Made by a program: the position numbers and the translations under genes
Assembly: GCA_003567685.1 (NCBI GenBank)
Contig: PWYW01000101.1
Coordinates: 1-64,000, forward strand
Direction of reading: 5' to 3'
Length of the DNA: 64,000 nt
From: Gammaproteobacteria bacterium
Lineage (GTDB): Bacteria > Pseudomonadota > Gammaproteobacteria > Xanthomonadales > Wenzhouxiangellaceae
The notes under the pieces: model-generated
What the model was told of the DNA's origin: nothing
What the model saw: only the letters and a program-made list of their open reading frames with translations
The model's database searches: none
In this document: piece after piece, positions 1 to 64,000 of the stretch
How the letters are laid out: every line of letters starts with the position of its first letter
Position numbering within the stretch: position 1 is the first letter of the stretch

Positions 1-48
1 ACCTTTCACTTTTCACCTTTCACTTTTCACCTTTCACTTTTCACCTTC
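1..48. repeat. Heptamer tandem repeat, runs off left edge
   Basis: Seven-base units alternate between CACTTTT and CACCTTT for at least six copies, giving an apparent 14-bp period. The array starts before the window and ends just before the stop codon of the livK-like gene. It is pyrimidine-rich on the plus strand. Period and composition resemble the heptamer tracts inside icmF (13801-14889), though the unit differs. It may lie where a terminator for the liv operon would be expected, but no hairpin is visible. Confidence 0.85.
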
Positions 49-51
49 CAG

Positions 52-1233
52 CTACTGCTCAATCACCACCCGCGTTTCCCAAAGTCCATTTTCGACCTGG
101 GTAATCCAGGTATCGCCGAGCAGGATGTGATCGTCGGCGCTCATGCGGACGTGGACGCCGGAAATGGGGTCGATGTAGTCCAGGGATTCCAGGGCCTCAA
201 CCAGGGCGTCGACCGTGAGGTCGGGGCCAGCCAGTTCCAATGCACGGGTCAGCGCGTAAGCAATGCTGTAGCCGGTCTGGGCCATGGCGTCGGGTCCATT
301 GCCGTAGGCCTCGCGGTAGGCCTCGATGAAGGCCAGGGATTCAGGGCGATCGCGAAGGGTCTGGATATCCGGCCCGGCCGAGGCGGCCCACATGCCTTCG
401 GTGGCCCTGCCCGGCGCAGAAGAAACGGCCGAGTGAAAGGCCGCGGTAGACGCCAGCAGTTCGACGCCGTCCCAGTTCATGTCGCGCACGCTGGAGGCAA
501 CGGAGACGGTGGCGCGTACGGCCAGCCCCAGAACGATCAGGTCACAGTTGTTGCTGCGCTTGCGCGACAGGGTGCCCGAGAAATTGGTTTCGTCGGGCCG
601 GTGCGAGGTGGCCGATACCAGTTCCAGGCCCTCATGGCGCTCGGCCGCATCGCGTGCGGCCTGGTGCATTTCTTCGCCGAAATCCGAGGGGATATACATC
701 ACGCAGACCCGCTCGATACCGCCCTGCTCCATCAGCCAGTCGATGCCATTGCTGACGTTGTGATAGTAGGACTGGCTGAGGCTGAAGCGACGCGAGAAAT
801 CGCCGGTTTCAAGCATCGGGCGGGCCGGTGTCAGCGGGAACAGGCTGGGCACATCGTGCCGATCCATGATCGGGAAGGCGGCCAGGTTATGCGGCGTGCC
901 CAGGGTGAGCAACTTGCCGAAGATTTCGTCCCGGGTGACCAGCTTGTTGGCGGCCTGCGCGGCACGCGGCACCTGGTAGCCGTGATCTTCGACGATGTAG
1001 CGAATGGTCCGACCGTGAATTCCACCGGCCTCGTTGACTTCACGGAAACGCAGATTGGCACCGTTCAGGGCCGGATTGGAGACGGCCGCAAAGACGCCCG
1101 AGAGATCGTGCGCGCCGCCGAAGCGGATTTCAGTATCGGTAACGCCGCGCACCCGTTCAGCGTCGCCGTCGGCGCCACACCCTACCAGCACCAGGGCCAG
1201 CACAACCGTCAACCCCATCGAAAACTGCTTCAT
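52..1233 (-). CDS. Branched-chain amino acid ABC transporter substrate-binding lipoprotein (LivK-like)
   Basis: A 393-residue periplasmic solute receptor. It has a lipoprotein signal peptide with lipobox LVGC (Cys19), so it is probably membrane-anchored. The mature part reads as a type I periplasmic-binding fold of the Leu/Ile/Val receptor family (early motif RFGGAHDLSG, later TGYSIAYALTRALELAG). A strong Shine-Dalgarno, AAGGAGAG, precedes the ATG. It is the last gene of a leftward operon encoding the permeases, both ATPases and an acyl-CoA ligase. The ligand is not predictable; the ligase nearby means an organic or fatty acid is as possible as an amino acid. Confidence 0.88.
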   Translation of the reverse strand: MKQFSMGLTVVLALVLVGCGADGDAERVRGVTDTEIRFGGAHDLSGVFAAVSNPALNGANLRFREVNEAGGIHGRTIRYIVEDHGYQVPRAAQAANKLVTRDEIFGKLLTLGTPHNLAAFPIMDRHDVPSLFPLTPARPMLETGDFSRRFSLSQSYYHNVSNGIDWLMEQGGIERVCVMYIPSDFGEEMHQAARDAAERHEGLELVSATSHRPDETNFSGTLSRKRSNNCDLIVLGLAVRATVSVASSVRDMNWDGVELLASTAAFHSAVSSAPGRATEGMWAASAGPDIQTLRDRPESLAFIEAYREAYGNGPDAMAQTGYSIAYALTRALELAGPDLTVDALVEALESLDYIDPISGVHVRMSADDHILLGDTWITQVENGLWETRVVIEQ

Positions 1234-1271
1234 TGTCTCTCCTTGATTTTTGTTGTTCGCGGTTGGTCGCT

Positions 1272-3071
1272 TCAGTACATCGCATCGATCAGATCGCGGT
1301 AGTTCTTTTCGACCTGCGCGCGCTTGAGCTTCATGGTGGCGGTCAGCTCTTCATCATCAGCGCTCAGCAAAACCTCGATGAGCCGGAAGTATTTGATCTG
1401 CTCGACCTGGGCGAACTGCTGGTTGACGTCATGAACCACGCTGCCGATCAGCTCTTGCACCGCCTCGGCCCGGCACAGTGAGCGGTAATCGGAAAACGGC
1501 ACCTGGTGGCGCTGGGCCCAGGTTTCGACGTTATCACGGTCGATCATGATCAGGCAGGTCAGGTACTTGCGCTGGTCGCCAATGACCACGGCATCGGCAA
1601 TGTAGGGCGAGAACTTGAGCTTGCTCTCGATCTCGGCCGGGGCGATGTTCTTGCCGCCAGCGGTAATGATGATGTCCTTGATGCGACCGGTGATGGTGAG
1701 CAAGCCATCGTCCAGCCGGCCGCTGTCGCCGGTGTGCAGCCAGCCGTCGCGCAGGTCTTCGGCGGTTTGTTCCGGGCGGTTCCAGTAGCCCTCGAAGACG
1801 TGCTGGCCGCGCACCAGGATTTCCCCGGACTCGCTGATCTTCACCTCGGTATCGGGCAGAGGCACGCCGACCGAGCCGATTCGGTGACGGCTTGGCGTGT
1901 TCAGCGAAATGATGCCGGTACTCTCGGTCATGCCGTAGCCCTCGTACAGCGGCACGCCTATGGCGTTGAACCAGCGAATCAGCTCCGGGGCAATCGGTGC
2001 CGCGCCGGTGGTGGCGCGCCGAATACGCCGCATGCCGATCAGATCGCGCAGGTTCCTGAGCACCACGGCATTCCAGAACAGGTGGGCAAGCCGCAGGCCC
2101 GCGCCGGGCTTTTCGGTGGCGTGGTAGCGATGGCCGACACTGACCGCGCGGTCAAAGGCCCAGCGGCCGAAGGCGGTGGCCTCGCGGCGCTGGTCGGTGA
2201 TGGCGCTGTAGAGTTTTTCCCACAGCCGGGGGACGGCGGTAAAGGCGTGCGGCGAGATTTCGCGCAGGTTGTCGAACACGGTCTCCGGGTTCTCGGCAAA
2301 GTTGACCCGAACGCCCTTGAAGATGGGCATATCAACGGAAATGACCCGTTCGAGGATGTGACTGAGCGGCAGAAAGCACAGTTGCTCGTCGCCCTCGCGC
2401 ACGTCCAGCATGCGGTTGCCGCGCTCGAGCATGAAGAGCACGTTGCGATGACTGATCATCGCGCCCTTGGGCATGCCGGTGGTGCCAGAGGTGTAGATCA
2501 GCATGCGAATGTCGTCGCTGCGACCCTCATCGATGCGCTGGTCAAACCGGCGCTCACTGTCGGCCGCGGCCCGGCCCAGTTCGATCAACTCGTCGAGGAA
2601 CAGCACGTCGGGGTCGCTGAAGTCTCTCAAACCCTTGCGCTCGATGACGATCACCTTGGCCACGGTCGGCATGGCGTCGCGTTCGGCCAGGTACTTGTCG
2701 AGCTGCTCGTCGTTTTCCACCAGCAGGAAGCGCGACTGGCTGTCATCGACCAGGAAGGCCAGCTGGCGCGCGCTGTCGGTGGTGTAGATACCGTTGGTGA
2801 TGCCGCCGGCACCGACGATGCCGAGGTCGGCCTGCAGCCACTCCAGCCGGTCTTCGCTGAGCACGGAGACCACCTGGCCGCGCTCCAGACCCAGCTCCAT
2901 CAGGCCCAGACCAATCGCCCGGGACTGCTCGAACCAGTCCAGCCAGGAATGGCTTTGCCAGATGCCGAAGGTTTTTTCGCGATGGGCAATGGCCTCACCG
3001 CGCTCATGGCAGACCTTCCGCCACAGCTTGGCCAGCGTATCGAAGCCGTTGATGTCAGTTGTCTCGCTCAT
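1272..3071 (-). CDS. AMP-dependent acyl-CoA ligase (long-chain FadD-like)
   Basis: A 599-residue adenylate-forming ligase. It should activate a carboxylic acid with ATP and couple it to CoA. The P-loop-like motif YTSGTTGMPKG is near residues 191-202, YGMTES follows, and HTGDSGRL plus the hinge TGRIKD lie near 443-460. The ATG at 3071 (MSETTD) is chosen because GAGAG precedes it and it begins 8 bp after the livF stop; an in-frame start at 3119 would overlap livF. It sits inside the liv operon, so it may activate the imported substrate. The large-ligase length suggests long-chain or aromatic acids, which is an inference. Confidence 0.88.
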   Translation of the reverse strand: MSETTDINGFDTLAKLWRKVCHERGEAIAHREKTFGIWQSHSWLDWFEQSRAIGLGLMELGLERGQVVSVLSEDRLEWLQADLGIVGAGGITNGIYTTDSARQLAFLVDDSQSRFLLVENDEQLDKYLAERDAMPTVAKVIVIERKGLRDFSDPDVLFLDELIELGRAAADSERRFDQRIDEGRSDDIRMLIYTSGTTGMPKGAMISHRNVLFMLERGNRMLDVREGDEQLCFLPLSHILERVISVDMPIFKGVRVNFAENPETVFDNLREISPHAFTAVPRLWEKLYSAITDQRREATAFGRWAFDRAVSVGHRYHATEKPGAGLRLAHLFWNAVVLRNLRDLIGMRRIRRATTGAAPIAPELIRWFNAIGVPLYEGYGMTESTGIISLNTPSRHRIGSVGVPLPDTEVKISESGEILVRGQHVFEGYWNRPEQTAEDLRDGWLHTGDSGRLDDGLLTITGRIKDIIITAGGKNIAPAEIESKLKFSPYIADAVVIGDQRKYLTCLIMIDRDNVETWAQRHQVPFSDYRSLCRAEAVQELIGSVVHDVNQQFAQVEQIKYFRLIEVLLSADDEELTATMKLKRAQVEKNYRDLIDAMY

Positions 3072-3078
3072 CGCTCTC

Positions 3079-3849
3079 TCACCGCCACGATTTGCGCTTG
3101 CGCCAGCGCCGTCGGCCACGGCTGCTTTCGGCTGCCTTGCCCAGATAAAACTCGCGGATGTCTTCCGAGGCCATCAGCCGCTCGGCCGGGCCGTCCATGA
3201 CGATGCGGCCAATCTCCAGCACATAGCCGTGGTCGGCTACGTCCAGGGCGGCGCGGGCATTCTGCTCGACCAGGATCATGGTCAGGCCCTGCTCCTTGTT
3301 GAGCCGCCGGATGATGCCGAAGATCTCGCCGACCAGCACCGGCGAAAGCCCCAGCGACGGCTCGTCAAGCAGCATCAGGCTGGGCCGGGCCATCAGGCCG
3401 CGGGCAATGGCCAGCATCTGCTGCTCGCCGCCCGACAGGGTGCCGGCTTCCTGGTCACGGCGCTTGGCCAGAATCGGGAAATACTCGTGCACCATGTCCA
3501 GATCCTGGGCCAGGGCGCTGCGGTCCCGCCGAATGAATGCGCCCATGCGAAGGTTTTCGGCCACCGTCATGAACGGGAATACCTCGCGCCCTTCCGGCAC
3601 ATGAACAATGCCGTCGCGCACCAGGCGATCCGGCTCAAGTCCGTCGATTCGCTTGCTGCGATAGCGAACGCTGCCCTTGCGCGGGGCCAGCGCGCCGGAA
3701 AGCGTTCGCATCAGGGTGGTCTTGCCGGCGCCATTGCTGCCCAGTACGGTCACGATTTGTCCTTCCGGCACGGTCAGCGAGACGCCGCGCAGGGCCATTA
3801 CCGGGCCGTAGCTGGTTTCCAGGTTGTGCACGGTGAGCAGGGGCGTCAT
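3079..3849 (-). CDS. livF: Branched-chain amino acid ABC transporter ATP-binding protein LivF-like
   Basis: A 256-residue cytoplasmic ATPase of the LivF type. Walker A is GSNGAGKT near residue 36, the signature LSGGEQQ near 135, and Walker B LMLLDEPSLGLSP near 155. It should pair with the neighbouring LivG to power the LivHM permease. Its start overlaps the livG stop as ATGA, implying translational coupling. The C-terminal tail after about residue 240 is rich in Arg, Lys and Trp, a small extension beyond the usual end of about 235 residues. Confidence 0.93.
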   Translation of the reverse strand: MTPLLTVHNLETSYGPVMALRGVSLTVPEGQIVTVLGSNGAGKTTLMRTLSGALAPRKGSVRYRSKRIDGLEPDRLVRDGIVHVPEGREVFPFMTVAENLRMGAFIRRDRSALAQDLDMVHEYFPILAKRRDQEAGTLSGGEQQMLAIARGLMARPSLMLLDEPSLGLSPVLVGEIFGIIRRLNKEQGLTMILVEQNARAALDVADHGYVLEIGRIVMDGPAERLMASEDIREFYLGKAAESSRGRRRWRKRKSWR

Positions 3850-4616
3850 GGCTCGTCGGCTCCACCCAGCCAGGCCCGGATGACTTCAGGATGGGCCTGG
3901 ATTTCAGCCGGTGTGCCCTCGGCCAGCGGCCGGCCTTCGGCAATGGCCAGCACGCGGTTCGAAACCTGGCTGACCAGGCCCATGTCGTGCTCGACCATGA
4001 CGATGGTCAGGCCCAGGTCCTTCTGCATGTCCTCGATCCACCAGGCCATGTTCTCGGTTTCTTCAACGCTGAGGCCGGCGGCCGGCTCATCCAGCAGCAA
4101 CAGCCTGGGCCTTGCCACCAGCGCCTGGGCAATCTCGACCACCTTGCGCACGCCATAGGGCAACCCGAGGATCATGCGATCACGATAGGCAGCCAGATCC
4201 AGGAAGTCGATAATCTCTTCAACCTGGCGGCGATGGGCTCGCTCTTCGCGGCGCACTTTGGGCAGGAACAGCAGGTCTTCAAACCAGCGTGTCTGGCGCT
4301 GGCTGTGGCGGCCAATCAACAGGTTATCCAGCACGGTGGCGTGGTCGAACAGCTCGATGTTCTGGAAGGTGCGCGCCAGCCCCAGGCCAACCACCTCGTG
4401 CGGCTGGCAGGCCAGCAAGTCGTGACCATCGAACACGATCGACCCGCTGGCCGGCGGGTAAAAACGGCTGATCAGGTTGAACAGCGACGATTTGCCGGCA
4501 CCGTTCGGGCCGACGATGGTGAACACCTCGCCTGGCTCGACCCGGAAGCTGACCCCGTCGATGGCCTTGATGCCGCCAAACGACAGGCTGACGCTGTTGA
4601 CGTCCAGCAAGCTCAT
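3846..4616 (-). CDS. livG: Branched-chain amino acid ABC transporter ATP-binding protein LivG-like
   Basis: A 256-residue ATPase partner of LivF. Walker A is GPNGAGKS near residues 34-41. In place of a textbook LSGGQ signature it has the degenerate LPYGVRK typical of LivG proteins, followed by Walker B LLLLDEPAAGLS near 165-180. The ATG at 4616 (MSLLDV) overlaps the livM stop as ATGA. An in-frame start 96 bp upstream would lie inside livM and is less likely. Its own stop overlaps the livF start in the same way. Confidence 0.93.
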   Translation of the reverse strand: MSLLDVNSVSLSFGGIKAIDGVSFRVEPGEVFTIVGPNGAGKSSLFNLISRFYPPASGSIVFDGHDLLACQPHEVVGLGLARTFQNIELFDHATVLDNLLIGRHSQRQTRWFEDLLFLPKVRREERAHRRQVEEIIDFLDLAAYRDRMILGLPYGVRKVVEIAQALVARPRLLLLDEPAAGLSVEETENMAWWIEDMQKDLGLTIVMVEHDMGLVSQVSNRVLAIAEGRPLAEGTPAEIQAHPEVIRAWLGGADEP

Positions 4617-5710
4617 TTCAGGCGCTCGGTTTTCAGGTAGCTGCGGGCCCGTCGGAACAGGCCCTTGCGGTAGAGCGGAAACAGCTCGAACCAGGTTCGC
4701 ACGCGAAGCCACACGCCATACAGCCCACGGGGCTCCAGCACCATCAGCACGATAATGATCAGGGCGAACACCGCCATGTCCAGCCCCGGGAAGGCCGCCA
4801 CGCGAATGCCAACGTCCGACAACAGGTCACGGGCAATGGCAATACCCTGCGGTAGCACCACGATGACCACCGCGCCAAAAAACGCGCCGTGAATCGAGCC
4901 CAGGCCACCGACGATGACCTGCAACAGCAGGGCGATCGAGATGATCACCAGGAAGCTCTCGAAATTGACCGCCTGAACCAGGTGGCCATACAGCGCTCCG
5001 GCCAGGCCGGTGATGGCGCAGGAAAGGGCAAAGGCCAGCGTCTTGGTGCGAGTAACGTTCACCCCAAGGGCACGCGCCGAGATCTCGCTGTCGCGCACGG
5101 CCAGAAACGACCGCCCGGTGGGCGAGCGCAGCAAATTGGAGTAGGCCAGCGTGACCAGCACCACCAGGCTCAGGCAGAGGTAATAGAAAGCAATCGGCGT
5201 GCCGTGGCGGTCGATGGTCAAGCCGAACAGCTCGATGGGCGGGGCAATCAGTCCACGAACGCCGCCGGTTACCGGCTCGGCCACGATGGCCAGGTCTTCA
5301 ACCAGAATGCCCAGCGCCAGCGTGGCAATAGCCAGGTAAATGCCGCTGAGCCGAAGAATGGGCCGGGCCAGCAGCGCACCGCTGATGCCACTGACCAGGG
5401 TAGCGGTCATCAGTGCCGGCACAAAATGCCAGCCGCGCAGCATCAGCGCCAGGTGGGTAAAGGCACCAATCGCCATGAAGGCCGCATGGCCCAGGCTGAC
5501 CTGGCCGGTATGGCCGACCAGCAGCATCACGCCCATGCCGGCCATGGACCAGACCAGTACGGAACTCAGCTCACCGGTGTAGTAGCTGCCCAGCAGCCAG
5601 GGCGCGGCCAGCGCCAGGCCCAGCAACAGCAGATACTGCAATCGGTGCCCCCCGCTCTCGAAGCGGTTGATGTCGTCGTCGTAACGGGTCTTGAAACGCG
5701 GTTTGCTCAT
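4613..5710 (-). CDS. livM: Branched-chain amino acid ABC transporter permease LivM-like
   Basis: A 365-residue inner-membrane permease with about ten hydrophobic segments. The family stretch GHTGQVSLGHAAF is visible, as is the cytoplasmic-loop ALGVN that contacts the ATPases. The start at 5710 (MSKPRF) lies 5 bp after livH and follows GGTCTGAAG. A much longer open frame upstream reads through livH and is rejected. It forms a heterodimeric channel with LivH. Confidence 0.93.
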   Translation of the reverse strand: MSKPRFKTRYDDDINRFESGGHRLQYLLLLGLALAAPWLLGSYYTGELSSVLVWSMAGMGVMLLVGHTGQVSLGHAAFMAIGAFTHLALMLRGWHFVPALMTATLVSGISGALLARPILRLSGIYLAIATLALGILVEDLAIVAEPVTGGVRGLIAPPIELFGLTIDRHGTPIAFYYLCLSLVVLVTLAYSNLLRSPTGRSFLAVRDSEISARALGVNVTRTKTLAFALSCAITGLAGALYGHLVQAVNFESFLVIISIALLLQVIVGGLGSIHGAFFGAVVIVVLPQGIAIARDLLSDVGIRVAAFPGLDMAVFALIIIVLMVLEPRGLYGVWLRVRTWFELFPLYRKGLFRRARSYLKTERLK

Positions 5711-5715
5711 CAGCT

Positions 5716-6594
5716 TCAGACCTTTTTCTGGCGGACCTGGGCGAACAGTCCGCTGGGTCTTAGAATCAGCACCAGCAGCATCAAGGCATAGGGCGACACC
5801 TGGGCCACGTGGCTGGGCAAATGACGTGCAGCGAAAGGTTCCATGATGCCGATCAGCAAACCACCGGCCAGGGCACCCGGCAGCGAGCCCAGGCCACCAA
5901 TCACGGCGGCCGCAAAGGCCTTGATCCCGAACACCAGCCCGGCCGAGGGCTCGACCGCGCCCTTGGCCGCAAACAGCACGCCGGCGATGGCCGCCACCAC
6001 GCCCGACATGGCCCAAACCAGCGACACGACCCGTTTGACCGGAATACCCATATAGTAGGCGGCCATCTGGTTCTGGCTGCTGGCCTGCATGGCCAGCCCC
6101 AGACGGGTGCGGGCAAAAAACAGCCAAAGCAACGCGACCAGCACCACGGTGGTGGCGATGATCACTGCATCAATTACCGGAATGGCCAGCCCGCCGATAT
6201 CCAGCCGCTGGCCGGCGACCGGCGTTTCCAGGCTGACCGGGTCATGCCCCCAGATGGCCCCGATGATAAAGCGCAGCACGAAGCCCAGGGCAATCGTCAG
6301 CACCACCATGGTCAACTGCGGCTGGCCGAATACCCGGCGCAGCAGCAAGGCATCAAGCAGGTAGGCAAAGAGCCCGAGACTGAGCCCGGCAATGGCCAGG
6401 CCCAGCAGGAAGGGAAGATCGGCCTGGTTGGTGTTGATCAGGGCAATGGCCAGAAAGGCGCCCAGGATCATCATGTCGCCCTGGGCGAAATTGACCGATT
6501 CGGACGCCTTGTAGATGAGCACGAAGCCCAGCGCGATCAGGCCATAGATACAGCCGTTGGCGATGCCGCTGATCAGCAGTTGCAGAGTGTCCAT
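5716..6594 (-). CDS. livH: Branched-chain amino acid ABC transporter permease LivH-like
   Basis: A 292-residue inner-membrane permease with eight or so hydrophobic segments. The N-terminal run GIANGCIYGLIALGFVLIYK is a LivH hallmark, followed by NFAQGDMMILGAF. It is the first gene of the six-gene leftward operon. No strong Shine-Dalgarno is visible before the ATG. The preceding 76 bp, up to the hemoglobin gene stop at 6671, must hold the operon promoter; I could not pick clear -35 and -10 boxes. Confidence 0.93.
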   Translation of the reverse strand: MDTLQLLISGIANGCIYGLIALGFVLIYKASESVNFAQGDMMILGAFLAIALINTNQADLPFLLGLAIAGLSLGLFAYLLDALLLRRVFGQPQLTMVVLTIALGFVLRFIIGAIWGHDPVSLETPVAGQRLDIGGLAIPVIDAVIIATTVVLVALLWLFFARTRLGLAMQASSQNQMAAYYMGIPVKRVVSLVWAMSGVVAAIAGVLFAAKGAVEPSAGLVFGIKAFAAAVIGGLGSLPGALAGGLLIGIMEPFAARHLPSHVAQVSPYALMLLVLILRPSGLFAQVRQKKV

Positions 6595-6670
6595 CGGGGG
6601 TTCGCGACTGGGTACGCCCGAAGCTTACCAAGCCGGCGATGAACACACCAGCCCGAAAAGACCGACACCC

Positions 6671-7162
6671 TCAGCGGTGCAGCATGGCCGGCTTCATTGG
6701 CGCCAGCAGCGCAATCACCTGGTTTTCCAGCCGGTACGGCACGCCGGTTTCACGCATTGCCAACTGGAAATCTTCGACCAGCGCGTTGAATTCACGCGAG
6801 GAGATGTTCTGGCCCACGTGAGCGCTTTCCATGTCCAGGCCTTCATAACGACAGGGTCCGCCAGCCAGCTCGCAAATCTGCTCGGTGAGATGGAATTTCA
6901 AATGATCGAGATTGGAATCAACGAAAAGCTCGGCGATTTCCGGGTTGACGACCAGACGCTCGACGCCGCGATCGACAAACTGCTCGATGGTCGAGCGGCC
7001 GCCCAATCGGTCATACAGCGAACTGCGTTCGGTACCCAGGCGCTCATACAGCGTGCGGTCGTAGTTCTTCAGGTCTGAAGGGCCGTCGGAATCATGGCTG
7101 GGCACGCTGCCGCAGGCAACCAGCATGAACAGCGAAGCAAGGATGATGGGGCGAAAAATCAT
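6671..7162 (-). CDS. Lipoprotein-anchored group 1 truncated hemoglobin
   Basis: A 163-residue heme protein. Residues 1-17 are a lipoprotein signal with lipobox LVAC (Cys17), so the globin should be tethered outside the cytoplasm. The 2-on-2 globin domain spans about 48-158: SLYDRLGG opens it, and His115 in MESAH is the likely proximal ligand. A Cys97/Cys104 pair lies in QICELAGGPC. Where cyanobacterial homologs have Phe-Tyr at B9-B10, this one reads Gly-Val, so the usual distal Tyr seems absent. ATG 7162 is preceded by AGGAGAG; the in-frame upstream start overlaps the DUF3034 gene. It is second in that operon. The ligand (O2, NO or sulfide) is unknown. Confidence 0.87.
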   Translation of the reverse strand: MIFRPIILASLFMLVACGSVPSHDSDGPSDLKNYDRTLYERLGTERSSLYDRLGGRSTIEQFVDRGVERLVVNPEIAELFVDSNLDHLKFHLTEQICELAGGPCRYEGLDMESAHVGQNISSREFNALVEDFQLAMRETGVPYRLENQVIALLAPMKPAMLHR

Positions 7163-7179
7163 GGAACTCTCTCCTGGAA

Positions 7180-8217
7180 TCAAAAGGCAGCCTGCAGCGA
7201 CAGATACGCCGCGCGTGATCTGGGCTGGAACGGCAGATTGCCCAGATCGACATAGGCTGCGGTCAGCGCAAAGGTCTTGTTCGGGAACCAGGCAATGAAG
7301 ATGTCCCAGGCATCATCCTCGGCCGCCAGGTCAGGCGCACCCAGAAGGCCCAGCACCGGCTGATTGGCCAGTCGGTTGGACTGAGTACGGTATTCAGCGC
7401 CAATCACCACGTTGGGGTGCACGAACAAACCAACCGAGCCCTCGTACTCCAGGCGATAGGAATTGGATCGGTCCAGCAGTTCGCCGTCGAGCGGGTTGAT
7501 GACTTCTCGCCCGAAGCCCAGCAGGCCGAAGGCATTGGCACGGGTCGCGCGAACGGTGCCGTTGACGATCAGGTTGTAGCCCATCGGTACGCCAAGAAAC
7601 ACCTTGGTGGCGCTCAAGTAGTAGTCGATACCGCGGCTGCTTTCGGCGCCCAGCAGGGCCGGCACGCCGACATCACCCAGGTAGGGAACCTCAACGCCGT
7701 TGTCGAAATCCCGATTGCGCTTGTACTGAACACCCAGTGCAACCTGCGGTAGCCAGGAATCCTGAGCGTAGACGGCGTCGCCAAACAAACGGACCTTGGC
7801 TCCGATAATGTCCATGTCAATGGATGTGCCGCTTGGGCTGACATCGCCGGGCGGCCCCAGGATAGGTTCCAGACCGCCGACCAGCGCACCCGCTGTCGAG
7901 GCAATGACGGTGCGATCAACGTCCAGTCGCTGCGAGGCCACCGACAATTCCAGCCGGTCGAAGAACCCCAGCTTGACACCACCGGATCGCAGCGAATAAT
8001 CGTCGATGCCCATGTAGGTGAAGTGCGCCGACCCACCAATCTCGTCGGCCGTGCCGTAACCGGCAATCAAGGCCCAGGGCGTCAAACCACCGCCCCCTGC
8101 CCCTTCAAACTGGGTGACACCCCCGGTACCCAAAAGCCGACCACCCGTGGCATGACTCACTGAAGACACCAAAAGCAAAACGCAGAACAGGGCTGATCTT
8201 GTTGACAAGGCTTTCAT
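7180..8217 (-). CDS. DUF3034 family outer-membrane barrel-like protein
   Basis: A 345-residue exported protein. A signal peptide (ALFCVLLLVSSVSHA) is followed by the glycine-rich opening LLGTGGVTQFEGAGGGG and by alternating amphipathic beta strands ending in an aromatic residue (LQAAF). This end is typical of outer-membrane barrels. The family function is unknown. The start is ATG 8217; an upstream in-frame GTG at 8226 lacks a ribosome site. It is first in a two-gene operon with the hemoglobin lipoprotein, 17 bp apart. An ECF-like promoter (8247-8277) lies about 30 bp upstream and is shared with the cupredoxin gene. Confidence 0.82.
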   Translation of the reverse strand: MKALSTRSALFCVLLLVSSVSHATGGRLLGTGGVTQFEGAGGGGLTPWALIAGYGTADEIGGSAHFTYMGIDDYSLRSGGVKLGFFDRLELSVASQRLDVDRTVIASTAGALVGGLEPILGPPGDVSPSGTSIDMDIIGAKVRLFGDAVYAQDSWLPQVALGVQYKRNRDFDNGVEVPYLGDVGVPALLGAESSRGIDYYLSATKVFLGVPMGYNLIVNGTVRATRANAFGLLGFGREVINPLDGELLDRSNSYRLEYEGSVGLFVHPNVVIGAEYRTQSNRLANQPVLGLLGAPDLAAEDDAWDIFIAWFPNKTFALTAAYVDLGNLPFQPRSRAAYLSLQAAF

Positions 8218-8246
8218 GGCACTCACTTTGACGATGGCTAAAATCT

Positions 8247-8277
8247 GATACGCTCCTTTCGTCTGAATGGATGCACC
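8247..8277 (-). promoter_or_regulatory. ECF-type promoter of the DUF3034-hemoglobin operon
   Basis: Read leftward, the box GGTGCATCC (8277-8269) is followed by exactly 16 bases and then CGTATC (8252-8247). The same arrangement precedes the cupredoxin gene at 11800-11830. The GTGCATCC block and CGTA core fit -35 and -10 elements of an extracytoplasmic-function sigma factor, and the predicted start would leave a leader of roughly 20-30 bases. Assignment to the sigma factor encoded next door is inference. Confidence 0.72.
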
Positions 8278-8310
8278 GAAGCCAGGAAGCTGGCAGCCAG
8301 AGATCGTGAA

Positions 8311-8899
8311 TTGAAGAAGCCTGACCAGCCATCAACGCCGGAAATTTGGATTACCGACATCATTCAAGGCGATGTCAGTGCACTGGAATGTTTGTTTGAT
8401 CGCTTCGCCGATCATGCCTACGCCATCGCGGTCAGCATTGTTCGCAACCCTGGCGAAGCCGAGGAGATCGTCAACGACGTATTCGAAGCCGTGTGGCTCC
8501 AGGCTGGTCGTTTCGATCAGGCACGAGGGAGCGTGGCCAGCTGGATCGGCAATCATGACTCGCAGCCGAAGCCTCGACCGTTTGCGCAAGCTCAAGCGAA
8601 CGGTCACTGCCGGTGCGCATCCGATCGATGACTCATCAACGTATGAATCCAAAGAATGGGACGAACCAGATTCGCAGACCGATCGGCAATCCATTCAATG
8701 CCTCGTTGAGGGCGCTTTCAAGCAGTTGAGTCCGAGCCAGGGCATGACGCTTCGACTGGCCCTTTTCGAGGAACTGAGTCATCGCGAAATTGCCCAACGC
8801 TTGAACATGCCGTTAGGCACCGTGAAATCACACTGCAAACGTGGCCTGGCAAAGCTCAAGGCTCAACTGCACGAATTGGACCGATTCTTGTTGGAATGA
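8311..8899 (+). pseudogene. ECF sigma factor, interrupted by a one-base frameshift
   Basis: Two overlapping reading frames together encode one ECF sigma factor of about 195 residues. From a TTG start at 8311, the first frame gives region 2 (ALECLFDRFADHAYAIAVS, then EAEEIVNDVFEAVW) up to GSVASWIG. The second frame continues from about 8554 with TRSRSLDRLRK and region 4 (SHREIAQRLNMPLGTVKSH). One extra base in the AATC at 8551-8554 accounts for the break; removing it restores the usual five residues between the Trp and the RSR motif. No slippery heptamer is visible. It is divergent from the DUF3034 gene, and its stop overlaps the cupin start. It may be a true pseudogene or a sequence error. 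Confidence 0.85.
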
Positions 8900-9348
8900 G
8901 TAACCCTACGGCGCATCAGAAAGCACCCGAACCGCTGACGGAGCATCGCAAGGAGTCGATGAAGCACCGGCTGCTGGCCTCGGTGGGTAAAGAGATGGAG
9001 GTGGTGCGCGGCCATGCAGCGCGCTGGGTTTCACTGTTGCCGGGCGTTCGCTACCAATTGCTGAATGCCGATCGCCGGGTTGGCGTCCAGACTGCGCTCT
9101 GGCGCATGGACCCCGGCTCGCATATCCCGGCCCACCCCCATAGCCAGGACGAAGAGTGCTTCATTTTCGAAGGTAGCGTCGAGATTCGCGGCGAGCGTTA
9201 TACCGCCGGCGATTATATGTTGGCACCAGCGGGTAGCCGTCACAGCAAGATTCGCAGCAAGGAAGGCGTTCTCATGTTGATTCGAGGCGAGCGCATCACG
9301 CTGCGCGATCGCCTTCTTCTAAGAACGGCGGCCTACCTCGGCTACTAG
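8896..9348 (+). CDS. ChrR-like cupin protein, candidate anti-sigma factor
   Basis: A 150-residue protein with a cupin domain over about residues 65-130. Metal-ligand candidates are His80, His82 and Glu86 in AHPHSQDEE, with His116 in the second motif. The family is the cupin half of ChrR, the anti-sigma factor of the RpoE-ChrR singlet-oxygen system. Unlike ChrR, there is no N-terminal zinc-binding anti-sigma domain; the first 45 residues are a short charged helix. Its ATG overlaps the sigma stop (ATGA). Position suggests it controls that sigma factor by sensing a metal or oxidant, but this is not shown by sequence. It converges on the propeller gene with a 7-bp gap. Confidence 0.82.
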   Translation: MSNPTAHQKAPEPLTEHRKESMKHRLLASVGKEMEVVRGHAARWVSLLPGVRYQLLNADRRVGVQTALWRMDPGSHIPAHPHSQDEECFIFEGSVEIRGERYTAGDYMLAPAGSRHSKIRSKEGVLMLIRGERITLRDRLLLRTAAYLGY

Positions 9349-9355
9349 TTGGCTC

Positions 9356-10777
9356 CTAGCGGTTTCTCCTGACCAGCCACCCCATGGCCATCAGCGTCAG
9401 GCCCAGCGCCAGCACCAGGACCACCCAGGGCAAAATCGGCGAACGTACCAGACGATACTCAATGGGCCCGTGCGGAACCCCCCAGGCATCCACGAGATCA
9501 ACCCTCAAAACCACGTCTCCCAACCCCATGGTCACAAACTGTTCAAGGCGACCGGACTGCCAGGACGGAGAACGTTCTCCATTCGGGGTGTCTGTGCCTG
9601 TCAACGAAAAACGGACGGCGTGCGGCCGTGCACTGTCCGAGGTGCTTATCTCGATCTGGCCGCTCCGGGTGAGTAGTCCGATCGGGTTGTCTCCGGGCTG
9701 CAAGGCCAGCCCATCCAGCGTTGCCATCACGGTTGGTGCAGCGCTGCCTGCCCTGGTCTGAGGCCTCATTTGCCAGACGCCCGCAGTCGAACCCGCCCAA
9801 ATCGATCCATCGCTGTCACGACGCGCAGGCCCGGTCCATTCAATTCCGTGCTCCAGGCCATCACGCGCGTCAAAGGCGGTCCATTCTCCAACCTGGTTGC
9901 GATCAAGGTGCCATCGAGCCACCCCCTCATCGTGGAAGAGGTACAAGCGTCCCTGGTCATCGCGCAACAGGGCGCGGGTCGGTGGCGGTTCATCGAAAAG
10001 ACCGGCCAGGTCGATGGGCCGGCAGGCGGGATTGTCGCTGATTTCCAACACGAAAGGACCGCGGGCCGTGGCAATGGCCAGATGTAGAACTCCCTGGAAC
10101 TCGACCGTCTCGGCACCGAGCACTTGACGCCCGCGAAGACATTCGGCTCCAGGCCTTGACCACTGTCCGCCAACGTATCGACCAAGCCCTTCTGAACTTA
10201 CCACCCAACGCTCACGCTGGTCCTCCATCACCAGACGCCGAAACTGTTGTACCCGACCGCCCGGGAACCCGTCCGGCCGGGCGCTGACCGGCATCCATCG
10301 ACCCTGTTGACCAATGAGGAGGCCGGCATCGCCGCCGATCCAGAGATCGGCACCCGCGCCACGCGCCTGATCGAATATCAACGCATTGATGGGCTGGTCG
10401 ATCAAGGGCATGATCTCCTCACCAAGCCGACTGAGACCCTGCTCCGGGCTGAACACTGCCAACCCCTCATGGCCTCCAATCCACCAGCTGGTCTGGCCAT
10501 CGGGCCCCGGACCAAACGCCACGGTGGCGACGCTTCGCAGCTCCTCGCCGCCGGGCATCCAGGCGTTCCAACCCGCTTCCGACCGCCGGTACAAGCCCGC
10601 GTCGGTTCCAATCCAGGCACTGGTTCGGCCATCCGGGAACTGAATTTCACCCATGCCGGTGACTGTCGCATCGGCAATCGATGAAGGCAGTGGCAGCCGC
10701 TCCCAGCGTTCAGCAGCCGGCCCGACGGTTGGCAAGACCGCGAGAAGCACGAGAAAAATCAGCCCTTGCTTGATCAT
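9356..10777 (-). CDS. Membrane-anchored beta-propeller sensor-like protein without output domain
   Basis: A 473-residue exported protein. After a signal peptide (LIFLVLLAVLPTVGPAA) come about six two-component-regulator-type propeller repeats with a WIG...GL core (for example WIGTDAGLY, WIGGHEGLAVF, WIGGDAGLLI, WAGSTAGVW). A beta-sandwich like the Y_Y_Y domain follows near 345-440. One transmembrane helix ends the protein with an Arg-rich tail (LVRRNR). Such propellers normally feed a histidine kinase or GGDEF domain; here nothing follows. Its ATG overlaps the cupredoxin stop (ATGA), so the two are probably co-translated. The ligand is unknown. Confidence 0.77.
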   Translation of the reverse strand: MIKQGLIFLVLLAVLPTVGPAAERWERLPLPSSIADATVTGMGEIQFPDGRTSAWIGTDAGLYRRSEAGWNAWMPGGEELRSVATVAFGPGPDGQTSWWIGGHEGLAVFSPEQGLSRLGEEIMPLIDQPINALIFDQARGAGADLWIGGDAGLLIGQQGRWMPVSARPDGFPGGRVQQFRRLVMEDQRERWVVSSEGLGRYVGGQWSRPGAECLRGRQVLGAETVEFQGVLHLAIATARGPFVLEISDNPACRPIDLAGLFDEPPPTRALLRDDQGRLYLFHDEGVARWHLDRNQVGEWTAFDARDGLEHGIEWTGPARRDSDGSIWAGSTAGVWQMRPQTRAGSAAPTVMATLDGLALQPGDNPIGLLTRSGQIEISTSDSARPHAVRFSLTGTDTPNGERSPSWQSGRLEQFVTMGLGDVVLRVDLVDAWGVPHGPIEYRLVRSPILPWVVLVLALGLTLMAMGWLVRRNR

Positions 10778-11763
10778 CGTTGACGGTACGGCTCGCCGTG
10801 CTTGTTGGTGTGCTGGGGAACCGCCGGGCGGGTGATGTCCACTCCGAGTTCGGCTACCTCGGCTACGCCATCCAGGTTCAGGTTGATCCGCTGCAAGGGC
10901 TCTTCGGCCCGGTAGTTCCAGACCAGCAGTTGGCCCGGACCCTCGGGCAGGCCTTCCAGGTCGAATCGGCCGTCAGCATCCGGTGAAACGAAAAAAGGCG
11001 TTTCCAGCACCAGGACAAACGCTGCCATGTTCGGATGGATGTTGCAGAACAGTTCCACGACACCGCTGCCGATGAAGCGATTGCTGGCTCCCTCGCCTTC
11101 ACCGTACATGCCAACATCGAACTGGTGCCCGGGCGTCAATGAAAACACGTTGTGTTCGATGGAATCCATATTGGGGAATCGAACCGAGGTGCCGGAAGTC
11201 ACTGCCATGGTCTGGGGGAAGAAACGACTGCTCCGGGTAACGATCTGGCGCTCTTCCATTGGCCGGGCGGCCGGTCCGTTGTCCGGCTTCCAGGCCACTA
11301 TGGTCTGGTTGAGGAACGTGGCCGCACCAGCCATCGGCCGGTTGTTCCTGGTCACGGTGATCCTGCCACCAATCGCGCCGCTGAAATCGTCAGGCTCGGC
11401 GTCTTCCGGCAGGGCTTCGGGCTCGGCTTCCCGCTCGACGGGCTCGGGCGCAAAGCGGGGTTGATCAGCAGGTGCCGGATCAATGCGGGGCTGGACGGGC
11501 GCGTCTGGCGCCGGTGCAGGCTCTTCACCCGGCAGGACAGCGGGATCAACAGACTCAACCCGCTCCTCTTCCTCCAGCGCGGGCGCGGGATCGGTTCGAG
11601 GCGGCTGTGCCGGCACCGGTGGGGCTGACGGGCCCGCCGGCTCGTCGGCCGGAGGTGGCGCGGAGTCGTCGCTCGGTCTCGGTGGAATCGGCTCTGGCGA
11701 TTCCACCACGCCCGCACAGCCAACCAGCATGGCGACCATCAGGCAAATCACTGCATATTTCAT
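10774..11763 (-). CDS. Cupredoxin-domain lipoprotein with blue-copper ligand set
   Basis: A 329-residue lipoprotein (lipobox LVGC, Cys16). A Pro/Ala/Glu-rich spacer of about 110 residues leads to a cupredoxin domain near 130-255. Predicted type 1 copper ligands are His204 (SIEHNVFS), Cys240, His243 and Met246 (LFCNIHPNM). A small Ig-like carboxypeptidase-regulatory-type domain follows (PDADGRFDLEGLPEG). Similar proteins are often labelled methylamine utilization protein, but no methylamine genes are here. The start is ATG 11763 after AAGGGG. An ECF-like promoter lies at 11800-11830, matching that of the DUF3034 operon. A role in electron transfer or copper sensing at the envelope is inference. 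Confidence 0.84.
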   Translation of the reverse strand: MKYAVICLMVAMLVGCAGVVESPEPIPPRPSDDSAPPPADEPAGPSAPPVPAQPPRTDPAPALEEEERVESVDPAVLPGEEPAPAPDAPVQPRIDPAPADQPRFAPEPVEREAEPEALPEDAEPDDFSGAIGGRITVTRNNRPMAGAATFLNQTIVAWKPDNGPAARPMEERQIVTRSSRFFPQTMAVTSGTSVRFPNMDSIEHNVFSLTPGHQFDVGMYGEGEGASNRFIGSGVVELFCNIHPNMAAFVLVLETPFFVSPDADGRFDLEGLPEGPGQLLVWNYRAEEPLQRINLNLDGVAEVAELGVDITRPAVPQHTNKHGEPYRQR

Positions 11764-11799
11764 CGTTAACCCCTTGGGATTATTTTTCACCGTCCTTGG

Positions 11800-11830
11800 G
11801 TTACGTTGAAATCAGTAATGCGGATGCACC
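11800..11830 (-). promoter_or_regulatory. ECF-type promoter of the cupredoxin-propeller operon
   Basis: Read leftward, GGTGCATCC (11830-11822), a 16-base spacer and CGTAAC (11805-11800). The boxes and the spacer length match the promoter of the DUF3034 operon 3.5 kb away, while the spacers themselves are unrelated. That is the pattern expected of two targets of one sigma factor. The predicted leader is about 30 bases. Confidence 0.72.
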
Positions 11831-11848
11831 TCTGGTCTGCCTGTATTC

Positions 11849-14800
11849 CTACATATTGCGCCGGTACTCCCCGCCCACTTCGTACAGCGAATGGCTGATC
11901 TGGCCCAGTGAGCAGCGCTTGACGGCTTCCATCAAGGCTTCGAAGGTGTTGCCACGTTGGCGGGCAACGTCCTGGAGTTGCCTGATGACGGTGTCTGAGT
12001 GCTCGGCATTGCGCTGCTGGTAGGCGCGCACGTTGGCGACCTGCTGCTGTTTTTCCGCTTCGGTCGAGCGGGCCAGTTCGATTTCGCCGCCCTCCTGTTC
12101 GCCGCCGTCGGGCGGCAGGAAGGTGTTGACGCCGACCAGCGGCAGCGAACCGTCGTGCTTCTTGTGCTCGTAGTAGAGCGATTCTTCCTGGATCTTTCCG
12201 CGCTGGTACATGGTGTCCATCGCACCCAGCACGCCGCCACGCTCGGAGATGCGCTCGAATTCCTGGTAGACGGCTTCTTCGACCATGTCGGTCAGGCGGT
12301 CAACGATGAAGCTGCCCTGCCAGGGGTTTTCGTTGTAGTTCAGGCCCAGTTCCTTGTTGATGATCATCTGGATGGCCACGGCACGGCGCACCGATTCCTC
12401 GGTTGGCGTGGTGATGGCCTCGTCGTAGGCATTGGTGTGCAGGCTGTTGCAGTTGTCGAAGATCGCGTACAGGGCCTGCAGCGTGGTCCGGATGTCGTTG
12501 AACTGGATTTCCTGGGCGTGCAGCGAGCGACCCGAGGTCTGGATGTGGTACTTCATCATCTGCGAGCGCTTGTCGGCGCCGTAGCGCTCGCGCATGGCTC
12601 TGGCCCAGATGCGGCGGGCCACCCGGCCAATCACGGTGTATTCCGGGTCCATGCCGTTTGAAAAGAAGAACGACAGGTTGGGCGCGAACTCGTTGATGTC
12701 CATGCCGCGTGCCAGGTAATACTCGACGATGGTGAAACCGTTCGACAGCGTGAAAGCGAGCTGGCTGATCGGGTTCGCTCCGGCTTCGGCAATGTGATAG
12801 CCGGAGATCGACACCGAGTAGAAATTCCGCACCCCGTTGTTGATGAAGTACTGCTGGATATCGCCCATCATGTGCAGGGCGAACTCGGTCGAGAAGATGC
12901 AAGTGTTCTGGGCCTGGTCTTCCTTCAGGATATCGGCCTGGACTGTGCCGCGAACCACTTTCAGGGTGTCGGCCTTGATTCTGCCGTAAGTTTCGGCATC
13001 AAGCAGCTGGTCGCCGGTCACGCCCAGCAGGCCAAGCCCCAGACCATCGTTGGTTTTCGGCAGCTGGCCGGTGTATTCGGGCAAGTCGTTGCCGAGCAGT
13101 TGGCTGCGCTTTTTCTGCGCTGCCTCCCACTGGCCGGTTTCCTTCAGGTGCTTTTCCACCTGCTGGTCGATGGCAGTGTTCATGAACATCGCCATCAGCA
13201 TGGGCGCCGGGCCGTTGATGGTCATTGACACCGAGGTGGTCGGGTCGGCCAGATCGAACCCGGAATACAGTTTCTTCATGTCGTCGAGCGTGGCAATCGA
13301 CACGCCCGAGTTGCCGACCTTGCCGTAGATGTCGGGGCGCTCGGCCGGGTCTTCACCGTACAGGGTGACCGAGTCGAAAGCGGTCGACAGACGCTTGGCC
13401 GGCTGGCCTTCCGAGACGTAATGGAAGCGTCGATTGGTCCGTTCCGGAGTGCCTTCGCCGGCAAACATGCGGATCGGGTCTTCGTTGGTGCGCCGATACG
13501 GGTAGACACCGCCGGTGTAGGGGTAATGACCCGGCAGGTTTTCTTTCATCAAAAAGACCAGCTGATCACCCCAGTCCGAGGTCTGCGGCGCGGCGATCTT
13601 GGGAATTTGCAGGCGCGAGAGCGACTCGCGGTAGTTGGAACCGGTGATGGTGCGGCCGCGGACTTCGTAGCTGTATTCATCGGCTTCGACCGAGGCCTTG
13701 AGCGCCGGCCAGCCCTTGAGCAGGTCGCGGGCGTGTTCGGGGATGGCCTTCAGCGCTTCGTTGTAGCGCTCGATCAGCAAGGAAGAAGGGAGTTGGTTTT
13801 CCTGCCCCTCTTCCGTCTTCCCTCTTCCGTCTTCCTTTCCAGCAATTGACAGAAGCTCCAACGGCTCCGCATCAAGACCGGGCGCCAGTTCCTTCAACAC
13901 TTCAAAATAATGCTGCGCACGCCGGGCTTCTTCGGCCCAGTGCAGGACGCTTTCATTAATGCCCCGACCCTGCTCGGCAATCTCGGCGAGGTAACGCACC
14001 CGCTTGCCCGGAATCAGCACCGACGGCTTCGGATCCCTGTCCGCCAGCTCCACGTCAGGCGCAAAGTCGCACCGCGCCGTGCCGAACGCCGTCTCCCCTC
14101 TTCCCTCTTCCGTCTTCCCTCTCTGCCGCAGAATGCGGCAGAGATTAGCAAACATCCACGTCACCCCCGGATCATTGAACTGCGAGGCAATGGTCGGATA
14201 AACCGGCACGTCCTCGTCGGCCAGCTCGAATGCCATGCGGTTGCGTTTCCACTGTTTGCGAACGTCGCGCAGGGCATCCATCGAACCCTGGCGGTCGAAC
14301 TTGTTCAGAATCACCAGCTCGGCAAAGTCCAGCATGTCGATTTTTTCAAGCTGGCTGGCCGCGCCGTAATCGGAGGTCATCACGTAGACCGGGAAGTCGA
14401 CCAGGTCGACCACCTCGGAATCCGACTGGCCGATGCCGGCTGTCTCGAGAATGACCAGATCAAAACCGGAGGTCTTGAGCAGCGACAGGCTGTCGCCGAC
14501 CACTTCGGAAACGGCCAGGTGCTGGCGGCGGGTGGCCATCGAGCGCATGAACACCCGGTCCGAACGCAGCGTATTCATGCGGATCCGGTCGCCCAGCAGC
14601 GCGCCGCCGGTGCGCCGGCGGGTCGGGTCGACGGCCAGCACACCGATTTTCATGTCAGGGAAGAACTGCAGGAAACGGTTGATGATCTCGTCGGTCACCG
14701 ACGACTTGCCCGCCCCGCCGGTGCCGGTCAGACCAACGACCGGCACGCCAGAGAGCTCGCTGGCCTGCTTGCGAATGCGTGCCAGTTCGTGCTCGGAAAT

Positions 14801-15367
14801 CGTGCCGGATTCAATCTCGGACAGCTTCAGCGCAATCTCCGGATCAACCGATACGTCCTCCCTCTCCCGTCTTCCGTCTCCCTTCTTCCCCAGGAAGCGT
14901 TCGACCCGCGCTTTTCGCGTTCTGGCCACCAGGTCCTCAATCATTTCCTTCAGGCCCATCTTCATCCCGTCGTCGGGGTGGTAGATGCGGTTGACGCCCT
15001 GCGCCTGCAGGACCTTGATTTCTTGCGGCGTAATCGTGCCGCCACCGCCGCCGAACACCTGGATGTGGGAGGCGCCCTGCTCGGCCAGCATGTCAACCAT
15101 GTACTTGAAGAACTCGTTATGACCGCCCTGGTAGGAGCTGATGGCAATACCGTCCGCGTCTTCGCAAATCGCCGCGCGCACGATGTCGGCCACCGAGCGG
15201 TTGTGGCCCAGATGGACCACCTCGCAGCCCTCAGCCTGTATAAGCCGACGCATCAGGTTGATCGCGGCATCGTGGCCGTCAAAAAGGCTGGCAGCGGTGA
15301 CGAATCGCAGCGGCGCGTCGTCTTGCTGGGTGACGGCGGCAGAGACGGTTTCGGCAGTCTGGCTCAT
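11849..15367 (-). CDS. icmF: Fused isobutyryl-CoA mutase IcmF with heptamer-repeat insertions
   Basis: A 1172-residue cobalamin enzyme fused to its own G-protein chaperone. Order: B12-binding domain (about 20-155, DGHDAA motif), MeaB-like GTPase (about 205-430, P-loop GTGGAGKS), linker, then the mutase barrel (about 560-1160). This order defines IcmF, which interconverts isobutyryl-CoA with n-butyryl-CoA and also isovaleryl-CoA with pivalyl-CoA. Known IcmFs are near 1090 residues. Part of the excess comes from three 35-bp heptamer tracts giving Gly/Lys/Glu/Arg-rich stretches near residues 160-171, 415-426 and 511-523, all in or beside interdomain linkers. The start follows GGAG. Leucine-pathway genes are 4-6 kb away. 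I expect it to be functional, as all core motifs are intact. Confidence 0.93.
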   Translation of the reverse strand: MSQTAETVSAAVTQQDDAPLRFVTAASLFDGHDAAINLMRRLIQAEGCEVVHLGHNRSVADIVRAAICEDADGIAISSYQGGHNEFFKYMVDMLAEQGASHIQVFGGGGGTITPQEIKVLQAQGVNRIYHPDDGMKMGLKEMIEDLVARTRKARVERFLGKKGDGRREREDVSVDPEIALKLSEIESGTISEHELARIRKQASELSGVPVVGLTGTGGAGKSSVTDEIINRFLQFFPDMKIGVLAVDPTRRRTGGALLGDRIRMNTLRSDRVFMRSMATRRQHLAVSEVVGDSLSLLKTSGFDLVILETAGIGQSDSEVVDLVDFPVYVMTSDYGAASQLEKIDMLDFAELVILNKFDRQGSMDALRDVRKQWKRNRMAFELADEDVPVYPTIASQFNDPGVTWMFANLCRILRQRGKTEEGRGETAFGTARCDFAPDVELADRDPKPSVLIPGKRVRYLAEIAEQGRGINESVLHWAEEARRAQHYFEVLKELAPGLDAEPLELLSIAGKEDGRGKTEEGQENQLPSSLLIERYNEALKAIPEHARDLLKGWPALKASVEADEYSYEVRGRTITGSNYRESLSRLQIPKIAAPQTSDWGDQLVFLMKENLPGHYPYTGGVYPYRRTNEDPIRMFAGEGTPERTNRRFHYVSEGQPAKRLSTAFDSVTLYGEDPAERPDIYGKVGNSGVSIATLDDMKKLYSGFDLADPTTSVSMTINGPAPMLMAMFMNTAIDQQVEKHLKETGQWEAAQKKRSQLLGNDLPEYTGQLPKTNDGLGLGLLGVTGDQLLDAETYGRIKADTLKVVRGTVQADILKEDQAQNTCIFSTEFALHMMGDIQQYFINNGVRNFYSVSISGYHIAEAGANPISQLAFTLSNGFTIVEYYLARGMDINEFAPNLSFFFSNGMDPEYTVIGRVARRIWARAMRERYGADKRSQMMKYHIQTSGRSLHAQEIQFNDIRTTLQALYAIFDNCNSLHTNAYDEAITTPTEESVRRAVAIQMIINKELGLNYNENPWQGSFIVDRLTDMVEEAVYQEFERISERGGVLGAMDTMYQRGKIQEESLYYEHKKHDGSLPLVGVNTFLPPDGGEQEGGEIELARSTEAEKQQQVANVRAYQQRNAEHSDTVIRQLQDVARQRGNTFEALMEAVKRCSLGQISHSLYEVGGEYRRNM
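13801..13835. repeat. Heptamer tract 1 inside icmF
   Basis: Five seven-base units on the plus strand: one degenerate CCTGCCC, then CTCTTCC and GTCTTCC alternating. The 35-bp tract, with flanks, encodes a charged low-complexity stretch (GKEDGRGKTEEGQ) in the linker before the mutase barrel and does not break the frame. Confidence 0.85.
14091..14125. repeat. Heptamer tract 2 inside icmF
   Basis: Five units of the [CG]TCT[TC]CC type (GTCTCCC, CTCTTCC, CTCTTCC, GTCTTCC, CTCTCTG), 35 bp. It encodes RGKTEEGRGE at the end of the GTPase domain. The family and length match the other two icmF tracts. Confidence 0.85.
14855..14889. repeat. Heptamer tract 3 inside icmF
   Basis: Five seven-base units (GTCCTCC, CTCTCCC, GTCTTCC, GTCTCCC, TTCTTCC), 35 bp, encoding GKKGDGRREREDV between the B12 domain and the GTPase domain. 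Confidence 0.82.
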
Positions 15368-15537
15368 GGTGGCAGCTCCGGGTTGAAATCATTCAGGGTA
15401 ATTTGCCATTTTAACCTGCCAGCCGGTATTTGCCGCAAAGGCCGCAATGGTCTGACAGCAAGCCGGATTGCATAATCCGAGGGATTGTTACCATGCCCTC
15501 GGGTAGCCCATGGGCAGCAAAATTTGGTTTTCTGGAA

Positions 15538-15551
15538 ATTATCCGGATAAT
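15538..15551. promoter_or_regulatory. Perfect 14-bp palindrome before the arsR-family gene
   Basis: ATTATCCGGATAAT is an exact inverted repeat ending 7 bp before the ATG at 15559. Its right arm contains GATAAT, a good -10 match, with a weak TTGGTT 16 bp upstream, so bound repressor would cover the promoter. ArsR-family regulators commonly bind such palindromes in their own promoters. That this is the autoregulatory operator is inference. Confidence 0.55.
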
Positions 15552-15558
15552 AGGATCA

Positions 15559-15918
15559 ATGAAATCTGCTCAGTTCATTGCTGCCGAAGCCAGTCATCCC
15601 CGTCCGCCTGTCGAGGAGATGGAGCGCCATGCGGGCCAGGCGGCCCAGTTTCTGAAGTTGATGGCCAACCCTCATCGACTGATGATTCTGTGCCACCTGC
15701 TGGACCAGGAATTGTCGGTCAGCGAATTGAACAAACATTTATCGATCCTGAGCCAGTCTGCTCTATCTCAGCATCTTGCGGTGCTGCGCAACAGCGGGCT
15801 GGTGGAAACCCGGCGCGAACAGCAGACGATTTACTACTCGCTGGCCAGCCCGGAAGTCCAGGCGATCATGGCAGAGCTGTATGAACAGTTCTGTCGACCC
15901 GACTCCAAGCAAGCCTGA
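15559..15918 (+). CDS. ArsR-family regulator with BigR/SqrR-like cysteine pair
   Basis: A 119-residue winged-helix repressor. Family motifs: LKLMANPHRLMILCHLL, then the recognition helix SQSALSQHLAVLRNSGLV and the wing RREQQTIYYSL. Two cysteines, Cys45 in MILCHL and Cys112 in EQFCRP, sit where the sulfide/persulfide sensors BigR and SqrR carry their reactive pair. A metal-type ArsR site (ELCVCDL) is absent. ATG 15559 is preceded by AGGAT and by a perfect palindrome. The targets may include itself and possibly the DsrE-like gene at 18614; neither is shown. It converges on a small membrane gene. Confidence 0.85.
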   Translation: MKSAQFIAAEASHPRPPVEEMERHAGQAAQFLKLMANPHRLMILCHLLDQELSVSELNKHLSILSQSALSQHLAVLRNSGLVETRREQQTIYYSLASPEVQAIMAELYEQFCRPDSKQA

Positions 15919-15925
15919 TACGGGC

Positions 15926-16243
15926 TCAAGACCGAGCGCGGCGGCTGCCGCGACGACGCACGAACCGCCCGACCCCCCAACTTATCGATACCAGGGCTGC
16001 CAGCCAGGCCGCCCATCGAACCCACTGTGAAAGTTCCTGACCGCCAAGATTTATCTCCGGCAGGAACAGCCGCATGCCAAGAGAGCACGTCAGCAAGGCG
16101 AAGGTAACAACCAGGGCCAGGTAATAGCCCTCCCGCCGGCGAACGGCCAGTGTTCCAAAAACCATCAAATGGACAACGAAAACCAGCAACAAGAACCACG
16201 GAAGCATGGCAATTCCATCGAAAATTTGCGCCAGGGCAAGCAT
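15926..16243 (-). CDS. Small hypothetical membrane protein
   Basis: A 105-residue protein with three hydrophobic segments: WFLLLVFVVHLMVFGTLAV, YYLALVVTFALLTCSLGMRL and WVRWAAWLAALVSISWGV. It ends in an Arg-rich cytoplasmic tail. I do not recognise the family. It converges on the ArsR gene, with 7 bp between the stops. Hydrophobic pattern and positive-inside tail support a real gene rather than a chance frame. Confidence 0.6.
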   Translation of the reverse strand: MLALAQIFDGIAMLPWFLLLVFVVHLMVFGTLAVRRREGYYLALVVTFALLTCSLGMRLFLPEINLGGQELSQWVRWAAWLAALVSISWGVGRFVRRRGSRRARS

Positions 16244-16522
16244 AACAACCCTGCTTGCGAGCCACCGGACTTGAAGCCCTCGTCAGACTGGGCACTCCGG
16301 AGCGGACCTATGTCCAGCCAATCAGCTGATTCGCCTGAGCAATCAAGCGAGAAATCGCCACGGAATTTGTTTGATCTCGAACTGCATATACGCGTATCCT
16401 GATATTGAAGGCGGGAGGCCTGGGGGTAGATGTGTTTGATGGGAAGCACGCAGTCCAGTCGGACGCATACGTCTGGCCACCTCGTACCCGATCACACTAC
16501 TACTCAAGCCCAAGGGGACCCA
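16244..16522. other. Divergent intergenic region, 279 bp
   Basis: It separates the small membrane protein gene from the IPTL-CTERM gene and must carry promoters for both. Composition is somewhat more AT-rich than the flanks around 16340-16400. I see no clear palindrome, terminator or RNA gene. AAGGGG near 16512 serves as ribosome site for the rightward gene. Confidence 0.5.
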
Positions 16523-18511
16523 ATGAATACACCGACAAACACCTGTACATCTTCAGCTCGAGCACTCGGCTGGGCAATCGCAGCGCTCGCCAGTTCATCG
16601 CTGGCTTCACTCGCCTGGGCAGACTGCGATTTTCCTGACAATCCGCCACCGGGTTCAATCGTGACCTGCACCGGCACCACGACCACACCCTTTGTGGTCG
16701 ACGATATTCCGGGCGTCGAAGTCACCAACGTCGGCACCTGGACGGGGTCCGGCGACACGTTCCTGATGGATTTCCGCGGCGCAGATCTGACTGGTTCAAG
16801 ATTGATCAACGAAGGGACAATGAACTGGGCCAGTGCGCTCAACCCCGTCAACGCCTCGCGTGGCGCGATGAGCATGTTCTTCAATACCAACCGAGCCACG
16901 GAGGCAGAAGCGGTCAATCGGGCCACGGGCGTCATCAACGTGACCGATATCCAGACGTCGAACGCTGCCATCGGCGGTATCGTCGTTCAGACGCGTGGCG
17001 CCAACAGCTCAATCATTGCCCGTAACGAGGGCGCAATCAACCTGATCACCGACTCGACCGAGCAAACGGTTTTCGGCATGATCAACAGAGCCAACAGTGA
17101 CATCCTTACTGAAAACACCGGCACCATCGATATTGATCGCCCGGGCGCCTCCCAAAACGTCGCGAGCGGCATATTTGTCCAGGCACTTAACGACTCCTCT
17201 GTGCCCGTGACAACCCAAACCGTCAATTCGGGACAAATCCGGACGTCGGCTTCCGAGCAGGACGACGCATTCAGTATCGGCATGTTCGTGTCGCAGCGCT
17301 TCGAAACGCCAGTCCCGCAACCGGCCCTTCACCAGATGATCAACGAGGGCACCATTGAAACCGGCGGACTCGTTGCTTTTGGCTTGCTGTTCCGAGACAA
17401 CCTGCCCAATACGACGGTCGAGGTGACCAACATCGGCGATGTCGTAGCCAACGGCGCCAACATCAGCCTGGCGTTTGCCTCGCAGGTCGTCACCGACGCG
17501 AACATCCTGATCAACAACACCGGCAATATGACCGGAGACATCCTGCTTTCCAATGGCAACGATGAAATCAACATGGTTGATGGACTCATCGACGGTGCCA
17601 TTGTCCTTGAGGGCGGGGATGACGTCTTGACCATTTCCGGCGGCACCATCACGGGCGACCTGTTTTTTGGCTCAGGCTCGGACACGCTGAATGTGACGGG
17701 AGGCCAATTGCTGGGCACCTCCTTCGGAAACGAAGCCCCCCAACTGAACGGGTTGGACGCCGCAATGGCGATACTTGCAACGCTGGATGGCTCCGGAATA
17801 GGCGTGCCCGCGCCGGCTGGCGACACCGGCGCGCAACCGATGGGCGGTGATACGAATACGCTCAACTTCGACGGTTTCACGGGTGATGCGCATCCGTTTG
17901 TTGACTGGAACCTGGTCAATTTGATCAACAGCGCGACGGTCACTTTCGGCCTCGATTTTGCATCGGAACTGTTTTCGATCTTTCCCGATTCCACGGCAAC
18001 ATTGCTGGCCGGCCTCGAGATCGACAGTGACGTGATCAATGACGGCACGATGGATATCCAGACGCCCGACGCGTCGGGCGGGGTGATGATCATTGGAAAT
18101 GTTGCCGGGTCCGGCGAACTCAGACTCGGTGTCGACGTAAGTGGAGATTTTGCCGATGTGCTGAGTGTCGTTGGCGACACCGACGGATCCAGCATGTTCA
18201 TCAACCCGGTTTCTGTCAATCTCGCCGAGGCAACGGGCAATGATGTGCTGGTTGTGGAGGTGACCGGCTCGACTTCGGACGGTGATTTCACCCTTCCGAA
18301 CGGATCTCTGGTGCAGGAAATCAACGGAATTACCTACACCCTGAGGTTGGTCGAGACTGACTGGTTCCTCACTGCTGAAGGCTCACCATTTGGGTCGTCA
18401 CCCGTTCATTCCGTCCCGACCTTGTCGACCTGGGCGCTTGTCTTGCTGAGCGTGAGCATGATGCTCCTGGTTCTGATGCATCGCCGGCAGCAATGGCGAC
18501 AGGAAAGGTGA
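16523..18511 (+). CDS. Secreted beta-helix-like protein with IPTL-CTERM anchor
   Basis: A 662-residue exported protein. The start is ATG 16523 after AAGGGG; it opens with a signal peptide (LGWAIAALASSSLASLAWA). The body is Asn/Thr/Gly-rich and repetitive (INEGTI, NTGNMTGDILLSNG, GGDDVLTISGGTITGDL), like the passenger stem of autotransporters, but no C-terminal beta-barrel follows. Instead it ends with VPTLSTWALVLLSVSMMLL and a basic tail (HRRQQWRQER), a variant of the IPTL-CTERM sorting signal thought to be processed by a dedicated membrane protease. No sortase-like partner is in the window. Surface display is likely; the function is unknown. Confidence 0.8.
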   Translation: MNTPTNTCTSSARALGWAIAALASSSLASLAWADCDFPDNPPPGSIVTCTGTTTTPFVVDDIPGVEVTNVGTWTGSGDTFLMDFRGADLTGSRLINEGTMNWASALNPVNASRGAMSMFFNTNRATEAEAVNRATGVINVTDIQTSNAAIGGIVVQTRGANSSIIARNEGAINLITDSTEQTVFGMINRANSDILTENTGTIDIDRPGASQNVASGIFVQALNDSSVPVTTQTVNSGQIRTSASEQDDAFSIGMFVSQRFETPVPQPALHQMINEGTIETGGLVAFGLLFRDNLPNTTVEVTNIGDVVANGANISLAFASQVVTDANILINNTGNMTGDILLSNGNDEINMVDGLIDGAIVLEGGDDVLTISGGTITGDLFFGSGSDTLNVTGGQLLGTSFGNEAPQLNGLDAAMAILATLDGSGIGVPAPAGDTGAQPMGGDTNTLNFDGFTGDAHPFVDWNLVNLINSATVTFGLDFASELFSIFPDSTATLLAGLEIDSDVINDGTMDIQTPDASGGVMIIGNVAGSGELRLGVDVSGDFADVLSVVGDTDGSSMFINPVSVNLAEATGNDVLVVEVTGSTSDGDFTLPNGSLVQEINGITYTLRLVETDWFLTAEGSPFGSSPVHSVPTLSTWALVLLSVSMMLLVLMHRRQQWRQER

Positions 18512-18548
18512 ACAGCGGGGGCGCGATAACGGTGTCAGGCAGTTGATA

Positions 18549-18577
18549 TTGACTCGCCATCGCAAACTGTGCATACT
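18549..18577 (+). promoter_or_regulatory. Sigma-70 promoter of the DsrE-like gene
   Basis: TTGACT (18549-18554), a 17-bp spacer and CATACT (18572-18577). The predicted start near 18584 falls inside the inverted repeat at 18583-18596, so the gene looks repressible. Confidence 0.5.
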
Positions 18578-18582
18578 CCATT

Positions 18583-18596
18583 TTAGATTTTTCTAA
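18583..18596. promoter_or_regulatory. Inverted repeat at the predicted start site of the DsrE-like gene
   Basis: Arms TTAGA and TCTAA around a TTTT spacer, just downstream of the -10 box and 17 bp before the ATG. Position suits a repressor operator. The arms differ from the palindrome at 15538, so I cannot say that the ArsR protein binds here. Confidence 0.4.
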
Positions 18597-18613
18597 TTTA
18601 GGAGATAGTGGTT

Positions 18614-19051
18614 ATGAAAACCATTGCAGCCTGCATGGCAATCGTTGCCAGCCTGATTCTGTCCAGCGCCCCGGCTTTTGCTGACGAACAAAGCCCGCCG
18701 CGACTTTTCGTTCAGCTCACCGGCGAGTCCATGCAGGACCAGGCAATGCCGCTGGTCCTCGCCAACCAGGCGATGGACCAGGGTGCAGAGGTGCGTGTGT
18801 TGCTGTGCGGCGCCGGTGCCGAACTGGCCCTGGCCGACCACGCAGCACCAACGTTTGCGCCTCGTGACATCAGCGCCCAGGAGCTGCTCGGTCGCCTTCT
18901 CCAGCACGACGCCACGGTTGAGGTCTGTGCCATCTTCCTGCCCAACACCGAGCATGATGCCGAGCAACTGATCGACGGCGTTGGCGTTGCCAACCCCGGC
19001 GACGTCGCGGCCTGGATTCTGCAGCCAGGCGTTCGAACGCTGGGTCGCTGA
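18614..19051 (+). CDS. Periplasmic DsrE-like protein
   Basis: A 145-residue exported protein with a signal peptide (CMAIVASLILSSAPAFA). The remainder fits the DsrE/DsrF-like fold: AMPLVLANQAMDQGAEVRV, VLLCGAGAE (Cys65), then TVEVCAIFLP with Cys105 at the place of the sulfur-accepting Cys in DsrE proteins. The family ending VANPGDVAAWILQPGVRTLGR is reduced here to a short tail. ATG 18614 follows GGAGA with ideal spacing. DsrE proteins usually carry persulfide in the cytoplasm; a periplasmic version suggests handling of sulfane sulfur outside the membrane. The substrate is not predictable. Confidence 0.78.
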   Translation: MKTIAACMAIVASLILSSAPAFADEQSPPRLFVQLTGESMQDQAMPLVLANQAMDQGAEVRVLLCGAGAELALADHAAPTFAPRDISAQELLGRLLQHDATVEVCAIFLPNTEHDAEQLIDGVGVANPGDVAAWILQPGVRTLGR

Positions 19052-19120
19052 CCGCCGGCACCGAACCGGTGCGCTCCGCGCCCCGGTTACGGATTGCAAA
19101 ACCGCACCGTCCATTTCCGC

Positions 19121-19126
19121 TAAAAT
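19121..19126 (+). promoter_or_regulatory. -10 box TAAAAT upstream of the structured leader
   Basis: TAAAAT is a near-consensus -10 element. A start 7 bases downstream would begin transcription almost exactly at the first hairpin (19134). The best -35 candidate, TTGCAA at 19094, is 21 bp away, which is too far, so the -35 is unassigned. Confidence 0.4.
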
Positions 19127-19133
19127 ACGGCCC

Positions 19134-19249
19134 GCCGATGGTTAACGACCGTCGGCACAGCGTCCGATGCCTTTCGGTATCGGTATCCGTTCGGCCGTGC
19201 ATCTGAAAGATTCCGGGCCGACACGTGGTCGACTTTTCGGGGGTCGACC
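19134..19249 (+). promoter_or_regulatory. Structured leader of four consecutive hairpins before leucine dehydrogenase
   Basis: Four stems follow one another. Stem 1: 19134-19141 with 19149-19156 (8 bp, one G-U). Stem 2: 19164-19171 with 19176-19183 (8 bp, one G-U, loop TTTC). Stem 3: 19191-19196 with 19216-19221 (6 bp), enclosing a smaller ATCT/AGAT stem. Stem 4: 19227-19233 with 19243-19249 (7 bp). No known riboswitch was recognised. A 28-codon frame (19167-19253) overlaps it but is not rich in branched-chain codons, so classical attenuation is unlikely. It may be a cis-regulatory RNA or a small RNA. Confidence 0.5.
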
Positions 19250-19276
19250 TTAACGCTCCCTGACAAGCATTCAGAA

Positions 19277-19295
19277 CCATGGGAGCCATGGAGGA
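19277..19295 (+). promoter_or_regulatory. Shine-Dalgarno-sequestering hairpin of leucine dehydrogenase
   Basis: CCATGG (19277-19282), loop GAG, CCATGG (19286-19291) can form a 6-bp stem whose 3' arm takes the first two bases of the ribosome site GGAGGA (19290-19295). The ATG follows at 19300. Such an arrangement could gate translation. Confidence 0.5.
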
Positions 19296-19299
19296 ATCA

Positions 19300-20403
19300 A
19301 TGAATTTGTTCGAAACCATCCACAAGACCGAGCACGAGCAAGTCGTCTTCTGTCACAACAAGGAAGCCGGTCTTCGCGGCATCATCGCGATCCACAACAC
19401 GACGCTTGGCCCGGCCCTGGGCGGATTGAGAATGTGGCCCTACGCCACCGAGCAGGAAGCCATCGAAGACGTACTGCGGCTGTCGCGCGGCATGACCTAC
19501 AAAGCGGCGGTTGCCGGGCTCAATCTGGGCGGCGGCAAGTCGGTCATCATCGGCGACCCGCGCAAGGACAAGTCCGAAGCGCTGTTCCGGGCCTTCGGCC
19601 GCTTCATCGATTCGATGAACGGCCGCTACATCACCGCCGAAGACGTCGGCATTGACGTCAACGACATGGAATACGTGTTCCAGGAAACCGACAACTGCGT
19701 TGGTGTCCACCAGGTTCACGGCGGCTCGGGCGACCCCTCGCCATTCACCGCCTTCGGCACCCTGCAGGGCATTCGCGCCTCGCTGGCTCACCACTTCAAC
19801 AGCGAAGAAGTGGGCGATTTCAGCTACGCGGTTCAGGGCGTGGGCCACGTTGGTTTCGAACTGGTCAAGCTATTGCGCAATGAAGGTGCCAAGGTGTTTG
19901 TCACCGACATCAACGAAGAAGCCGTCGCCGCCGCCGTCGAGCTGGGCTGCGAAGCGGTTGGCCTGGACGAGATCTACGACGTGGACGCCGACGTGTTCTG
20001 CCCGACCGCGCTGGGCGCGATTGTCAACGAGCAGACCATTCCGCGCTTCAAGTTCAAGATCGTCTGCGGCGCCGCCAACAACCAGCTGGCCACCGAAGAA
20101 TGCGGCGACGAGCTGGCCGGTCGCGGCATTCTGTATGCCCCGGACTACGCCGTGAACGCCGGCGGCCTGATGAACGTCTCGATCGAGTTCGAAGGCTACA
20201 ACCGCGAGCGTGCCAAGCGCATGATGCGCACCATCTATTACAACGTGGGCAAGATCTTCCAGATTGCCGAGCGCGACGGCATTACCACCTGGAAAGCCGC
20301 CGACCGCATGGCCGAAGAGCGGATTGCCACCATCGGCAAGCTCAAACTGCCGTTCATGGGTCGCTCGCATCGCTTCCCGGGTCGCGAGCGCGGCCACAAC
20401 TAA
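19300..20403 (+). CDS. ldh: Leucine dehydrogenase
   Basis: A 367-residue NAD-dependent enzyme of the Glu/Leu/Phe/Val dehydrogenase family. It reversibly deaminates leucine, and also valine and isoleucine, to 2-oxo acids and is the entry step of catabolism. The dimerisation/catalytic part carries Lys68 and Lys80 in the motif AVAGLNLGGGKSVI, the same spacing and numbering as characterised Bacillus leucine dehydrogenases. The NAD-binding domain follows from about 170 (VQGVGHVGFELVKLL). ATG 19300 is preceded by GGAGG; an in-frame ATG 21 bp upstream lies in the putative regulatory hairpin. Isovaleryl-CoA dehydrogenase follows after a terminator-like hairpin. Confidence 0.93.
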   Translation: MNLFETIHKTEHEQVVFCHNKEAGLRGIIAIHNTTLGPALGGLRMWPYATEQEAIEDVLRLSRGMTYKAAVAGLNLGGGKSVIIGDPRKDKSEALFRAFGRFIDSMNGRYITAEDVGIDVNDMEYVFQETDNCVGVHQVHGGSGDPSPFTAFGTLQGIRASLAHHFNSEEVGDFSYAVQGVGHVGFELVKLLRNEGAKVFVTDINEEAVAAAVELGCEAVGLDEIYDVDADVFCPTALGAIVNEQTIPRFKFKIVCGAANNQLATEECGDELAGRGILYAPDYAVNAGGLMNVSIEFEGYNRERAKRMMRTIYYNVGKIFQIAERDGITTWKAADRMAEERIATIGKLKLPFMGRSHRFPGRERGHN

Positions 20404-20431
20404 ACGCCGCCGGGTCTTTCTTGACGGATAC

Positions 20432-20460
20432 GGGGAACGGGGCTCAATGCCCCGTTCCTT
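20432..20460 (+). terminator. Probable rho-independent terminator after leucine dehydrogenase
   Basis: A 10-bp stem GGAACGGGGC/GCCCCGTTCC with loop TCAAT lies 30 bp after the stop and can be extended by two G-U pairs. The following TTGCGTTGATTTG is only moderately T-rich, so termination may be partial. Confidence 0.55.
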
Positions 20461-20517
20461 GCGTTGATTTGACGGCTTTGGCCGATAATTCCAGATTCTG
20501 GACCAGGACGTTGCACC

Positions 20518-21666
20518 ATGAAGCTTTCCGAAGATATCGAACTGTTGCGCGAAACCACGCGCCGTTTTGCCGAAGAGGCAATTGCCCCGCGCGCCGCCGA
20601 GATTGACGAATCGAACGAATTTCCCCAGGAGCTCTGGCAGCAACTGGGCGAAATGGGCCTGCTGGGCATCACCATCCCGACCGAGTATGGCGGTGCCGAC
20701 ATGGGCTACCTGGCTCACCTGGTGGCCATGGAAGAAATCTCCCGCGCCTCGGCCTCGGTTGGCCTGTCCTACGGGGCCCACTCCAACCTGTGCGCCGACA
20801 ATCTGTGTCGTAACGGCACTGAGGCCCAGCGCCAGAAGTATGTGCCCAGGCTGGTCAGCGGCGAATGGAAGGGTGCGCTGGCCATGTCCGAACCGGGCGC
20901 CGGCTCCGACGTGGTCGGCTCGATGGCCTGCAAGGCCGAAAAGCACGGCGATGTCTGGGTCGCCAACGGCTCGAAGATGTGGATCACCAACGGCCCCGAA
21001 TGCGACGTGGCCCTGGTCTACATGCGCACCGCGGGCAAGGAAGCCGGCAGCCGCTGCATGACGGCCTTCATCATCGAGAAAGACATGCCGGGCTTTTCCA
21101 AGGCGCAAAAGCTCGACAAGCTGCGCATGCGCGGCTCCAACACCTGCGAACTGGTGTTCGACAACTGCGAAATTCCGGAAGAAAACGTGCTGGGCGAGGT
21201 CAACGAAGGCGTTCGCATCCTGATGTCGGGCCTCAACTCAGAACGCCTGGTGCTGTCCGGCGGGCCCATCGGCATCATGCAGGCGGCCATGGACAACGTG
21301 CTGCCCTACGTGCGCGAGCGCAAGCAGTTTGGCCGCAAGCTGAGCGACTTTGGCCTGATGCAGGCCAAGATTGGCGACATGTACGCGCTGATGCAATCCT
21401 CGCGCGGCTTTGCTTACCAGGTGGGCATGGACTATGACCGCGGCGACAAGTCACGCATCGACGCGGCCGCCTGCCTGCTGCACAGTTCCACCAGCGCGGT
21501 GAAAGTGGCCCTGGAAGCCATCCAGGCATTGGGCGGCAACGGCTACATCAACGAATACCCTACTGGCCGCCTGCTCAGAGACGCCAAGCTTTACGACATC
21601 GGCGCCGGCACCAACGAAATCCGCCGCATGCTGATCGGTCGCGAGTTGGCCGAAGGGCGCCGATAG
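20518..21666 (+). CDS. ivd: Isovaleryl-CoA dehydrogenase
   Basis: A 382-residue FAD acyl-CoA dehydrogenase. It oxidises isovaleryl-CoA to 3-methylcrotonyl-CoA in leucine breakdown and passes electrons to ETF. Family motifs are clear: AMSEPGAGSD, MWITNGP, and C-terminal QALGGNGYINEYP and GAGTNEIRRMLIGREL. The catalytic Glu is Glu242 in LNSERLVLSGGP, the position used by isovaleryl-CoA dehydrogenases rather than the C-terminal position of medium-chain enzymes. GATAAT at 20484 may be its -10. No methylcrotonyl-CoA carboxylase genes follow, unusual for a leucine operon. Confidence 0.94.
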   Translation: MKLSEDIELLRETTRRFAEEAIAPRAAEIDESNEFPQELWQQLGEMGLLGITIPTEYGGADMGYLAHLVAMEEISRASASVGLSYGAHSNLCADNLCRNGTEAQRQKYVPRLVSGEWKGALAMSEPGAGSDVVGSMACKAEKHGDVWVANGSKMWITNGPECDVALVYMRTAGKEAGSRCMTAFIIEKDMPGFSKAQKLDKLRMRGSNTCELVFDNCEIPEENVLGEVNEGVRILMSGLNSERLVLSGGPIGIMQAAMDNVLPYVRERKQFGRKLSDFGLMQAKIGDMYALMQSSRGFAYQVGMDYDRGDKSRIDAAACLLHSSTSAVKVALEAIQALGGNGYINEYPTGRLLRDAKLYDIGAGTNEIRRMLIGRELAEGRR

Positions 21667-21791
21667 TTCCAGTGGCCTGTTAATGGCTTGGCACCAGGGG
21701 CTCTGAACCAGCCCCCCCGATCGCGAGGCTCGGAGTCGCGCTGAGTCCGTTGCAGACTTTTCCCCGAAAAGCGAGTTCCTGGATTGGCTTG

Positions 21792-21822
21792 CGGGCGCCC
21801 CTCGATGGATGGGCGCCCGTTT
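21792..21822 (+). terminator. Hairpin after ivd, possible terminator
   Basis: A 9-bp stem CGGGCGCCC/GGGCGCCCG with a 10-base loop followed by TTTCG, about 125 bp after the ivd stop. The short T-run makes this a weak terminator. A second GGGCGCA/TGCGCCC hairpin (21842-21868) lies just upstream of the kinase gene and may act on it instead. Confidence 0.4.
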
Positions 21823-21892
21823 CGCCCGCTTAGGGAGCGGTGGGCGCATCAAGTTTGCAATTGCGCCCCATGACGCTTACGGTGAGGGCTGA

Positions 21893-24583
21893 TTGGAGCA
21901 ATTGCGCGGTATGGTCAGGCCTTCAAAAAGATCTCGTCTCACGGTGGCTCGCCGCCGGCTGTTGGATCATCTGCTCGACGAATTGCTGGAGATGGGGCCA
22001 GAGCATCGCGCCCAGAGGATGGTTGAGTTGGCACGCCGCGCGCCTCGACTGACATCCTGGCTGCATGACTTGATTGCTGCCGACGCCAATACAGAATCGC
22101 TGTTTGAAACTCTGTTCGAGCGAGTTGGCCAAGCCGCCGAGCGAGCTGGAGAGCCGCGCCAGGTCGAGCTGTTGCCCGGCACCCAGCTCGGGCCGTGGCG
22201 TTTGATCGAAGCCGCTGGCAGCGGCGGCATGGGGACGGTCTATCGTGCTGAACGTGCCGATGGTGCCTTCAGCATGATGGTTGCCATCAAGCTGATCCGA
22301 CTTCAACGCAAGACCTTCGAAGAACGCCTGCGGCTGGAACGAGAGCTGCTGGCGCGTCTTGATCATCGAAACGTAGCCCGATTGATTGATGGCGGCACCA
22401 GCGTGGATGGCCAGGCCTACCTGGTCATGGAGTGGATCGAGGGTCGTGATCTTGACGGCTTTGTCGAGCAGGAACGACCCGATCTCGACGCCCGGCTGGA
22501 TTTGTTCGAACAGATGGCCGAAGGCGTAGCCCATGCCCATCAGCAGGGAGTCATCCATGGTGACCTCAAGCCATCCAATGTCAGGGTGGCCGACGACGGC
22601 CGGGTTTGCCTGGTCGATTTTGGCGTGGCGCGCCTGGTGGCTGAGGAGGAAGGTGGCGATTCCGCCTCGTTCAAGGCCCTGACCCCGGCCTTCTCGGCGC
22701 CGGAGCAGTTAGCCGGCCAGGTGGCGACCACCCAATCTGATGTCTGGGCCATGGGCGTGGTGCTGAAATGGCTGGTTACCGGTCGCCTGCCGGGCAGGCA
22801 TGACGAAAAGCCAGCGCCCGATCCGGGCGCAATTCCAAGGAAGGCGGACATCGAGGCGATCATCCAGCAAGCCTGTCACGCTGACCCCAACGCCAGGTAT
22901 GCCGGGGTGGCGCGACTTCTCGACGATTTGCGCCGCTATCGATCAAGCTTTCCGGTTCGGGCCCTTGAAAGAACACGGTTGCGGGTCGCCAGCCGATTCG
23001 TGCAGCGAAACCGGTTGGCGGTCAGCGCCGCCAGCCTGGCCCTCCTGCTGCTTTGCGTGGCACTGGCCGGCGCGATGTGGCAGGCCCGCGAGGCGACCCT
23101 GGAGCGTGACCGGGCATCGATTGCGGCAGAGCGCGCGATGGAAGCAGAACGGGATGCCAGTCGCCTCGCCGATGAGCTTCAGGCCGTGGTCGACTTTCAG
23201 GAAGCGCAGCTGGCACAAATCGACCCGGTCAGCATGGGCCTTGGGTTTCGCCAGGGTCTGATCGACCAGCGGCGCAGAACACTGACGCGTCAGAACGCGA
23301 GCCCCGAGGAGCGCGAAGCCGCCCTCGGATTGCTCAATGAGCAACTGGCAGGGGCCAACCTGACCGACCTGGCGCGAGCCGCGCTGGACGAGAACATTCT
23401 GGTCCAGGCCCTTGCCGCGATCGATCAGCAATTTGTCGACCAGCCGCTGGTTCGAGCCAGGCTATTGCAGGCATTGGCACTTTCCGCACGCGGGCTTGGC
23501 CTGACAGAACGGGCGCTTCCAGCGCAGCTTGAGGCCCTTGCCATAAGGCGTGCCTGGCTGGGCGATGATGATCCGGCAACAATTGATTCAATCGTCCGCA
23601 CGGCCTCTCTCTGGGCGGACATGGGCAAACGGGAACAGGCCCTGTCGCTCCACTACGAAGCGCTGGTGGCCGGACGTGAAGTCTATGGCGTCAACCATCC
23701 GGACTTCCTCACTGTGCTCAACAATTACGCCACTCTGATCAACGCCAATGGCGATCATGCGCGAGCAGAGAGGTATTTCCGACGGGTCCTCGAAGCGCGC
23801 CGAGAGCTGCTTGGTGATGACGACCCCGACACGATCATCGCCGCAAGCAACCTGGGCGCTGTGCTGTCCGCCCAGAATCGCCTGGAAGAGGCCTCGCCGC
23901 TATACCAGGAGGTTCTTGACCGCCGCCACCGAACCCTGGGTGAAGACCATCCGGGTACAGTCCAGGCGGTGTCCAACATGGGCCTGTTACTCGCCCGGAT
24001 GGACCAGCTCGATGAGGCACTGCCCTACTACGAGGCGGCCCTGGAAGGGCGTCGCAGGCTACTGGGCAATGACCATCCTTCAACGATGCAGTCGGTCAAT
24101 AACATGGCCTATCTGCTCGGTCGTCTGGACCGCCTTGAAGAGGCCGCGGTCTTCTACCGGGAAGTGGTCGAGCGCTCTCGTCAACTGCTTGGCGACCGCC
24201 ACCCCAACACCCTGATCTACATCAACAACACTGGCACCTTGTACCGCAACATGGGCAGGCTGGATGAGGCCGAAGAATTGGCCGTGGAAGCCGTTACAGC
24301 GGGGCGCGAGGTACTGCCGGCCGATCACTGGCACCTCGGGGTCTTTCTCGCGGGCTACGGTCTGGTCCTGTCCGAACAATCGCGCTTTGCCGAGGCCGAA
24401 ACCGCCTTGTTGGAGGCCTATGCCTTTTACGAGAATGGCCTCGGCAGTGACCACCCCCGGACGACCAGCCTGATACCCGACCTGGTCAGCCTTTACGAAA
24501 GCTGGCATTCCGAGTCGCCGGAAGGCGGGTACGAACCCGAAGCGGCAGCTTGGCGTGACCTGGACAAGAGTCACCAGCCATGA
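21893..24583 (+). CDS. Membrane Ser/Thr protein kinase with C-terminal TPR repeats
   Basis: About 896 residues. An N-terminal helical region (1-100) precedes a Hanks-type kinase domain (about 105-365). It has the Gly-rich loop GSGGMG, VAIK lysine, catalytic HGDLKPSN (HGD in place of HRD, Asp kept) and DFG. One transmembrane segment follows near 375-397 (LAVSAASLALLLLCVALAG). Tetratricopeptide repeats fill the periplasmic part (about 520-870, NNYATLI, SNLGAVL, SNMGLLL, NNMAYLL). The start is uncertain: TTG 21893 has GGTGAGGG upstream, while ATG 21911 has a poor site. Its stop overlaps the sigma gene start, the arrangement of kinase-ECF43 pairs. Confidence 0.9.
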   Translation: MEQLRGMVRPSKRSRLTVARRRLLDHLLDELLEMGPEHRAQRMVELARRAPRLTSWLHDLIAADANTESLFETLFERVGQAAERAGEPRQVELLPGTQLGPWRLIEAAGSGGMGTVYRAERADGAFSMMVAIKLIRLQRKTFEERLRLERELLARLDHRNVARLIDGGTSVDGQAYLVMEWIEGRDLDGFVEQERPDLDARLDLFEQMAEGVAHAHQQGVIHGDLKPSNVRVADDGRVCLVDFGVARLVAEEEGGDSASFKALTPAFSAPEQLAGQVATTQSDVWAMGVVLKWLVTGRLPGRHDEKPAPDPGAIPRKADIEAIIQQACHADPNARYAGVARLLDDLRRYRSSFPVRALERTRLRVASRFVQRNRLAVSAASLALLLLCVALAGAMWQAREATLERDRASIAAERAMEAERDASRLADELQAVVDFQEAQLAQIDPVSMGLGFRQGLIDQRRRTLTRQNASPEEREAALGLLNEQLAGANLTDLARAALDENILVQALAAIDQQFVDQPLVRARLLQALALSARGLGLTERALPAQLEALAIRRAWLGDDDPATIDSIVRTASLWADMGKREQALSLHYEALVAGREVYGVNHPDFLTVLNNYATLINANGDHARAERYFRRVLEARRELLGDDDPDTIIAASNLGAVLSAQNRLEEASPLYQEVLDRRHRTLGEDHPGTVQAVSNMGLLLARMDQLDEALPYYEAALEGRRRLLGNDHPSTMQSVNNMAYLLGRLDRLEEAAVFYREVVERSRQLLGDRHPNTLIYINNTGTLYRNMGRLDEAEELAVEAVTAGREVLPADHWHLGVFLAGYGLVLSEQSRFAEAETALLEAYAFYENGLGSDHPRTTSLIPDLVSLYESWHSESPEGGYEPEAAAWRDLDKSHQP

Positions 24584-25173
24584 TCAAACCAGGTGACTGT
24601 GCAGTGTCTGACCATGAAGTCACTCGGCTGCTGGAGGAAGTCCGTGGATGCCCGGAGCGCTTTGACCGGCTGATGCCGCTCTTGTACGACGACATGAAGC
24701 GAATCGGCCGCGCCCAGCGCCGACGCCTGGGCGGTAATCCAACCCTGCAAACCACGGCACTTGTGCATGAAGCCTTTCTCAAGCTGCGCCGCAGCGCCAG
24801 CGGCGAAATCGAGAACCGCCAGCATTTTCAACGTCTTACAGCGCGCGTCATGCGCCAGTTGATCCTGGACTATGCGCGTGAACAACTGGCGGCCAAGCGC
24901 GGGGGCAATTGGCAACGGGAAACCTGGAACGAAGCCGATCATGCGATCGACGAATCCGATCTGATTCGAATATTGGCCATTGAACAGGCACTGATCGACA
25001 TGTCAGGGAGCGACTCTCGCATGGCCGAAGTCATGGCGGCGCACCTCTATGCCGGCTTGTCGGTCGAGGAGATCGGCGAGGCTTTCGGGGTGTCCAGCCG
25101 CACGGTTGTGCGCGATCTGAGAAAAGCGCGTGCCTGGCTGAAAATCGAACTGCGCGACTTTGCAGGGGATTGA
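24580..25173 (+). CDS. ECF43-like sigma factor, candidate kinase substrate
   Basis: A 197-residue ECF sigma factor. Region 2.2 reads TLQTTALVHEAFLKL, with Thr58-Thr59 where ordinary ECF factors carry acidic residues needed to bind the polymerase. Region 4 (VEEIGEAFGVSSRTVVRDL) is intact. Published ECF43 factors (EcfP of Vibrio, EcfK of Xanthomonas) have the same substitution and become active when the neighbouring Ser/Thr kinase phosphorylates that Thr. The ATGA overlap with the kinase supports this model. No anti-sigma gene is adjacent. The targets are unknown; in Xanthomonas the pathway controls type VI secretion, which is absent here. Confidence 0.87.
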   Translation: MIKPGDCAVSDHEVTRLLEEVRGCPERFDRLMPLLYDDMKRIGRAQRRRLGGNPTLQTTALVHEAFLKLRRSASGEIENRQHFQRLTARVMRQLILDYAREQLAAKRGGNWQRETWNEADHAIDESDLIRILAIEQALIDMSGSDSRMAEVMAAHLYAGLSVEEIGEAFGVSSRTVVRDLRKARAWLKIELRDFAGD

Positions 25174-25190
25174 AGCTTGGGCTGATTACC

Positions 25191-25898
25191 CTAGGAGACA
25201 AGCCAGCCGGTCAATACCATGAAGGCGCCGGCGCAACCAACCATGCCGCCGAAAAGGGCGAATTCCGTGGCATGCGCCTCGCGTTTTCTCGGCGACCGAT
25301 CATCCAGCCAGGCAGCAAATCCGTCGAGGACCAGCGCGCCGTCGAGTCGGCGAATCCGACCATGAGCCCAGAGGCGGTCACCAGGACGAATCGCGCGTTC
25401 TTCAACGCCTTCCCGTTCGAACAGGTGAAATCGCAGCATTCGGGTGATTGAATCGAGTGCGCCACGCTTTTGGCCGCCCGAATCCAGAGGCGTGCCATCA
25501 AGCCGGTAGCGACGTTTTTCCAGCAATACCCAGATCTCTGAGATGCGCTTGCTGTCGATGACGACCCGCTTGCCACCTTCCTGCTCGTCAACCAGCGCGA
25601 AACGGCTGTTGTGCTTGCCAATCCGGCGAACGTGGGAGGCATTGCCGCCACTGGTTCGGAAGAAACCCTGGAAGGTTTTGAAAGCGCGCAGCCAAACGAC
25701 TGGATCACCTGTTGCCGGTGACTGATCAGTTGCTTCCAGCGGCTCGACAATGCCGACCAGCGAGACATCCCTGGCCTCGTCTGCCGTTGCCGGCGAGATC
25801 GCCTCGCGACCCACAGCACGCTGGCGGTGGGAAAGATGGACCAGGGCGAATATCAGCCCAAAGATGGTCATTGGCAATCCAAGAATGATCAGAATCAT
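25191..25898 (-). CDS. GIDE-like membrane protein
   Basis: A 235-residue protein with an N-terminal hydrophobic segment (MILIILGLPMTIFGLIFALV) and a C-terminal one (FGGMVGCAGAFMVLTGWLV). Between them lies a soluble domain resembling the GIDE domain of mitochondrial E3 ligases and their bacterial relatives (SLVGIVEP, then PVVWLRAFK, later PGDRLWAHGRI). No RING finger is present. ATG 25898 follows AGGT; an in-frame upstream start adds 25 residues without a site. It converges on the sigma gene, 17 bp apart. The function is unknown, and the family match is my reading of short motifs. Confidence 0.6.
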   Translation of the reverse strand: MILIILGLPMTIFGLIFALVHLSHRQRAVGREAISPATADEARDVSLVGIVEPLEATDQSPATGDPVVWLRAFKTFQGFFRTSGGNASHVRRIGKHNSRFALVDEQEGGKRVVIDSKRISEIWVLLEKRRYRLDGTPLDSGGQKRGALDSITRMLRFHLFEREGVEERAIRPGDRLWAHGRIRRLDGALVLDGFAAWLDDRSPRKREAHATEFALFGGMVGCAGAFMVLTGWLVS

Positions 25899-26142
25899 GT
25901 CTTTACCTGGTCGAGTATCCGTAGGCAGATTTGTGGAGGACGCGAAATCCTGCTTGAGAGTCAAAGCGCTCACTTATCAGGACGCAATCACAACGCACTA
26001 CAGGACAATCGCCTCGAAGATGGACACTGCGGAGGTCTCTGGCCCAACAATCGTGTAGGCGGAATCCAGGGACTGATGCCGTGTCTTCGCTTTCAGCGCT
26101 TCGGCGTAGTACCCAGTAAGGCCCCTTGGAAAAACTGACCCG
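25899..26142. other. Divergent intergenic region, 244 bp
   Basis: It lies between the GIDE-like gene and the giant VWA gene and should hold both promoters. I see no strong -35/-10 pair, terminator or RNA. The ribosome site before 26143 is weak (no good GGAG within 15 bp). Confidence 0.4.
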
Positions 26143-29100
26143 ATGCGCTACGCGTTAGCCCTCCTGCTTGCGGCCGCCCTGCCGGCAGCTCACGACGCTC
26201 AAGCTTCCTATCCGCAGGTGCTTTTTGAGCAGAAACCCAATGACAGCCCGGAGCTGGCCCAGAGTTTTCGTGGACAAAGGCAACTGATCGGGGAGATTTC
26301 TTCCAATGACCCGGCCTTCTTCTGGTGGGCGCTGGATGATGGCGAGACGGACCGGGACTGGTTATTGATACTCGAAAGCGACGGTGAGGTCCGCCTGACA
26401 TTGAGTCGGCCTGAAGCCGCTGGGGACACGGCCGTAGCGACCTTTGGAGCAGAGCCGGAGCTTTCGTCGGAAAGCCGACATTTGCTGGGTTTGACGACCT
26501 CTGCCGACCAGCCGCTGGCGCGAATGGCGGGCCTGATTGTTCCCGCCGGCGAAGTGTTGATCGCGCTGGAAACGAGTGGACCCTCAGTCGATTACCAACT
26601 GAGCCTGGTCGCCGATGAGAACCTGAGAGTACGGAGGGGCCAGTTCGGAACGGATGATGGCTCCGAGCTGGTTGGTGTTGGCCCGGGCCGTGGTCGCGTC
26701 TACCAGCTCGATGGGCCGCGCCATGAGATTCCGCTGGAGCCGGCCACCGATGCGCCCGAGGGCAGCGTATGGCAACTGACCGTTAACCACGAACTGGGGT
26801 CCGCAGCCGAGGCCTGGATAGAAAATTCCGCCGCTGAGCGTGTCGGTGAGCGGTATCGCCTGCAGCCGCCTCGCCAACGTTGGTCTGCCCTATTTCTGGA
26901 TGAGGGCAGCCGCCTGGTGATAGCGTCAGCCGATGAGCAGGCCATCGGACGTGTCCGGGTAAGCCTGGACGCCGATGGGCGAATCGTTGGCCAACGCGCC
27001 CAGGAGCCCAACAACAGCCTGTCAGAGGCCAACCGGGCCAACTTGAGCGAAGGGTTCAGCGGCCAGGTGGCAGGTCGGCAGTCCGACTACGTGATTTTCG
27101 AGGTGAACCCGACACAGGCTTCTGCACCCATCGACATCACGGTGGAAATCGATGGCGAGCCGATGACCGTCTGCCTCGGTGAGGTCGACGGACGCGGCGA
27201 GTTCTGTCGGACAGCTGAGGATGCCGTTCGCTTCCACGGAATCTGGCTCGATGCCGGCGAGTATTTCCTCAAACTGAATGCCGAACGCTCCCGGTTCGAG
27301 GCCGATTACATCGTGCGCATGACGCCTGGCGACCCGACGCCCGAAGGATATGCCCGAAAACCCTTCGAAGGCCAGGACTGGGCGCTGTTGCTAAGCCCCA
27401 ACGAGACTGTCAAGGGATACATCGAGGGCGATTCGGAGGCCTGGTTCGAACTGAGGATCCCTTCCCATCGACAGCTTTGGTCCTTTGAAGCTCAGGGCGA
27501 TGCACTGAATCGACTTCGAATCGAGCGGGCGGGCGAAAGCGGCTACGTTGCCCAGGCCGGCGCCCGGCGACCAGAACCGCAATGGAGAATCGACAATCTG
27601 CTGCTGGAACCGGGCCAGTATCGAGTCAGGGTCGCCGGCAATGATTCCGAGTTTCGCCTGAAGGCCAGGCCGATGGGCGAGCCGACGGCAGGCTATGCGC
27701 ACGAACCCAACGACACCCATGAAACGGCTAACCGCCTGCGCCCTGGCCAACCCATGACGGGCCGCCTGCATGATCGCAGTGACCGCGACTATCTGCATTT
27801 TCATCTACCGGGCTGGAACCATGTCCTGCTTGACATCGCGCCCGCAACGGATGGTTCGCTCAGTGCGGTACTGGAGTGGGAGGGGGAATCGCTCATGTCA
27901 ACACGCAACCTGAGCGCCCGGCAGACACTGAACCAGTACCTGCCGCCGGGTGACTACTATCTCCGGATCGATGGCACCCGGGTCGAGGCGGTCGAGTATT
28001 CAGTGGAACTCAGCCTGGCGGATCCCTGGACCTGGCATCCTGGTGTGCGATTTGCCACTATCCCTGCCCTGGCCCCGATGATTCCGCCCGGCGGTCAGAT
28101 CGGTAATGATCTGAGTGAATTGGGTGGTCGTGAAACCTTGCTGCGCTTCCCAGTGCATGGGTCGAGCCGCGAGGTCACCCTGAATATTGAAGGTGACTAC
28201 AGAGGACTGGAGATTCGCGATGCAGAAGGCAACGCGCTGGGCTTGCAGCCAAGCCAGGGCAACAACGTTCATGAAGCAGAACTGCCTGGCGGCCGGCAAT
28301 GGTACTTACTCGTGGTTTCGAACCGCGCCTGGACAATGCAGGTTGACGATCCAGCGCTTCCGGATCTGTCGGATGAACCCCTTGAAGTCAATATGGAGAT
28401 CGACGCCGATCAAGCGTCTGCCTGGTACCCCCATGCCCAGCGCCTGACCGCGAAGATCGAGCTCTTCAATCCCGGCGAGCGCCTGATCGATGCACCGCTC
28501 AGGACTCATTCAAGCCATGAAGGTTTGCAGATCGAGGAACTGCCTGATCGAGTTCAGCTGGGCCCAGGTGTCCGCGAGGTTATCAACGCCAGGTGGCGCC
28601 TGCCCGCCGAGTTGAGCGATGAACACGACTTGACGCTGTACCTTGACGTCGCTGGGCAGGTTGCCGAGATCAGCCTGGCGCTCAATGGCCACGCCCCGCC
28701 GCTGGAACCGCAGTGGGAGCCTGAATTTCCCGAACAGCTTGCCGGCTTGATCAACCTGGCCTGGCACGGGCTTGGCGCCCGTTTCATTGATCCCGAAACC
28801 GGCGAGGCGATTGGTGACCGTTATCAGGGGCATCCCCTGTATCCACACTTCCTGATTGACGGCCTGTCCATCGACGGCATATCCATCCAGGCCAACGAGC
28901 TGGGCAAGCCGCTGCCACCTCTGCGCCTGGCCGGCGACGGCGGGGAAATTCATGCCCTGACGTTCAACCATCGCTCAAGCTATGGCCCCCTGGACCGCTG
29001 GCACCAAGTGGAGATCCGCTACAGTGCCGACGGCACGGAATTCAGGCCGCTGAAGACCGTTGAACTTGCGCCGAACCCCGGCCAGCAGTATTTCTTTCTA

Positions 29101-31431
29101 GACGAGCCAGTCCGGGCGCGCTACCTGGAAATACGGCCAACGAGCATTCGAGGCAATCGCGCCCGTGTTCACGGTACCGGCCTGTTCAAAGCACTCGGTG
29201 TGCCGGCTGAAATCAATGCCGAAAGAACCAACCTGCTCGATCCAGACCTGGGTGGCCATTGGGTTTACTCACGACCGGACAACCGCAGGCTCTACAATTT
29301 TCCCGACCACAGCCAGGAAGGCCGCCCGCTGCCGATTACCGATCGCAGTATCGAGGTGGTTTTTGCCTTGCATCAGCATCGCGCCGCACGCGTGGAAGAA
29401 ATGGTCTGGCGCGAGAACATGGAATGGGAAGGCTTGCCTGCCGAAGCCGTTCGAGTTTCAAGCGGGACGCACTCGCCGGTAGGCCCGTGGACTGAACAGG
29501 CGACCTGGACATTGGACAGGAACGACGAGGGGGTCGCCACCTTGCGTTTCGATGAACCGGTCTGGGCACGTTACCTGCGCCTGGAAATCAAATTGCCAGA
29601 GCGAGGAGACAGCCGGGAGGACGCTGTTTGGCGTCTGCCGCTGGCGATCGAAGCTTTCGAAGCCGACACGCTGGCCAGCCGCGCCTCTATTCTGGGCTAT
29701 TGGGGCCACTATCGCCAGACCGGTCCGTTCGAGCGACAGTTTGAAACCCCACAACCGATTGCGCGTATCGACGACGACACCTCTCATCCTGAAGCCCCCT
29801 GGACCCTGTCCGGCCGGGTCAGGGGACAGTTGGCTCGGCCCGGGGACGTTCGCAGCTACCTGGCAAGCCTTGATGCACCCGACAACACCCTCGACTTCGT
29901 TCTTGAAGAGTCGATGCCAGAACGGTTGATGCTCTCGCTTTTCGACACCGCGGGCGAAGCGGTGCCGGTCAATTGGCGAGTCGATGAAATGGGGCGCCGA
30001 ATCGGCGAAGCGGTCGGGCTGGAGCCCGGCATCTACCGCCTGGATGTGGAGGAGCCGCCACGCTCAATCATGTACATGTGGGACGAGAGCATCAGCGTCG
30101 CACTCGCTCAGCCGGCGATTCATCGTGCCCTCATGTCGGCCGGCGAAGGATTGATTCCAGGGCAGGAGGTAGGAAACTACCTGGCGCTTGGCGGACCACC
30201 GCTTATCCGTGGCTGGGCCGAGACACCTGAACAGATGATCCAGGGCATGGCCCGCTATGACCACCGATATACGAGCTCTGCTGCACACGCTGGCCTGGCA
30301 ACCGTCAGCCGGCTGATGGAAGGCCGTAAAGGCGAGAAGATTGTCTTCCTGATCGCCGATGCCGAATACTTTGGCGCTTACGAGACCTTGTGGGATGAAC
30401 TGGAACGGGTCAGGCCACGGATCTTCACCATCGAGGTCAGTAATGGCGGGCGCAATGACATTGCCCAGCATCTGGGCTATCAGCAGATCATGCGGTCCTG
30501 GGCCAACGTCGGCGGCGGCGAGTACACCTATGCGCTGACGGAAGAAGATATGCACCGTGCCATTCAACGGGCCATGCGTCTGGTCCGTCGCCCCAGCGCG
30601 TTCTCACTAGCGGCCCAGACGCGATTTCAGGATCCACCCGATGACGGTCAGTTGAGGGTTGTCAGTGGTGATGAACCGATCGTGGGCGCAGGCGTGATCC
30701 ACCTGATTTTCGATGCTTCAGGCTCCATGCTCAGACGGATGGAGGGCGGGCGTCGTATCGACGTCGCCAAACGCATCGTGCGCGAAGTGCTCGATAACCA
30801 AATTCCGCCCCAGATACCGATTGCGCTTCGGGCCTATGGGCATACCGAGCCGCACAGCTGCGAGACCGAACGGCTGGTTCCAGCAACAACGGACAATCAT
30901 GCTTCGGTGCGCGCGGCTGTCGACGGCATTGAGGCCATCAACCTGGCACGCACCCCGCTGGCCGCCTCGCTGGAAGCGGTGCTCGAGGATCTGGCGGATT
31001 TTCCGGACCACCAGCGGCTTGTGGTCATGCTGACTGACGGAGAAGAAACCTGCGATGGCGACGTTGGCCAGGCGGTCTCGGCATTGATCGACGAAGGCCT
31101 GAATGTCCGTCTGAATATCGTCGGTTTCCATATCGACGAGCCCGAGCTGCAGACCGACTTTACGCGCTATGCGGCGGCCGGCCGCGGCGAGTATTTCAAT
31201 AGCCAGGATGGTGACGAACTGGTTGAAGGCCTGATCGCCGCCCTGGCGGCAAGGTTCCGAGTCGTCGACGCCACTGGCCGCCAGGTTGCGCGCGGCCGGG
31301 TCGATGGTGAGCCTTTCGACCTGGCACCCGGCAGCTACGAAGTCATCGTGGATACCAGCACTGGTGAGTATCGCGAGGCCGTCACCATCGCCCCGGGCCA
31401 GACCGTGGAAATACGATTTCCCAATGAATAG
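26143..31431 (+). CDS. Giant secreted PPC/discoidin-like protein with VWA domain
   Basis: A 1762-residue exported protein (signal peptide LALLLAAALPAAHDAQA). The N-terminal half repeats bacterial pre-peptidase-like (PPC) domains, each opening with a KPND/EPNN/EPND motif near residues 30, 286 and 524 and ending in a PPGDYYLRI-type strand. The middle (about 930-1170) has two discoidin-like ends (ARYLEIRP, ARYLRLEI). A VWA-like region without a metal site spans about 1350-1486 (KIVFLIADAEY). A canonical VWA domain follows near 1519-1690, with MIDAS residues in DASGSM, the later Thr in ARTPLA and Asp in LTDGEET. A small beta domain ends the protein. It heads a three-gene secreted operon. The ligand is unknown; adhesion or matrix assembly is inference. 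Confidence 0.85.
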   Translation: MRYALALLLAAALPAAHDAQASYPQVLFEQKPNDSPELAQSFRGQRQLIGEISSNDPAFFWWALDDGETDRDWLLILESDGEVRLTLSRPEAAGDTAVATFGAEPELSSESRHLLGLTTSADQPLARMAGLIVPAGEVLIALETSGPSVDYQLSLVADENLRVRRGQFGTDDGSELVGVGPGRGRVYQLDGPRHEIPLEPATDAPEGSVWQLTVNHELGSAAEAWIENSAAERVGERYRLQPPRQRWSALFLDEGSRLVIASADEQAIGRVRVSLDADGRIVGQRAQEPNNSLSEANRANLSEGFSGQVAGRQSDYVIFEVNPTQASAPIDITVEIDGEPMTVCLGEVDGRGEFCRTAEDAVRFHGIWLDAGEYFLKLNAERSRFEADYIVRMTPGDPTPEGYARKPFEGQDWALLLSPNETVKGYIEGDSEAWFELRIPSHRQLWSFEAQGDALNRLRIERAGESGYVAQAGARRPEPQWRIDNLLLEPGQYRVRVAGNDSEFRLKARPMGEPTAGYAHEPNDTHETANRLRPGQPMTGRLHDRSDRDYLHFHLPGWNHVLLDIAPATDGSLSAVLEWEGESLMSTRNLSARQTLNQYLPPGDYYLRIDGTRVEAVEYSVELSLADPWTWHPGVRFATIPALAPMIPPGGQIGNDLSELGGRETLLRFPVHGSSREVTLNIEGDYRGLEIRDAEGNALGLQPSQGNNVHEAELPGGRQWYLLVVSNRAWTMQVDDPALPDLSDEPLEVNMEIDADQASAWYPHAQRLTAKIELFNPGERLIDAPLRTHSSHEGLQIEELPDRVQLGPGVREVINARWRLPAELSDEHDLTLYLDVAGQVAEISLALNGHAPPLEPQWEPEFPEQLAGLINLAWHGLGARFIDPETGEAIGDRYQGHPLYPHFLIDGLSIDGISIQANELGKPLPPLRLAGDGGEIHALTFNHRSSYGPLDRWHQVEIRYSADGTEFRPLKTVELAPNPGQQYFFLDEPVRARYLEIRPTSIRGNRARVHGTGLFKALGVPAEINAERTNLLDPDLGGHWVYSRPDNRRLYNFPDHSQEGRPLPITDRSIEVVFALHQHRAARVEEMVWRENMEWEGLPAEAVRVSSGTHSPVGPWTEQATWTLDRNDEGVATLRFDEPVWARYLRLEIKLPERGDSREDAVWRLPLAIEAFEADTLASRASILGYWGHYRQTGPFERQFETPQPIARIDDDTSHPEAPWTLSGRVRGQLARPGDVRSYLASLDAPDNTLDFVLEESMPERLMLSLFDTAGEAVPVNWRVDEMGRRIGEAVGLEPGIYRLDVEEPPRSIMYMWDESISVALAQPAIHRALMSAGEGLIPGQEVGNYLALGGPPLIRGWAETPEQMIQGMARYDHRYTSSAAHAGLATVSRLMEGRKGEKIVFLIADAEYFGAYETLWDELERVRPRIFTIEVSNGGRNDIAQHLGYQQIMRSWANVGGGEYTYALTEEDMHRAIQRAMRLVRRPSAFSLAAQTRFQDPPDDGQLRVVSGDEPIVGAGVIHLIFDASGSMLRRMEGGRRIDVAKRIVREVLDNQIPPQIPIALRAYGHTEPHSCETERLVPATTDNHASVRAAVDGIEAINLARTPLAASLEAVLEDLADFPDHQRLVVMLTDGEETCDGDVGQAVSALIDEGLNVRLNIVGFHIDEPELQTDFTRYAAAGRGEYFNSQDGDELVEGLIAALAARFRVVDATGRQVARGRVDGEPFDLAPGSYEVIVDTSTGEYREAVTIAPGQTVEIRFPNE

Positions 31432-31456
31432 AGCTACAGGCCAGGAGGCCACAAGC

Positions 31457-33838
31457 ATGAGAATTCCTGTTTCAACCCGTTGGCGGCGCTGGGCCCCTGC
31501 CGCATCGGTCTGGCTTGCCTTGATCGCTTCGCCATTCGGGGTGATGGCAGCGCCCTGCGAGCCTGAGCCTGTCGACCAGTACCACGCGCTGGAAATCCAG
31601 CTCAATGAATTCTATCGCGCAGTCGATGTTGCTCTGGCGGTTGCGCCGGTCGAACAATTTGATGTATCAGCGCGCCAGGCCCTGATTGGCGATGATCCGG
31701 ACGCGTTGTTTGCCTGGGTTCGGGATCATACCCGGCTGCTGCCTTACCAGGGTGCGCTGCGCGGGGCGCCGGGCACACTCCTGGATCGCTCCGGCAGCCA
31801 CCTGGATCGGGCTCTGCTGCTGGCGGCGCTGCTGGAAAGCGCCAATTACGAAGTGCGGCTGGCGCGAGCAACGCTCGACGAGATGGCGGTCGCACGCTTG
31901 CCTGCTGCGGCGACCGACTTGCCGGCAGAGTCAGGCCACGGCGACGCCGCTGACAGCCTGCCGCCGGTGCTGGCGAGCCAGCTGGGTGCGGACCCGCAAG
32001 ACCTGCTGGCACGGATTCGGGCCAGCGAGGCCGAGGCGCAGGAGTTTGCTCGGCAGGTCGCCGACAAGGTGGCCGTTCAAAGCCAGGCGCTGGCAGCGCA
32101 CATCGAGGATATCGAGGCAGCTCCGGACGACCTCGATGCCTGGTATGCGGCGCTGGCTGATCATTGGTGGGTTCAGGTCCGCAGGGGCCGCAGTTGGCAA
32201 GACCTGGATCCGTCACTGGCCGAACACGCCGCTGGCGATCGATTGGCTGCCAGTGCCATCGAGACCTTCTGGCCCGAGGAGTTGCCGGCCGAGGTTCAGC
32301 ATCGGCTGACAATCGAGGTAGTTGCCGAACGCCTGGAGAATCGCCGGCTGCGCGAAGCGACCGCACTCAAACATGAGGTCGCCGTAATCGATCTTCCGGC
32401 CAAGGCTTTCCCGATAGAGCTGCATCCAATGGGCATGCCCGATGCCGCCGAAGTTTCGGCCGGCGTCAGTCAAGCGGGGCTCTGGCGGAACCTGGCCGAG
32501 GAAACCGAATGGATCCCGTTCTTGATCATTGACGGGGAGTCGATCAACGACAAGGTCATCGGCGCCGACGGCAGCGTGAGCCCGCTCGGGCTGCGTTCTG
32601 CCCAGGCCGACGCGATGGAGGAAGCCTCGGGTTTGCTCGGCCAGCTCGGTCGCGGCGCTGGTCCACGCGGTGCGTCGCCCGAACTGACCGCTGTCTTCCT
32701 GCGCCTGACCGTTGCCACGCCAGGGCGGGACAGCGAGACCTTCGAGCGCGCGTTGATGGATGTGCTCGGGCCAGACCGCCGTAGCCGCCGCAGCGTGGGC
32801 GCCGTCGATTTCAACGACAGCCTGCGTGAGACCCGGGCGTTGGCCATGTTCTCGTCCACCGAAATGCTGGTTCAGCGCAACTGGTGGCCGGCTGAATATG
32901 CAATGGGTCATCTACTGCATGACGTTGGATTGAATCGTCAGGCCGTGCTCGGCGCGATCCATTCAGCCCGGCGAAACGATCCGGAACTGCTCGGCCAGGC
33001 CGTCGAGCGCATCGCGATGGCGCCTGCCGAACTGGTACAACTCGCGTTTGCGCGCAGTGCCCTGAGTCCCCACCCCGATGCCGTAGCACTGACGCGGATC
33101 AATCTGTTGAGTACTTTTGAGAACATCACCGAATCCGAACACGGCCCGGTTCTGACCCGGGGCTTCGATATCATCGAAAACCGGGTCGACGTGATCGGCG
33201 CCAGTGGCGCTGCAGCACGTCGAATCCGCCTCGACCAGGGCGTAGCCGACACGGTGCTGGAAGCCGAGCTGCTGGCGGCCAACGGGGAAGTGGTCAATAC
33301 CAGCCTGGATTATGGCCGGGCGCTGGCTGCAGGCAGGCCGTGGACAATGGTCGATCGGCGGATTGATGAGGTCCAAGGTCTGAAGCCGGATACCGCGGTG
33401 CATGTCGGCAACGCGCTGGCCTCCGGGAAGCGGGCCATTCTCCCGGTGGATCTCGAAGCGGGCTCGCCCCTGACCTGGTGGCGGGTGGACCCGGCAACCG
33501 GATCCACCCTGGGGCTTGGGCCGGCCGGCCGAGGTCAATCGATGACCGAAGCGATCCTTATCGAGTGGAAGGCGATCAATGCGGCCTACTCGGCCGTGAA
33601 ATTCACCCTGTCGGTCTGGGAGTGTCTGCTCGGGGACAGACCGCCGTCAGTCATGCAGTGCTGCATCGTCCACAACTTTTCGAAATTCCTGGTTAACTGG
33701 AGCCTGGGCCAACTGTACTCAATGCAGCTGAAAATACTCGGCATGATGCCCGATTCCCCGATCTATCAGCTTGCCGTTACCGAGGCCATTGGCAAAGTCA
33801 GCGGCGCAGGCGTCGACACACTTGCACCGGGCTGCTGA
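31457..33838 (+). CDS. Secreted transglutaminase-like protein with the nucleophile replaced
   Basis: A 793-residue exported protein (signal peptide ending GVMAAP). ATG 31457 follows AGGAGG. The segment near 85-140 reads like a transglutaminase core (FAWVRDHTRLLPYQG, then GSHLDRALLLAALLE). The residue aligned with the catalytic Cys is His or Ser. The later His and Asp of the triad seem kept near 236 and 250 (DHWWVQVRRGRSWQDLDPS), after an unusual Ala-rich insertion of about 90 residues. The large C-terminal part (about 330-790) is not recognised. It is probably a pseudoenzyme. It lies 25 bp after the VWA gene and 9 bp before the next, so one operon. Confidence 0.75.
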   Translation: MRIPVSTRWRRWAPAASVWLALIASPFGVMAAPCEPEPVDQYHALEIQLNEFYRAVDVALAVAPVEQFDVSARQALIGDDPDALFAWVRDHTRLLPYQGALRGAPGTLLDRSGSHLDRALLLAALLESANYEVRLARATLDEMAVARLPAAATDLPAESGHGDAADSLPPVLASQLGADPQDLLARIRASEAEAQEFARQVADKVAVQSQALAAHIEDIEAAPDDLDAWYAALADHWWVQVRRGRSWQDLDPSLAEHAAGDRLAASAIETFWPEELPAEVQHRLTIEVVAERLENRRLREATALKHEVAVIDLPAKAFPIELHPMGMPDAAEVSAGVSQAGLWRNLAEETEWIPFLIIDGESINDKVIGADGSVSPLGLRSAQADAMEEASGLLGQLGRGAGPRGASPELTAVFLRLTVATPGRDSETFERALMDVLGPDRRSRRSVGAVDFNDSLRETRALAMFSSTEMLVQRNWWPAEYAMGHLLHDVGLNRQAVLGAIHSARRNDPELLGQAVERIAMAPAELVQLAFARSALSPHPDAVALTRINLLSTFENITESEHGPVLTRGFDIIENRVDVIGASGAAARRIRLDQGVADTVLEAELLAANGEVVNTSLDYGRALAAGRPWTMVDRRIDEVQGLKPDTAVHVGNALASGKRAILPVDLEAGSPLTWWRVDPATGSTLGLGPAGRGQSMTEAILIEWKAINAAYSAVKFTLSVWECLLGDRPPSVMQCCIVHNFSKFLVNWSLGQLYSMQLKILGMMPDSPIYQLAVTEAIGKVSGAGVDTLAPGC

Positions 33839-33847
33839 GGAAGTTTC

Positions 33848-35311
33848 ATGACCCTGACAACAATAAGCCGACAGTCGCTGCTGATGCTGTCCACCCTGAT
33901 TTTTCTGCTGCCTGGTCTCGGCCGGTTGGCGGCCGCCGAGCCCCGAGCACTGAACGCTGCTGACCTCCGAACCCTCGGCGAGCCGGTCGCACTGGCGGCC
34001 GCAGGCTGCAACCGGGCGTTTCATTTTTCCATCAGCCGGGCCGAACTTCGCGCTGATTACGCAGGCCACAGCGCACCCCTTGGCCAGCGTTGGCTGGTAC
34101 TGGATCTGGCCGTGGAAAATCGCATGCCGGTAGACCTGCTGTACGATCTTGACTACCCCGAAGACCTTCTGGTGGCGTCGATGAGCCGTCAGTCCTACCT
34201 GCTGATCAACGGCCTGCAGGTCGCCCGTCGCACCCTTTTCGGCAACCACGATGCCGGGGCCATGCCCAACGAGTTCGTGCTGCCGCGCTGGGGCGAAAAG
34301 GTCGAGGGCCAGATAATTTTCCCGATTCCAGAGCAAGGCATAGAGTCGCTGTCGCTGCGCTACTACCATGACCAGTACGCGCCGGTCGTGGTGAACCTTC
34401 TCGGAAACGAACCTGGCAAGCCGTATGACACCGGCCGGTCCGATGTCCTTTTTCAGGCCAACGGATTGATGGAAATGGGCGTCTTTGGTGCTGAATTTTC
34501 CGAATCGATCCAGGGCACGCCGGCTGCCGATGGCATGCAGTGGCTAACGGTGGACCTTCGCGGCCGATCGTTCTGGACCATTGAGGCCGATGCCCTGGCA
34601 CTGGAGCGGCAGGCAAGCCCGACCGAGAAGGTGGACTTGCTGAAAGTCATCGAGTATGTCGAAGCGGGTGGTCTTGTCCAGGTTGTCGCTGACGGAGAAC
34701 ATGCCTATTTGCGCAACCATGAGTTGTCCACGTTGCCGGTCGAACCGCCCTTTCTGCCCGACGCCATGGCCGGCGGACAGGCTGTCTTTCAAGTACCCGC
34801 AAGTGCCGAGTCACTGATGCTGGAGCTGCACTTTCCGGAGTTTCGCGGTCCGGGTATCGACGAGCCGATCCCTGACTCGATGATTTTTGCTTTGCAAGGC
34901 GACGCGATTCAGCCTGTATACGACGACTTGTTTGGCGAAATCGCCGATCAACCGACGCCTCTCAGTCTCCATGGCCTTGAACGCATGAGCCAATTCGCCT
35001 CGCACCGGGCGGACGATGGGCAAATCCTTCTGATACTGGACGCCTCGATGCGAAATACCAGCCAGGTTGGCGGCATGATGAACATCAGCGAGCGGATAGA
35101 TCTGATGGCCGAAGACGGCGCTGCCATCGAGTTTGTCGGCCTTTATAACCGCGGCCCGGTATTGCTGGAAGAACCCTTCTGGCTGCCGGCAGGCGGCGCA
35201 CCCCGACGCTTCCGACTGGTTTATCGCCTGCCCGCCGACGACAAGCCCGTCGAGTTGATCTATCGCGGGGTGTCAATCAACCGCACGGTGGCATTGCCCA
35301 ATCCGGATTGA
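33848..35311 (+). CDS. Secreted three-domain beta protein, function unknown
   Basis: A 487-residue exported protein (signal peptide LLMLSTLIFLLPGLGRLAAA). GAGGAAG precedes the ATG. The mature part seems to hold three related beta-sandwich units of about 140-150 residues. Each carries a line such as RWLVLDLAVENR, QWLTVDLRGRSF or ILLILDASMRNT, and ends in a strand pair (IIFPIPEQGIESLSLRYY; AVFQVPASAESLMLELHF; FRLVYRLPADDKPVELIY). I do not recognise the family. Its position makes it a likely partner of the VWA and pseudo-transglutaminase proteins. Confidence 0.7.
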   Translation: MTLTTISRQSLLMLSTLIFLLPGLGRLAAAEPRALNAADLRTLGEPVALAAAGCNRAFHFSISRAELRADYAGHSAPLGQRWLVLDLAVENRMPVDLLYDLDYPEDLLVASMSRQSYLLINGLQVARRTLFGNHDAGAMPNEFVLPRWGEKVEGQIIFPIPEQGIESLSLRYYHDQYAPVVVNLLGNEPGKPYDTGRSDVLFQANGLMEMGVFGAEFSESIQGTPAADGMQWLTVDLRGRSFWTIEADALALERQASPTEKVDLLKVIEYVEAGGLVQVVADGEHAYLRNHELSTLPVEPPFLPDAMAGGQAVFQVPASAESLMLELHFPEFRGPGIDEPIPDSMIFALQGDAIQPVYDDLFGEIADQPTPLSLHGLERMSQFASHRADDGQILLILDASMRNTSQVGGMMNISERIDLMAEDGAAIEFVGLYNRGPVLLEEPFWLPAGGAPRRFRLVYRLPADDKPVELIYRGVSINRTVALPNPD

Positions 35312-35477
35312 CCTGGCCTGGGAATCTGAAGCAGTGATTTCCGAAGACTCCGCTGCCTTGACCGAACCCACCGTTTTCTGCCTGCCGGGCCGGCAGCGAC
35401 ACCGATGGCGCAGCCGCGTCCTCGAGAACATTGGGATTCCGTAGTTCTTATCAGGCAACCTGAATAAAAAATAAACC

Positions 35478-37490
35478 ATGATGGATATGACCACGACAAG
35501 ACAGGCTCTAAGGCTTAAGGCTTTTTGCACATGCGGCTTCCTGCTGACCATGCTGGCCGGTCACGCGCTGGCTCAAACCGGTTTGGACACCGACCTTTCT
35601 GAAAACGACCCGACTCATGAAATCAGACCTTTCAGCGGCCTGCATGGCGATTTTGGCGGAGTTGACATCCAGCCGATGGATCAGCCCACCGGCAACAATA
35701 TTCTGACTGTCGGCTCCGACCCCGGCATCTGCGACTATCTCGATCTACAGGCGGCGATCGACGCAGCCGGCAGCGGCGACACCATTCATTTATCGGGTTC
35801 GAGTTCGTATCACAGTGGAAATACCTATTCGATCTTTACGAAAAGCCTCGTCATCCAGGGCGGCTACTCGACCTGCTCCGCCAGCGAGCCCAGCGGCCGT
35901 ACAACGCTGGATGCTGATGGCAACGGCCGTGTTTTTGACATCTGGTTACCCGCTGCCCAGAACGGCCCTCAAGAAGTCTTGCTGGAGAATCTGGTCGTAA
36001 TCAATGGCAGCACTGGCGGTACCGGAGGCGGGATTCTGGTTGAAGGGCGTCCTGGGGCGTCCCGGACTACCTTGGCCAACGTGGAAATTCGAGACAACGC
36101 GAGCACAGGCAGCGGCGGGGGCGTCGGTGTGTTGATCAACGGGCCAAGAATTCAGGGTGGCGATGCAGGCGGTCTGATCCTGATCATGGACAGTGACTCT
36201 TCAATCATTTCCAACACGGCTGGCATCAACGGGGGCGGACTGGCTTGCCGAAATCCAGCCGAACATTCCATCGGCTTCAGTAACTTGATGCTTCTGGACA
36301 GAACCAGCATTCTCGGTAACCAGGCAGTCAACGGCGGTGGCCTGGCCGCTTTGAACTGTGCCACTATTCAGTACAGTTCCGGGGGCACACAGGCATTTTT
36401 ATTCACTGATTCAGCGATAAGTTTCAACATCGCCAGCGAGTCCGGTGGCGGCCTGTATCTGGATCAGAGTTCGGCCAATGTCCGGGGAACTTCGGGAACG
36501 ACAAACGGCATACCCTCCGGTGACGCGAACGCCGGACGCGTATTCGCCAATCAGGCCGCTAACGGGGGCGGGGCCTATGTGACCGGGCCATCGTTCGCCC
36601 GACTGCGAATTTCGGAATCAATAGTTGACAACAATGAGGCCAGTGTCGACGGGGGTGGGATTTATGCCACCAACGGGGGCCTCGTCATTGTTTCTCGATC
36701 GAACCTCGGCAACCTGACACCTTGTCAGCCGCAACAAAGCTCTGGCGGTGTAATCACCATTCCCCGCTGCAGCCGGCTTCGCGACAACTCGGCGGGCCGG
36801 GATGGTGGCGCTGCCTTCCTGGACGGCGGCGAGCTCGAGGTAGAACGCACTATCATCAGCGGTAACGTCGCGGAACGAAACGGCAGCGTCGTGACCGCTC
36901 GAGGTGAGCCCGACAATCTGGGCGAAGCCACATTCGACGACACTCTGGTTCACGGCAATTCCGGTGATCGCCTGTTTTATGCCTGGACCAACTCCGATAT
37001 TCTGACGCGCTGGTCGACCATTACTGACAACGAGACGACCCACGTCTTTCGAGCCTTCACCAATACTGGCGCCGCTCGGCTTCGGGTCGCCGGAAGCGTG
37101 ATCTGGGAAGATGGCGGCAACGTTCTTACTACTGACGGTTTCGGTGAGCTGGTCGCTTTTGGAGAGTGCATTATCGGTCACCAGGATTTAGCGCAGATTG
37201 ATGCCAACTTCCAGCTTTACAGTACCAGCGATCCGCTATTGATCGAAAAAGACGAAACCCGGCCCTACTTCCCCGGCCCGACATCACCGGCGATTGATTT
37301 CTGTCATGGCGATTTCTACCAGGAAAATCCCGATTTGGCCGGCTCGGAACGCGGCACCCCGCATACCGGCTCTCCGCTCACCGACCCGCCGTCCTGGAGC
37401 GGCAATGGCCATTACGATATCGGTGCCTACGAGACCGATTGGGCAGAGTTGGCCGATCAACTCTTCCGGGACCGTTTCGAATCACCCTGA
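35478..37490 (+). CDS. Secreted right-handed beta-helix protein
   Basis: A 670-residue exported protein. After a signal peptide (FLLTMLAGHALA) it has a pectin-lyase-like beta-helix of the polymorphic-outer-membrane-protein kind: ICDYLDLQAAIDAAGSGDTI, LVIQGGYSTC, then repeated GGGL/GGGIYA turns with Asn-rich strands (SNTAGINGGGLAC, NQAANGGGAYV, NNEASVDGGGIYA). No catalytic residues for polysaccharide cleavage are evident. It ends LADQLFRDRFESP, resembling the short FxDGFE-type tails of secreted proteins in Lysobacterales. Two ATGs (35478, 35487) are possible starts. It follows the VWA operon after 166 bp and probably has its own promoter. Confidence 0.78.
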   Translation: MMDMTTTRQALRLKAFCTCGFLLTMLAGHALAQTGLDTDLSENDPTHEIRPFSGLHGDFGGVDIQPMDQPTGNNILTVGSDPGICDYLDLQAAIDAAGSGDTIHLSGSSSYHSGNTYSIFTKSLVIQGGYSTCSASEPSGRTTLDADGNGRVFDIWLPAAQNGPQEVLLENLVVINGSTGGTGGGILVEGRPGASRTTLANVEIRDNASTGSGGGVGVLINGPRIQGGDAGGLILIMDSDSSIISNTAGINGGGLACRNPAEHSIGFSNLMLLDRTSILGNQAVNGGGLAALNCATIQYSSGGTQAFLFTDSAISFNIASESGGGLYLDQSSANVRGTSGTTNGIPSGDANAGRVFANQAANGGGAYVTGPSFARLRISESIVDNNEASVDGGGIYATNGGLVIVSRSNLGNLTPCQPQQSSGGVITIPRCSRLRDNSAGRDGGAAFLDGGELEVERTIISGNVAERNGSVVTARGEPDNLGEATFDDTLVHGNSGDRLFYAWTNSDILTRWSTITDNETTHVFRAFTNTGAARLRVAGSVIWEDGGNVLTTDGFGELVAFGECIIGHQDLAQIDANFQLYSTSDPLLIEKDETRPYFPGPTSPAIDFCHGDFYQENPDLAGSERGTPHTGSPLTDPPSWSGNGHYDIGAYETDWAELADQLFRDRFESP

Positions 37491-37518
37491 CTCGCTTTTA
37501 CTCGGCAACGTCGATTTG

Positions 37519-37542
37519 GCGCGGAGCCGCCCGGCTCCGCGC
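37519..37542. terminator. Strong GC hairpin between convergent genes
   Basis: A 10-bp perfect stem GCGCGGAGCC/GGCTCCGCGC with a four-base loop lies 28 bp after the beta-helix gene and before the end of the opposing gene. No T-run follows on either strand, so it may be a rho-independent terminator lacking a U tract, or a transcript-stabilising hairpin. Confidence 0.4.
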
Positions 37543-37673
37543 AGTGAGTCTGGTTGATGTCAAATAGTCTCCACCTGATCAGTCAGGCACCTCGGCTAAT
37601 GTGCTGGTCGCCTGCATTGTCGACTCAGCTCGAGCATTCAGCACCTGCCAATGGCTCCGAGCATCCTGCGGCG

Positions 37674-38792
37674 TCAGGTTTCTTCGCAGGGGATATTGAT
37701 CGTGAACTTGTGGGACGTAACCCCACCCAGCTTCGCGGCCATCAGCCGGCGGCAAGAATCCGGACCACTCCCCGGCTCTGCAATATTGGCTGGAAAAGCC
37801 ATCGGTCTCGGATTGCCAGGCGGCATGTGGTAGGTCGCGCCCAACTCGTTCAGCGCCGCTTCAAGCTTTCGGGCAACACAACGATTCGCCTCAGCGCCCG
37901 AGTGCCATGCGGCAAGGGGCATCCCCGCCGAGCGACTGGCTTCTGGTATCAAATCCACCTTGAATAGGGGCAGGAAGGGCGAGTCCAATGTGGCCATGAG
38001 GTTGTTTTCAAAGATCAACCGGTCCGGAATTAGAGGGCCCGGATGCTCACTGACGTCGAAATTTTCCCTGAACAGCGTGGGGCCGCGCGCCGATCCAGGC
38101 TCCCACTGCGCGACAAACCCGCCGGTTGGCATCATCACCCCGACACCACCCAAGCGATCAACGCGAAAACTGGCGCCCGGCATGAAATCCAACCGTGTTT
38201 CCGCGGCCGCCGTGGCCAACTCATTAATCTGATTGATGATATCGGCCATCAAATGCGGGGCGAGATGAAAATCCAGCGCCGTGCCGACGGGACAGGGCGC
38301 ATCGACCGCTGTAAAGGACACAGGTGATCGAGTCAAGGCATTCCCGGTCAAATCGGCCTCAACCAACAGCGCCCCAAGATCTTGAGCAAATTCTTCCCAG
38401 GCAAACCTGAGCTCGATGATGGCCTCGGCCACTGCCCGCTCGTCCGGCGACATACGGGAAAGCACGGCCCTTGGGCGCGAGTTGCCCGGCGAGACATTGA
38501 AAGCGAAGAGCTGTTCGGTCAGGTGATTGATCACGAAAACCCGCCCAATTGACTCACCGTCCGCAAAGGACGCCTTTGCCGTGGATACGGCAACCTGCTG
38601 CGCCGCTCCCTGATCCCTGCACTCTGGGCAAAAGCGCCCAACCCGGTCGCCGGCAACCGCTGCGGATGCCAGAACCATCATTGCTGCGAAGGTCAGGGCC
38701 TTGACGCCCCTGGATCGAAAAGTCGAACCGCCAACACGGCCGAGACCGCTTTGATCGTTAAAACTCACTGATTGTCTCCTACTGTCTGCCAA
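37674..38792 (-). CDS. Hypothetical secreted protein
   Basis: A 372-residue frame with a probable signal peptide (VKALTFAAMMVLASAAVAGD) after a long Ser/Arg-rich start of about 29 residues; the true start may be further in. The mature N-terminus has a CPEC pair (RFCPECRDQG), and there are later single cysteines (APCPVG, SCRR). No known family was recognised. Its context, beside the secreted beta-helix protein and oriented against it, suggests an independent gene. Confidence 0.6.
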   Translation of the reverse strand: MADSRRQSVSFNDQSGLGRVGGSTFRSRGVKALTFAAMMVLASAAVAGDRVGRFCPECRDQGAAQQVAVSTAKASFADGESIGRVFVINHLTEQLFAFNVSPGNSRPRAVLSRMSPDERAVAEAIIELRFAWEEFAQDLGALLVEADLTGNALTRSPVSFTAVDAPCPVGTALDFHLAPHLMADIINQINELATAAAETRLDFMPGASFRVDRLGGVGVMMPTGGFVAQWEPGSARGPTLFRENFDVSEHPGPLIPDRLIFENNLMATLDSPFLPLFKVDLIPEASRSAGMPLAAWHSGAEANRCVARKLEAALNELGATYHMPPGNPRPMAFPANIAEPGSGPDSCRRLMAAKLGGVTSHKFTINIPCEET

Positions 38793-38875
38793 CCCCTGAA
38801 CTGCAGCTTAAACCAAAAAAACAACCTGGTAGTCTGCAGGACTGCAGAACGGTTTATAACCCCTCGAAGATCAAT

Positions 38876-39994
38876 TCAGCGCTCGGATTGAAGATCGTCG
38901 AAAAAGGCCGATCCGTCCCGCATAAGGCCGGCGAACTCGTTCAGGTTTTCGTCATCGACCGCGGTTGCCAGGGCTTTGACCGCGCGGGCCAACAGTTCGC
39001 GCGACCACGGGCCGTGGGCGTTCAGGGACTGGATTTCGAAATACAGCGCGGGGTTTTCGGCGGCCACGTCGCGGGCGATGGCCAGTTGACGGCCGAAGGT
39101 GGTGCTGGCGGCAGCCTTGAGTTCGTCGGCACTGATGCCAGACTGGGCCAGGGCGGTGAAAAAGGCGATATTGAGCGCGTGGGACAGGCCCAGCACCAGG
39201 GCCATCAGGCGGTCGTGCTGGTCGATGGCAATTTCATGCACCTCGGCCATGGTGTCGGCAAACAGGGCGCTGGCCTGTTCGACCGCCGGGCGATGGCCCA
39301 CGTCCATCAGCAACACGTTGCGGCCGGCCAGCAGCCGGGTGTCGGGGCCGAACATCGGGTGAACCGCGCAGATATTGAGGCCATTGGATGCCGCCTGGCG
39401 CAGCGGCTCGATCAGGCCAGTCTTGACCGAGGCGACTTCCAGCACCAGGCCAGGCACCTGGCGCTCGGCCAGGGCCGTGATGATGGCCGCGCTGCGGGCA
39501 ATCGGGCAGGCAATCAGGATCAGTTCGACGTCCAGCGGCGCAGCGGCCCAGTCGGAATACAGGCCGTGTTCCGGTCTGGCCTCCAGCACTGGATCAGCCA
39601 GCAGAATTTCATAGCCCTGGTTGTCGAGAAAATCGGCCAGCCAGCCGCCCAGGCGGCCGGCACCGCCGATTACCAGCGCGCGCTGGCCGCGACCACGCGC
39701 CCGTCGTTGGCCCCGCTCCTGCTCCTGGCGGGTCAGCGAGGCGTCAATCAAGCGCTTGAGCAGGTCTTCGGCCAGGTCGGGATCCAGCCCGGCGGACTGG
39801 GCCCGCCTGCGAACATGGTCCAGCACCTGGCGTTCACGCCGAAAATCCCGGACCTGGCGGCCAGCACCCTCCTTCAGTTGACCAATATCAGAGACGATCT
39901 GCTGGCGTCGGGCGGCCAGCTCGATCAGTTGGGCATCGACCTGGTCGAGATCGGCACGCAGCGCATCCAGTCCGGGGAGCGTCTTCTTGCCCAT
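38876..39994 (-). CDS. tyrA: Bifunctional chorismate mutase/prephenate dehydrogenase TyrA
   Basis: A 372-residue enzyme for tyrosine synthesis. Residues 1-95 form an AroQ-type chorismate mutase helix bundle (LRADLDQVDAQLIELAARRQ, later RLIDASLTRQE). The remainder is an NAD-dependent prephenate dehydrogenase with a dinucleotide motif (VIGGAGRLGGWLADFL) near 105 and catalytic HPMFGPDTR near 212. This fusion is typical of gammaproteobacteria. Its ATG overlaps the efpL stop as TAATG, so translation is coupled to that of EfpL. Confidence 0.93.
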   Translation of the reverse strand: MGKKTLPGLDALRADLDQVDAQLIELAARRQQIVSDIGQLKEGAGRQVRDFRRERQVLDHVRRRAQSAGLDPDLAEDLLKRLIDASLTRQEQERGQRRARGRGQRALVIGGAGRLGGWLADFLDNQGYEILLADPVLEARPEHGLYSDWAAAPLDVELILIACPIARSAAIITALAERQVPGLVLEVASVKTGLIEPLRQAASNGLNICAVHPMFGPDTRLLAGRNVLLMDVGHRPAVEQASALFADTMAEVHEIAIDQHDRLMALVLGLSHALNIAFFTALAQSGISADELKAAASTTFGRQLAIARDVAAENPALYFEIQSLNAHGPWSRELLARAVKALATAVDDENLNEFAGLMRDGSAFFDDLQSER

Positions 39995-40560
39995 TACATC
40001 CGGCTCATGAACTCGCCGGTCTCGGTGTTGACCTTGATCATTTCACCGGGCGTGATGTAGTCCGGCACCATCACGTCGATACCGGTTTCCAGGGTGGCCG
40101 GCTTGCTCGACTTGCTGGCCGTGGCGCCCTTCATGACCGGAGCGGTGTCAGCAACTTTCAGCACCACCGACTGAGGGAGTTGGATAGCCACCGGAGTATC
40201 GGCGATGATCAGGACATAAATGCCCTGCAGCCCCTCCGTGATGTAGCCCGCCGCGTCGCCCACCGCCTGTTCGGACAGCACGTACTGGCTGTAATCCTCG
40301 CTGTCCATGAACACCAGTCCGTCGGCATCGCGGTAGGAGTACTCGCTCTGGCGACGCACCAGGTCGGCGTCCCGCAGCATGTCATCACCCTTGAGGGTCA
40401 GCTCGCGCCGATCACCGCCGGGAATGGATTCGAGTTTGAAGCGGTAAAGCGTGCCGCCGCCACGGGCGGTCGGAGCGGAACGGTCGATCTGGCGGACCGC
40501 GTAGACCGTTCCGTCGTGCTCGATGACCTGACCGCGCTTGATTTCATTGGCTTTGGGCAT
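39994..40560 (-). CDS. efpL: Elongation factor P-like protein EfpL (YeiP)
   Basis: A 188-residue EF-P paralog that relieves ribosome stalling. It opens MPKANEIKRGQVI, and the loop reads SAPTARGGGTLY with Arg33 at the tip, as in EfpL proteins, which use an unmodified Arg where EF-P has a modified Lys. The C-terminal OB domains carry TAPVMKGATASKSSKPATLETG. ATG 40560 follows CAGGTAA; five residues upstream an in-frame start is possible but weaker. The coupling to tyrA is unusual. Confidence 0.93.
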   Translation of the reverse strand: MPKANEIKRGQVIEHDGTVYAVRQIDRSAPTARGGGTLYRFKLESIPGGDRRELTLKGDDMLRDADLVRRQSEYSYRDADGLVFMDSEDYSQYVLSEQAVGDAAGYITEGLQGIYVLIIADTPVAIQLPQSVVLKVADTAPVMKGATASKSSKPATLETGIDVMVPDYITPGEMIKVNTETGEFMSRM

Positions 40561-40693
40561 GGTGTTACCTGACAATTTCCAGAGATTGAAGGCGGGAAGA
40601 TTACCGCAAAACCCGGGACATCGGGCAAAGCCGGTCCGTCGGTGAAGATGGCGGTACCATTAGGGGAAGAGAGTCGCTGGAATATCACCGCGC

Positions 40694-42001
40694 GTGCAAG
40701 TCCTATTCGTTGATCACTCGAGAACGTTCCGAACCGTTTGGGAACGAATGATGACCGGTGCCGGCCATGTGCCGGCCGTGGCCTGCAATGCCGCAGACGC
40801 CATGCAACGACTCCGTTCGGAAAACTTTGGCCTGGTCTGCATTGCTTACGCGTTGCCGGATACAGACGGCATTTCCTTGACGCGGGAACTGCGAACGCTG
40901 CCGGGCTATCGGGACGTACCTGTACTGTTGATGACCAGCCAGCAACCTGAGTCACTGCACCACGAAGCATTCGGTGCCGGCGTAACCGACATTTGCATCC
41001 GAACCGGCATGCAGGAGCTGTTCAAACGCGTTCTGAACCTCGCCGAAAGGCACTCGGCCACACTTCATGGCCGTGTCCTTTACGTCGAAGACAGCCGGAC
41101 CGTCACTCGCGTCATGGTTCAGTTGCTTGAAAGCCTGGGGCTGTCGGTGGATCACTTCGCTCGTGCCGATCGCGCCCTGGAGGCCTTCGACGAGCGCTAC
41201 CACGACCTGGTCATCAGCGACCTGCTGGTTGAAGGAGAGCTTAGCGGGGTTGGACTGGTGCGCGAACTCCGTCAACGGCAACCCGACCCGGTAAGGCTGC
41301 CATTGCTGGCGATCTCCGGGCTTGACGACGCCGCGCGCCGGGTGGAGTTGTTTCGACTGGGCATCAACGACTTCATCTCCAAACCGGTCGTCAGGGAAGA
41401 AGCGGCGGCACGGATCCGCAACTTGGTCACTCAGAAACAACTGTTCGAGCAGGTTCAACAACAGCGAGAGCAGCTCTACCAGATGGCCATGACCGACCCG
41501 CTGACCGGTCTGTTCAATCGCCATTCGCTGGACAAGGTGGGCAGCAAGATCTCCGCCGCCGCCAATCGCCATGACCTCTCGTTGAGTGTCATCGTCATTG
41601 ACCTCGACCACTTCAAGGCCATCAACGATCAACACGGCCACCTGGCCGGTGACCGGGTGCTGGTCAGCGTTGCCGATCTACTGCGCAAGAGTTGTCGCGA
41701 GGAGGATTTCGCGGTTCGTCTGGGCGGCGAGGAACTCATGCTGATCCTTCCGCGCTGCTCGCTCGGGAACGCCGAACGCCGTGCCGAGGAATTGAGACAG
41801 GCAATCGCCAGTCTTGAGCCCGCCGGCATTTCCGTGACCGGAAGTTTCGGCGTCAGCTATCGGCCGAAGGGAAGTATGATCGACCTCGAATCTCTGATCA
41901 ATGACGCTGATCAGGCCGTCTATGCCGCCAAGGCCTCTGGTCGTAACACCGTCGTCAGCAGCGTCTGGCAGGCCCAAATCCCCAAACAGCAACAAGGCTG
42001 A
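40694..42001 (+). CDS. Diguanylate cyclase with tandem receiver domains (PleD-like)
   Basis: A 435-residue cytoplasmic protein starting at GTG. Receiver 1 (about 1-120) has lost its phosphoacceptor: where LxxxD is expected it reads GLVCIAYALPDTDG. Receiver 2 (about 128-250) keeps it (LVISDLLVEG, Asp176). The GGDEF domain (about 265-430) has active-site GGEEL near 344-348 and an intact inhibitory RxxD (REED) five residues before it, so it should make cyclic di-GMP with product inhibition. The upstream ribosome site is weak. It is divergent from efpL and 11 bp from the acylase gene. Confidence 0.9.
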   Translation: MQVLFVDHSRTFRTVWERMMTGAGHVPAVACNAADAMQRLRSENFGLVCIAYALPDTDGISLTRELRTLPGYRDVPVLLMTSQQPESLHHEAFGAGVTDICIRTGMQELFKRVLNLAERHSATLHGRVLYVEDSRTVTRVMVQLLESLGLSVDHFARADRALEAFDERYHDLVISDLLVEGELSGVGLVRELRQRQPDPVRLPLLAISGLDDAARRVELFRLGINDFISKPVVREEAAARIRNLVTQKQLFEQVQQQREQLYQMAMTDPLTGLFNRHSLDKVGSKISAAANRHDLSLSVIVIDLDHFKAINDQHGHLAGDRVLVSVADLLRKSCREEDFAVRLGGEELMLILPRCSLGNAERRAEELRQAIASLEPAGISVTGSFGVSYRPKGSMIDLESLINDADQAVYAAKASGRNTVVSSVWQAQIPKQQQG

Positions 42002-42012
42002 TCTCCTCGCCC

Positions 42013-44268
42013 ATGAATCGCGTACTCATTCGAAGTTTCTGGATCAGTCTGATCACCGTCATTGCGTTGGGCCTTGCCGTCTGGTTCGGCGGGCGAGCCT
42101 GGATGGCCGGGTCGCAAATGAGCTACCAGGGCATTGAGTCACTTGATGGGCTCACCGACACCGTTGAAATCCTGTTCGACGACCGCGGCATCCCACGCCT
42201 TTATGGTCAGACTGACCGCGACGTCATCAAGGCCCTGGGCTGGCTTCACGCCGGAGAACGCCTGTTCCAGATGGAACTGCTTCGTCGCCTGGCTGGCGGT
42301 GAACTGGCTGAACTGTTTGGCCCGGCAGCGCTTGAAATCGACATCAATAACCGGGCCATGGGCTTCGCGAGGCGCGTCAAGGACGACCCACCCGCACTCA
42401 CCGATGACAACCGCCAGCTGCTCGAGGCCTATGTCAGCGGCATCAATCAGCGCCTTGGCAACCTTGATCGCCTGCCATTCGAATTCGGTCTTTTGCGCGT
42501 CGAACCGGCCCTCTGGACCGTCGATGACGTGCTCGCCGTCGCCTACTACCAGAGTTTTTATGCCAGCTCGTTGGTCCAGCACTTCAACGAGGTCTACCGG
42601 GAAACCGTGGCCCAGTTCGGCCCTGAAGCCAGCCATTGGCTGGGCAGCTTTCACGACTGGATGGAGCCGACCATTCCCCACTTCCGAGTCAGCGAGGCGT
42701 CGAATACCTGGGTTGTAGCGCCGTCGCGCTCATCCAGCGGCGCCGCCCTCCATGCGGCCGATCCCCACCTGGACATTCACGTCGCGCCGGGCACCTGGTA
42801 CCTGGCCGGGCTGCATAGCGAACAAGGCCTCAACGTACTCGGTGCTACCGCACCGGGCCTGCCCTGGGTAAACATGGGTCATAACGGTGAGATTGCCTGG
42901 GCCTTCACCGTGGCTCCGGTGGATGTTTGGGAGCTCTGGCAGCAGCCCGTGGACCCGCAACAGCCCGACCAGGCGCTCGGCGACCAGGGCCCCGAACCGA
43001 TTCTCGTGCGCGAGGAGTCATTCGAGGTTCGTGGACTGCCCCAGCCTCACCGAGAAACCTTTCGCTACACGCCACGCGGGCGTGTCCTGGAGACCGGCGA
43101 TGACCAGTTGCTGGTGATGCAGTGGGCCGGCTTTGAATTGCCCGTTGAAGAAATGGTGGAAAACGCGATGGCCCTCAATCGCGCCCACAATTTCGATGGT
43201 TTCCGTCGTGCGGCCAGCCAGGTGGGGCCGCTGTCGGTCAACTGGAGCTACTCCGATCGCGAAGGCAATATTGGCTACGTCCTGTCGACCGCCATCCCGC
43301 GTCGGCGCGAGCAAACCGCTTTCTCCCTGCTGGACGCGACCAACCCGGCGCACGGCTGGGACGGTTTCGTTGCCCCGGAAGAGCGCCCCTATGCGCTCAA
43401 TCCCGCCCGGGGCTGGCTGGCCAATGCCAACAACCACCCGCTCGGCAACGAGATGGGAGAGTCGATTCCGGGCTTCTACGACCCGCTACGTATTCGGCGT
43501 ATCGCGGCATTATTGGACGATGACCGGATGTTCGGCGCTGAGGACATGCATGCCTTTCAGCTTTCGCGGCTTTCCGACCGCGCGCTAAGCTGGAAAGGCT
43601 GGCTGGCCGATCTGGCGGAACGCAGCGGTCGCGAGCGTCTCGCCGGCGAATTGCGCGCCTGGGACGGCACCATGCGCACCGATTCCGAAATGGCCGGTCT
43701 GTTCATTCGCTGGTGGAGCTTCCTGCCGGAAGCGCTGTTTGGCGAACTGGAAGAGATGGATCATCGTGCCCTGCGCCTGGTCACCGACCAGTGGCTGCAC
43801 ACGCCAGAAGTCGCCGTTGCCAATGAACGCATTGACCGCGAAGCCGCCGGACAGCAAGCATTGGAGCGAGCCCTGTTGGCTGGAGCCTGGCCGCTCGGCG
43901 CCATTCAAGAGCTGACCATTCAACACCCGCTGGCCGAGAACCCGCTGCTTGACCGTTGGCTGAGACTCTCGCGGGGGCCCATCCCGATCGGCGGCGATGG
44001 GGCCTCGCTCAACGTCATTTTTTCCCGTTTCAACCCGGAAACGGCCACCCTTCAGGGACGAGCAGGCGCGTCGATGCGCTACGTACTGGACTGGTCAGAC
44101 CTTGACGCCTTCAGCATCAATCTGACGTTTGGTCAATCGGGTCACCCATCCAGCCCCCATTTTGACGATTTCCTGCCGGATTTTGTCGGTGGCGAGCGCT
44201 GGACTGTTCCCTGGAGCCGCGACCGCGTCGAGGCTCGCGCTGCCAACCGAATTCTCCTTGAACCCTGA
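42013..44268 (+). CDS. Penicillin acylase family (Ntn) hydrolase
   Basis: A 751-residue N-terminal-nucleophile hydrolase. A single N-terminal hydrophobic segment (FWISLITVIALGLAVWFGG) anchors or exports it. The alpha part begins VEILFDDRGIPRLYG. Autocleavage is expected before Ser230 in EASNTWVV, which becomes the catalytic N-terminus of the beta subunit. ADPHLD follows as in the family. Relatives hydrolyse penicillins or acyl-homoserine lactones; the acyl substrate here is unknown. It is followed 13 bp later by a dipeptidyl peptidase gene. Confidence 0.9.
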   Translation: MNRVLIRSFWISLITVIALGLAVWFGGRAWMAGSQMSYQGIESLDGLTDTVEILFDDRGIPRLYGQTDRDVIKALGWLHAGERLFQMELLRRLAGGELAELFGPAALEIDINNRAMGFARRVKDDPPALTDDNRQLLEAYVSGINQRLGNLDRLPFEFGLLRVEPALWTVDDVLAVAYYQSFYASSLVQHFNEVYRETVAQFGPEASHWLGSFHDWMEPTIPHFRVSEASNTWVVAPSRSSSGAALHAADPHLDIHVAPGTWYLAGLHSEQGLNVLGATAPGLPWVNMGHNGEIAWAFTVAPVDVWELWQQPVDPQQPDQALGDQGPEPILVREESFEVRGLPQPHRETFRYTPRGRVLETGDDQLLVMQWAGFELPVEEMVENAMALNRAHNFDGFRRAASQVGPLSVNWSYSDREGNIGYVLSTAIPRRREQTAFSLLDATNPAHGWDGFVAPEERPYALNPARGWLANANNHPLGNEMGESIPGFYDPLRIRRIAALLDDDRMFGAEDMHAFQLSRLSDRALSWKGWLADLAERSGRERLAGELRAWDGTMRTDSEMAGLFIRWWSFLPEALFGELEEMDHRALRLVTDQWLHTPEVAVANERIDREAAGQQALERALLAGAWPLGAIQELTIQHPLAENPLLDRWLRLSRGPIPIGGDGASLNVIFSRFNPETATLQGRAGASMRYVLDWSDLDAFSINLTFGQSGHPSSPHFDDFLPDFVGGERWTVPWSRDRVEARAANRILLEP

Positions 44269-44281
44269 CCTGCAACCTGCC

Positions 44282-46546
44282 ATGCCCCTGAAACTATCCC
44301 TTTCCCCGCTCTTGCTGGCCTTGTTCGGCTTGTCGCTGCCATTGACTGCCTCCCCGACACGAGCATACGCTGCTGAACTGACCATTGAGCGCATTTTCGC
44401 CAGCCCGGATCTCTCCGGCCCCTCTCTGCGCCAGGCCGAGCTGTCGCCGGCCGGCGACCGGGTCACCTTCATCCGCGGCCGCGAGGACGATCGCGAACTG
44501 ATGGATCTGTGGGAATACCACATCGACGACGGCGTGTCGCGGCGCCTGGTTGCCGCCGATCAGGTCGTCCCTGATGAGGGCGAGTTGTCCGCCGAGGAAC
44601 AGGCCAGGCGCGAACGGGCTCGCATTGCCGGGCTGCGCGGCATCGTCGAATATCGCTGGTCCGGGGACGGGCGCTTTCTGATCTTTCCGCTGGGCGGCAA
44701 TATTTTCGTGCTGGATCTGGCCGATGAGGCCGGTGAAGTGCGCCAGGTCACCGCCAGCGAAGACTTCGATACCGATCCCCAGCTATCGCCCGATGGCGCC
44801 CATGTCGCCTTCGTGCGCAACCAGAACCTGATGCTGGCCAATGTCGCCACTGGGGAGGAAACCGCACTGACCAGTGACGGCGGCGGCGTGATCTCCAACG
44901 GCATGGCCGAGTTCATCGCCCAGGAAGAAATGGGACGCTCGACTGGCTTCTGGTGGTCTCCCGACAGCCAGCGCATTGCCTTTCTGCAGGTGGACGAAAG
45001 CCCGATCGAGCCGACCTTGCGCTACGAGATCGAGGCCGGCTCCATCACCATCATCGAACAACGCTATCCGTTCACCGGCACGCCCAACGTGCACTACCGG
45101 CTCGGCGTGATTGACCTGGCCAAAGACCGCACCGACTGGATTGACCTGGGCGACAACGAGGATATCTACATCCCGCGGGTGAATTGGCTGCCCGACGGCC
45201 AGACGCTGTCGTTTCAGCGCCAGAGCCGCGACCAGAAAACGCTTGAATTGGTTGTTGTAAACCCAAGCCAGGGCAACCCGACGGTGGTGCTGACCGAAAC
45301 GGCCGATACCTGGATCAATCTGCATGACGACCTGCATTTCCTCCGCGAACTGCCGGCCTTCATCTGGTCGTCCGAGCGTGACGGCTACAACCATCTCTAC
45401 CTGTTCTCCAACGACGGCGAGTTGATTCGCCAGCTGACCGGCGGCGAATGGGACGTCGATGCACTGAAGGGCGTGGACGAGGAACTCGGGCTGATCTACT
45501 TCACCGCCGCCGAGGCCTCGCCGCAGGAAAAACAGCTGTACCGGCAATCACTGGTCACCCGAACGCCGGAATCCGTCAGTCGCATCAGCCGCCGTAGCGG
45601 CTGGCACAACATCCGAATGGACGCCAGCGCGCGGGTATTCGTCAACCAGTTTTCCAGCAGTGAGCAGCCCCCGCAACTGTCGCTGCATGCTGCCGACGGC
45701 GAGCGAATCGCCTGGCTGGTCGAAAACCGCATCGACCGCGACCATCCCTACCATGCCTTCCGCGCCGGCCATCGACCCAGTGAGTTTGGCCATCTGGTCG
45801 GTCCCGATGAACAGCGCCTGTATTACCGGCTGATTCGGCCGGCCGATTTCGACCCGGAAAAACGCTACCCGGTGTTTTTCCATCCTTATGGCGGCCCTAC
45901 CCATCGCCTGGCTACCAACAGCTGGGGTCGACGCGCGCTGATCGACCAGTACTTTGCCCGCAAGGGGTATGTGGTGTTCACCCTGGACAACCGCGGCATC
46001 GTCCGTCAGGGCAAGGCATTTCAGGACGCCGCCTACCTGAACCTCGGGCGGATTGAAATCATCGACCAGATGGTTGGCCTGGATTGGCTGCGAAGCCAGA
46101 GCTTCATCGACCCCGAGCGCATCGGCATTTTCGGCTGGAGCTACGGCGGCTATCTGGCCTTGATGGCCGCGGCCCGCCACCCTGGTGATTTCGCCGCCTC
46201 GGTCGCCGTCGCCCCGGTGACCGACTGGGCGCTGTATGACACTCACTACACCGAACGTTACCTGGGCACACCGCAGGACCAGCCCGAGACCTACGAACAA
46301 GGCAACGTGCTGACGTTCGCCGAGCAAATCAGCGACCCACTGTTGCTGATCCACCCGATGGCCGACGACAACGTGCTGTTCACCCACTCCACCTTGCTGA
46401 TGCAGGCACTTCAGGAGGCCCGGATCCCGTTCGATCTGATGACCTACCCGGGCGAGAAACACGCTATCGCCGGAACCAGCCAGCGTGTCCACGTCTACGA
46501 AATGATCAGCCGGTTTTTCGACCTGCACCTGCGGCCGGAAAAGTAA
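44282..46546 (+). CDS. Dipeptidyl peptidase IV-like S9 peptidase
   Basis: A 754-residue exported serine peptidase. ATG 44282 gives a clean signal peptide (LLALFGLSLPLTASPTRAYA); an in-frame longer start lies inside the preceding gene. The propeller domain includes the family's Glu pair in FIAQEEMGRSTGFWWSPD, which binds the substrate N-terminus. The alpha/beta-hydrolase domain carries Ser620 (GWSYGGY), Asp695/696 (MADDNV) and His727 (GEKHAI). It should remove N-terminal dipeptides, typically with Pro or Ala second. With the upstream acylase and PepQ it suggests a peptide-scavenging life. Confidence 0.92.
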   Translation: MPLKLSLSPLLLALFGLSLPLTASPTRAYAAELTIERIFASPDLSGPSLRQAELSPAGDRVTFIRGREDDRELMDLWEYHIDDGVSRRLVAADQVVPDEGELSAEEQARRERARIAGLRGIVEYRWSGDGRFLIFPLGGNIFVLDLADEAGEVRQVTASEDFDTDPQLSPDGAHVAFVRNQNLMLANVATGEETALTSDGGGVISNGMAEFIAQEEMGRSTGFWWSPDSQRIAFLQVDESPIEPTLRYEIEAGSITIIEQRYPFTGTPNVHYRLGVIDLAKDRTDWIDLGDNEDIYIPRVNWLPDGQTLSFQRQSRDQKTLELVVVNPSQGNPTVVLTETADTWINLHDDLHFLRELPAFIWSSERDGYNHLYLFSNDGELIRQLTGGEWDVDALKGVDEELGLIYFTAAEASPQEKQLYRQSLVTRTPESVSRISRRSGWHNIRMDASARVFVNQFSSSEQPPQLSLHAADGERIAWLVENRIDRDHPYHAFRAGHRPSEFGHLVGPDEQRLYYRLIRPADFDPEKRYPVFFHPYGGPTHRLATNSWGRRALIDQYFARKGYVVFTLDNRGIVRQGKAFQDAAYLNLGRIEIIDQMVGLDWLRSQSFIDPERIGIFGWSYGGYLALMAAARHPGDFAASVAVAPVTDWALYDTHYTERYLGTPQDQPETYEQGNVLTFAEQISDPLLLIHPMADDNVLFTHSTLLMQALQEARIPFDLMTYPGEKHAIAGTSQRVHVYEMISRFFDLHLRPEK

Positions 46547-46552
46547 GCCGCA

Positions 46553-47602
46553 TCAGCCGGCGGGCATGGCCGGTAGCGCGTCGATGATCTTTCGGTAGCT
46601 GGCCACGTCATCAATCAGTGCCGGCAGCCGCTCGCTCAGCGGACGGCCGCCGATGATCAGGTGATTGACATCGGGGAACTGGCGCAGGCCAACGCTCTTG
46701 AGCGCGCCAATCCGTTTCCCGCCATCGTCGAGCGGCAAGGTCAGGTACAACGAATCGTACTTGAGGGCCAACTGAAAACGGACACCACCCAGCGCGTTCT
46801 CCCCCAGCGATTCATGCAGCGCCAGTACCGCCGCCTGCCACTCGCGCGGGAACAGCTGATTGATGCCTGCCTCGCCGAGATCCGTGCCATCGTCGGGACC
46901 GACCAGAAACTTTTCATCAAAAGGCGTATTGCCAGTGGCGATCGAACGGCGGCTGAATAACTTGAACAATTCGCCGCCGTTAGGCCTGACGATCAGGCCT
47001 GGCTGGATGTCCAGCGCGGTCTGGATGCGAAACAACAGGCCGCTGAATACCCGCTCCTCGCTGCTGTTCTTTCCGCCGGTGTACAACCGCAAATCGGCAA
47101 AAGCCATCTGGAAGCGGCGACCACCGCGTTTGCCATGAACCTGGTGAGTCAGGCCGCCCCGGTTCCAGCGCTTGATCATTTCCAGTTCGACGAACGGCTT
47201 GGCCAGGCTCTGGTCAGCCCGGGCCTGATACTCGACCGGATCGCCAAGCGCCTCACAAATGGCTGGCACCAGCCTGGCACCCACCCGCGCACGCCAGCGC
47301 TTCTGCTGGTGGGCTACCCGCAGCAGCACAATCACGACGGCAGGTAACAGGGCGAAAGTAAGCAGGCTAGGGAACCCGATGACGATGCCAATGATCAAGG
47401 CCAGCACCAGTGCCGCGGCAACGGCAACCGAATATCGAATGATCAGTCGCTTGCGCTCGGACTCACGCCATCGCTCAAGCGCCTCCACTTCCGGCATCAG
47501 CCGCTCGGCGATGGCGTTCTTGTCAACGGTTGTTTTTTGCCCCATCTCGCGAAGTGAGGTTCCAGCGGCGGGCTCGCTGGCGTGCTCAATGCGGTTACTC
47601 AT
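46553..47602 (-). CDS. DUF3137 membrane protein
   Basis: A 349-residue protein with two adjacent hydrophobic segments near 60-105 (YSVAVAAALVLALIIGIVIG and LLTFALLPAVVIVLL), flanked by a charged N-terminal helix and a soluble C-terminal domain of about 240 residues. The pattern fits DUF3137. ATG 47602 is 15 bp after the preceding gene's stop and has GAGG upstream; another ATG at 47629 overlaps that gene. The function is unknown. It converges on the dipeptidyl peptidase gene, 6 bp apart. Confidence 0.75.
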   Translation of the reverse strand: MSNRIEHASEPAAGTSLREMGQKTTVDKNAIAERLMPEVEALERWRESERKRLIIRYSVAVAAALVLALIIGIVIGFPSLLTFALLPAVVIVLLRVAHQQKRWRARVGARLVPAICEALGDPVEYQARADQSLAKPFVELEMIKRWNRGGLTHQVHGKRGGRRFQMAFADLRLYTGGKNSSEERVFSGLLFRIQTALDIQPGLIVRPNGGELFKLFSRRSIATGNTPFDEKFLVGPDDGTDLGEAGINQLFPREWQAAVLALHESLGENALGGVRFQLALKYDSLYLTLPLDDGGKRIGALKSVGLRQFPDVNHLIIGGRPLSERLPALIDDVASYRKIIDALPAMPAG

Positions 47603-47616
47603 GGACTTAAAAGACC

Positions 47617-48261
47617 TCACTCGTCCCATTGCTTGAAGATATGGCTGTCGGCGCGACCGGTCTGGCGCACCCTGGCCTCGGTTTCGACCTTTTCCCGGTG
47701 CTCATGCACGTGGGTGACCAGGTCGGTAAACGTCTTGAGTACCACCAGCAGCACCAGGGCCAGCAGCGGCTCACCGAACAGACTGATCAACCAGCCGCCG
47801 CCGACTACCGTCAAATGCATGATGATGACCCGCCGATAGGGCGCCATCATGGCATCTTCGCTTTTCATGCCCCGGTACTCCTGGCCACGCAGGAAATTTC
47901 CGACAAACGACACCCCATGACTGATCACCAGGGCCAGGAACGGCACCCAAATAGCCAGAAGCACCGGGGTTTCCGGGCCACCCTCCGGACGGAAATAGCC
48001 CATGACGAAAGCGCCATGGATCAGCGTGAAAAAGCCGAAGTGAACGCAGAAAAAGGGAATGGTGAACAACACCCGCCCATCGCCATTGCGGGTGTAGAGC
48101 GTGACCATGCGGGCTACCGTATACGTGCCGATGATCAGGTTTTCGGCCCAGAACAGCAGCAGCAGTTCATAAACCGTCCAGTCGAAAAACAGGACACCGG
48201 CCAGCGGCACCACGTTGGCCGCCACCAGGGCCAGGCTTGTCATCAGTACGCGTGAATGCAT
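47617..48261 (-). CDS. DUF6498-like membrane protein
   Basis: A 214-residue membrane protein with about five hydrophobic segments. The conserved-looking run [19 protein letters not shown] and the histidine-bearing [17 protein letters not shown] fit DUF6498. The C-terminal cytoplasmic tail is charged. It is co-oriented with the DUF3137 gene, 14 bp upstream of it, and divergent from purT. The function is unknown. Confidence 0.72.
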
Positions 48262-48380
48262 TAATCGGTTCTGCTGGAAAACTCGTAGCCATTAACGCAA
48301 ATCACGAGCGTATTCTGCCAGCCAGCCGGCGGCTCCCTGCGGTTACACTGTATCAAGGGTATTGGCTGGAAGGATCTGGC

Positions 48381-49565
48381 ATGAGCACGATTGGAACACC
48401 ACTTTCTCCTGCGGCGCGGCGAGTGATGTTGCTGGGCAGTGGCGAGTTGGGCAAGGAAGTCGCCATAGAGCTGCAGCGTTACGGCTGCGAGGTCATCGCC
48501 GTGGACCGGTATCCGGACGCGCCAGCCATGCAGGTAGCGCATCGCTCGCACGTGATCAACATGCTTGATGGCCAAGCCCTGCACGGGCTGGTCGAACTGG
48601 AGCGACCGCATCTGATCGTGCCCGAAATCGAGGCCATCGCAACGGATACGCTGCTGCTACTGGAGCAGGAACACTACACGGTGGTGCCGACCGCCCGAGC
48701 CGCCCACCTGACCATGAACCGCGAAGGCATACGCCGTTTGGCTGCCGAAGAATTGGAACTACCCACCTCGCCGTACCGTTTCACTGACACCTGGGAGGGC
48801 TTCCAACAGGCCATCGACGACATCGGCCTTCCCTGCGTCGTCAAGCCCGTCATGTCCTCATCAGGCAAGGGCCAAAGCCTGGTCAGGGACAAAAACGCCA
48901 TCGAGTCCGCCTGGGAATACGCGCAATCAGGTGGCCGAGCGGGTCGCGGACGGGTGATCGTTGAGGGGTTCATCGAGTTTGACTATGAAATCACCCTGCT
49001 CACGGTTCGCCACGCCGGCGGCACCTCTTTCTGCTCACCCATCGGTCATACCCAGGAGGACGGCGACTACCGCGAATCCTGGCAGCCTCAAGCAATGAGT
49101 GAGCTGGCCCGTCTTGAGGCCGAGCGGATTGCAGGCACCGTGACATCGGCGCTGGGCGGTTATGGCGTGTTCGGCGTGGAGCTTTTCATCAAGGGCGACC
49201 AGGTGTGGTTCAGCGAAGTCTCGCCCAGGCCGCACGACACCGGATTGGTGACGCTGGTTTCGCAAAACCTGTCGGAGTTCGCCCTGCATGCCCGCGCCAT
49301 CCTGGGCCTGCCAATCCCTCGTGTCATTGATTTCGGGCCCAGCGCCTCGGCGGCGCTGTTGGTCGAGGGCGAATCCGACCGAGTGGCATTCGGTGGGCTG
49401 GATCGGGCGCTGGCCGAACCGGATACCGAGTTGCGCCTGTTCGGCAAGCCTGTGGTTCAGGGTCGCAGACGAATGGGCGTCGCACTGGCCCGAGCTGAAA
49501 CCGTGGATGAGGCGCGCCAGAAGGCTCGCAATGCCCGCGACGCAATTGTTTGCCAGTTGAATTAA
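48381..49565 (+). CDS. purT: Formate-dependent phosphoribosylglycinamide formyltransferase PurT
   Basis: A 394-residue ATP-grasp enzyme of purine synthesis. It forms formyl-GAR from GAR, formate and ATP, avoiding folate. The opening [29 protein letters not shown] of the ATP-grasp domain and the ending [12 protein letters not shown] are diagnostic. ATG 48381 follows AAGGAT and gives the usual family length. It stands alone, divergent from the DUF6498 gene. Confidence 0.95.
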
Positions 49566-49611
49566 GCGATTTCTTCGACGATTTACCCAATCAAGCCTTA
49601 GCAGGAAGCTC

Positions 49612-50436
49612 ATGAACGAACCCTCCGACCACGGATCATCGGACCAGGAAAACCCTTTTCGTCCCCCAGAGGCCGAGATAGACCCGGTGTTTGACGGCTC
49701 CGGCTGGCAGCAAGGCGAGCTTCAGGAACCGCGGGCATTGCCGGCCAACCGGGGCTGGGGCTGGTTCGCCGATAGTTGGCCGCTGTTCATGGCCAACCCC
49801 TGGCTGTGGATCGGCCTGTTACTGGTCGCCGGCTTGTGCTTTATCGCGATAAGCATGGTGCCGGTAGTCAGTCTGTTCGGCGGCTGGCTGGTGCCCATGT
49901 TCATGGGTGGCTGGGTGGTTTGTTGCCATCGGCTTGTCACTGAAGGCGAGTTCAAATTTGAAGACCTCTTCGCGCCGTTCAGTCAGCAATTCAAGCCCAT
50001 GGCCATTCTCAGCCTGATCTACATGGGGCTTAACCTGCTTGTCACCGTCATTGCCTTTGCCGTCGGCGCCGGTATTGGCCTGGCCCTCGGCTTCGGCTTT
50101 GGCGCAGCCGGTGGCGGGGAGTTTGGCGCCTTCATGCTGGCCGCTCTGGTTGGTTTCCTGATTGGCATGGCATTGTTCGTCCCGCTGCTGATGGCCATCT
50201 GGTTTGCGCCGGCACTGGTGATGCTGCATCAGGTTCAGCCGATCGAGGCGATGAAGATAAGCGTCATCGCTTGCTGGCGAAACATCGTGCCTTTTCTTCT
50301 CTATGGTCTGGTCGGCACGGGCCTGCTGATCATCGGAGCCATCCCATTGCTGCTCGGTTGGCTGGTGGTTTATCCGCTGATGTTCAATTCGGTCTACGTG
50401 GCCTATCGCGAAATCTTCCTGGCCGAGAACGATTGA
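49612..50436 (+). CDS. BPSS1780-type membrane protein
   Basis: A 274-residue protein: a soluble acidic N-terminus (about 60 residues, with ENPFRPPEAE), then six or so hydrophobic segments rich in Gly and Ala. The layout, including WVVCCHRLVTEGEFKFEDLF between segments, resembles the BPSS1780 family of uncharacterised membrane proteins. It lies 2 bp before the RDD gene and heads a run of co-directional, mostly overlapping genes that ends with MoxR and DUF58. Confidence 0.72.
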   Translation: MNEPSDHGSSDQENPFRPPEAEIDPVFDGSGWQQGELQEPRALPANRGWGWFADSWPLFMANPWLWIGLLLVAGLCFIAISMVPVVSLFGGWLVPMFMGGWVVCCHRLVTEGEFKFEDLFAPFSQQFKPMAILSLIYMGLNLLVTVIAFAVGAGIGLALGFGFGAAGGGEFGAFMLAALVGFLIGMALFVPLLMAIWFAPALVMLHQVQPIEAMKISVIACWRNIVPFLLYGLVGTGLLIIGAIPLLLGWLVVYPLMFNSVYVAYREIFLAEND

Positions 50437-50438
50437 AC

Positions 50439-51158
50439 ATGCTTGCCCCAAACGCGCTGGATACCCGATGCGCGCTGGATACCCGATGCGCGCTGGAAAC
50501 ACCGGATGGCGTTGAACTGATCCTGGTGCCTGCCGGGCCGGTTATTCGCGGCGTTGCCTGGGGCATTGATGCGGCCATTCGCGGTGGAATACTGGTCGGG
50601 TTGGCAACTGTTTTAGGGCTACTGGAGGCGGTCGGCATGGCAATCTTGCTGCTGGCCTTTTTTCTCATCAACTGGTGGTACCCCGTGCTGTTCGAAGTGC
50701 TTTCCCAGGGCAGCACGCCAGGCAAGAAATCCGTGGGGCTTCGGGTCGTGATGCAAGACGGCGCACCGATTGGCTGGAGCGCATCGATCGTTCGCAACCT
50801 GCTTCGCCAGGTTGATTTCCTTCCTGCGCTGTACGCCACTGGTCTGGTATCCATGATGTGTAATCGCCGCTTTCAGAGGCTGGGCGACCTGGCTGCTGCC
50901 ACCATGGTGGTCTACCAGGACCGTCAAACCGGCCTGGGGATGAACCTTCCGCCTGGCGAGTCTGAACGGCCGCCGGTGCCGCTGCGCCCCGCTGAACAGC
51001 GCGCACTGCTGGCCTTTGCTGAACGAAGCCAGGGACTCAACCCGGAGCGCGCGGCCGAATTGGCCAACCTGCTTGAACCGATCAGCGGCGAAACCGGAGC
51101 GGAAGGCGTGGAGCAGGCCCTGCGCTGGGCCAGGGCATTGAGAGGCGAAAACCAATGA
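50439..51158 (+). CDS. RDD family membrane protein
   Basis: A 239-residue protein. RDD-type features: the first segment opens with an Arg/Asp-bearing stretch (IRGVAWGIDAAIRGGI), then FEVLSQGSTPGKKSVGLRVV and QRLGDLAAATMVVY. The N-terminus is odd: an 18-bp tandem repeat encodes Ala-Leu-Asp-Thr-Arg-Cys twice. ATG 50439 is just after the previous stop; longer in-frame starts lie inside the previous gene. Its stop overlaps the spoIIM-like start (ATGA). RDD proteins are of uncertain function, some being transporters. Confidence 0.85.
   Translation: MLAPNALDTRCALDTRCALETPDGVELILVPAGPVIRGVAWGIDAAIRGGILVGLATVLGLLEAVGMAILLLAFFLINWWYPVLFEVLSQGSTPGKKSVGLRVVMQDGAPIGWSASIVRNLLRQVDFLPALYATGLVSMMCNRRFQRLGDLAAATMVVYQDRQTGLGMNLPPGESERPPVPLRPAEQRALLAFAERSQGLNPERAAELANLLEPISGETGAEGVEQALRWARALRGENQ
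50454..50497. repeat. 18-bp tandem repeat at the RDD gene start
   Basis: GCGCTGGATACCCGATGC is present twice in exact copy (50454-50471, 50472-50489), followed by eight bases of a third. It is a recent in-frame duplication near codon 6. Confidence 0.95.
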
Positions 51159-52111
51159 ACCAGGCCGATTTCATCCGCCAGCGCCAGGCCCGATGGGACC
51201 ATTTCGACCAATTGTTGCGGCGGCTGGCCGGACAGCGAGAAAAGGAAACATCGCTGGTCGACTTTCCGGCCGAATACCGGCGGCTGTGCAGCGACCTTGC
51301 GTTGGCCCGAAGCCGCGGCTACAGCTTGAGCCTGATTGATTCGTTGCAGCGCCGGGTGATTGACGGTCATCGTTTCCTGTATCGTCCCCGCAATGCCCTG
51401 GGTCGAGAATTGATCACGTTCATTGCCCGTGACTTCCCGGCCCAGGTGCGGCAGGAGTGGCGCCTGACGCTTTGGTGCACGCTGCTGCTGTTCGGACCCA
51501 TGATCTGGTTGTTCGCGCAGATCGGTTCCAGCCCGGAGTTCGTCTACCGCGTCCTCTCTCCGGAGAGCATCGACCAATACGAGGCGATGTATGGCGGTGA
51601 CGAAGGGCTATCGCGCGGAGCTGGCGGCGACGTGGTGATGTTTGCCTTCTACATCATGAACAACATAGGGGTCGCGCTGCGGACGTTCGCCGGCGGCCTG
51701 ATCTTTGGTCTGGGCAGCTTTCTCATCCTGCTGTTCAACGGCGTCCAGATCGGCGCGGTGGCGGCCCATCTGAGCTTCGCCGGCTACAACGAAAACTTCT
51801 GGACCTTCGTGATCGGTCATGGCGCCCTGGAATTGCCAGCCATTGTCCTGGCCGGTGTCGCCGGCTCCCGGTTGGGGCTTGCCCTGATGTTTCCCGGGCA
51901 ATACACCCGTCTGGCCTCGCTGCGCCGGGCATCAAAGGGCGCGGTGCGCTTGCTCTACGGCGTCATTTTGATGTTGTTCCTCGCGGCCGGTCTCGAAGCA
52001 TTCTGGTCGGCCAGCCCGGTTCCGGCATTGGGCAAATACCTGATCGGCGGCGTCCTCTGGTTACTGGTAGGCCTGTATTTCCTGCTCGCCGGCCGGCGCA
52101 GCACCGCATGA
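51155..52111 (+). CDS. Stage II sporulation protein M-like membrane protein
   Basis: A 318-residue membrane protein of the SpoIIM family as found in non-sporulating bacteria. The soluble N-terminus (FDQLLRRLAGQ, later RRVIDGHRFLY) precedes about five membrane segments including NNIGVALRTFAGGLIFGLGS and the family-typical GHGALELPAIVLAGVAG. Overlaps on both sides (ATGA) show tight coupling with the RDD gene and the next gene. In such MoxR loci it is a regular member of unknown function. Confidence 0.88.
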   Translation: MNQADFIRQRQARWDHFDQLLRRLAGQREKETSLVDFPAEYRRLCSDLALARSRGYSLSLIDSLQRRVIDGHRFLYRPRNALGRELITFIARDFPAQVRQEWRLTLWCTLLLFGPMIWLFAQIGSSPEFVYRVLSPESIDQYEAMYGGDEGLSRGAGGDVVMFAFYIMNNIGVALRTFAGGLIFGLGSFLILLFNGVQIGAVAAHLSFAGYNENFWTFVIGHGALELPAIVLAGVAGSRLGLALMFPGQYTRLASLRRASKGAVRLLYGVILMLFLAAGLEAFWSASPVPALGKYLIGGVLWLLVGLYFLLAGRRSTA

Positions 52112-52863
52112 AAACCGACCGCATTGTCATGCGACCAAGAAGCACGGCCGAGGCCATCGACCTGGGCTTTGCGCTGGTTCGCGCCAATTACAAGACGATG
52201 CTCGGCTTAAGCCTGACCTGGATGTTGGTGCTTTTGCCGGCCGTCGCCGCGATCACGCTGTGGCTCCCTCTCGGCGGGCTGTTATTGCTCTGGTGGTTCA
52301 AGCCCCTGCTGGACCGTATGCTTCTCCAGGCACTGGCACTGGACCTGCTGGGTCAAAAAAGCGGGCCCCTGCTGACCCTGCGAAGCCGATGGCTGGGAAA
52401 TGGCATGGTGGCAGGCCTCAGTTTTTGGCGATTCCACCCTGCTCGCTCGTTTCTTTTGCCGGTCTGGCAGCTGGAAGGCCAACGGGGAAAGCAGCGTCGC
52501 CGACGTCAACGCAGCCTGTCGCACGGCAATGGCGGCAGTGGGTTCGGTCTGACGCTGGCGTTTTTGGGCCTGGAACTGGCTATCCTCTCCGGCTGGCTGG
52601 TCCTCGGCAATCTGTTGCTGCCCCTGGATTTTTCCTGGCTTCAGTGGGGTAGTTCACTGGACTGGTCCAGCAGCCAGGGCCGCTGGCTGGTTGCCTGGTT
52701 CCTGGGCAGCTATGCGCTGACCGTACTGCTGACCGAGCCGTTCTACCTCGGAGCCGGGCTGGGTCTTTACCTCAACCAGCGTTGTCGCCTGGAATGCTGG
52801 GACCTCGAGCCGGATCTGGCTGCCCTTGGGCAACGCCATGCCGGCCGGCGATCGCTCTCATGA
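52108..52863 (+). CDS. Hypothetical membrane protein of the MoxR operon
   Basis: A 251-residue protein with hydrophobic segments near 31-65 (LSLTWMLVLLPAVAAITLWL and on), 145-170 and 195-220. A basic loop of Arg/Gln (KQRRRRQRS) lies near 130. I do not recognise the family. Its ATG overlaps the previous stop and its stop overlaps the DUF4129 start, so it is part of the operon. Genes at this position in similar loci often lack names. Confidence 0.7.
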   Translation: MKTDRIVMRPRSTAEAIDLGFALVRANYKTMLGLSLTWMLVLLPAVAAITLWLPLGGLLLLWWFKPLLDRMLLQALALDLLGQKSGPLLTLRSRWLGNGMVAGLSFWRFHPARSFLLPVWQLEGQRGKQRRRRQRSLSHGNGGSGFGLTLAFLGLELAILSGWLVLGNLLLPLDFSWLQWGSSLDWSSSQGRWLVAWFLGSYALTVLLTEPFYLGAGLGLYLNQRCRLECWDLEPDLAALGQRHAGRRSLS

Positions 52864-53675
52864 ATCCTGCACCGCGCCTTGTCTGGCTGATTGCCCTGCC
52901 CTGGCTGATGTGGACCTGCGCGCAGGCCGTCGAGAATACCGAAGAATCAGCGCGAGACCTATGGGAGGATCGCCTTCCTACGCCCTATGCCTGCGAGGCA
53001 TGGCAGGACAAAATTGCCGAAATGGCCAAGTCGGCTGACTCGCTGACCCGCGAACTGGCCGAATTTTATGCCGATGAAGAGCACCAGTGGTGCCAGAGCC
53101 GACGCCGGCGGGTTCCGGAAGAACGCGAACCCTGGTTTAATTTCGACTTCAGCAACGCCGATGTGATTGCCGAAATCGCCCGCTGGCTGGCCATTTCCCT
53201 GTTGATGATCCTGGTGCTATGGGCTGGCTGGCGCTGGCGCAGGCAACTGGCCCGCTGGCTGCCCAGGCTTGATACGGGAAAACGGGAGCAATACCAGACC
53301 GTCGCCAGTCGCAGCGCCTTGAGTTCAGACTCGTTATCTCAACCGATTGATCCGGTCGCCGAAGCCCGCCGCTTGTGGCATGACGGCCAGACCCGCGACG
53401 CCCTCGCCCTGCTCTACCGTGGCATGCTTCAGCATTATCTCGGCCATCAGCCGTCGACAGGATCGCTGACCGAGCGAGAGGCATTGCGTGCTCTTCGCCA
53501 ATGCAAGCTGCAGGACGAGCGTCTGGCATGGTGTCGCCAGCTCACCGAGGCCTGGCTAAACACGGCCTGGGGGCATCAACCGCTGGAAACATCGGGCTTT
53601 GAGGCACTGCTGGGTCAGTGGCCAACGGACGCGGCTGGCTATCGGCCCGATCCACCTGGGGAGCCATCACGATGA
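52860..53675 (+). CDS. DUF4129 domain protein
   Basis: A 271-residue exported or anchored protein. A signal-like segment (LVWLIALPWLMWTCAQAV) is followed by a periplasmic part, one membrane helix near 120-138 (WLAISLLMILVLWAGWRW) and a cytoplasmic C-terminal DUF4129 domain (ARRLWHDGQTRDALALLYRG, LTEREALRALR). ATG 52860 overlaps the previous stop. The domain is a regular companion of MoxR and DUF58; its function is unknown. Confidence 0.83.
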   Translation: MNPAPRLVWLIALPWLMWTCAQAVENTEESARDLWEDRLPTPYACEAWQDKIAEMAKSADSLTRELAEFYADEEHQWCQSRRRRVPEEREPWFNFDFSNADVIAEIARWLAISLLMILVLWAGWRWRRQLARWLPRLDTGKREQYQTVASRSALSSDSLSQPIDPVAEARRLWHDGQTRDALALLYRGMLQHYLGHQPSTGSLTEREALRALRQCKLQDERLAWCRQLTEAWLNTAWGHQPLETSGFEALLGQWPTDAAGYRPDPPGEPSR

Positions 53676-54907
53676 GTCGCGAACGCATCGCCATCGCCCT
53701 GCTGATGATCGGCCTGCTACTGGGCGCCGTCTGGTGGTATTTCGATGCTGAATTCGAAGACCGCCTGATTGTCCGGCCGGTCAGCGCCCAACTCAACACT
53801 GAACGTTACTTTCTGGCCGCTCGCTGGCTCGAACAGCAAGGTACCGTTACGCGCAACCAGAACCGGATTGACCAACTAGAGGGGCTGGGTTTCGGTCAGC
53901 AACTGCTGGCACACAGCCCGCTGGACCAGTACGAAGACCTCGCACTGGATGCCCTGACCGAATGGGTCTTCGCCGGTGGTGCGTTGGTCGTCATGGCGCC
54001 GCGTCAGCTCGGCGGCAGCATGACCAACCACCCGCTGAATCCGGACGGGTTGACGTCGCGTTGGCAAACGGCTTCCCCGCGGGAAAATTGCATCGCCGAC
54101 AAGGAGGATCCGGGCGATGATCACGCCGAGGGCCATCGGTCACCGTCTGGCAATGGTGTACCGCATCGGGCCAATCCCGACAGCGATTGCCCGCGCTCGA
54201 CGGTCGAGCCGGATACCCTTGAGCTTTACGATGGGAAAGTCATCGACCTGTGGAACGTCAGACATCTGGAAGGCACGCCCAGCGCTGCCGTGTACACCTG
54301 GCGCAATCAACAGGGGGAAGCACTACTGGCTCACTATGCCGTCGGCGACGGCCGGGTGACGCTGCTGGCCGATAGCGGCTGGTTCAGCAATGCCCAACTG
54401 ATTCATCCGGGCCACGTGCAACTGCTTGAAGCGTTGCTGGCAATCGACCATTCCGCGCTGGTCCTGCTGGAACAACGCCGCGAAAGCGGCAGCTTGCTTG
54501 GCTGGTTGTGGAGACTTGCGCCGTGGCTATGGCTGCTGTTGCTGGCCTGGACCGCGCTATGGCTCTGGTCGCGTCTGCCTCGCCTTGGAACCGTTATGGA
54601 CTTGCCAGATGACAATGCGCGACAAATGCGTGAGCAACTGCTGGCCACCGCGCGCTTCGACTGGCGACACCGAAAAGGCCAGGCCCTGATCAAAGCCCTG
54701 CACGAGGAAGGCCGGCAGCGACTGCAACGACGCTACCCCGACTGGAACCGACTCGATTCTGCCCAGCAACTGCAGCGGCTCAGCCTGCTGCTGCCGGAGT
54801 TTGAGAAAGCCGATCTTGCCCGCTGGCTGATCCCGCCGCGTCAGCCTGATCCCGACCAATTCATCGACTACGTCCGCCTGCATCAAACCGTGATGCACCT
54901 GCTTTGA
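53672..54907 (+). CDS. DUF4350 domain protein
   Basis: A 411-residue protein with N-terminal (ALLMIGLLLGAVWWYF) and C-terminal (LAPWLWLLLLAWTALWLW) membrane helices around a periplasmic DUF4350 domain (YFLAARWLEQQG, WVFAGGALVVMAPRQ, LLADSGWFSNAQLIHPGH). A polar insertion with several Cys and Asp lies near 145-175. The cytoplasmic tail is helical. ATG 53672 overlaps the DUF4129 stop. It is a standard member of MoxR loci. Confidence 0.84.
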   Translation: MSRERIAIALLMIGLLLGAVWWYFDAEFEDRLIVRPVSAQLNTERYFLAARWLEQQGTVTRNQNRIDQLEGLGFGQQLLAHSPLDQYEDLALDALTEWVFAGGALVVMAPRQLGGSMTNHPLNPDGLTSRWQTASPRENCIADKEDPGDDHAEGHRSPSGNGVPHRANPDSDCPRSTVEPDTLELYDGKVIDLWNVRHLEGTPSAAVYTWRNQQGEALLAHYAVGDGRVTLLADSGWFSNAQLIHPGHVQLLEALLAIDHSALVLLEQRRESGSLLGWLWRLAPWLWLLLLAWTALWLWSRLPRLGTVMDLPDDNARQMREQLLATARFDWRHRKGQALIKALHEEGRQRLQRRYPDWNRLDSAQQLQRLSLLLPEFEKADLARWLIPPRQPDPDQFIDYVRLHQTVMHLL

Positions 54908-54919
54908 CAAGGAACTGCC

Positions 54920-55888
54920 ATGAACGAGAACGCTATGACCCAAAGCCGTCAGACCATCGACGCTCTGCTTGACCAGCTCAACCAGGTCGTTATTGGACAG
55001 TCGGCGGTCACGGAGCAGTTCGTCACTGCGCTTCTAGCCGGTGGCCACGTAATGATCGAAGGCGTGCCCGGCCTGGCCAAAACCCTGTTGGCGCAGTGCC
55101 TCGCCGCTTCCATCGGTGGTGCGTTTTCGCGCATTCAGTTCACGCCGGACCTGATGCCAGCCGACATTACCGGCCATGCCCTGTACGACATGAAAACCGA
55201 GCGTTTCCGGCTGCGGCGCGGGCCGATCTTCTGCAACGTACTGCTGGCTGATGAAATCAACCGTGCGCCAGCCAAAACTCAGGCCGCGCTACTCGAAGTC
55301 ATGCAGGAGCGCCAGGTCACCATCGAGGGCAAATCCCTGCCGGTGCCCGAACCATTCATGGTGCTGGCCACGCAAAACCCGATTGAGCATGAAGGCACTT
55401 ACCAGTTACCGGAGGCACAGCTTGATCGTTTCATCATGAAAGTCCTGATCGACTACCCCAGCGCGGAGAACGAACTGCAGATAGCCATCCAACAGGCCGG
55501 CCAGCCAGCCGATTTGATGTCCAGCGCGCAGGACCTGGCCCCGGTGATGACCACCGAACAACTGATCGCGCTGCGCCAGGCCACGCGGCAGGTCAGCATC
55601 GACACGGAAATTGCCACCTGGGCAGTCAACCTGGTGCGAGCCACTCGAGACTGGCCGGGCATGGCCATCGGTGCGGGTCCACGAGCCAGCATCGCCTTGC
55701 TTCGCGTCGGCCAGGCAGCCGCCCTGATGGCCGGGCGCGACTACGTCATTCCCGACGATATCAAGCCCAACGCCGTTGCCTGCCTGCGGCACCGGATCAT
55801 GCTGACACCGGATGTTCAGATGGAAGGCCTGAGCGGCGATCATCTGCTCAATGAACTGATCAATGCGCAAGCCGCCCCGCGCCAGTGA
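54920..55888 (+). CDS. MoxR family AAA+ ATPase
   Basis: A 322-residue cytoplasmic AAA+ ATPase. Walker A is GVPGLAKT (Lys54), Walker B VLLADEINR near 110, and sensor 1 is in VLATQNPIEHEGTYQLPEAQLDRF, split here. MoxR proteins act as chaperone-like ATPases that help assemble or activate partner complexes, usually through VWA or DUF58 partners. The DUF58 gene overlaps its end by 26 bp. Confidence 0.94.
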   Translation: MNENAMTQSRQTIDALLDQLNQVVIGQSAVTEQFVTALLAGGHVMIEGVPGLAKTLLAQCLAASIGGAFSRIQFTPDLMPADITGHALYDMKTERFRLRRGPIFCNVLLADEINRAPAKTQAALLEVMQERQVTIEGKSLPVPEPFMVLATQNPIEHEGTYQLPEAQLDRFIMKVLIDYPSAENELQIAIQQAGQPADLMSSAQDLAPVMTTEQLIALRQATRQVSIDTEIATWAVNLVRATRDWPGMAIGAGPRASIALLRVGQAAALMAGRDYVIPDDIKPNAVACLRHRIMLTPDVQMEGLSGDHLLNELINAQAAPRQ

Positions 55889-57263
55889 GACCGTCGCCGT
55901 GAGTCAGCGCCCGACACGAACCCCTACCCGGCCCGCTGCCTGGCCAGCCAGACGGCTGTTGCAAATCACGGGACTCTGGGTGGCGATTGCCACGGTGCTG
56001 TTGGTCACTGGCCAGGCCGGCACGCTTGGCGGCTGGGTCGTACTCGGCATTTTGCTGGCCACCCTGGCCTTGCTCGACCTGGCCGTCCTGTGGCGAGAGC
56101 GACCGGCGTTTTCGCTCAACCGGAGCGTGCCGGGACGGTGGCCTGTCCAGCGCCCCGTTGACATCCAATTGTCCCTCGGCCATCGGCTGGCCCGAAGACT
56201 GAAACTGCGCCTGCATGAAATCATTCCCGACGGCATCGACAGTGACCATCTGCCGCTGGTGTTTGCCTTGCCGGGTCAACAGAAAATCCAGCTTCGCTGG
56301 GAGGCACGGGCCCACCAGCGTGGGCGGTTTCACATGAATGCCTGTCATGTCGCCTGGCAAAGCCGACTGGGCTTCTGGTGGCGACGCACAACCCTGGAAC
56401 AGGCCACGCCCTTCAAGGTGTATCCCGACTTCAACCTGATTGTTCGTTACGGGCGGTTGGCGGGCGACCGACGCTTGAATGAAATCGGCATCCACAGCCA
56501 ACAGCGCCGGGGCAGCGGGACCGACTTTGACCAGCTACGCGACTATCGTGACGGCGACAGCCTGCGCCAGATCGACTGGCACGCCACGGCCCGAATGCAG
56601 CGATTGATTACCAAGTCCTACCAGGAAGAACGCAGCCAGCGGGTAGTGTTCCTGCAAGACTGCAGCCGCCGGCTGCGGGCCATGGATGGCCAGCACAGCC
56701 ATTTCGACCAGAGCCTGAATGCCTTGTTGCTGCTGGCCCATGTCGCCCTTCGCCAGGGCGATGAAATTGCCCTGGAGACCGTGGGTCAGGCAGCCGAGCA
56801 GCCTAGTGCCCTGGGCAGTGGCCGTGGCCAACGCCAATTCGCTCACCTGCTGGAAACGGTTTTTGATCTGGCACCCGCGAACACCACACCGGACTTTGCC
56901 GAGGCTGCAGGGCGTTTGATGAGCCGACACCGTCGACGTAGCCTGGTTGTCATTCTGACCAACCTGCGCGATGAGGATCATCAGGAACTGGATCCGGCAC
57001 TCAAGATGCTGCGCCAACGACACCTGGTGGTACTGGCCGACCTGCGCGAAGTGGTGGACCTGGAAAGCACCGCTCGGCACGGGCACGAGCAATTTGATCA
57101 GGCGCTATTGGAAGCCGCCCTGCGCCTGTATCGACAACAGCGACGCGCCGCAACCCGGCAGTTACGCCAACTGGGCGTGGTGCACCTGGATCTGGAACCT
57201 GCAGCCCTGCCGGCCGCGCTGGTCAGCCAATACCGCCAGCTCAAAGCCAGCGGGGCGTTCTGA
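55863..57263 (+). CDS. DUF58 domain protein
   Basis: A 466-residue protein with two membrane helices near the N-terminus (WVAIATVLLVTGQ and GGWVVLGILLATLALLDLAV) and a cytoplasmic DUF58 domain. The diagnostic motif is GTDFDQLRDYRDGDSLRQID, followed by WHATAR. A VWA-like fold follows (VVFLQDCSRR, VVILTNLRDED), with its metal site degenerate. It is the partner of the MoxR ATPase. ATG 55863 overlaps moxR; a GTG at 55900 is an alternative start. Confidence 0.9.
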   Translation: MRKPPRASETVAVSQRPTRTPTRPAAWPARRLLQITGLWVAIATVLLVTGQAGTLGGWVVLGILLATLALLDLAVLWRERPAFSLNRSVPGRWPVQRPVDIQLSLGHRLARRLKLRLHEIIPDGIDSDHLPLVFALPGQQKIQLRWEARAHQRGRFHMNACHVAWQSRLGFWWRRTTLEQATPFKVYPDFNLIVRYGRLAGDRRLNEIGIHSQQRRGSGTDFDQLRDYRDGDSLRQIDWHATARMQRLITKSYQEERSQRVVFLQDCSRRLRAMDGQHSHFDQSLNALLLLAHVALRQGDEIALETVGQAAEQPSALGSGRGQRQFAHLLETVFDLAPANTTPDFAEAAGRLMSRHRRRSLVVILTNLRDEDHQELDPALKMLRQRHLVVLADLREVVDLESTARHGHEQFDQALLEAALRLYRQQRRAATRQLRQLGVVHLDLEPAALPAALVSQYRQLKASGAF

Positions 57264-57270
57264 TCAAGGG

Positions 57271-57627
57271 TCAGAACGGACCGGCGACAACCAGGGCCGC
57301 CACGGCGCCCAGGCCTGCCAGAGTAATCAGCGACCACTTGAGAAGGACTTTGCGCATCTCCGCCTCGCCATCACTCTGCAGATGCTGAATTTCCTCCGGA
57401 CTTAGGGCGCTTGTTACCCGATGGTCGGGGTTGGCCAATAAGGCCCGGGCATCCTCGTACTGGTCTTCGAAGACCACCCACAAACCGGCACGAAACTGGC
57501 CCTGATGAGCGAGGTTCAGGCGCATCGCCGTCATGTCGGAGACGTGGGTCGCTATGCCGTTGGCCTGGAGAAACGCTGCGCGTTCCATTGCCTCACTTCG
57601 AGAGGCATACCGTTCAATCATGCGCAT
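57271..57627 (-). CDS. DUF2007 protein with membrane tail
   Basis: A 118-residue protein. The N-terminal 70 residues fit the DUF2007 signal-transducing fold (AAFLQANGIATHV, LWVVFEDQYEDARALL). One C-terminal membrane helix follows (LITLAGLGAVAALVVAGPF). It converges on the DUF58 gene, 7 bp apart, and is 3 bp after the DUF423 gene. A second ATG at 57621 is possible. The function is unknown. Confidence 0.82.
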   Translation of the reverse strand: MRMIERYASRSEAMERAAFLQANGIATHVSDMTAMRLNLAHQGQFRAGLWVVFEDQYEDARALLANPDHRVTSALSPEEIQHLQSDGEAEMRKVLLKWSLITLAGLGAVAALVVAGPF

Positions 57628-57630
57628 GGA

Positions 57631-58035
57631 TCAAGCCTCCCCGGAAGGCTCGTCGGATATCGGCCAGGCAGCCCAGGCCAACAACAGCCAGGCAACCATC
57701 AGCGTCGTACCGCCCACGGGGGTTGCCCAGGTCAATTTGTCGATCCCGGTCAGCGCGGCGAAGTAGATACTGAAAGAAAACAGCACGGTACCAAGGACAA
57801 GCACCCAGGCCGAGCGGCGAAGACGCGCAGCACGGATCGCCGTCAATGGCGCGAACAAGGCAAGGCCAATAGCGGTCACCGCAAGGGCGCCCACCTGGTG
57901 ATACCGGATGGCAGTCATCACCCAGCGAAAGACTTCGTCACTGACCCGTGGCTGCAGGACATGTTCCGCAGAGGCCCCGATGGCCACCGAGAGAAATCCG
58001 AGCAACGCGCCTGCAATCAACACGTTATTACGCAC
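57631..58035 (-). CDS. DUF423 membrane protein (YgdD-like)
   Basis: A 134-residue membrane protein with four segments. The family opening GALLGFLSVAIGASAEHVL and the motif RYHQVGALAVTAIGLAL are clear. I prefer the GTG start at 58035, which matches usual family N-termini and overlaps the pepQ stop by 8 bp. An ATG at 58071 would add 12 polar residues inside pepQ. The function is unknown. Confidence 0.83.
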   Translation of the reverse strand: MRNNVLIAGALLGFLSVAIGASAEHVLQPRVSDEVFRWVMTAIRYHQVGALAVTAIGLALFAPLTAIRAARLRRSAWVLVLGTVLFSFSIYFAALTGIDKLTWATPVGGTTLMVAWLLLAWAAWPISDEPSGEA

Positions 58036-59371
58036 GGCTGCTTGCCTTGTCGAGCGTGTCGAAAGCCTCACGCGTGAAATTTATCGGCGTTGACTCGGTG
58101 ACCAGCACGTTGTCCTCGATCCGGATACCGCCAAACGGCAACAGGCTGTCAATCGCCGCCCAGTCGACGGCGTCCTTGTAGGGACTCTGTCGCAGCTTTT
58201 CCAGCAACATCGGGATGAAGTACAAACCAGGCTCAACGGTAACCACATTGCCGGGAACCAATGTGCGGGTAAGACGCAGGAAAGGATAGGCCTCCGGGGG
58301 CGGCAAGGGCTTGCCATCGGGGCTGATCTGGCCCGCTACATCGTGAACCTGGCAACCGATGAAATGGCCCAGGCCATGCGGAAGGAAATAGCCACTGACG
58401 CCCGACTCGACCTGATCGGCAGCGCTCATTCGAACCAGGCCGGACTGTTCGAGAATAGCCGCCATGGCCAGGTGGGCCTGGCGATGCAATTTGACATAAT
58501 CACTGCCAGCCCGCATCTCATCACAAAGGGTAAGCTGTGCCCGCTCCACCGCCTCGATCAGGTCGTCGAAGTCGGTGTGCTCGGGGCGGGTCCATGTGCG
58601 GGTAATGTCAGCGGCATAGCCCAGATGGTCGGCGCCGGCATCGATCAGGAAACTGTGACGCCGGGCGGGGCTGGCCGCCGAGCGATGCTGGTAGTGGAGC
58701 ACTGCCGCATGCTCGTTCAGGGCCACGATACTGTTATAGGGAAGATGCTCCTGGTCCTGGTCTGCGCCGGCCAGATAGGCCAGGTGCATTTCCAGTTCGC
58801 TGGCGCCGGAATCGAATGCCTGTGCAGCCGCCAGGTGGGCGCGCGCGGCGCGCAGATTGGCCTGGCGGAGACATTCACGCTCCCATTCGGTCTTGACGGT
58901 TCGCACCTCATTCATGCCGCGCAGCAACGCTTCGGGATTCAGGTCGGCCCGGTCGGGCAAGGGTCCGAGATCACGCTCCCGACCGATCACGGCCAGCGCG
59001 CAAGTCTGGGCCAGGCGATCCTGCCACCCGGCAGCGCTGTCGACAATCCGCAAATCGAAGCAGTCGGCCCACCAAGCGGCCGGCTGCTCGGGGGAGACGT
59101 GCCAGAAATCTCTTGGCTGGCTGAACCAGAGGATGGGTTTCTGACCCGGCCGCAACTCCAGCAGACTGTCACTGCTGAACGGCTCGGGCACCCAGGCAAC
59201 AAACGGCGCATGCGCCCGGAACGGGGGGTGCTGGTCGTCGAACAGACGCATTTCAGGGCGGCCTGAGTGAATCAGCAAACTGTCATAGCCAGCCTCAGTC
59301 AACAGATCGTCGAATTGACGGCAGCGATCTTCGACGTGACGGGCAAACAGCAGTGGTTGGGGCTTGGGCAT
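58028..59371 (-). CDS. pepQ: Xaa-Pro dipeptidase PepQ
   Basis: A 447-residue cytoplasmic metallopeptidase that splits Xaa-Pro dipeptides. The creatinase-type N-domain is followed by the pita-bread domain with metal ligands visible in order: [18 protein letters not shown] (two Asp), [13 protein letters not shown] (His), VEPGLYF (Glu) and IRIEDNVLV (Glu). The length fits bacterial PepQ (about 440). It is divergent from cysS with 84 bp between. Confidence 0.93.
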
Positions 59372-59455
59372 AAACAGGCATCCGATGAGTTAAACTTTCA
59401 GGTCGATTGCTCGACCGATTTCATTGTATCGCGCCCACGTCATGTCCTTGAGCCC

Positions 59456-60835
59456 ATGCCCATTCGTCTTTACAACACGCTGAACCGTCAAAAAGAAGAG
59501 TTCGTTCCGCTGGACCCGAACCGGGTCACGCTTTATGCCTGCGGGCCAACGGTTTACAACTACGCGCATATCGGCAATGCCCGACCAGCAGTCATCTTCG
59601 ATCTGCTCTATCGCGTCCTTTCTTCACGCTTCGACAATGTCATTTACGCGCGGAACATCACCGACGTGGACGACAAGATCAATCAGGCGGCCGCCGATCA
59701 GGGCGTGGGCATCGAAGAAATTTCTCGGCGCTACGCCGACGCCTACCATGCCGACATGGCCGCTCTGGGCGTTGGTCGTCCCACGGTGGAGCCTCGAGCC
59801 ACTGAGCACATCAGCGAAATCATCGCCATGGTCGAGCGGTTGATCGACAAGGGCTTTGCCTACGCGGCCGAAGGTCACGTGCTGTTCGATGTCGACGCCT
59901 TCCCCGACTACGGCCAGCTGTCGCGGCGAAACCAGCGCGAGATGATTGCCGGTGCGCGTGTTGAAGTGGCACCCTACAAGCGAAACCCGGGTGACTTCGT
60001 GCTGTGGAAGCCTTCCACCGAGCAGCAGCCGGGTTGGGACAGCCCTTGGGGTCGTGGCCGGCCAGGTTGGCATATCGAGTGCTCGGCAATGAGTGCCGCA
60101 CACCTCGGCGAGGTGATCGACATCCATGCAGGTGGCCAGGACCTGGTATTCCCCCATCACGAAAACGAGATCGCCCAGAGCCGCTGCGCCCATGGCGAGT
60201 CCGTCTTTGCGCGCTACTGGATGCACAACGGCTTCGTGACCGTCGAGAAGCGCAAGATGTCCAAGAGCCTGGGCAACACGCTGATTGTTCATGAGTTGCT
60301 CAAGCAGTGGCCCGGTGAGGCCCTGCGGTACTTGTTGCTATCGGCCCATTATCGCCAGCCGCTGGATTGGTCGGAACGGGCACTGGAACAGGCAGTCGCC
60401 ACGCTGGACCGACTCTATGGTTTGCTGGATTCCGCGACGGGGCAGCTGCCCGATGCCGAGGCCGATGCCGCAGTCGTCGAGGCTTTGGAGGATGACCTGA
60501 ATACCCCAACGGCACTGGCGGCACTGAGTCAGATAGCCCGCGATGCCCAGCAAAGCGACGCGCCCGCAGCACGGACAACTGCCCTGGCCCGACTCAAGGC
60601 CTCAGCCAGCCGCCTCGGGCTCCTGCAGCAAGACCCTGCTGAGTGGCGTGCCCAAAGACAGGTTGACGTTGGGTTGGATGACGCCACGATACTATCCCGG
60701 ATTGCTGATCGTCAGCAGGCGCGCGCCGATCGTGATTTTGCCCTGGCTGATCGAATTCGCGATGAGCTGGCCGAGCAAGGCATCCTGATCAAGGATGGTC
60801 CCGAAGGCACCGTATGGGAGAAAGCCGCCAAATGA
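59456..60835 (+). CDS. cysS: Cysteinyl-tRNA synthetase
   Basis: A 459-residue class I synthetase. Motifs: the zinc/nucleotide entry [16 protein letters not shown] (HIGN as the HIGH box, residues 28-43), zinc ligands in HIECSAM and [11 protein letters not shown], and KMSKS near 267-271. ATG 59456 gives the standard length; the in-frame longer start would extend into the pepQ gene. No strong ribosome site is seen. Its stop overlaps the sufE start (ATGA), linking Cys-tRNA synthesis with sulfur transfer. Confidence 0.96.
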
Positions 60836-61251
60836 GCATCAACGACGCGCAACAATCGATCATCGACGAGTTTGAATTCTTCGACGATTGGATGGAGCGC
60901 TACCAGTACCTTATCGACCTGGGCAAACAGCTGCCCGCGCTGGCTGAGGCCGACAAGACCGATGACCGTCTGCTGGCCGGTTGCCAGTCTCAAGTGTGGT
61001 TCATTGGCGAAGGCAACGCCGACAAGTTGACTTTTCGGGCCCAGTCGGATGCCGCTATCGTATCGGGCCTGATCGCGTTGTTGCTGCGGGTCTATGACGG
61101 GCGCAGCGCCGACGAGGTACTGGCGGCCGAGCCGTATTTCATTGATCGGATTGGCCTGAGCCAGCACCTGTCGCCAACGCGGGCCAACGGCCTCAACGCC
61201 ATGCTCCAGGCCATTCGCAATGTTGCCCGATCCGAGCTGGAGCACCACTGA
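60832..61251 (+). CDS. sufE: Cysteine desulfuration protein SufE
   Basis: A 139-residue sulfur-transfer protein. The acceptor Cys51 is in [10 protein letters not shown], the same position as in E. coli SufE. It takes persulfide from SufS and hands it to the Fe-S scaffold. Other suf genes are not in the window. The start overlaps the cysS stop. A bidirectional terminator follows. Confidence 0.94.
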
Positions 61252-61274
61252 TCAGGCCTGGAAATCCGCAGTCA

Positions 61275-61303
61275 AAAAAGCCGGCCCAGTAGGCCGGCTT
61301 TTT
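61275..61303. terminator. Bidirectional rho-independent terminator
   Basis: A stem GCCGGCC/GGCCGGC with loop CAGTA is flanked by AAAAA on the left and TTTTT on the right, so it works on both strands. It separates the convergent sufE and OmpA-family genes. Confidence 0.92.
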
Positions 61304-61333
61304 CATTTCAGCAACGGAAAACCGCCGGCTGAA

Positions 61334-62344
61334 TCAGTGGTCGTTTCGCTCGATCACAACCAGTTCGACGCGACGATTCTCCTGGCGGTTCGAGTCCGAC
61401 GTGTTGGGCACCTTCGGCTGATCTTCACCGTAACCACGAACACGCAGGCGATCGGCGCTGACGCCATTCTCGACCAGGAAATCGCGCACTGCCTGGGCAC
61501 GACGCTCGGACAGGCCCTGGTTGTGGGCAGCCGGACCGAGATCGCAGGTATGGCCTGCAACTTCGACAACTTCCAGCTCGTCATGCAGGTTCAGCAGCGC
61601 AACGGCTTCGTTCAGCTGGGCGATGGCCTCCGGACGCAGGCGGGCCGAATCGAAATCAAAGGTCACCATGGCATCAAATTCAAAAATGACCTCCGGTTCC
61701 GGAGCGGGCTCTGGCTCTGGCGGCGGCGGAGGCGGCGGGGCCGGTGCCGGCGGCGGGGCAGGAGCAGGCGCTGGCGCGGCCGGCAAGTCGCCAATATTGA
61801 AGTTGAAGCCAAGCGTTGCAATCACATCAAGGAAACCGCTACTGCGGTTGAAGGTCGCCCGATCATTGTCGTAGCGGCCTTCCAGCTCGAAGCGGGCACT
61901 GAAACGATCGTTGTAGCGCTGGAACATGCCAACGCCAAGCGACCCATAAACGTCCCGGCCGTTGTTGAAGACACTGTTGTGGTCCTGGATACCCGTCGCC
62001 AGCATCACGTAAGGGCGCGTGTCGCCTTCGCGGAAATGGTAACGACCAACCAGACCATACGACTCAAGGCGGAACGACTCGCTTGGCCCCGGGGTCAGCT
62101 CGGAAAAGTCAAGCTTGTAACGGTCAAGGCGCAGGTCAAGGCTGAACGACGGGCTGAAAAAGCGGCCGACGCTCAGGCTCAGGTAGGAATCGAAACTGTC
62201 TTCAGTGCCGCGTTCATTGTCGGGAAAGACCACACCTGGGCCAAAGCCGACGTACCAGCGGTCGTCAAAGTCGCTTTGTTGCGCCATTCCCACGGATGCG
62301 GTGGTGACGGCGCCGGCAAGCACGAGCGTTCTGATGAGGGACAT
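61334..62344 (-). CDS. OmpA family outer-membrane protein
   Basis: A 336-residue porin-like protein. A signal peptide (VLAGAVTTASVGMA) leads to an N-terminal eight-stranded barrel (about 25-185, YVGFGPGVVF to FNFNIG), a Pro/Ala/Glu hinge near 190-220 and a C-terminal peptidoglycan-binding OmpA domain (VAGHTCDLGPAAHNQGLS, RRAQAVRDFL, VRGYGEDQP). It anchors the outer membrane to the cell wall. It is monocistronic and ends at a shared terminator. Confidence 0.93.
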   Translation of the reverse strand: MSLIRTLVLAGAVTTASVGMAQQSDFDDRWYVGFGPGVVFPDNERGTEDSFDSYLSLSVGRFFSPSFSLDLRLDRYKLDFSELTPGPSESFRLESYGLVGRYHFREGDTRPYVMLATGIQDHNSVFNNGRDVYGSLGVGMFQRYNDRFSARFELEGRYDNDRATFNRSSGFLDVIATLGFNFNIGDLPAAPAPAPAPPPAPAPPPPPPPEPEPAPEPEVIFEFDAMVTFDFDSARLRPEAIAQLNEAVALLNLHDELEVVEVAGHTCDLGPAAHNQGLSERRAQAVRDFLVENGVSADRLRVRGYGEDQPKVPNTSDSNRQENRRVELVVIERNDH

Positions 62345-62521
62345 GATGGTTTCCTCTTGGTGCCTATGGGCAAAATACTTAACGGTTCACGCGGCCATTA
62401 GCCACGCCAGACTGTCCATGATTGGCCAATCGCCGCGCTTAGACCGCAAAAGCAGATCAAGTTCACATTATCACACCGCTGGCGAACGTCAACCGAGCAT
62501 CAACCGCTACTCATCCAATGG

Positions 62522-62950
62522 TCAGCGGCTGTCGCGCATCTGCTTTTGCTTCAATTCCCAACGCTCCTGGGCATCCAGGCAGAGCGTCGCAATCGGTCGG
62601 GCATCCAGACGCGCCAGGCCAATTTCTTCACCCGTTTCTTCGCAGTAGCCGTAGGAGCCATCGTCAACACGACCGAGCGCCTGATCAATCTTGCCAAGCA
62701 GCTTGCGATAACGGTCGCGAGTGCGAAGCTCGAGGCTGTTTTCCGTTTCCCGACTGGCTCGCTCGGCCTCATCACCGACGTCACGGACTTCGCCACGGAG
62801 ATTATTGATGGTCTCCTGCGACTCTTCAATCAGCTCATTGCGCCAGGTGAGCAGTTTCTGGCGAAAGTACTCCAGGTGCTCAGGGCACATGTACGTCTCG
62901 TTTTCCGAGGGCTTGTAGCCTTTCGGCAGTTCAACGGTCTTGCTGGGCAT
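62522..62950 (-). CDS. dksA: DksA-like transcription factor with two-cysteine zinc-finger variant
   Basis: A 142-residue RNA polymerase-binding factor of the stringent response. The coiled-coil tip carries the DxxDxA motif (Asp57, Asp60, Ala62). The globular domain has Cys103 and Cys124, but the other two zinc positions are Thr106 and Ala127, the pattern reported for the zinc-independent DksA2 of Pseudomonas. The family's [11 protein letters not shown] segment is intact. No second dksA is in the window. It is divergent from yidD. Confidence 0.9.
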
Positions 62951-63028
62951 GGGATGTTCAGCCTCGCCAGTGGGTTGTTGATAAACCCGCGATTATATAT
63001 GCTACGGGGGCGCTCGGAGCAAGCCCTC

Positions 63029-63292
63029 ATGCAAACCCTGTTTCTCGCGTTGATTCGCGCCTACCGGTATCTCCTGTCGCCCCTCCTCGGGCAGAACTGT
63101 CGATACACACCCAGCTGCTCTCGCTACGCCATGCAAGCGATCGAGTTGTACGGCCCGTGGCGGGGCAGTTGGCTGGCCATCAAGCGAATCCTGCGCTGCC
63201 ACCCTTTCTGTCGGGGCGGCCACGACCCGGTGCCAGGCCACGAGGACGCCGAGCCTGGATTTGATCAGGCACCGACCAGGCGGGAGCCCTGA
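63029..63292 (+). CDS. yidD: Membrane protein insertion efficiency factor YidD
   Basis: An 87-residue protein. The family sequence [20 protein letters not shown] followed by [20 protein letters not shown] is unmistakable. ATG 63029 with GGAG upstream is preferred over one 30 bp earlier. It is usually placed by rnpA and yidC near the origin; here it stands apart beside dksA. It helps YidC insert membrane proteins. Confidence 0.93.
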
Positions 63293-63332
63293 AACGTGCC
63301 GATACATCCTGAAAGCGACTTCGGCTGTCTGG

Positions 63333-64000
63333 TCAGAGAGCGACAATCACCATGACCCCGATCGAGGCCAGGGTGACGCCCAGTACGCGACGCCAATTCA
63401 TCTCCTCGCCCAGGAAAAGCCAGGCGAACACCACAATGAATCCGGCCGCGGTTTCATTCAGTACCGCCGCAACCGAAGCTTGCGTCAGCTTATAGCCAGC
63501 CAACCAGAAAATCATCGAGATGTAGCTACCAAGCAACGACGCAACGACCACGGTGGCCCAGGGCTGGGGAGACCGGTAATGGAGCCAGACCCGCTGCCAG
63601 CCGCGGCTTAACCACACCACCAGCAACATACCCACCGCTCCGGCGGCGAGGCGAACGCCGACCGTCCACATGAACTCGTGGGTTTCCAGAATGGGCTTGA
63701 CCATCAGAATGCCGACGGCCATGAGAAACACGCTGCCAATAGCGAGCATCGCCCCGCTGCGGAAGGCCCTGGAGCTGATTTCCTGTCGATTGCGTCGCCA
63801 GACGACCAGCAAAATGCCCAGCAACACCAGTAAAAGGCCCAGCACCTGCCAAACGCCGAGTGATTCCGACAAAAACAGAATGGACATCAGGATGACAAAC
63901 GGCGAATAAAGCATGCCAATAACGCCTGTCCGGCTGGCACCCAGCAGGTTGAGCGCACGCAGATACCAGGTGTCGGCAACGGCAATTCCCAACAGGCCCG
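63333..64000 (-). CDS. EamA/DMT family transporter, 5' end beyond the window
   Basis: At least 222 residues of a drug/metabolite transporter, open to the right edge. The end of the first EamA unit (ADTWYLRALNLLGASRTGVI) and the full second unit (about ASVAAVLNETAAGFIVVFAW, GEEMNWRRVLGVTLASIGVM) are visible, with about seven or eight membrane helices. Full members have ten helices and about 290-300 residues, so roughly 70-80 are missing. The substrate is unknown. It converges on yidD without a visible terminator. Confidence 0.88.
   Translation of the reverse strand, partial: GLLGIAVADTWYLRALNLLGASRTGVIGMLYSPFVILMSILFLSESLGVWQVLGLLLVLLGILLVVWRRNRQEISSRAFRSGAMLAIGSVFLMAVGILMVKPILETHEFMWTVGVRLAAGAVGMLLVVWLSRGWQRVWLHYRSPQPWATVVVASLLGSYISMIFWLAGYKLTQASVAAVLNETAAGFIVVFAWLFLGEEMNWRRVLGVTLASIGVMVIVAL

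Follow-up and report, generated by a model that had tools for sequence, protein, structure and literature searches.

The window, which is the whole stretch of 64,000 nt analysed here (contig PWYW01000101.1 of GCA_003567685.1, positions 1 to 64,000, forward strand), probably carries a small ECF circuit: a sigma factor with a TGCATCC-N16/17-CGTAT regulon of two envelope operons, a promoter for the adjoining cupin gene inside the sigma gene, and the cupin as the likely brake. Comparison among genomes establishes the regulon, as a set of predicted sites, and its tie to the sigma/cupin pair.

Genes and promoter boxes in the window

The circuit is built from the following features, given with the evidence for each.

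6671-7183, minus strand: lipoprotein group 1 truncated haemoglobin (PF01152), lipobox LVAC (Pfam, PDB, simple lipobox pattern).
7180-8226, minus strand: DUF3034 protein (PF11231; Pfam 5.1e-87), probably a porin-like beta-barrel; probable start ATG at 8217.
8247-8277, minus strand: proposed target promoter of the DUF3034-globin operon, GGTGCATCC-N16-CGTATC; same boxes in genus relatives.
8311-8899, plus strand: ECF sigma gene in two frames switching near 8550, a region 2 piece and a region 4 piece (Pfam, ORFs).
8614-8646, plus strand: third copy of the boxes, GCATCC-N17-CGTAT, between regions 2 and 4 and facing the cupin gene (codon-level conservation).
8896-9348, plus strand: cupin-only ChrR-like protein (PF12973), HxH-x3-E-x-C ... 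H, without the zinc anti-sigma motif (Pfam, alignment).
9356-10777, minus strand: propeller, Ig-like domain and one final helix, without a cytoplasmic output domain (AF2, Foldseek).
10774-11790, minus strand: lipoprotein with a type-1 copper site (HN ... C-x2-H-x2-M), lipobox LVGC; probable start ATG at 11763 (PDB, motif).
11800-11830, minus strand: proposed target promoter of the cupredoxin-propeller operon, GGTGCATCC-N16-CGTAAC; boxes common to genus cupredoxin loci.

An earlier sequence-only reading had described boxes with an exact 16-base spacing and unrelated spacers before both operons, and our search confirmed this. The pattern GGTGCATCC-N16-CGTAWC has two exact matches in the 64-kb window, at 8247-8277 and 11800-11830, both on the minus strand, against none in each of 100 dinucleotide-shuffled windows. 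The two spacers share no similarity, and each pair of boxes lies 5' of its own operon on the correct strand, one before the DUF3034-globin genes and the other before the cupredoxin-propeller genes. The core GCATCC-N15-18-CGTA occurs at three places in the window and no more, namely the two above and 8617 within the sigma gene, the last being absent from the sequence-only reading. Across the whole genome of this strain, TGCATCC-N16/17-CGTA recovers the two window sites and one on another contig, with one match for the reversed control. A sigma-70-type scan of 8100-9400 returned one weak site where 0.5 were expected. The overlap of the sigma and cupin genes as ATGA, also proposed earlier, was found as described, with the sigma stop and cupin start at 8896-8899.

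The Sigma70_r2 and Sigma70_r4 Pfam matches of the window sigma gene fall in two pieces in separate frames, which a whole-genome search locates at 8317-8550 and 8549-8878; the region 4 piece scores 49.9 on the sigma70-ECF model TIGR02937 (cut-off 42.9). In relatives the gene is a single intact frame (nine copies in eight relatives) with the ECF make-up of regions 2 and 4 only in ~200 residues, and the window has both regions, in two frames. The interruption is either a mutation or an assembly error, and with the gene broken, this strain may no longer have a working circuit.

The cupin protein matches Pfam Cupin_7 at 9.3e-23. Across 16 aligned cupins the metal ligands H80, H82, E86, C88 and H116 are invariant, and the zinc anti-sigma motif H-x3-C-x2-C is found in none. 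Nor does any cupin among the matches listed have the motif in its N-terminal stretch, some rows there including out-of-frame upstream letters; the ChrR-like protein of L055, which has a zf-HC2 match, lies outside that list. Against the curated ChrR models the window protein scores 27.5 bits (cut-off 300) and 26.8 bits (cut-off 124.5), and against PDB 3o14 it reaches 2e-7. The earlier description of a ChrR-like cupin stands for the cupin domain and its metal ligands, but the zinc anti-sigma domain of ChrR is missing and the model scores fall below the cut-offs. Because that domain is missing, inhibition of the sigma factor by the cupin is a step that we infer, as we do the promoter activity of the boxes.

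The globin matches Bac_globin at 2.7e-14, and its best PDB matches are group 1 truncated haemoglobin and HbN; by the Bac_globin model and its similarity to HbN/GlbN it belongs to the group 1 truncated haemoglobins. Of five AF2 models made for the DUF3034 protein, the top one shows 12 strands (pLDDT 52.6, pTM 0.54; other four 27-32), and Foldseek matched it to OmpG/FapF at E 6.5e-7 and weaker, with a query TM of at most 0.45 among the 50 matches listed; this weak model suggests that the protein is probably a porin-like beta-barrel. The cupredoxin has a weak PDB match to a blue copper protein (0.0046). Its C-x2-H-x2-M motif is kept in 38/38 homologues scored; HN[VI] appears in 20 of these 38, the L077 instance probably being a coincidence, which leaves the first copper-ligand histidine unconfirmed in distant rows. 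At E 0.1, Pfam returned no match for the propeller protein or for the cupredoxin, which may be called amicyanin-like or MauL. The AF2 model of the 473-residue propeller protein (pLDDT 73.9, pTM 0.69, 3 sequences) has the BT4663 periplasmic sensor as its best PDB match (3.4e-17), and its Ig-like part is presumably Y_Y_Y. The protein ends just past a helix at 449-472 with a predicted cytoplasmic tail of one residue or a few, and no kinase or other cytoplasmic output was found in it; with so short a tail, a role as sensor for the sigma factor is conjectural. Among the families named at the outset, the haemoglobin lipoprotein, the blue-copper lipoprotein and the propeller were supported to differing degrees, and the barrel weakly, by AF2 and Foldseek.

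Boxes and the sigma/cupin pair across genomes

Ten of the 30 genus genomes have DUF3034, and a close cupin (over 220 bits) is present in nine, every one of them from that set of ten (Fisher 7e-7). Among the nine pair-bearing members, this strain included, 9 of 10 DUF3034 loci have the boxes upstream and the tenth carries a one-base variant; the cupredoxin gene has them in 5/6 genus loci, again including our own. Whole-genome searches of these nine genomes gave 29 matches against 6 for the reversed pattern; 19 lie in the locus, by a hand count from the match rows, and the 10 outside it are near the reversed background. No site excess was seen in genus members without the pair (7 matches vs 12 reversed; 13 of 21 such members searched), and one of those, G002, has DUF3034 with neither the pair nor any site. 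The single regulon put forward in the sequence-only reading is thus supported by conservation: it goes with the sigma/cupin pair, and in relatives, too, DUF3034 and cupredoxin genes have the boxes in front. Loss of the motif or of the gene set in relatives, which it had named as grounds for giving up the idea, was looked for; both are conserved, and the finding is not refuted.

Beyond the genus, genomes of the order and of the class were scanned and called cupin-positive at 115 bits or more; some absences in the order were read from non-appearance among the 81 of 299 genomes named, inclusion being assumed, and G103 and G215 were counted as negative despite cupin matches of 93-98 bits. On a trimmed profile, with L086, L025 and the second piece of L028 left out and the negative row L074 having 5 bases upstream only, boxes lie directly 5' of DUF3034 at 17/37 loci in cupin-positive genomes versus 4/37 in cupin-negative ones. 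All four matching negative loci are of family f3 (f2 and f3 are labels for GTDB families). At six further loci the boxes head a cupredoxin-sensor-DUF3034 run, and four more have one gene inserted. Counting these and the L021 variant, boxes are found at 28/37 DUF3034 loci of cupin-positive genomes, and at least one box-headed DUF3034 operon is present in 24/24 genomes with both this sigma type and DUF3034; the sorting behind both figures was made post hoc, three genomes being assigned by hand. The 9/37 loci that our sorting leaves without boxes at the head are extra copies (L049, L067, L077, L079, L082) or belong to genomes without this sigma type (L051, L063, L070, L078). Cupredoxin loci carry the boxes in 12/16 cases in cupin-positive genomes vs 1/21 in others, as counted on an untrimmed profile, a type that missed sites at DUF3034, with one row of 14 upstream bases left out.

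In other families, searches of 17 genomes, of which 13 have this sigma type and 4 are of family f3, gave 89 matches vs 21 reversed, which leaves room for further targets, and boxes also occur outside the locus in several families. In G505 there are two sites, both in the locus, and the reversed control has three there. The pair of G408 is on one contig and the boxes before DUF3034 and cupredoxin are on another; in G415, where cupin and boxes are both present, the best sigma match is 70 bits.

DUF3034 with the globin, and often with the cupredoxin, forms a module found far beyond this regulon together with other signalling parts. In other settings this copper protein-barrel-haemoglobin module has c-di-GMP or kinase outputs. 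Some lineages have a Cache-type Ser/Thr kinase after the cupredoxin, and at L065 there is also a sigma gene close by. Seven output-less sensors were found, 7/7 in genomes with an ECF/cupin-type pair. Family f2 has an extra gene, presumably COG4315, whose L088 copy matches Pfam Lipoprotein_15. In family f3 the DUF3034 gene has TGCATCC-N16-CGTA(T/C)CT boxes, and in G469 of this family the boxed DUF3034 has two regulatory genes nearby, one for an ECF factor and one for a ChrR-like protein with zinc finger and cupin. We put forward tentatively, as a possibility short of a probability, that the window belongs to an undescribed ECF module in which the regulator is cupin-only, the linker codons of the sigma gene serve as the promoter of that regulator, and the pair has replaced c-di-GMP or Ser/Thr-kinase outputs, leaving output-less sensors behind.

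The site inside the sigma gene

Twenty-three sigma genes were picked by the protein pattern HP-x5-(A/S/T)-Y in the linker, not by their DNA, and 23/23 write this linker as GCATCC-N17-CGTA. In every one of them the histidine is CAT preceded by G, and the codon before the tyrosine is NCG, be the residue Ala (18), Ser (4) or Thr (1); the proline is written CCG or CCA only. The linker histidine is the sole single-codon column among 36 conserved degenerate columns, while two other conserved histidine columns, taken for comparison, have 13 CAT/8 CAC and 8 CAT/12 CAC. By this comparison, selection can be seen to act on the internal site at the DNA level; the value of 10^-23.8 obtained for its conservation is too strong because related sequences are non-independent. 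Protein conservation alone was rejected on the codons as an account of the site.

The internal site looks like a target promoter within the sigma gene, facing the cupin gene. Its CGTA lies 232-319 bases from the sigma stop, and its -35 box has one base changed in L019 and L023. No sense site lies 5' of any of the 23 genes; among the remaining 28 sigma genes the internal site occurs in none and an upstream site in five. In L092 and L093 the boxes lie just 5' of the cupin gene, and no sigma gene was found beside it. Mapped on the sigma tree, the linker pattern requires 6 changes, of which no fewer than 3 are forced, so a single gain is not established. The internal site was rejected as a general trait of such pairs, being present in 0 of 14 loci outside the order (L174-L187).

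Proposed circuit, alternatives and known systems

The circuit that we favour would be small in this genus. The sigma factor would read TGCATCC-N16/17-CGTAT promoters and switch on two envelope operons, one for the probable DUF3034 barrel and the lipoprotein haemoglobin, the other for the blue-copper lipoprotein and the propeller. In most relatives with this sigma type, the internal promoter in the linker codons would transcribe the downstream cupin gene alone. The cupin would likely restrain the sigma factor until a cytoplasmic oxidant or metal cue arrives; once active, the sigma factor would raise production of its brake, and the response would terminate itself. By analogy with Corynebacterium sigH-rshA, the internal promoter probably provides feedback. 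The signal would in the first place be an oxidant or reactive nitrogen, and the periplasmic task of the effectors would be to handle a reactive gas or oxidant.

The cupin might be no brake at all but a cytoplasmic effector or sigma helper, which the internal promoter adds to the regulon as positive or neutral feedback. We regard this as somewhat unlikely. It would suit the lack of a zinc anti-sigma motif among the cupins listed and aligned, the cupins of L092 and L093 that own boxes with no neighbouring sigma gene found, and G415 with no good sigma match. It sits less well with the sigma and cupin genes adjoining or overlapping in all 23 genes read, with ChrR anti-sigma factors being the nearest named relatives, though far under family cut-offs (27 bits; 3o14 2e-7), and with the requirement of ChrR for its cupin half in its response, as given in the available portions of PMC6852236 and PMC8999054. 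A response to copper instead of oxidant or NO would make sense of the blue-copper protein, with its ligand motif in 38/38 homologues, and of the cupin metal site; the similar boxes of f3 locus L055, however, precede a fatty-acid desaturase and an esterase-like protein, nearer to membrane or oxidant stress, and even with this being a weak point we judge the copper response unlikely.

The regulator could also be another ECF sigma factor of the ECF11/RpoE-ChrR kind, the linked sigma/cupin pair being a degenerate bystander. The motif is a cousin of ECF11 TGATCC-N16-CGTA (PMC4336711, Table 1, in the part available), the f3 DUF3034 genes have boxes, with the ECF and zinc finger-cupin genes of G469 nearby, the window sigma gene is broken, and G415 fits as well. 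But the genus site excess is confined to pair-bearing members and absent in the 13 searched without the pair, including G002, which makes this reading improbable. Least of all do we believe that the internal site is kept only through a need of the protein for its His-Pro...Tyr linker, the DNA match being a by-product. The protein pattern is indeed conserved and its frame always identical, but synonymous positions are fixed (the CAT and NCG codons, the latter despite the varying residue, and the restricted proline codons), and both boxes match, with a spacing used at target promoters.

The favoured circuit has its nearest parallel in C. glutamicum sigH-rshA. As described in the available part of PMC3489674, an ECF sigma factor and its regulator there share one operon, and a SigH-dependent promoter within sigH transcribes only rshA in a proposed shut-off loop, which is what we propose here. 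The systems differ in that SigH is actinobacterial and RshA of the zinc type, and in that starts were mapped 62 and 66 bases before rshA, whereas here the distances to the sigma stop are longer and the promoter is placed in linker codons by sequence alone. ECF11 RpoE-ChrR (Rhodobacter; Shewanella rpoE2-chrR), to go by the accessible portions of PMC4336711 and PMC6852236, shares the overlapping sigma-regulator genes, the cupin HxH-x3-E...H and a related promoter, and RpoE is the closest solved structure to the sigma factor of L021 (1.5e-25). In contrast to that system, the cupin here has no zinc anti-sigma motif, the promoter is TGCATCC with N16 or N17 and so is not the ECF11 promoter, no sense site precedes the sigma gene in 23/23, and the targets found differ, photolyase and Cfa genes lying outside the search. 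The propeller protein resembles hybrid two-component sensors of the BT4663 kind in its propeller, Ig-like periplasmic part and one helix, but is shorter, has one propeller in our reading of the model, and has no output. Unlike HbN/GlbN, with which it shares its fold family, the haemoglobin here is a lipoprotein encoded beside a probable barrel. The likeness to PknS/EcfK-type kinase-ECF43 pairs (PMC13147305, in part) lies in the kinase that follows the cupredoxin in some lineages and is one of arrangement; no such kinase is in the window. No description of this system was found among the matches listed in the open-licence literature, nor any account of a role of DUF3034 in the portions available; in these portions, the mention of DUF3034 in PMC12548924 stands in a figure legend and was apparently intended for DUF3037, and that of TGCATCC in PMC13147305 is a scaffold, not a motif.

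DUF3034 gains from this analysis a testable regulator and promoter, as well as two partners, a lipoprotein haemoglobin and a blue-copper protein. At the internal promoter, one stretch of DNA would hold two codes, a protein linker and a promoter read by that same protein. If the cupin is the brake, a ChrR-like regulator would function without its zinc domain in a self-limiting circuit built into the sigma gene. The swapping of outputs, c-di-GMP, kinase or sigma factor, round one periplasmic module would lend itself well to studying the exchange of signalling parts.

Layout of the regulon and its proteins

The proposed target promoter consists of TGCATCC and CGTA separated by 16 or 17 bases (hereafter the boxes); in its stricter form, with N16 and CGTAWC, it has two exact matches in the 64 kb window and none in 100 shuffles. 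As the sequence-only reading had claimed, these lie 5' of two minus-strand operons, DUF3034-globin and cupredoxin-propeller, and the pair of an ECF sigma gene and a ChrR-like cupin gene, overlapping as ATGA, occupies the plus strand between them. In the window the sigma gene is divided between two frames that switch near 8550, region 2 falling in the first and region 4 in the second. Intact copies exist elsewhere in the genus, where nine sigma ORFs, drawn from eight other genomes, are each read in a single frame; the split may be either a young mutation or an assembly error. The genus is here called Wenzhouxiangella, its six named relatives being five Wenzhouxiangella MAGs (one isolate series) and one Wenzhouxiangellaceae MAG. 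The regulon is adjoined by a 1172-residue minus-strand ORF (11849-15367), which we take to resemble a fused acyl-CoA mutase. A second, weaker ChrR-like cupin match (55 bits) occurs on another contig of the same genome (L106, G000:C96).

The predicted lipoprotein haemoglobin is borne out in the window, where the globin belongs to the group 1 truncated haemoglobins and carries a lipobox by a simple pattern; that pattern finds a lipobox in 32 of 65 homologues, and we therefore do not claim lipoprotein export for all of them. The blue-copper lipoprotein likewise has its type-1 copper site, C-x2-H-x2-M, in 38 of 38 homologues scored, and its best PDB match is a blue copper protein, weak. The outer-membrane barrel proposed for DUF3034 is supported by a 12-strand model whose best structural matches are porins, among them OmpG and FapF, but this is one of five models and of low confidence. 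The supposed propeller sensor is modelled with a beta-propeller followed by an Ig-like domain and a terminal helix; its closest structural match is the periplasmic sensor portion of BT4663, and almost none of it is cytoplasmic. The cupin's H80, H82, E86, C88 and H116 do not vary among 16 sequences, but it is ChrR-like without H-x3-C-x2-C. For the sigma factor of the relative L021, the nearest solved structure is Rhodobacter RpoE.

Distribution of the boxes among relatives

DUF3034 is present in 10 of 30 genus genomes and the close cupin in nine of these ten and in no others. The expected conservation in relatives was recovered: in the nine pair-carrying genomes, the window's own included, boxes precede nine of ten DUF3034 loci, the tenth (L021) having TGCATCT, and five of six cupredoxin loci, the sixth (in L018) preceding a kinase-type sensor. 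Whole-genome searches of the nine gave 29 matches, 19 of them within the locus by manual count, against six for the reversed pattern used as control. The genus member with DUF3034 and globin and without cupin (G002) has no box sites, and genus members without the pair (13 of 21 searched) show no excess, with 7 matches against 12 controls.

Across 17 genomes of other families there are 89 matches against 21 controls. Both genomic sites fall within the locus in G634, with no control match, and in G505 too, but there with three; in G408 the targets are boxed even though they lie on a different contig from the pair. Among the loci collected for this comparison, boxes were found at cupredoxin genes in 12 of 16 cupin-positive loci (cupin match of at least 115 bits) versus 1 of 21 others, and at DUF3034 genes in 17 of 37 cupin-positive loci versus 4 of 37 others. 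The 20 unboxed cupin-positive DUF3034 loci were classified after the fact. In six (L045, L056, L057, L059, L061, L066) boxes head a same-strand cupredoxin-sensor-DUF3034 run, and in four of family f2 (L050, L087, L088, L091) boxes and DUF3034 are separated by a secreted-protein gene, which Pfam identifies as Lipoprotein_15 in L088; the others are the L021 variant, five extra copies and four loci in genomes without this sigma type. By virtue of this sorting, every one of the 24 genomes that combine this sigma type with DUF3034 has at least one DUF3034 operon headed by boxes; three of the 24 (the window's own, G010 and G018) were assigned by hand because the linker is split or one box base differs. 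The four boxed cupin-negative DUF3034 loci all come from family f3. Among these, L055 carries both a zinc-and-cupin ChrR-like gene and an ECF gene of its own that has a sense site upstream. At the level of sequence, we count the boxes and their distribution among the steps shown.

Boxes were also seen at other genes. In f3 (L055, L047, L046) boxes of the TGCATCC-N16-CGTA type stand 5' of desaturase-like and alpha/beta hydrolase-like genes, identified by Pfam in L055 only, and of DUF3034. Pairs distant from DUF3034 have boxes 5' of a divergent gene, DUF4331 by Pfam in L095 and L100 and by resemblance only in L096 and L099, or 5' of TPR protein genes (L097, L098). Several genomes (G422, G455, G530, G658 and others) hold more matches than their locus accounts for, possibly further targets.

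The site within the sigma gene

The linker pattern HP-x5-[AST]-Y occurs in 23 of 37 sigma matches (loci L016-L106). All 23 genes, picked by protein pattern and not by DNA, encode it as G-CAT-CCN-N15-NCG-TA(T/C), which reads GCATCC-N17-CGTA in the sense direction and is preceded by T in 20 and C in three. The linker His codon is CAT in all 23, versus 13 CAT to 8 CAC and 8 CAT to 12 CAC in other conserved His columns, and is the sole single-codon column among 36 conserved degenerate columns. The codon preceding the Tyr always ends in CG, whether for Ala, Ser or Thr, and the Pro codons are exclusively CCG or CCA, with a third-base purine that 13 of 15 target boxes share. The codon-frequency product of 10^-23.8 assumes independent genes, which the sigma genes are not; end branches of their tree are long (median 0.53). 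The pattern requires six changes on this tree, which does not fix the number of origins. The window retains the site as GCATCC-N17-CGTAT, and the internal minus-35 box differs by one base in two members of the genus, L019 and L023. Judged from codon usage, selection at the internal site is counted among the steps shown.

None of the 23 genes has an upstream sense site; the internal site is absent from all 28 other sigma genes, five of which have an upstream site. The internal CGTA precedes the sigma stop by 232-256 bases in 21 genes and by 319 in two. In L092 and L093 boxes lie directly upstream of the cupin, with no sigma gene found beside it; the genome of L093 (G407) has a related sigma gene on a different contig, and that of L092 (G415) has no sigma match above about 70 bits. 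Owing to this distribution, these distances and the two boxed cupins, the internal site looks like a promoter of the cupin gene.

Sensor outputs, known systems and the proposed circuit

In 60 DUF3034 loci of the order and class we counted manually a globin match in 53 and a cupredoxin match in 32 within the stretch read, some stretches ending at contig ends. Sensor output beside the cupredoxin varies among lineages (e.g. L039, L042, L036, L064, L031): of 37 genes next after a cupredoxin gene, 26 were scanned, giving 12 dCache-HAMP-GGDEF-EAL proteins, six Cache-type Ser/Thr kinases, a degenerate kinase (L060) and seven short proteins of 308-369 residues without output domain, two with no Pfam match whatever. 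Each of the seven short sensors comes from a genome that also encodes an ECF/cupin-type pair; the pair is of the close kind for six of them and of the zinc-and-cupin kind for one (G469). Of 18 output-bearing sensors, three belong to cupin-positive genomes (G013, G429, G505), all of which carry another module copy. In Wenzhouxiangella an output-less propeller occupies the sensor place (window, L016, L021, L024, L026). This co-occurrence suggests that the sigma/cupin pair substitutes for other outputs. Since inward signalling by an output-less protein is hard to explain, the cupin may sense the signal directly. L065, where a Cache-Ser/Thr kinase lies beside the cupredoxin gene and also a sigma gene, is reminiscent of kinase-ECF43 pairs.

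The pair resembles RpoE-ChrR, but we do not class it with ChrR/ECF11, since among the features compared it lacks the zinc motif and the TGATCC box and falls below the model cut-offs. Related sigma/cupin pairs are found outside the order, making the pair a wider group, and the internal site is absent from 14 loci examined there. A literature search did not find this gene set described, and the main ECF classification may already name the sigma group. A figure legend in PMC12548924 names DUF3034 once amid text on DUF3037, probably a slip.

Our first guess at the signal is an oxidant or reactive nitrogen, because ChrR is described as requiring its cupin part to respond to singlet oxygen (PMC6852236; PMC8999054) and because similar boxes in f3 (L055) lie ahead of desaturase and esterase-like genes; copper is a possible alternative. 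The logic proposed here is that of sigH-rshA: for C. glutamicum, PMC3489674 describes a SigH-dependent promoter inside sigH that transcribes rshA only, sigH itself being driven by housekeeping promoters. Free sigma factor would initiate transcription of both operons and, from within its own gene, of the cupin, which as a putative brake would close a shut-off loop.
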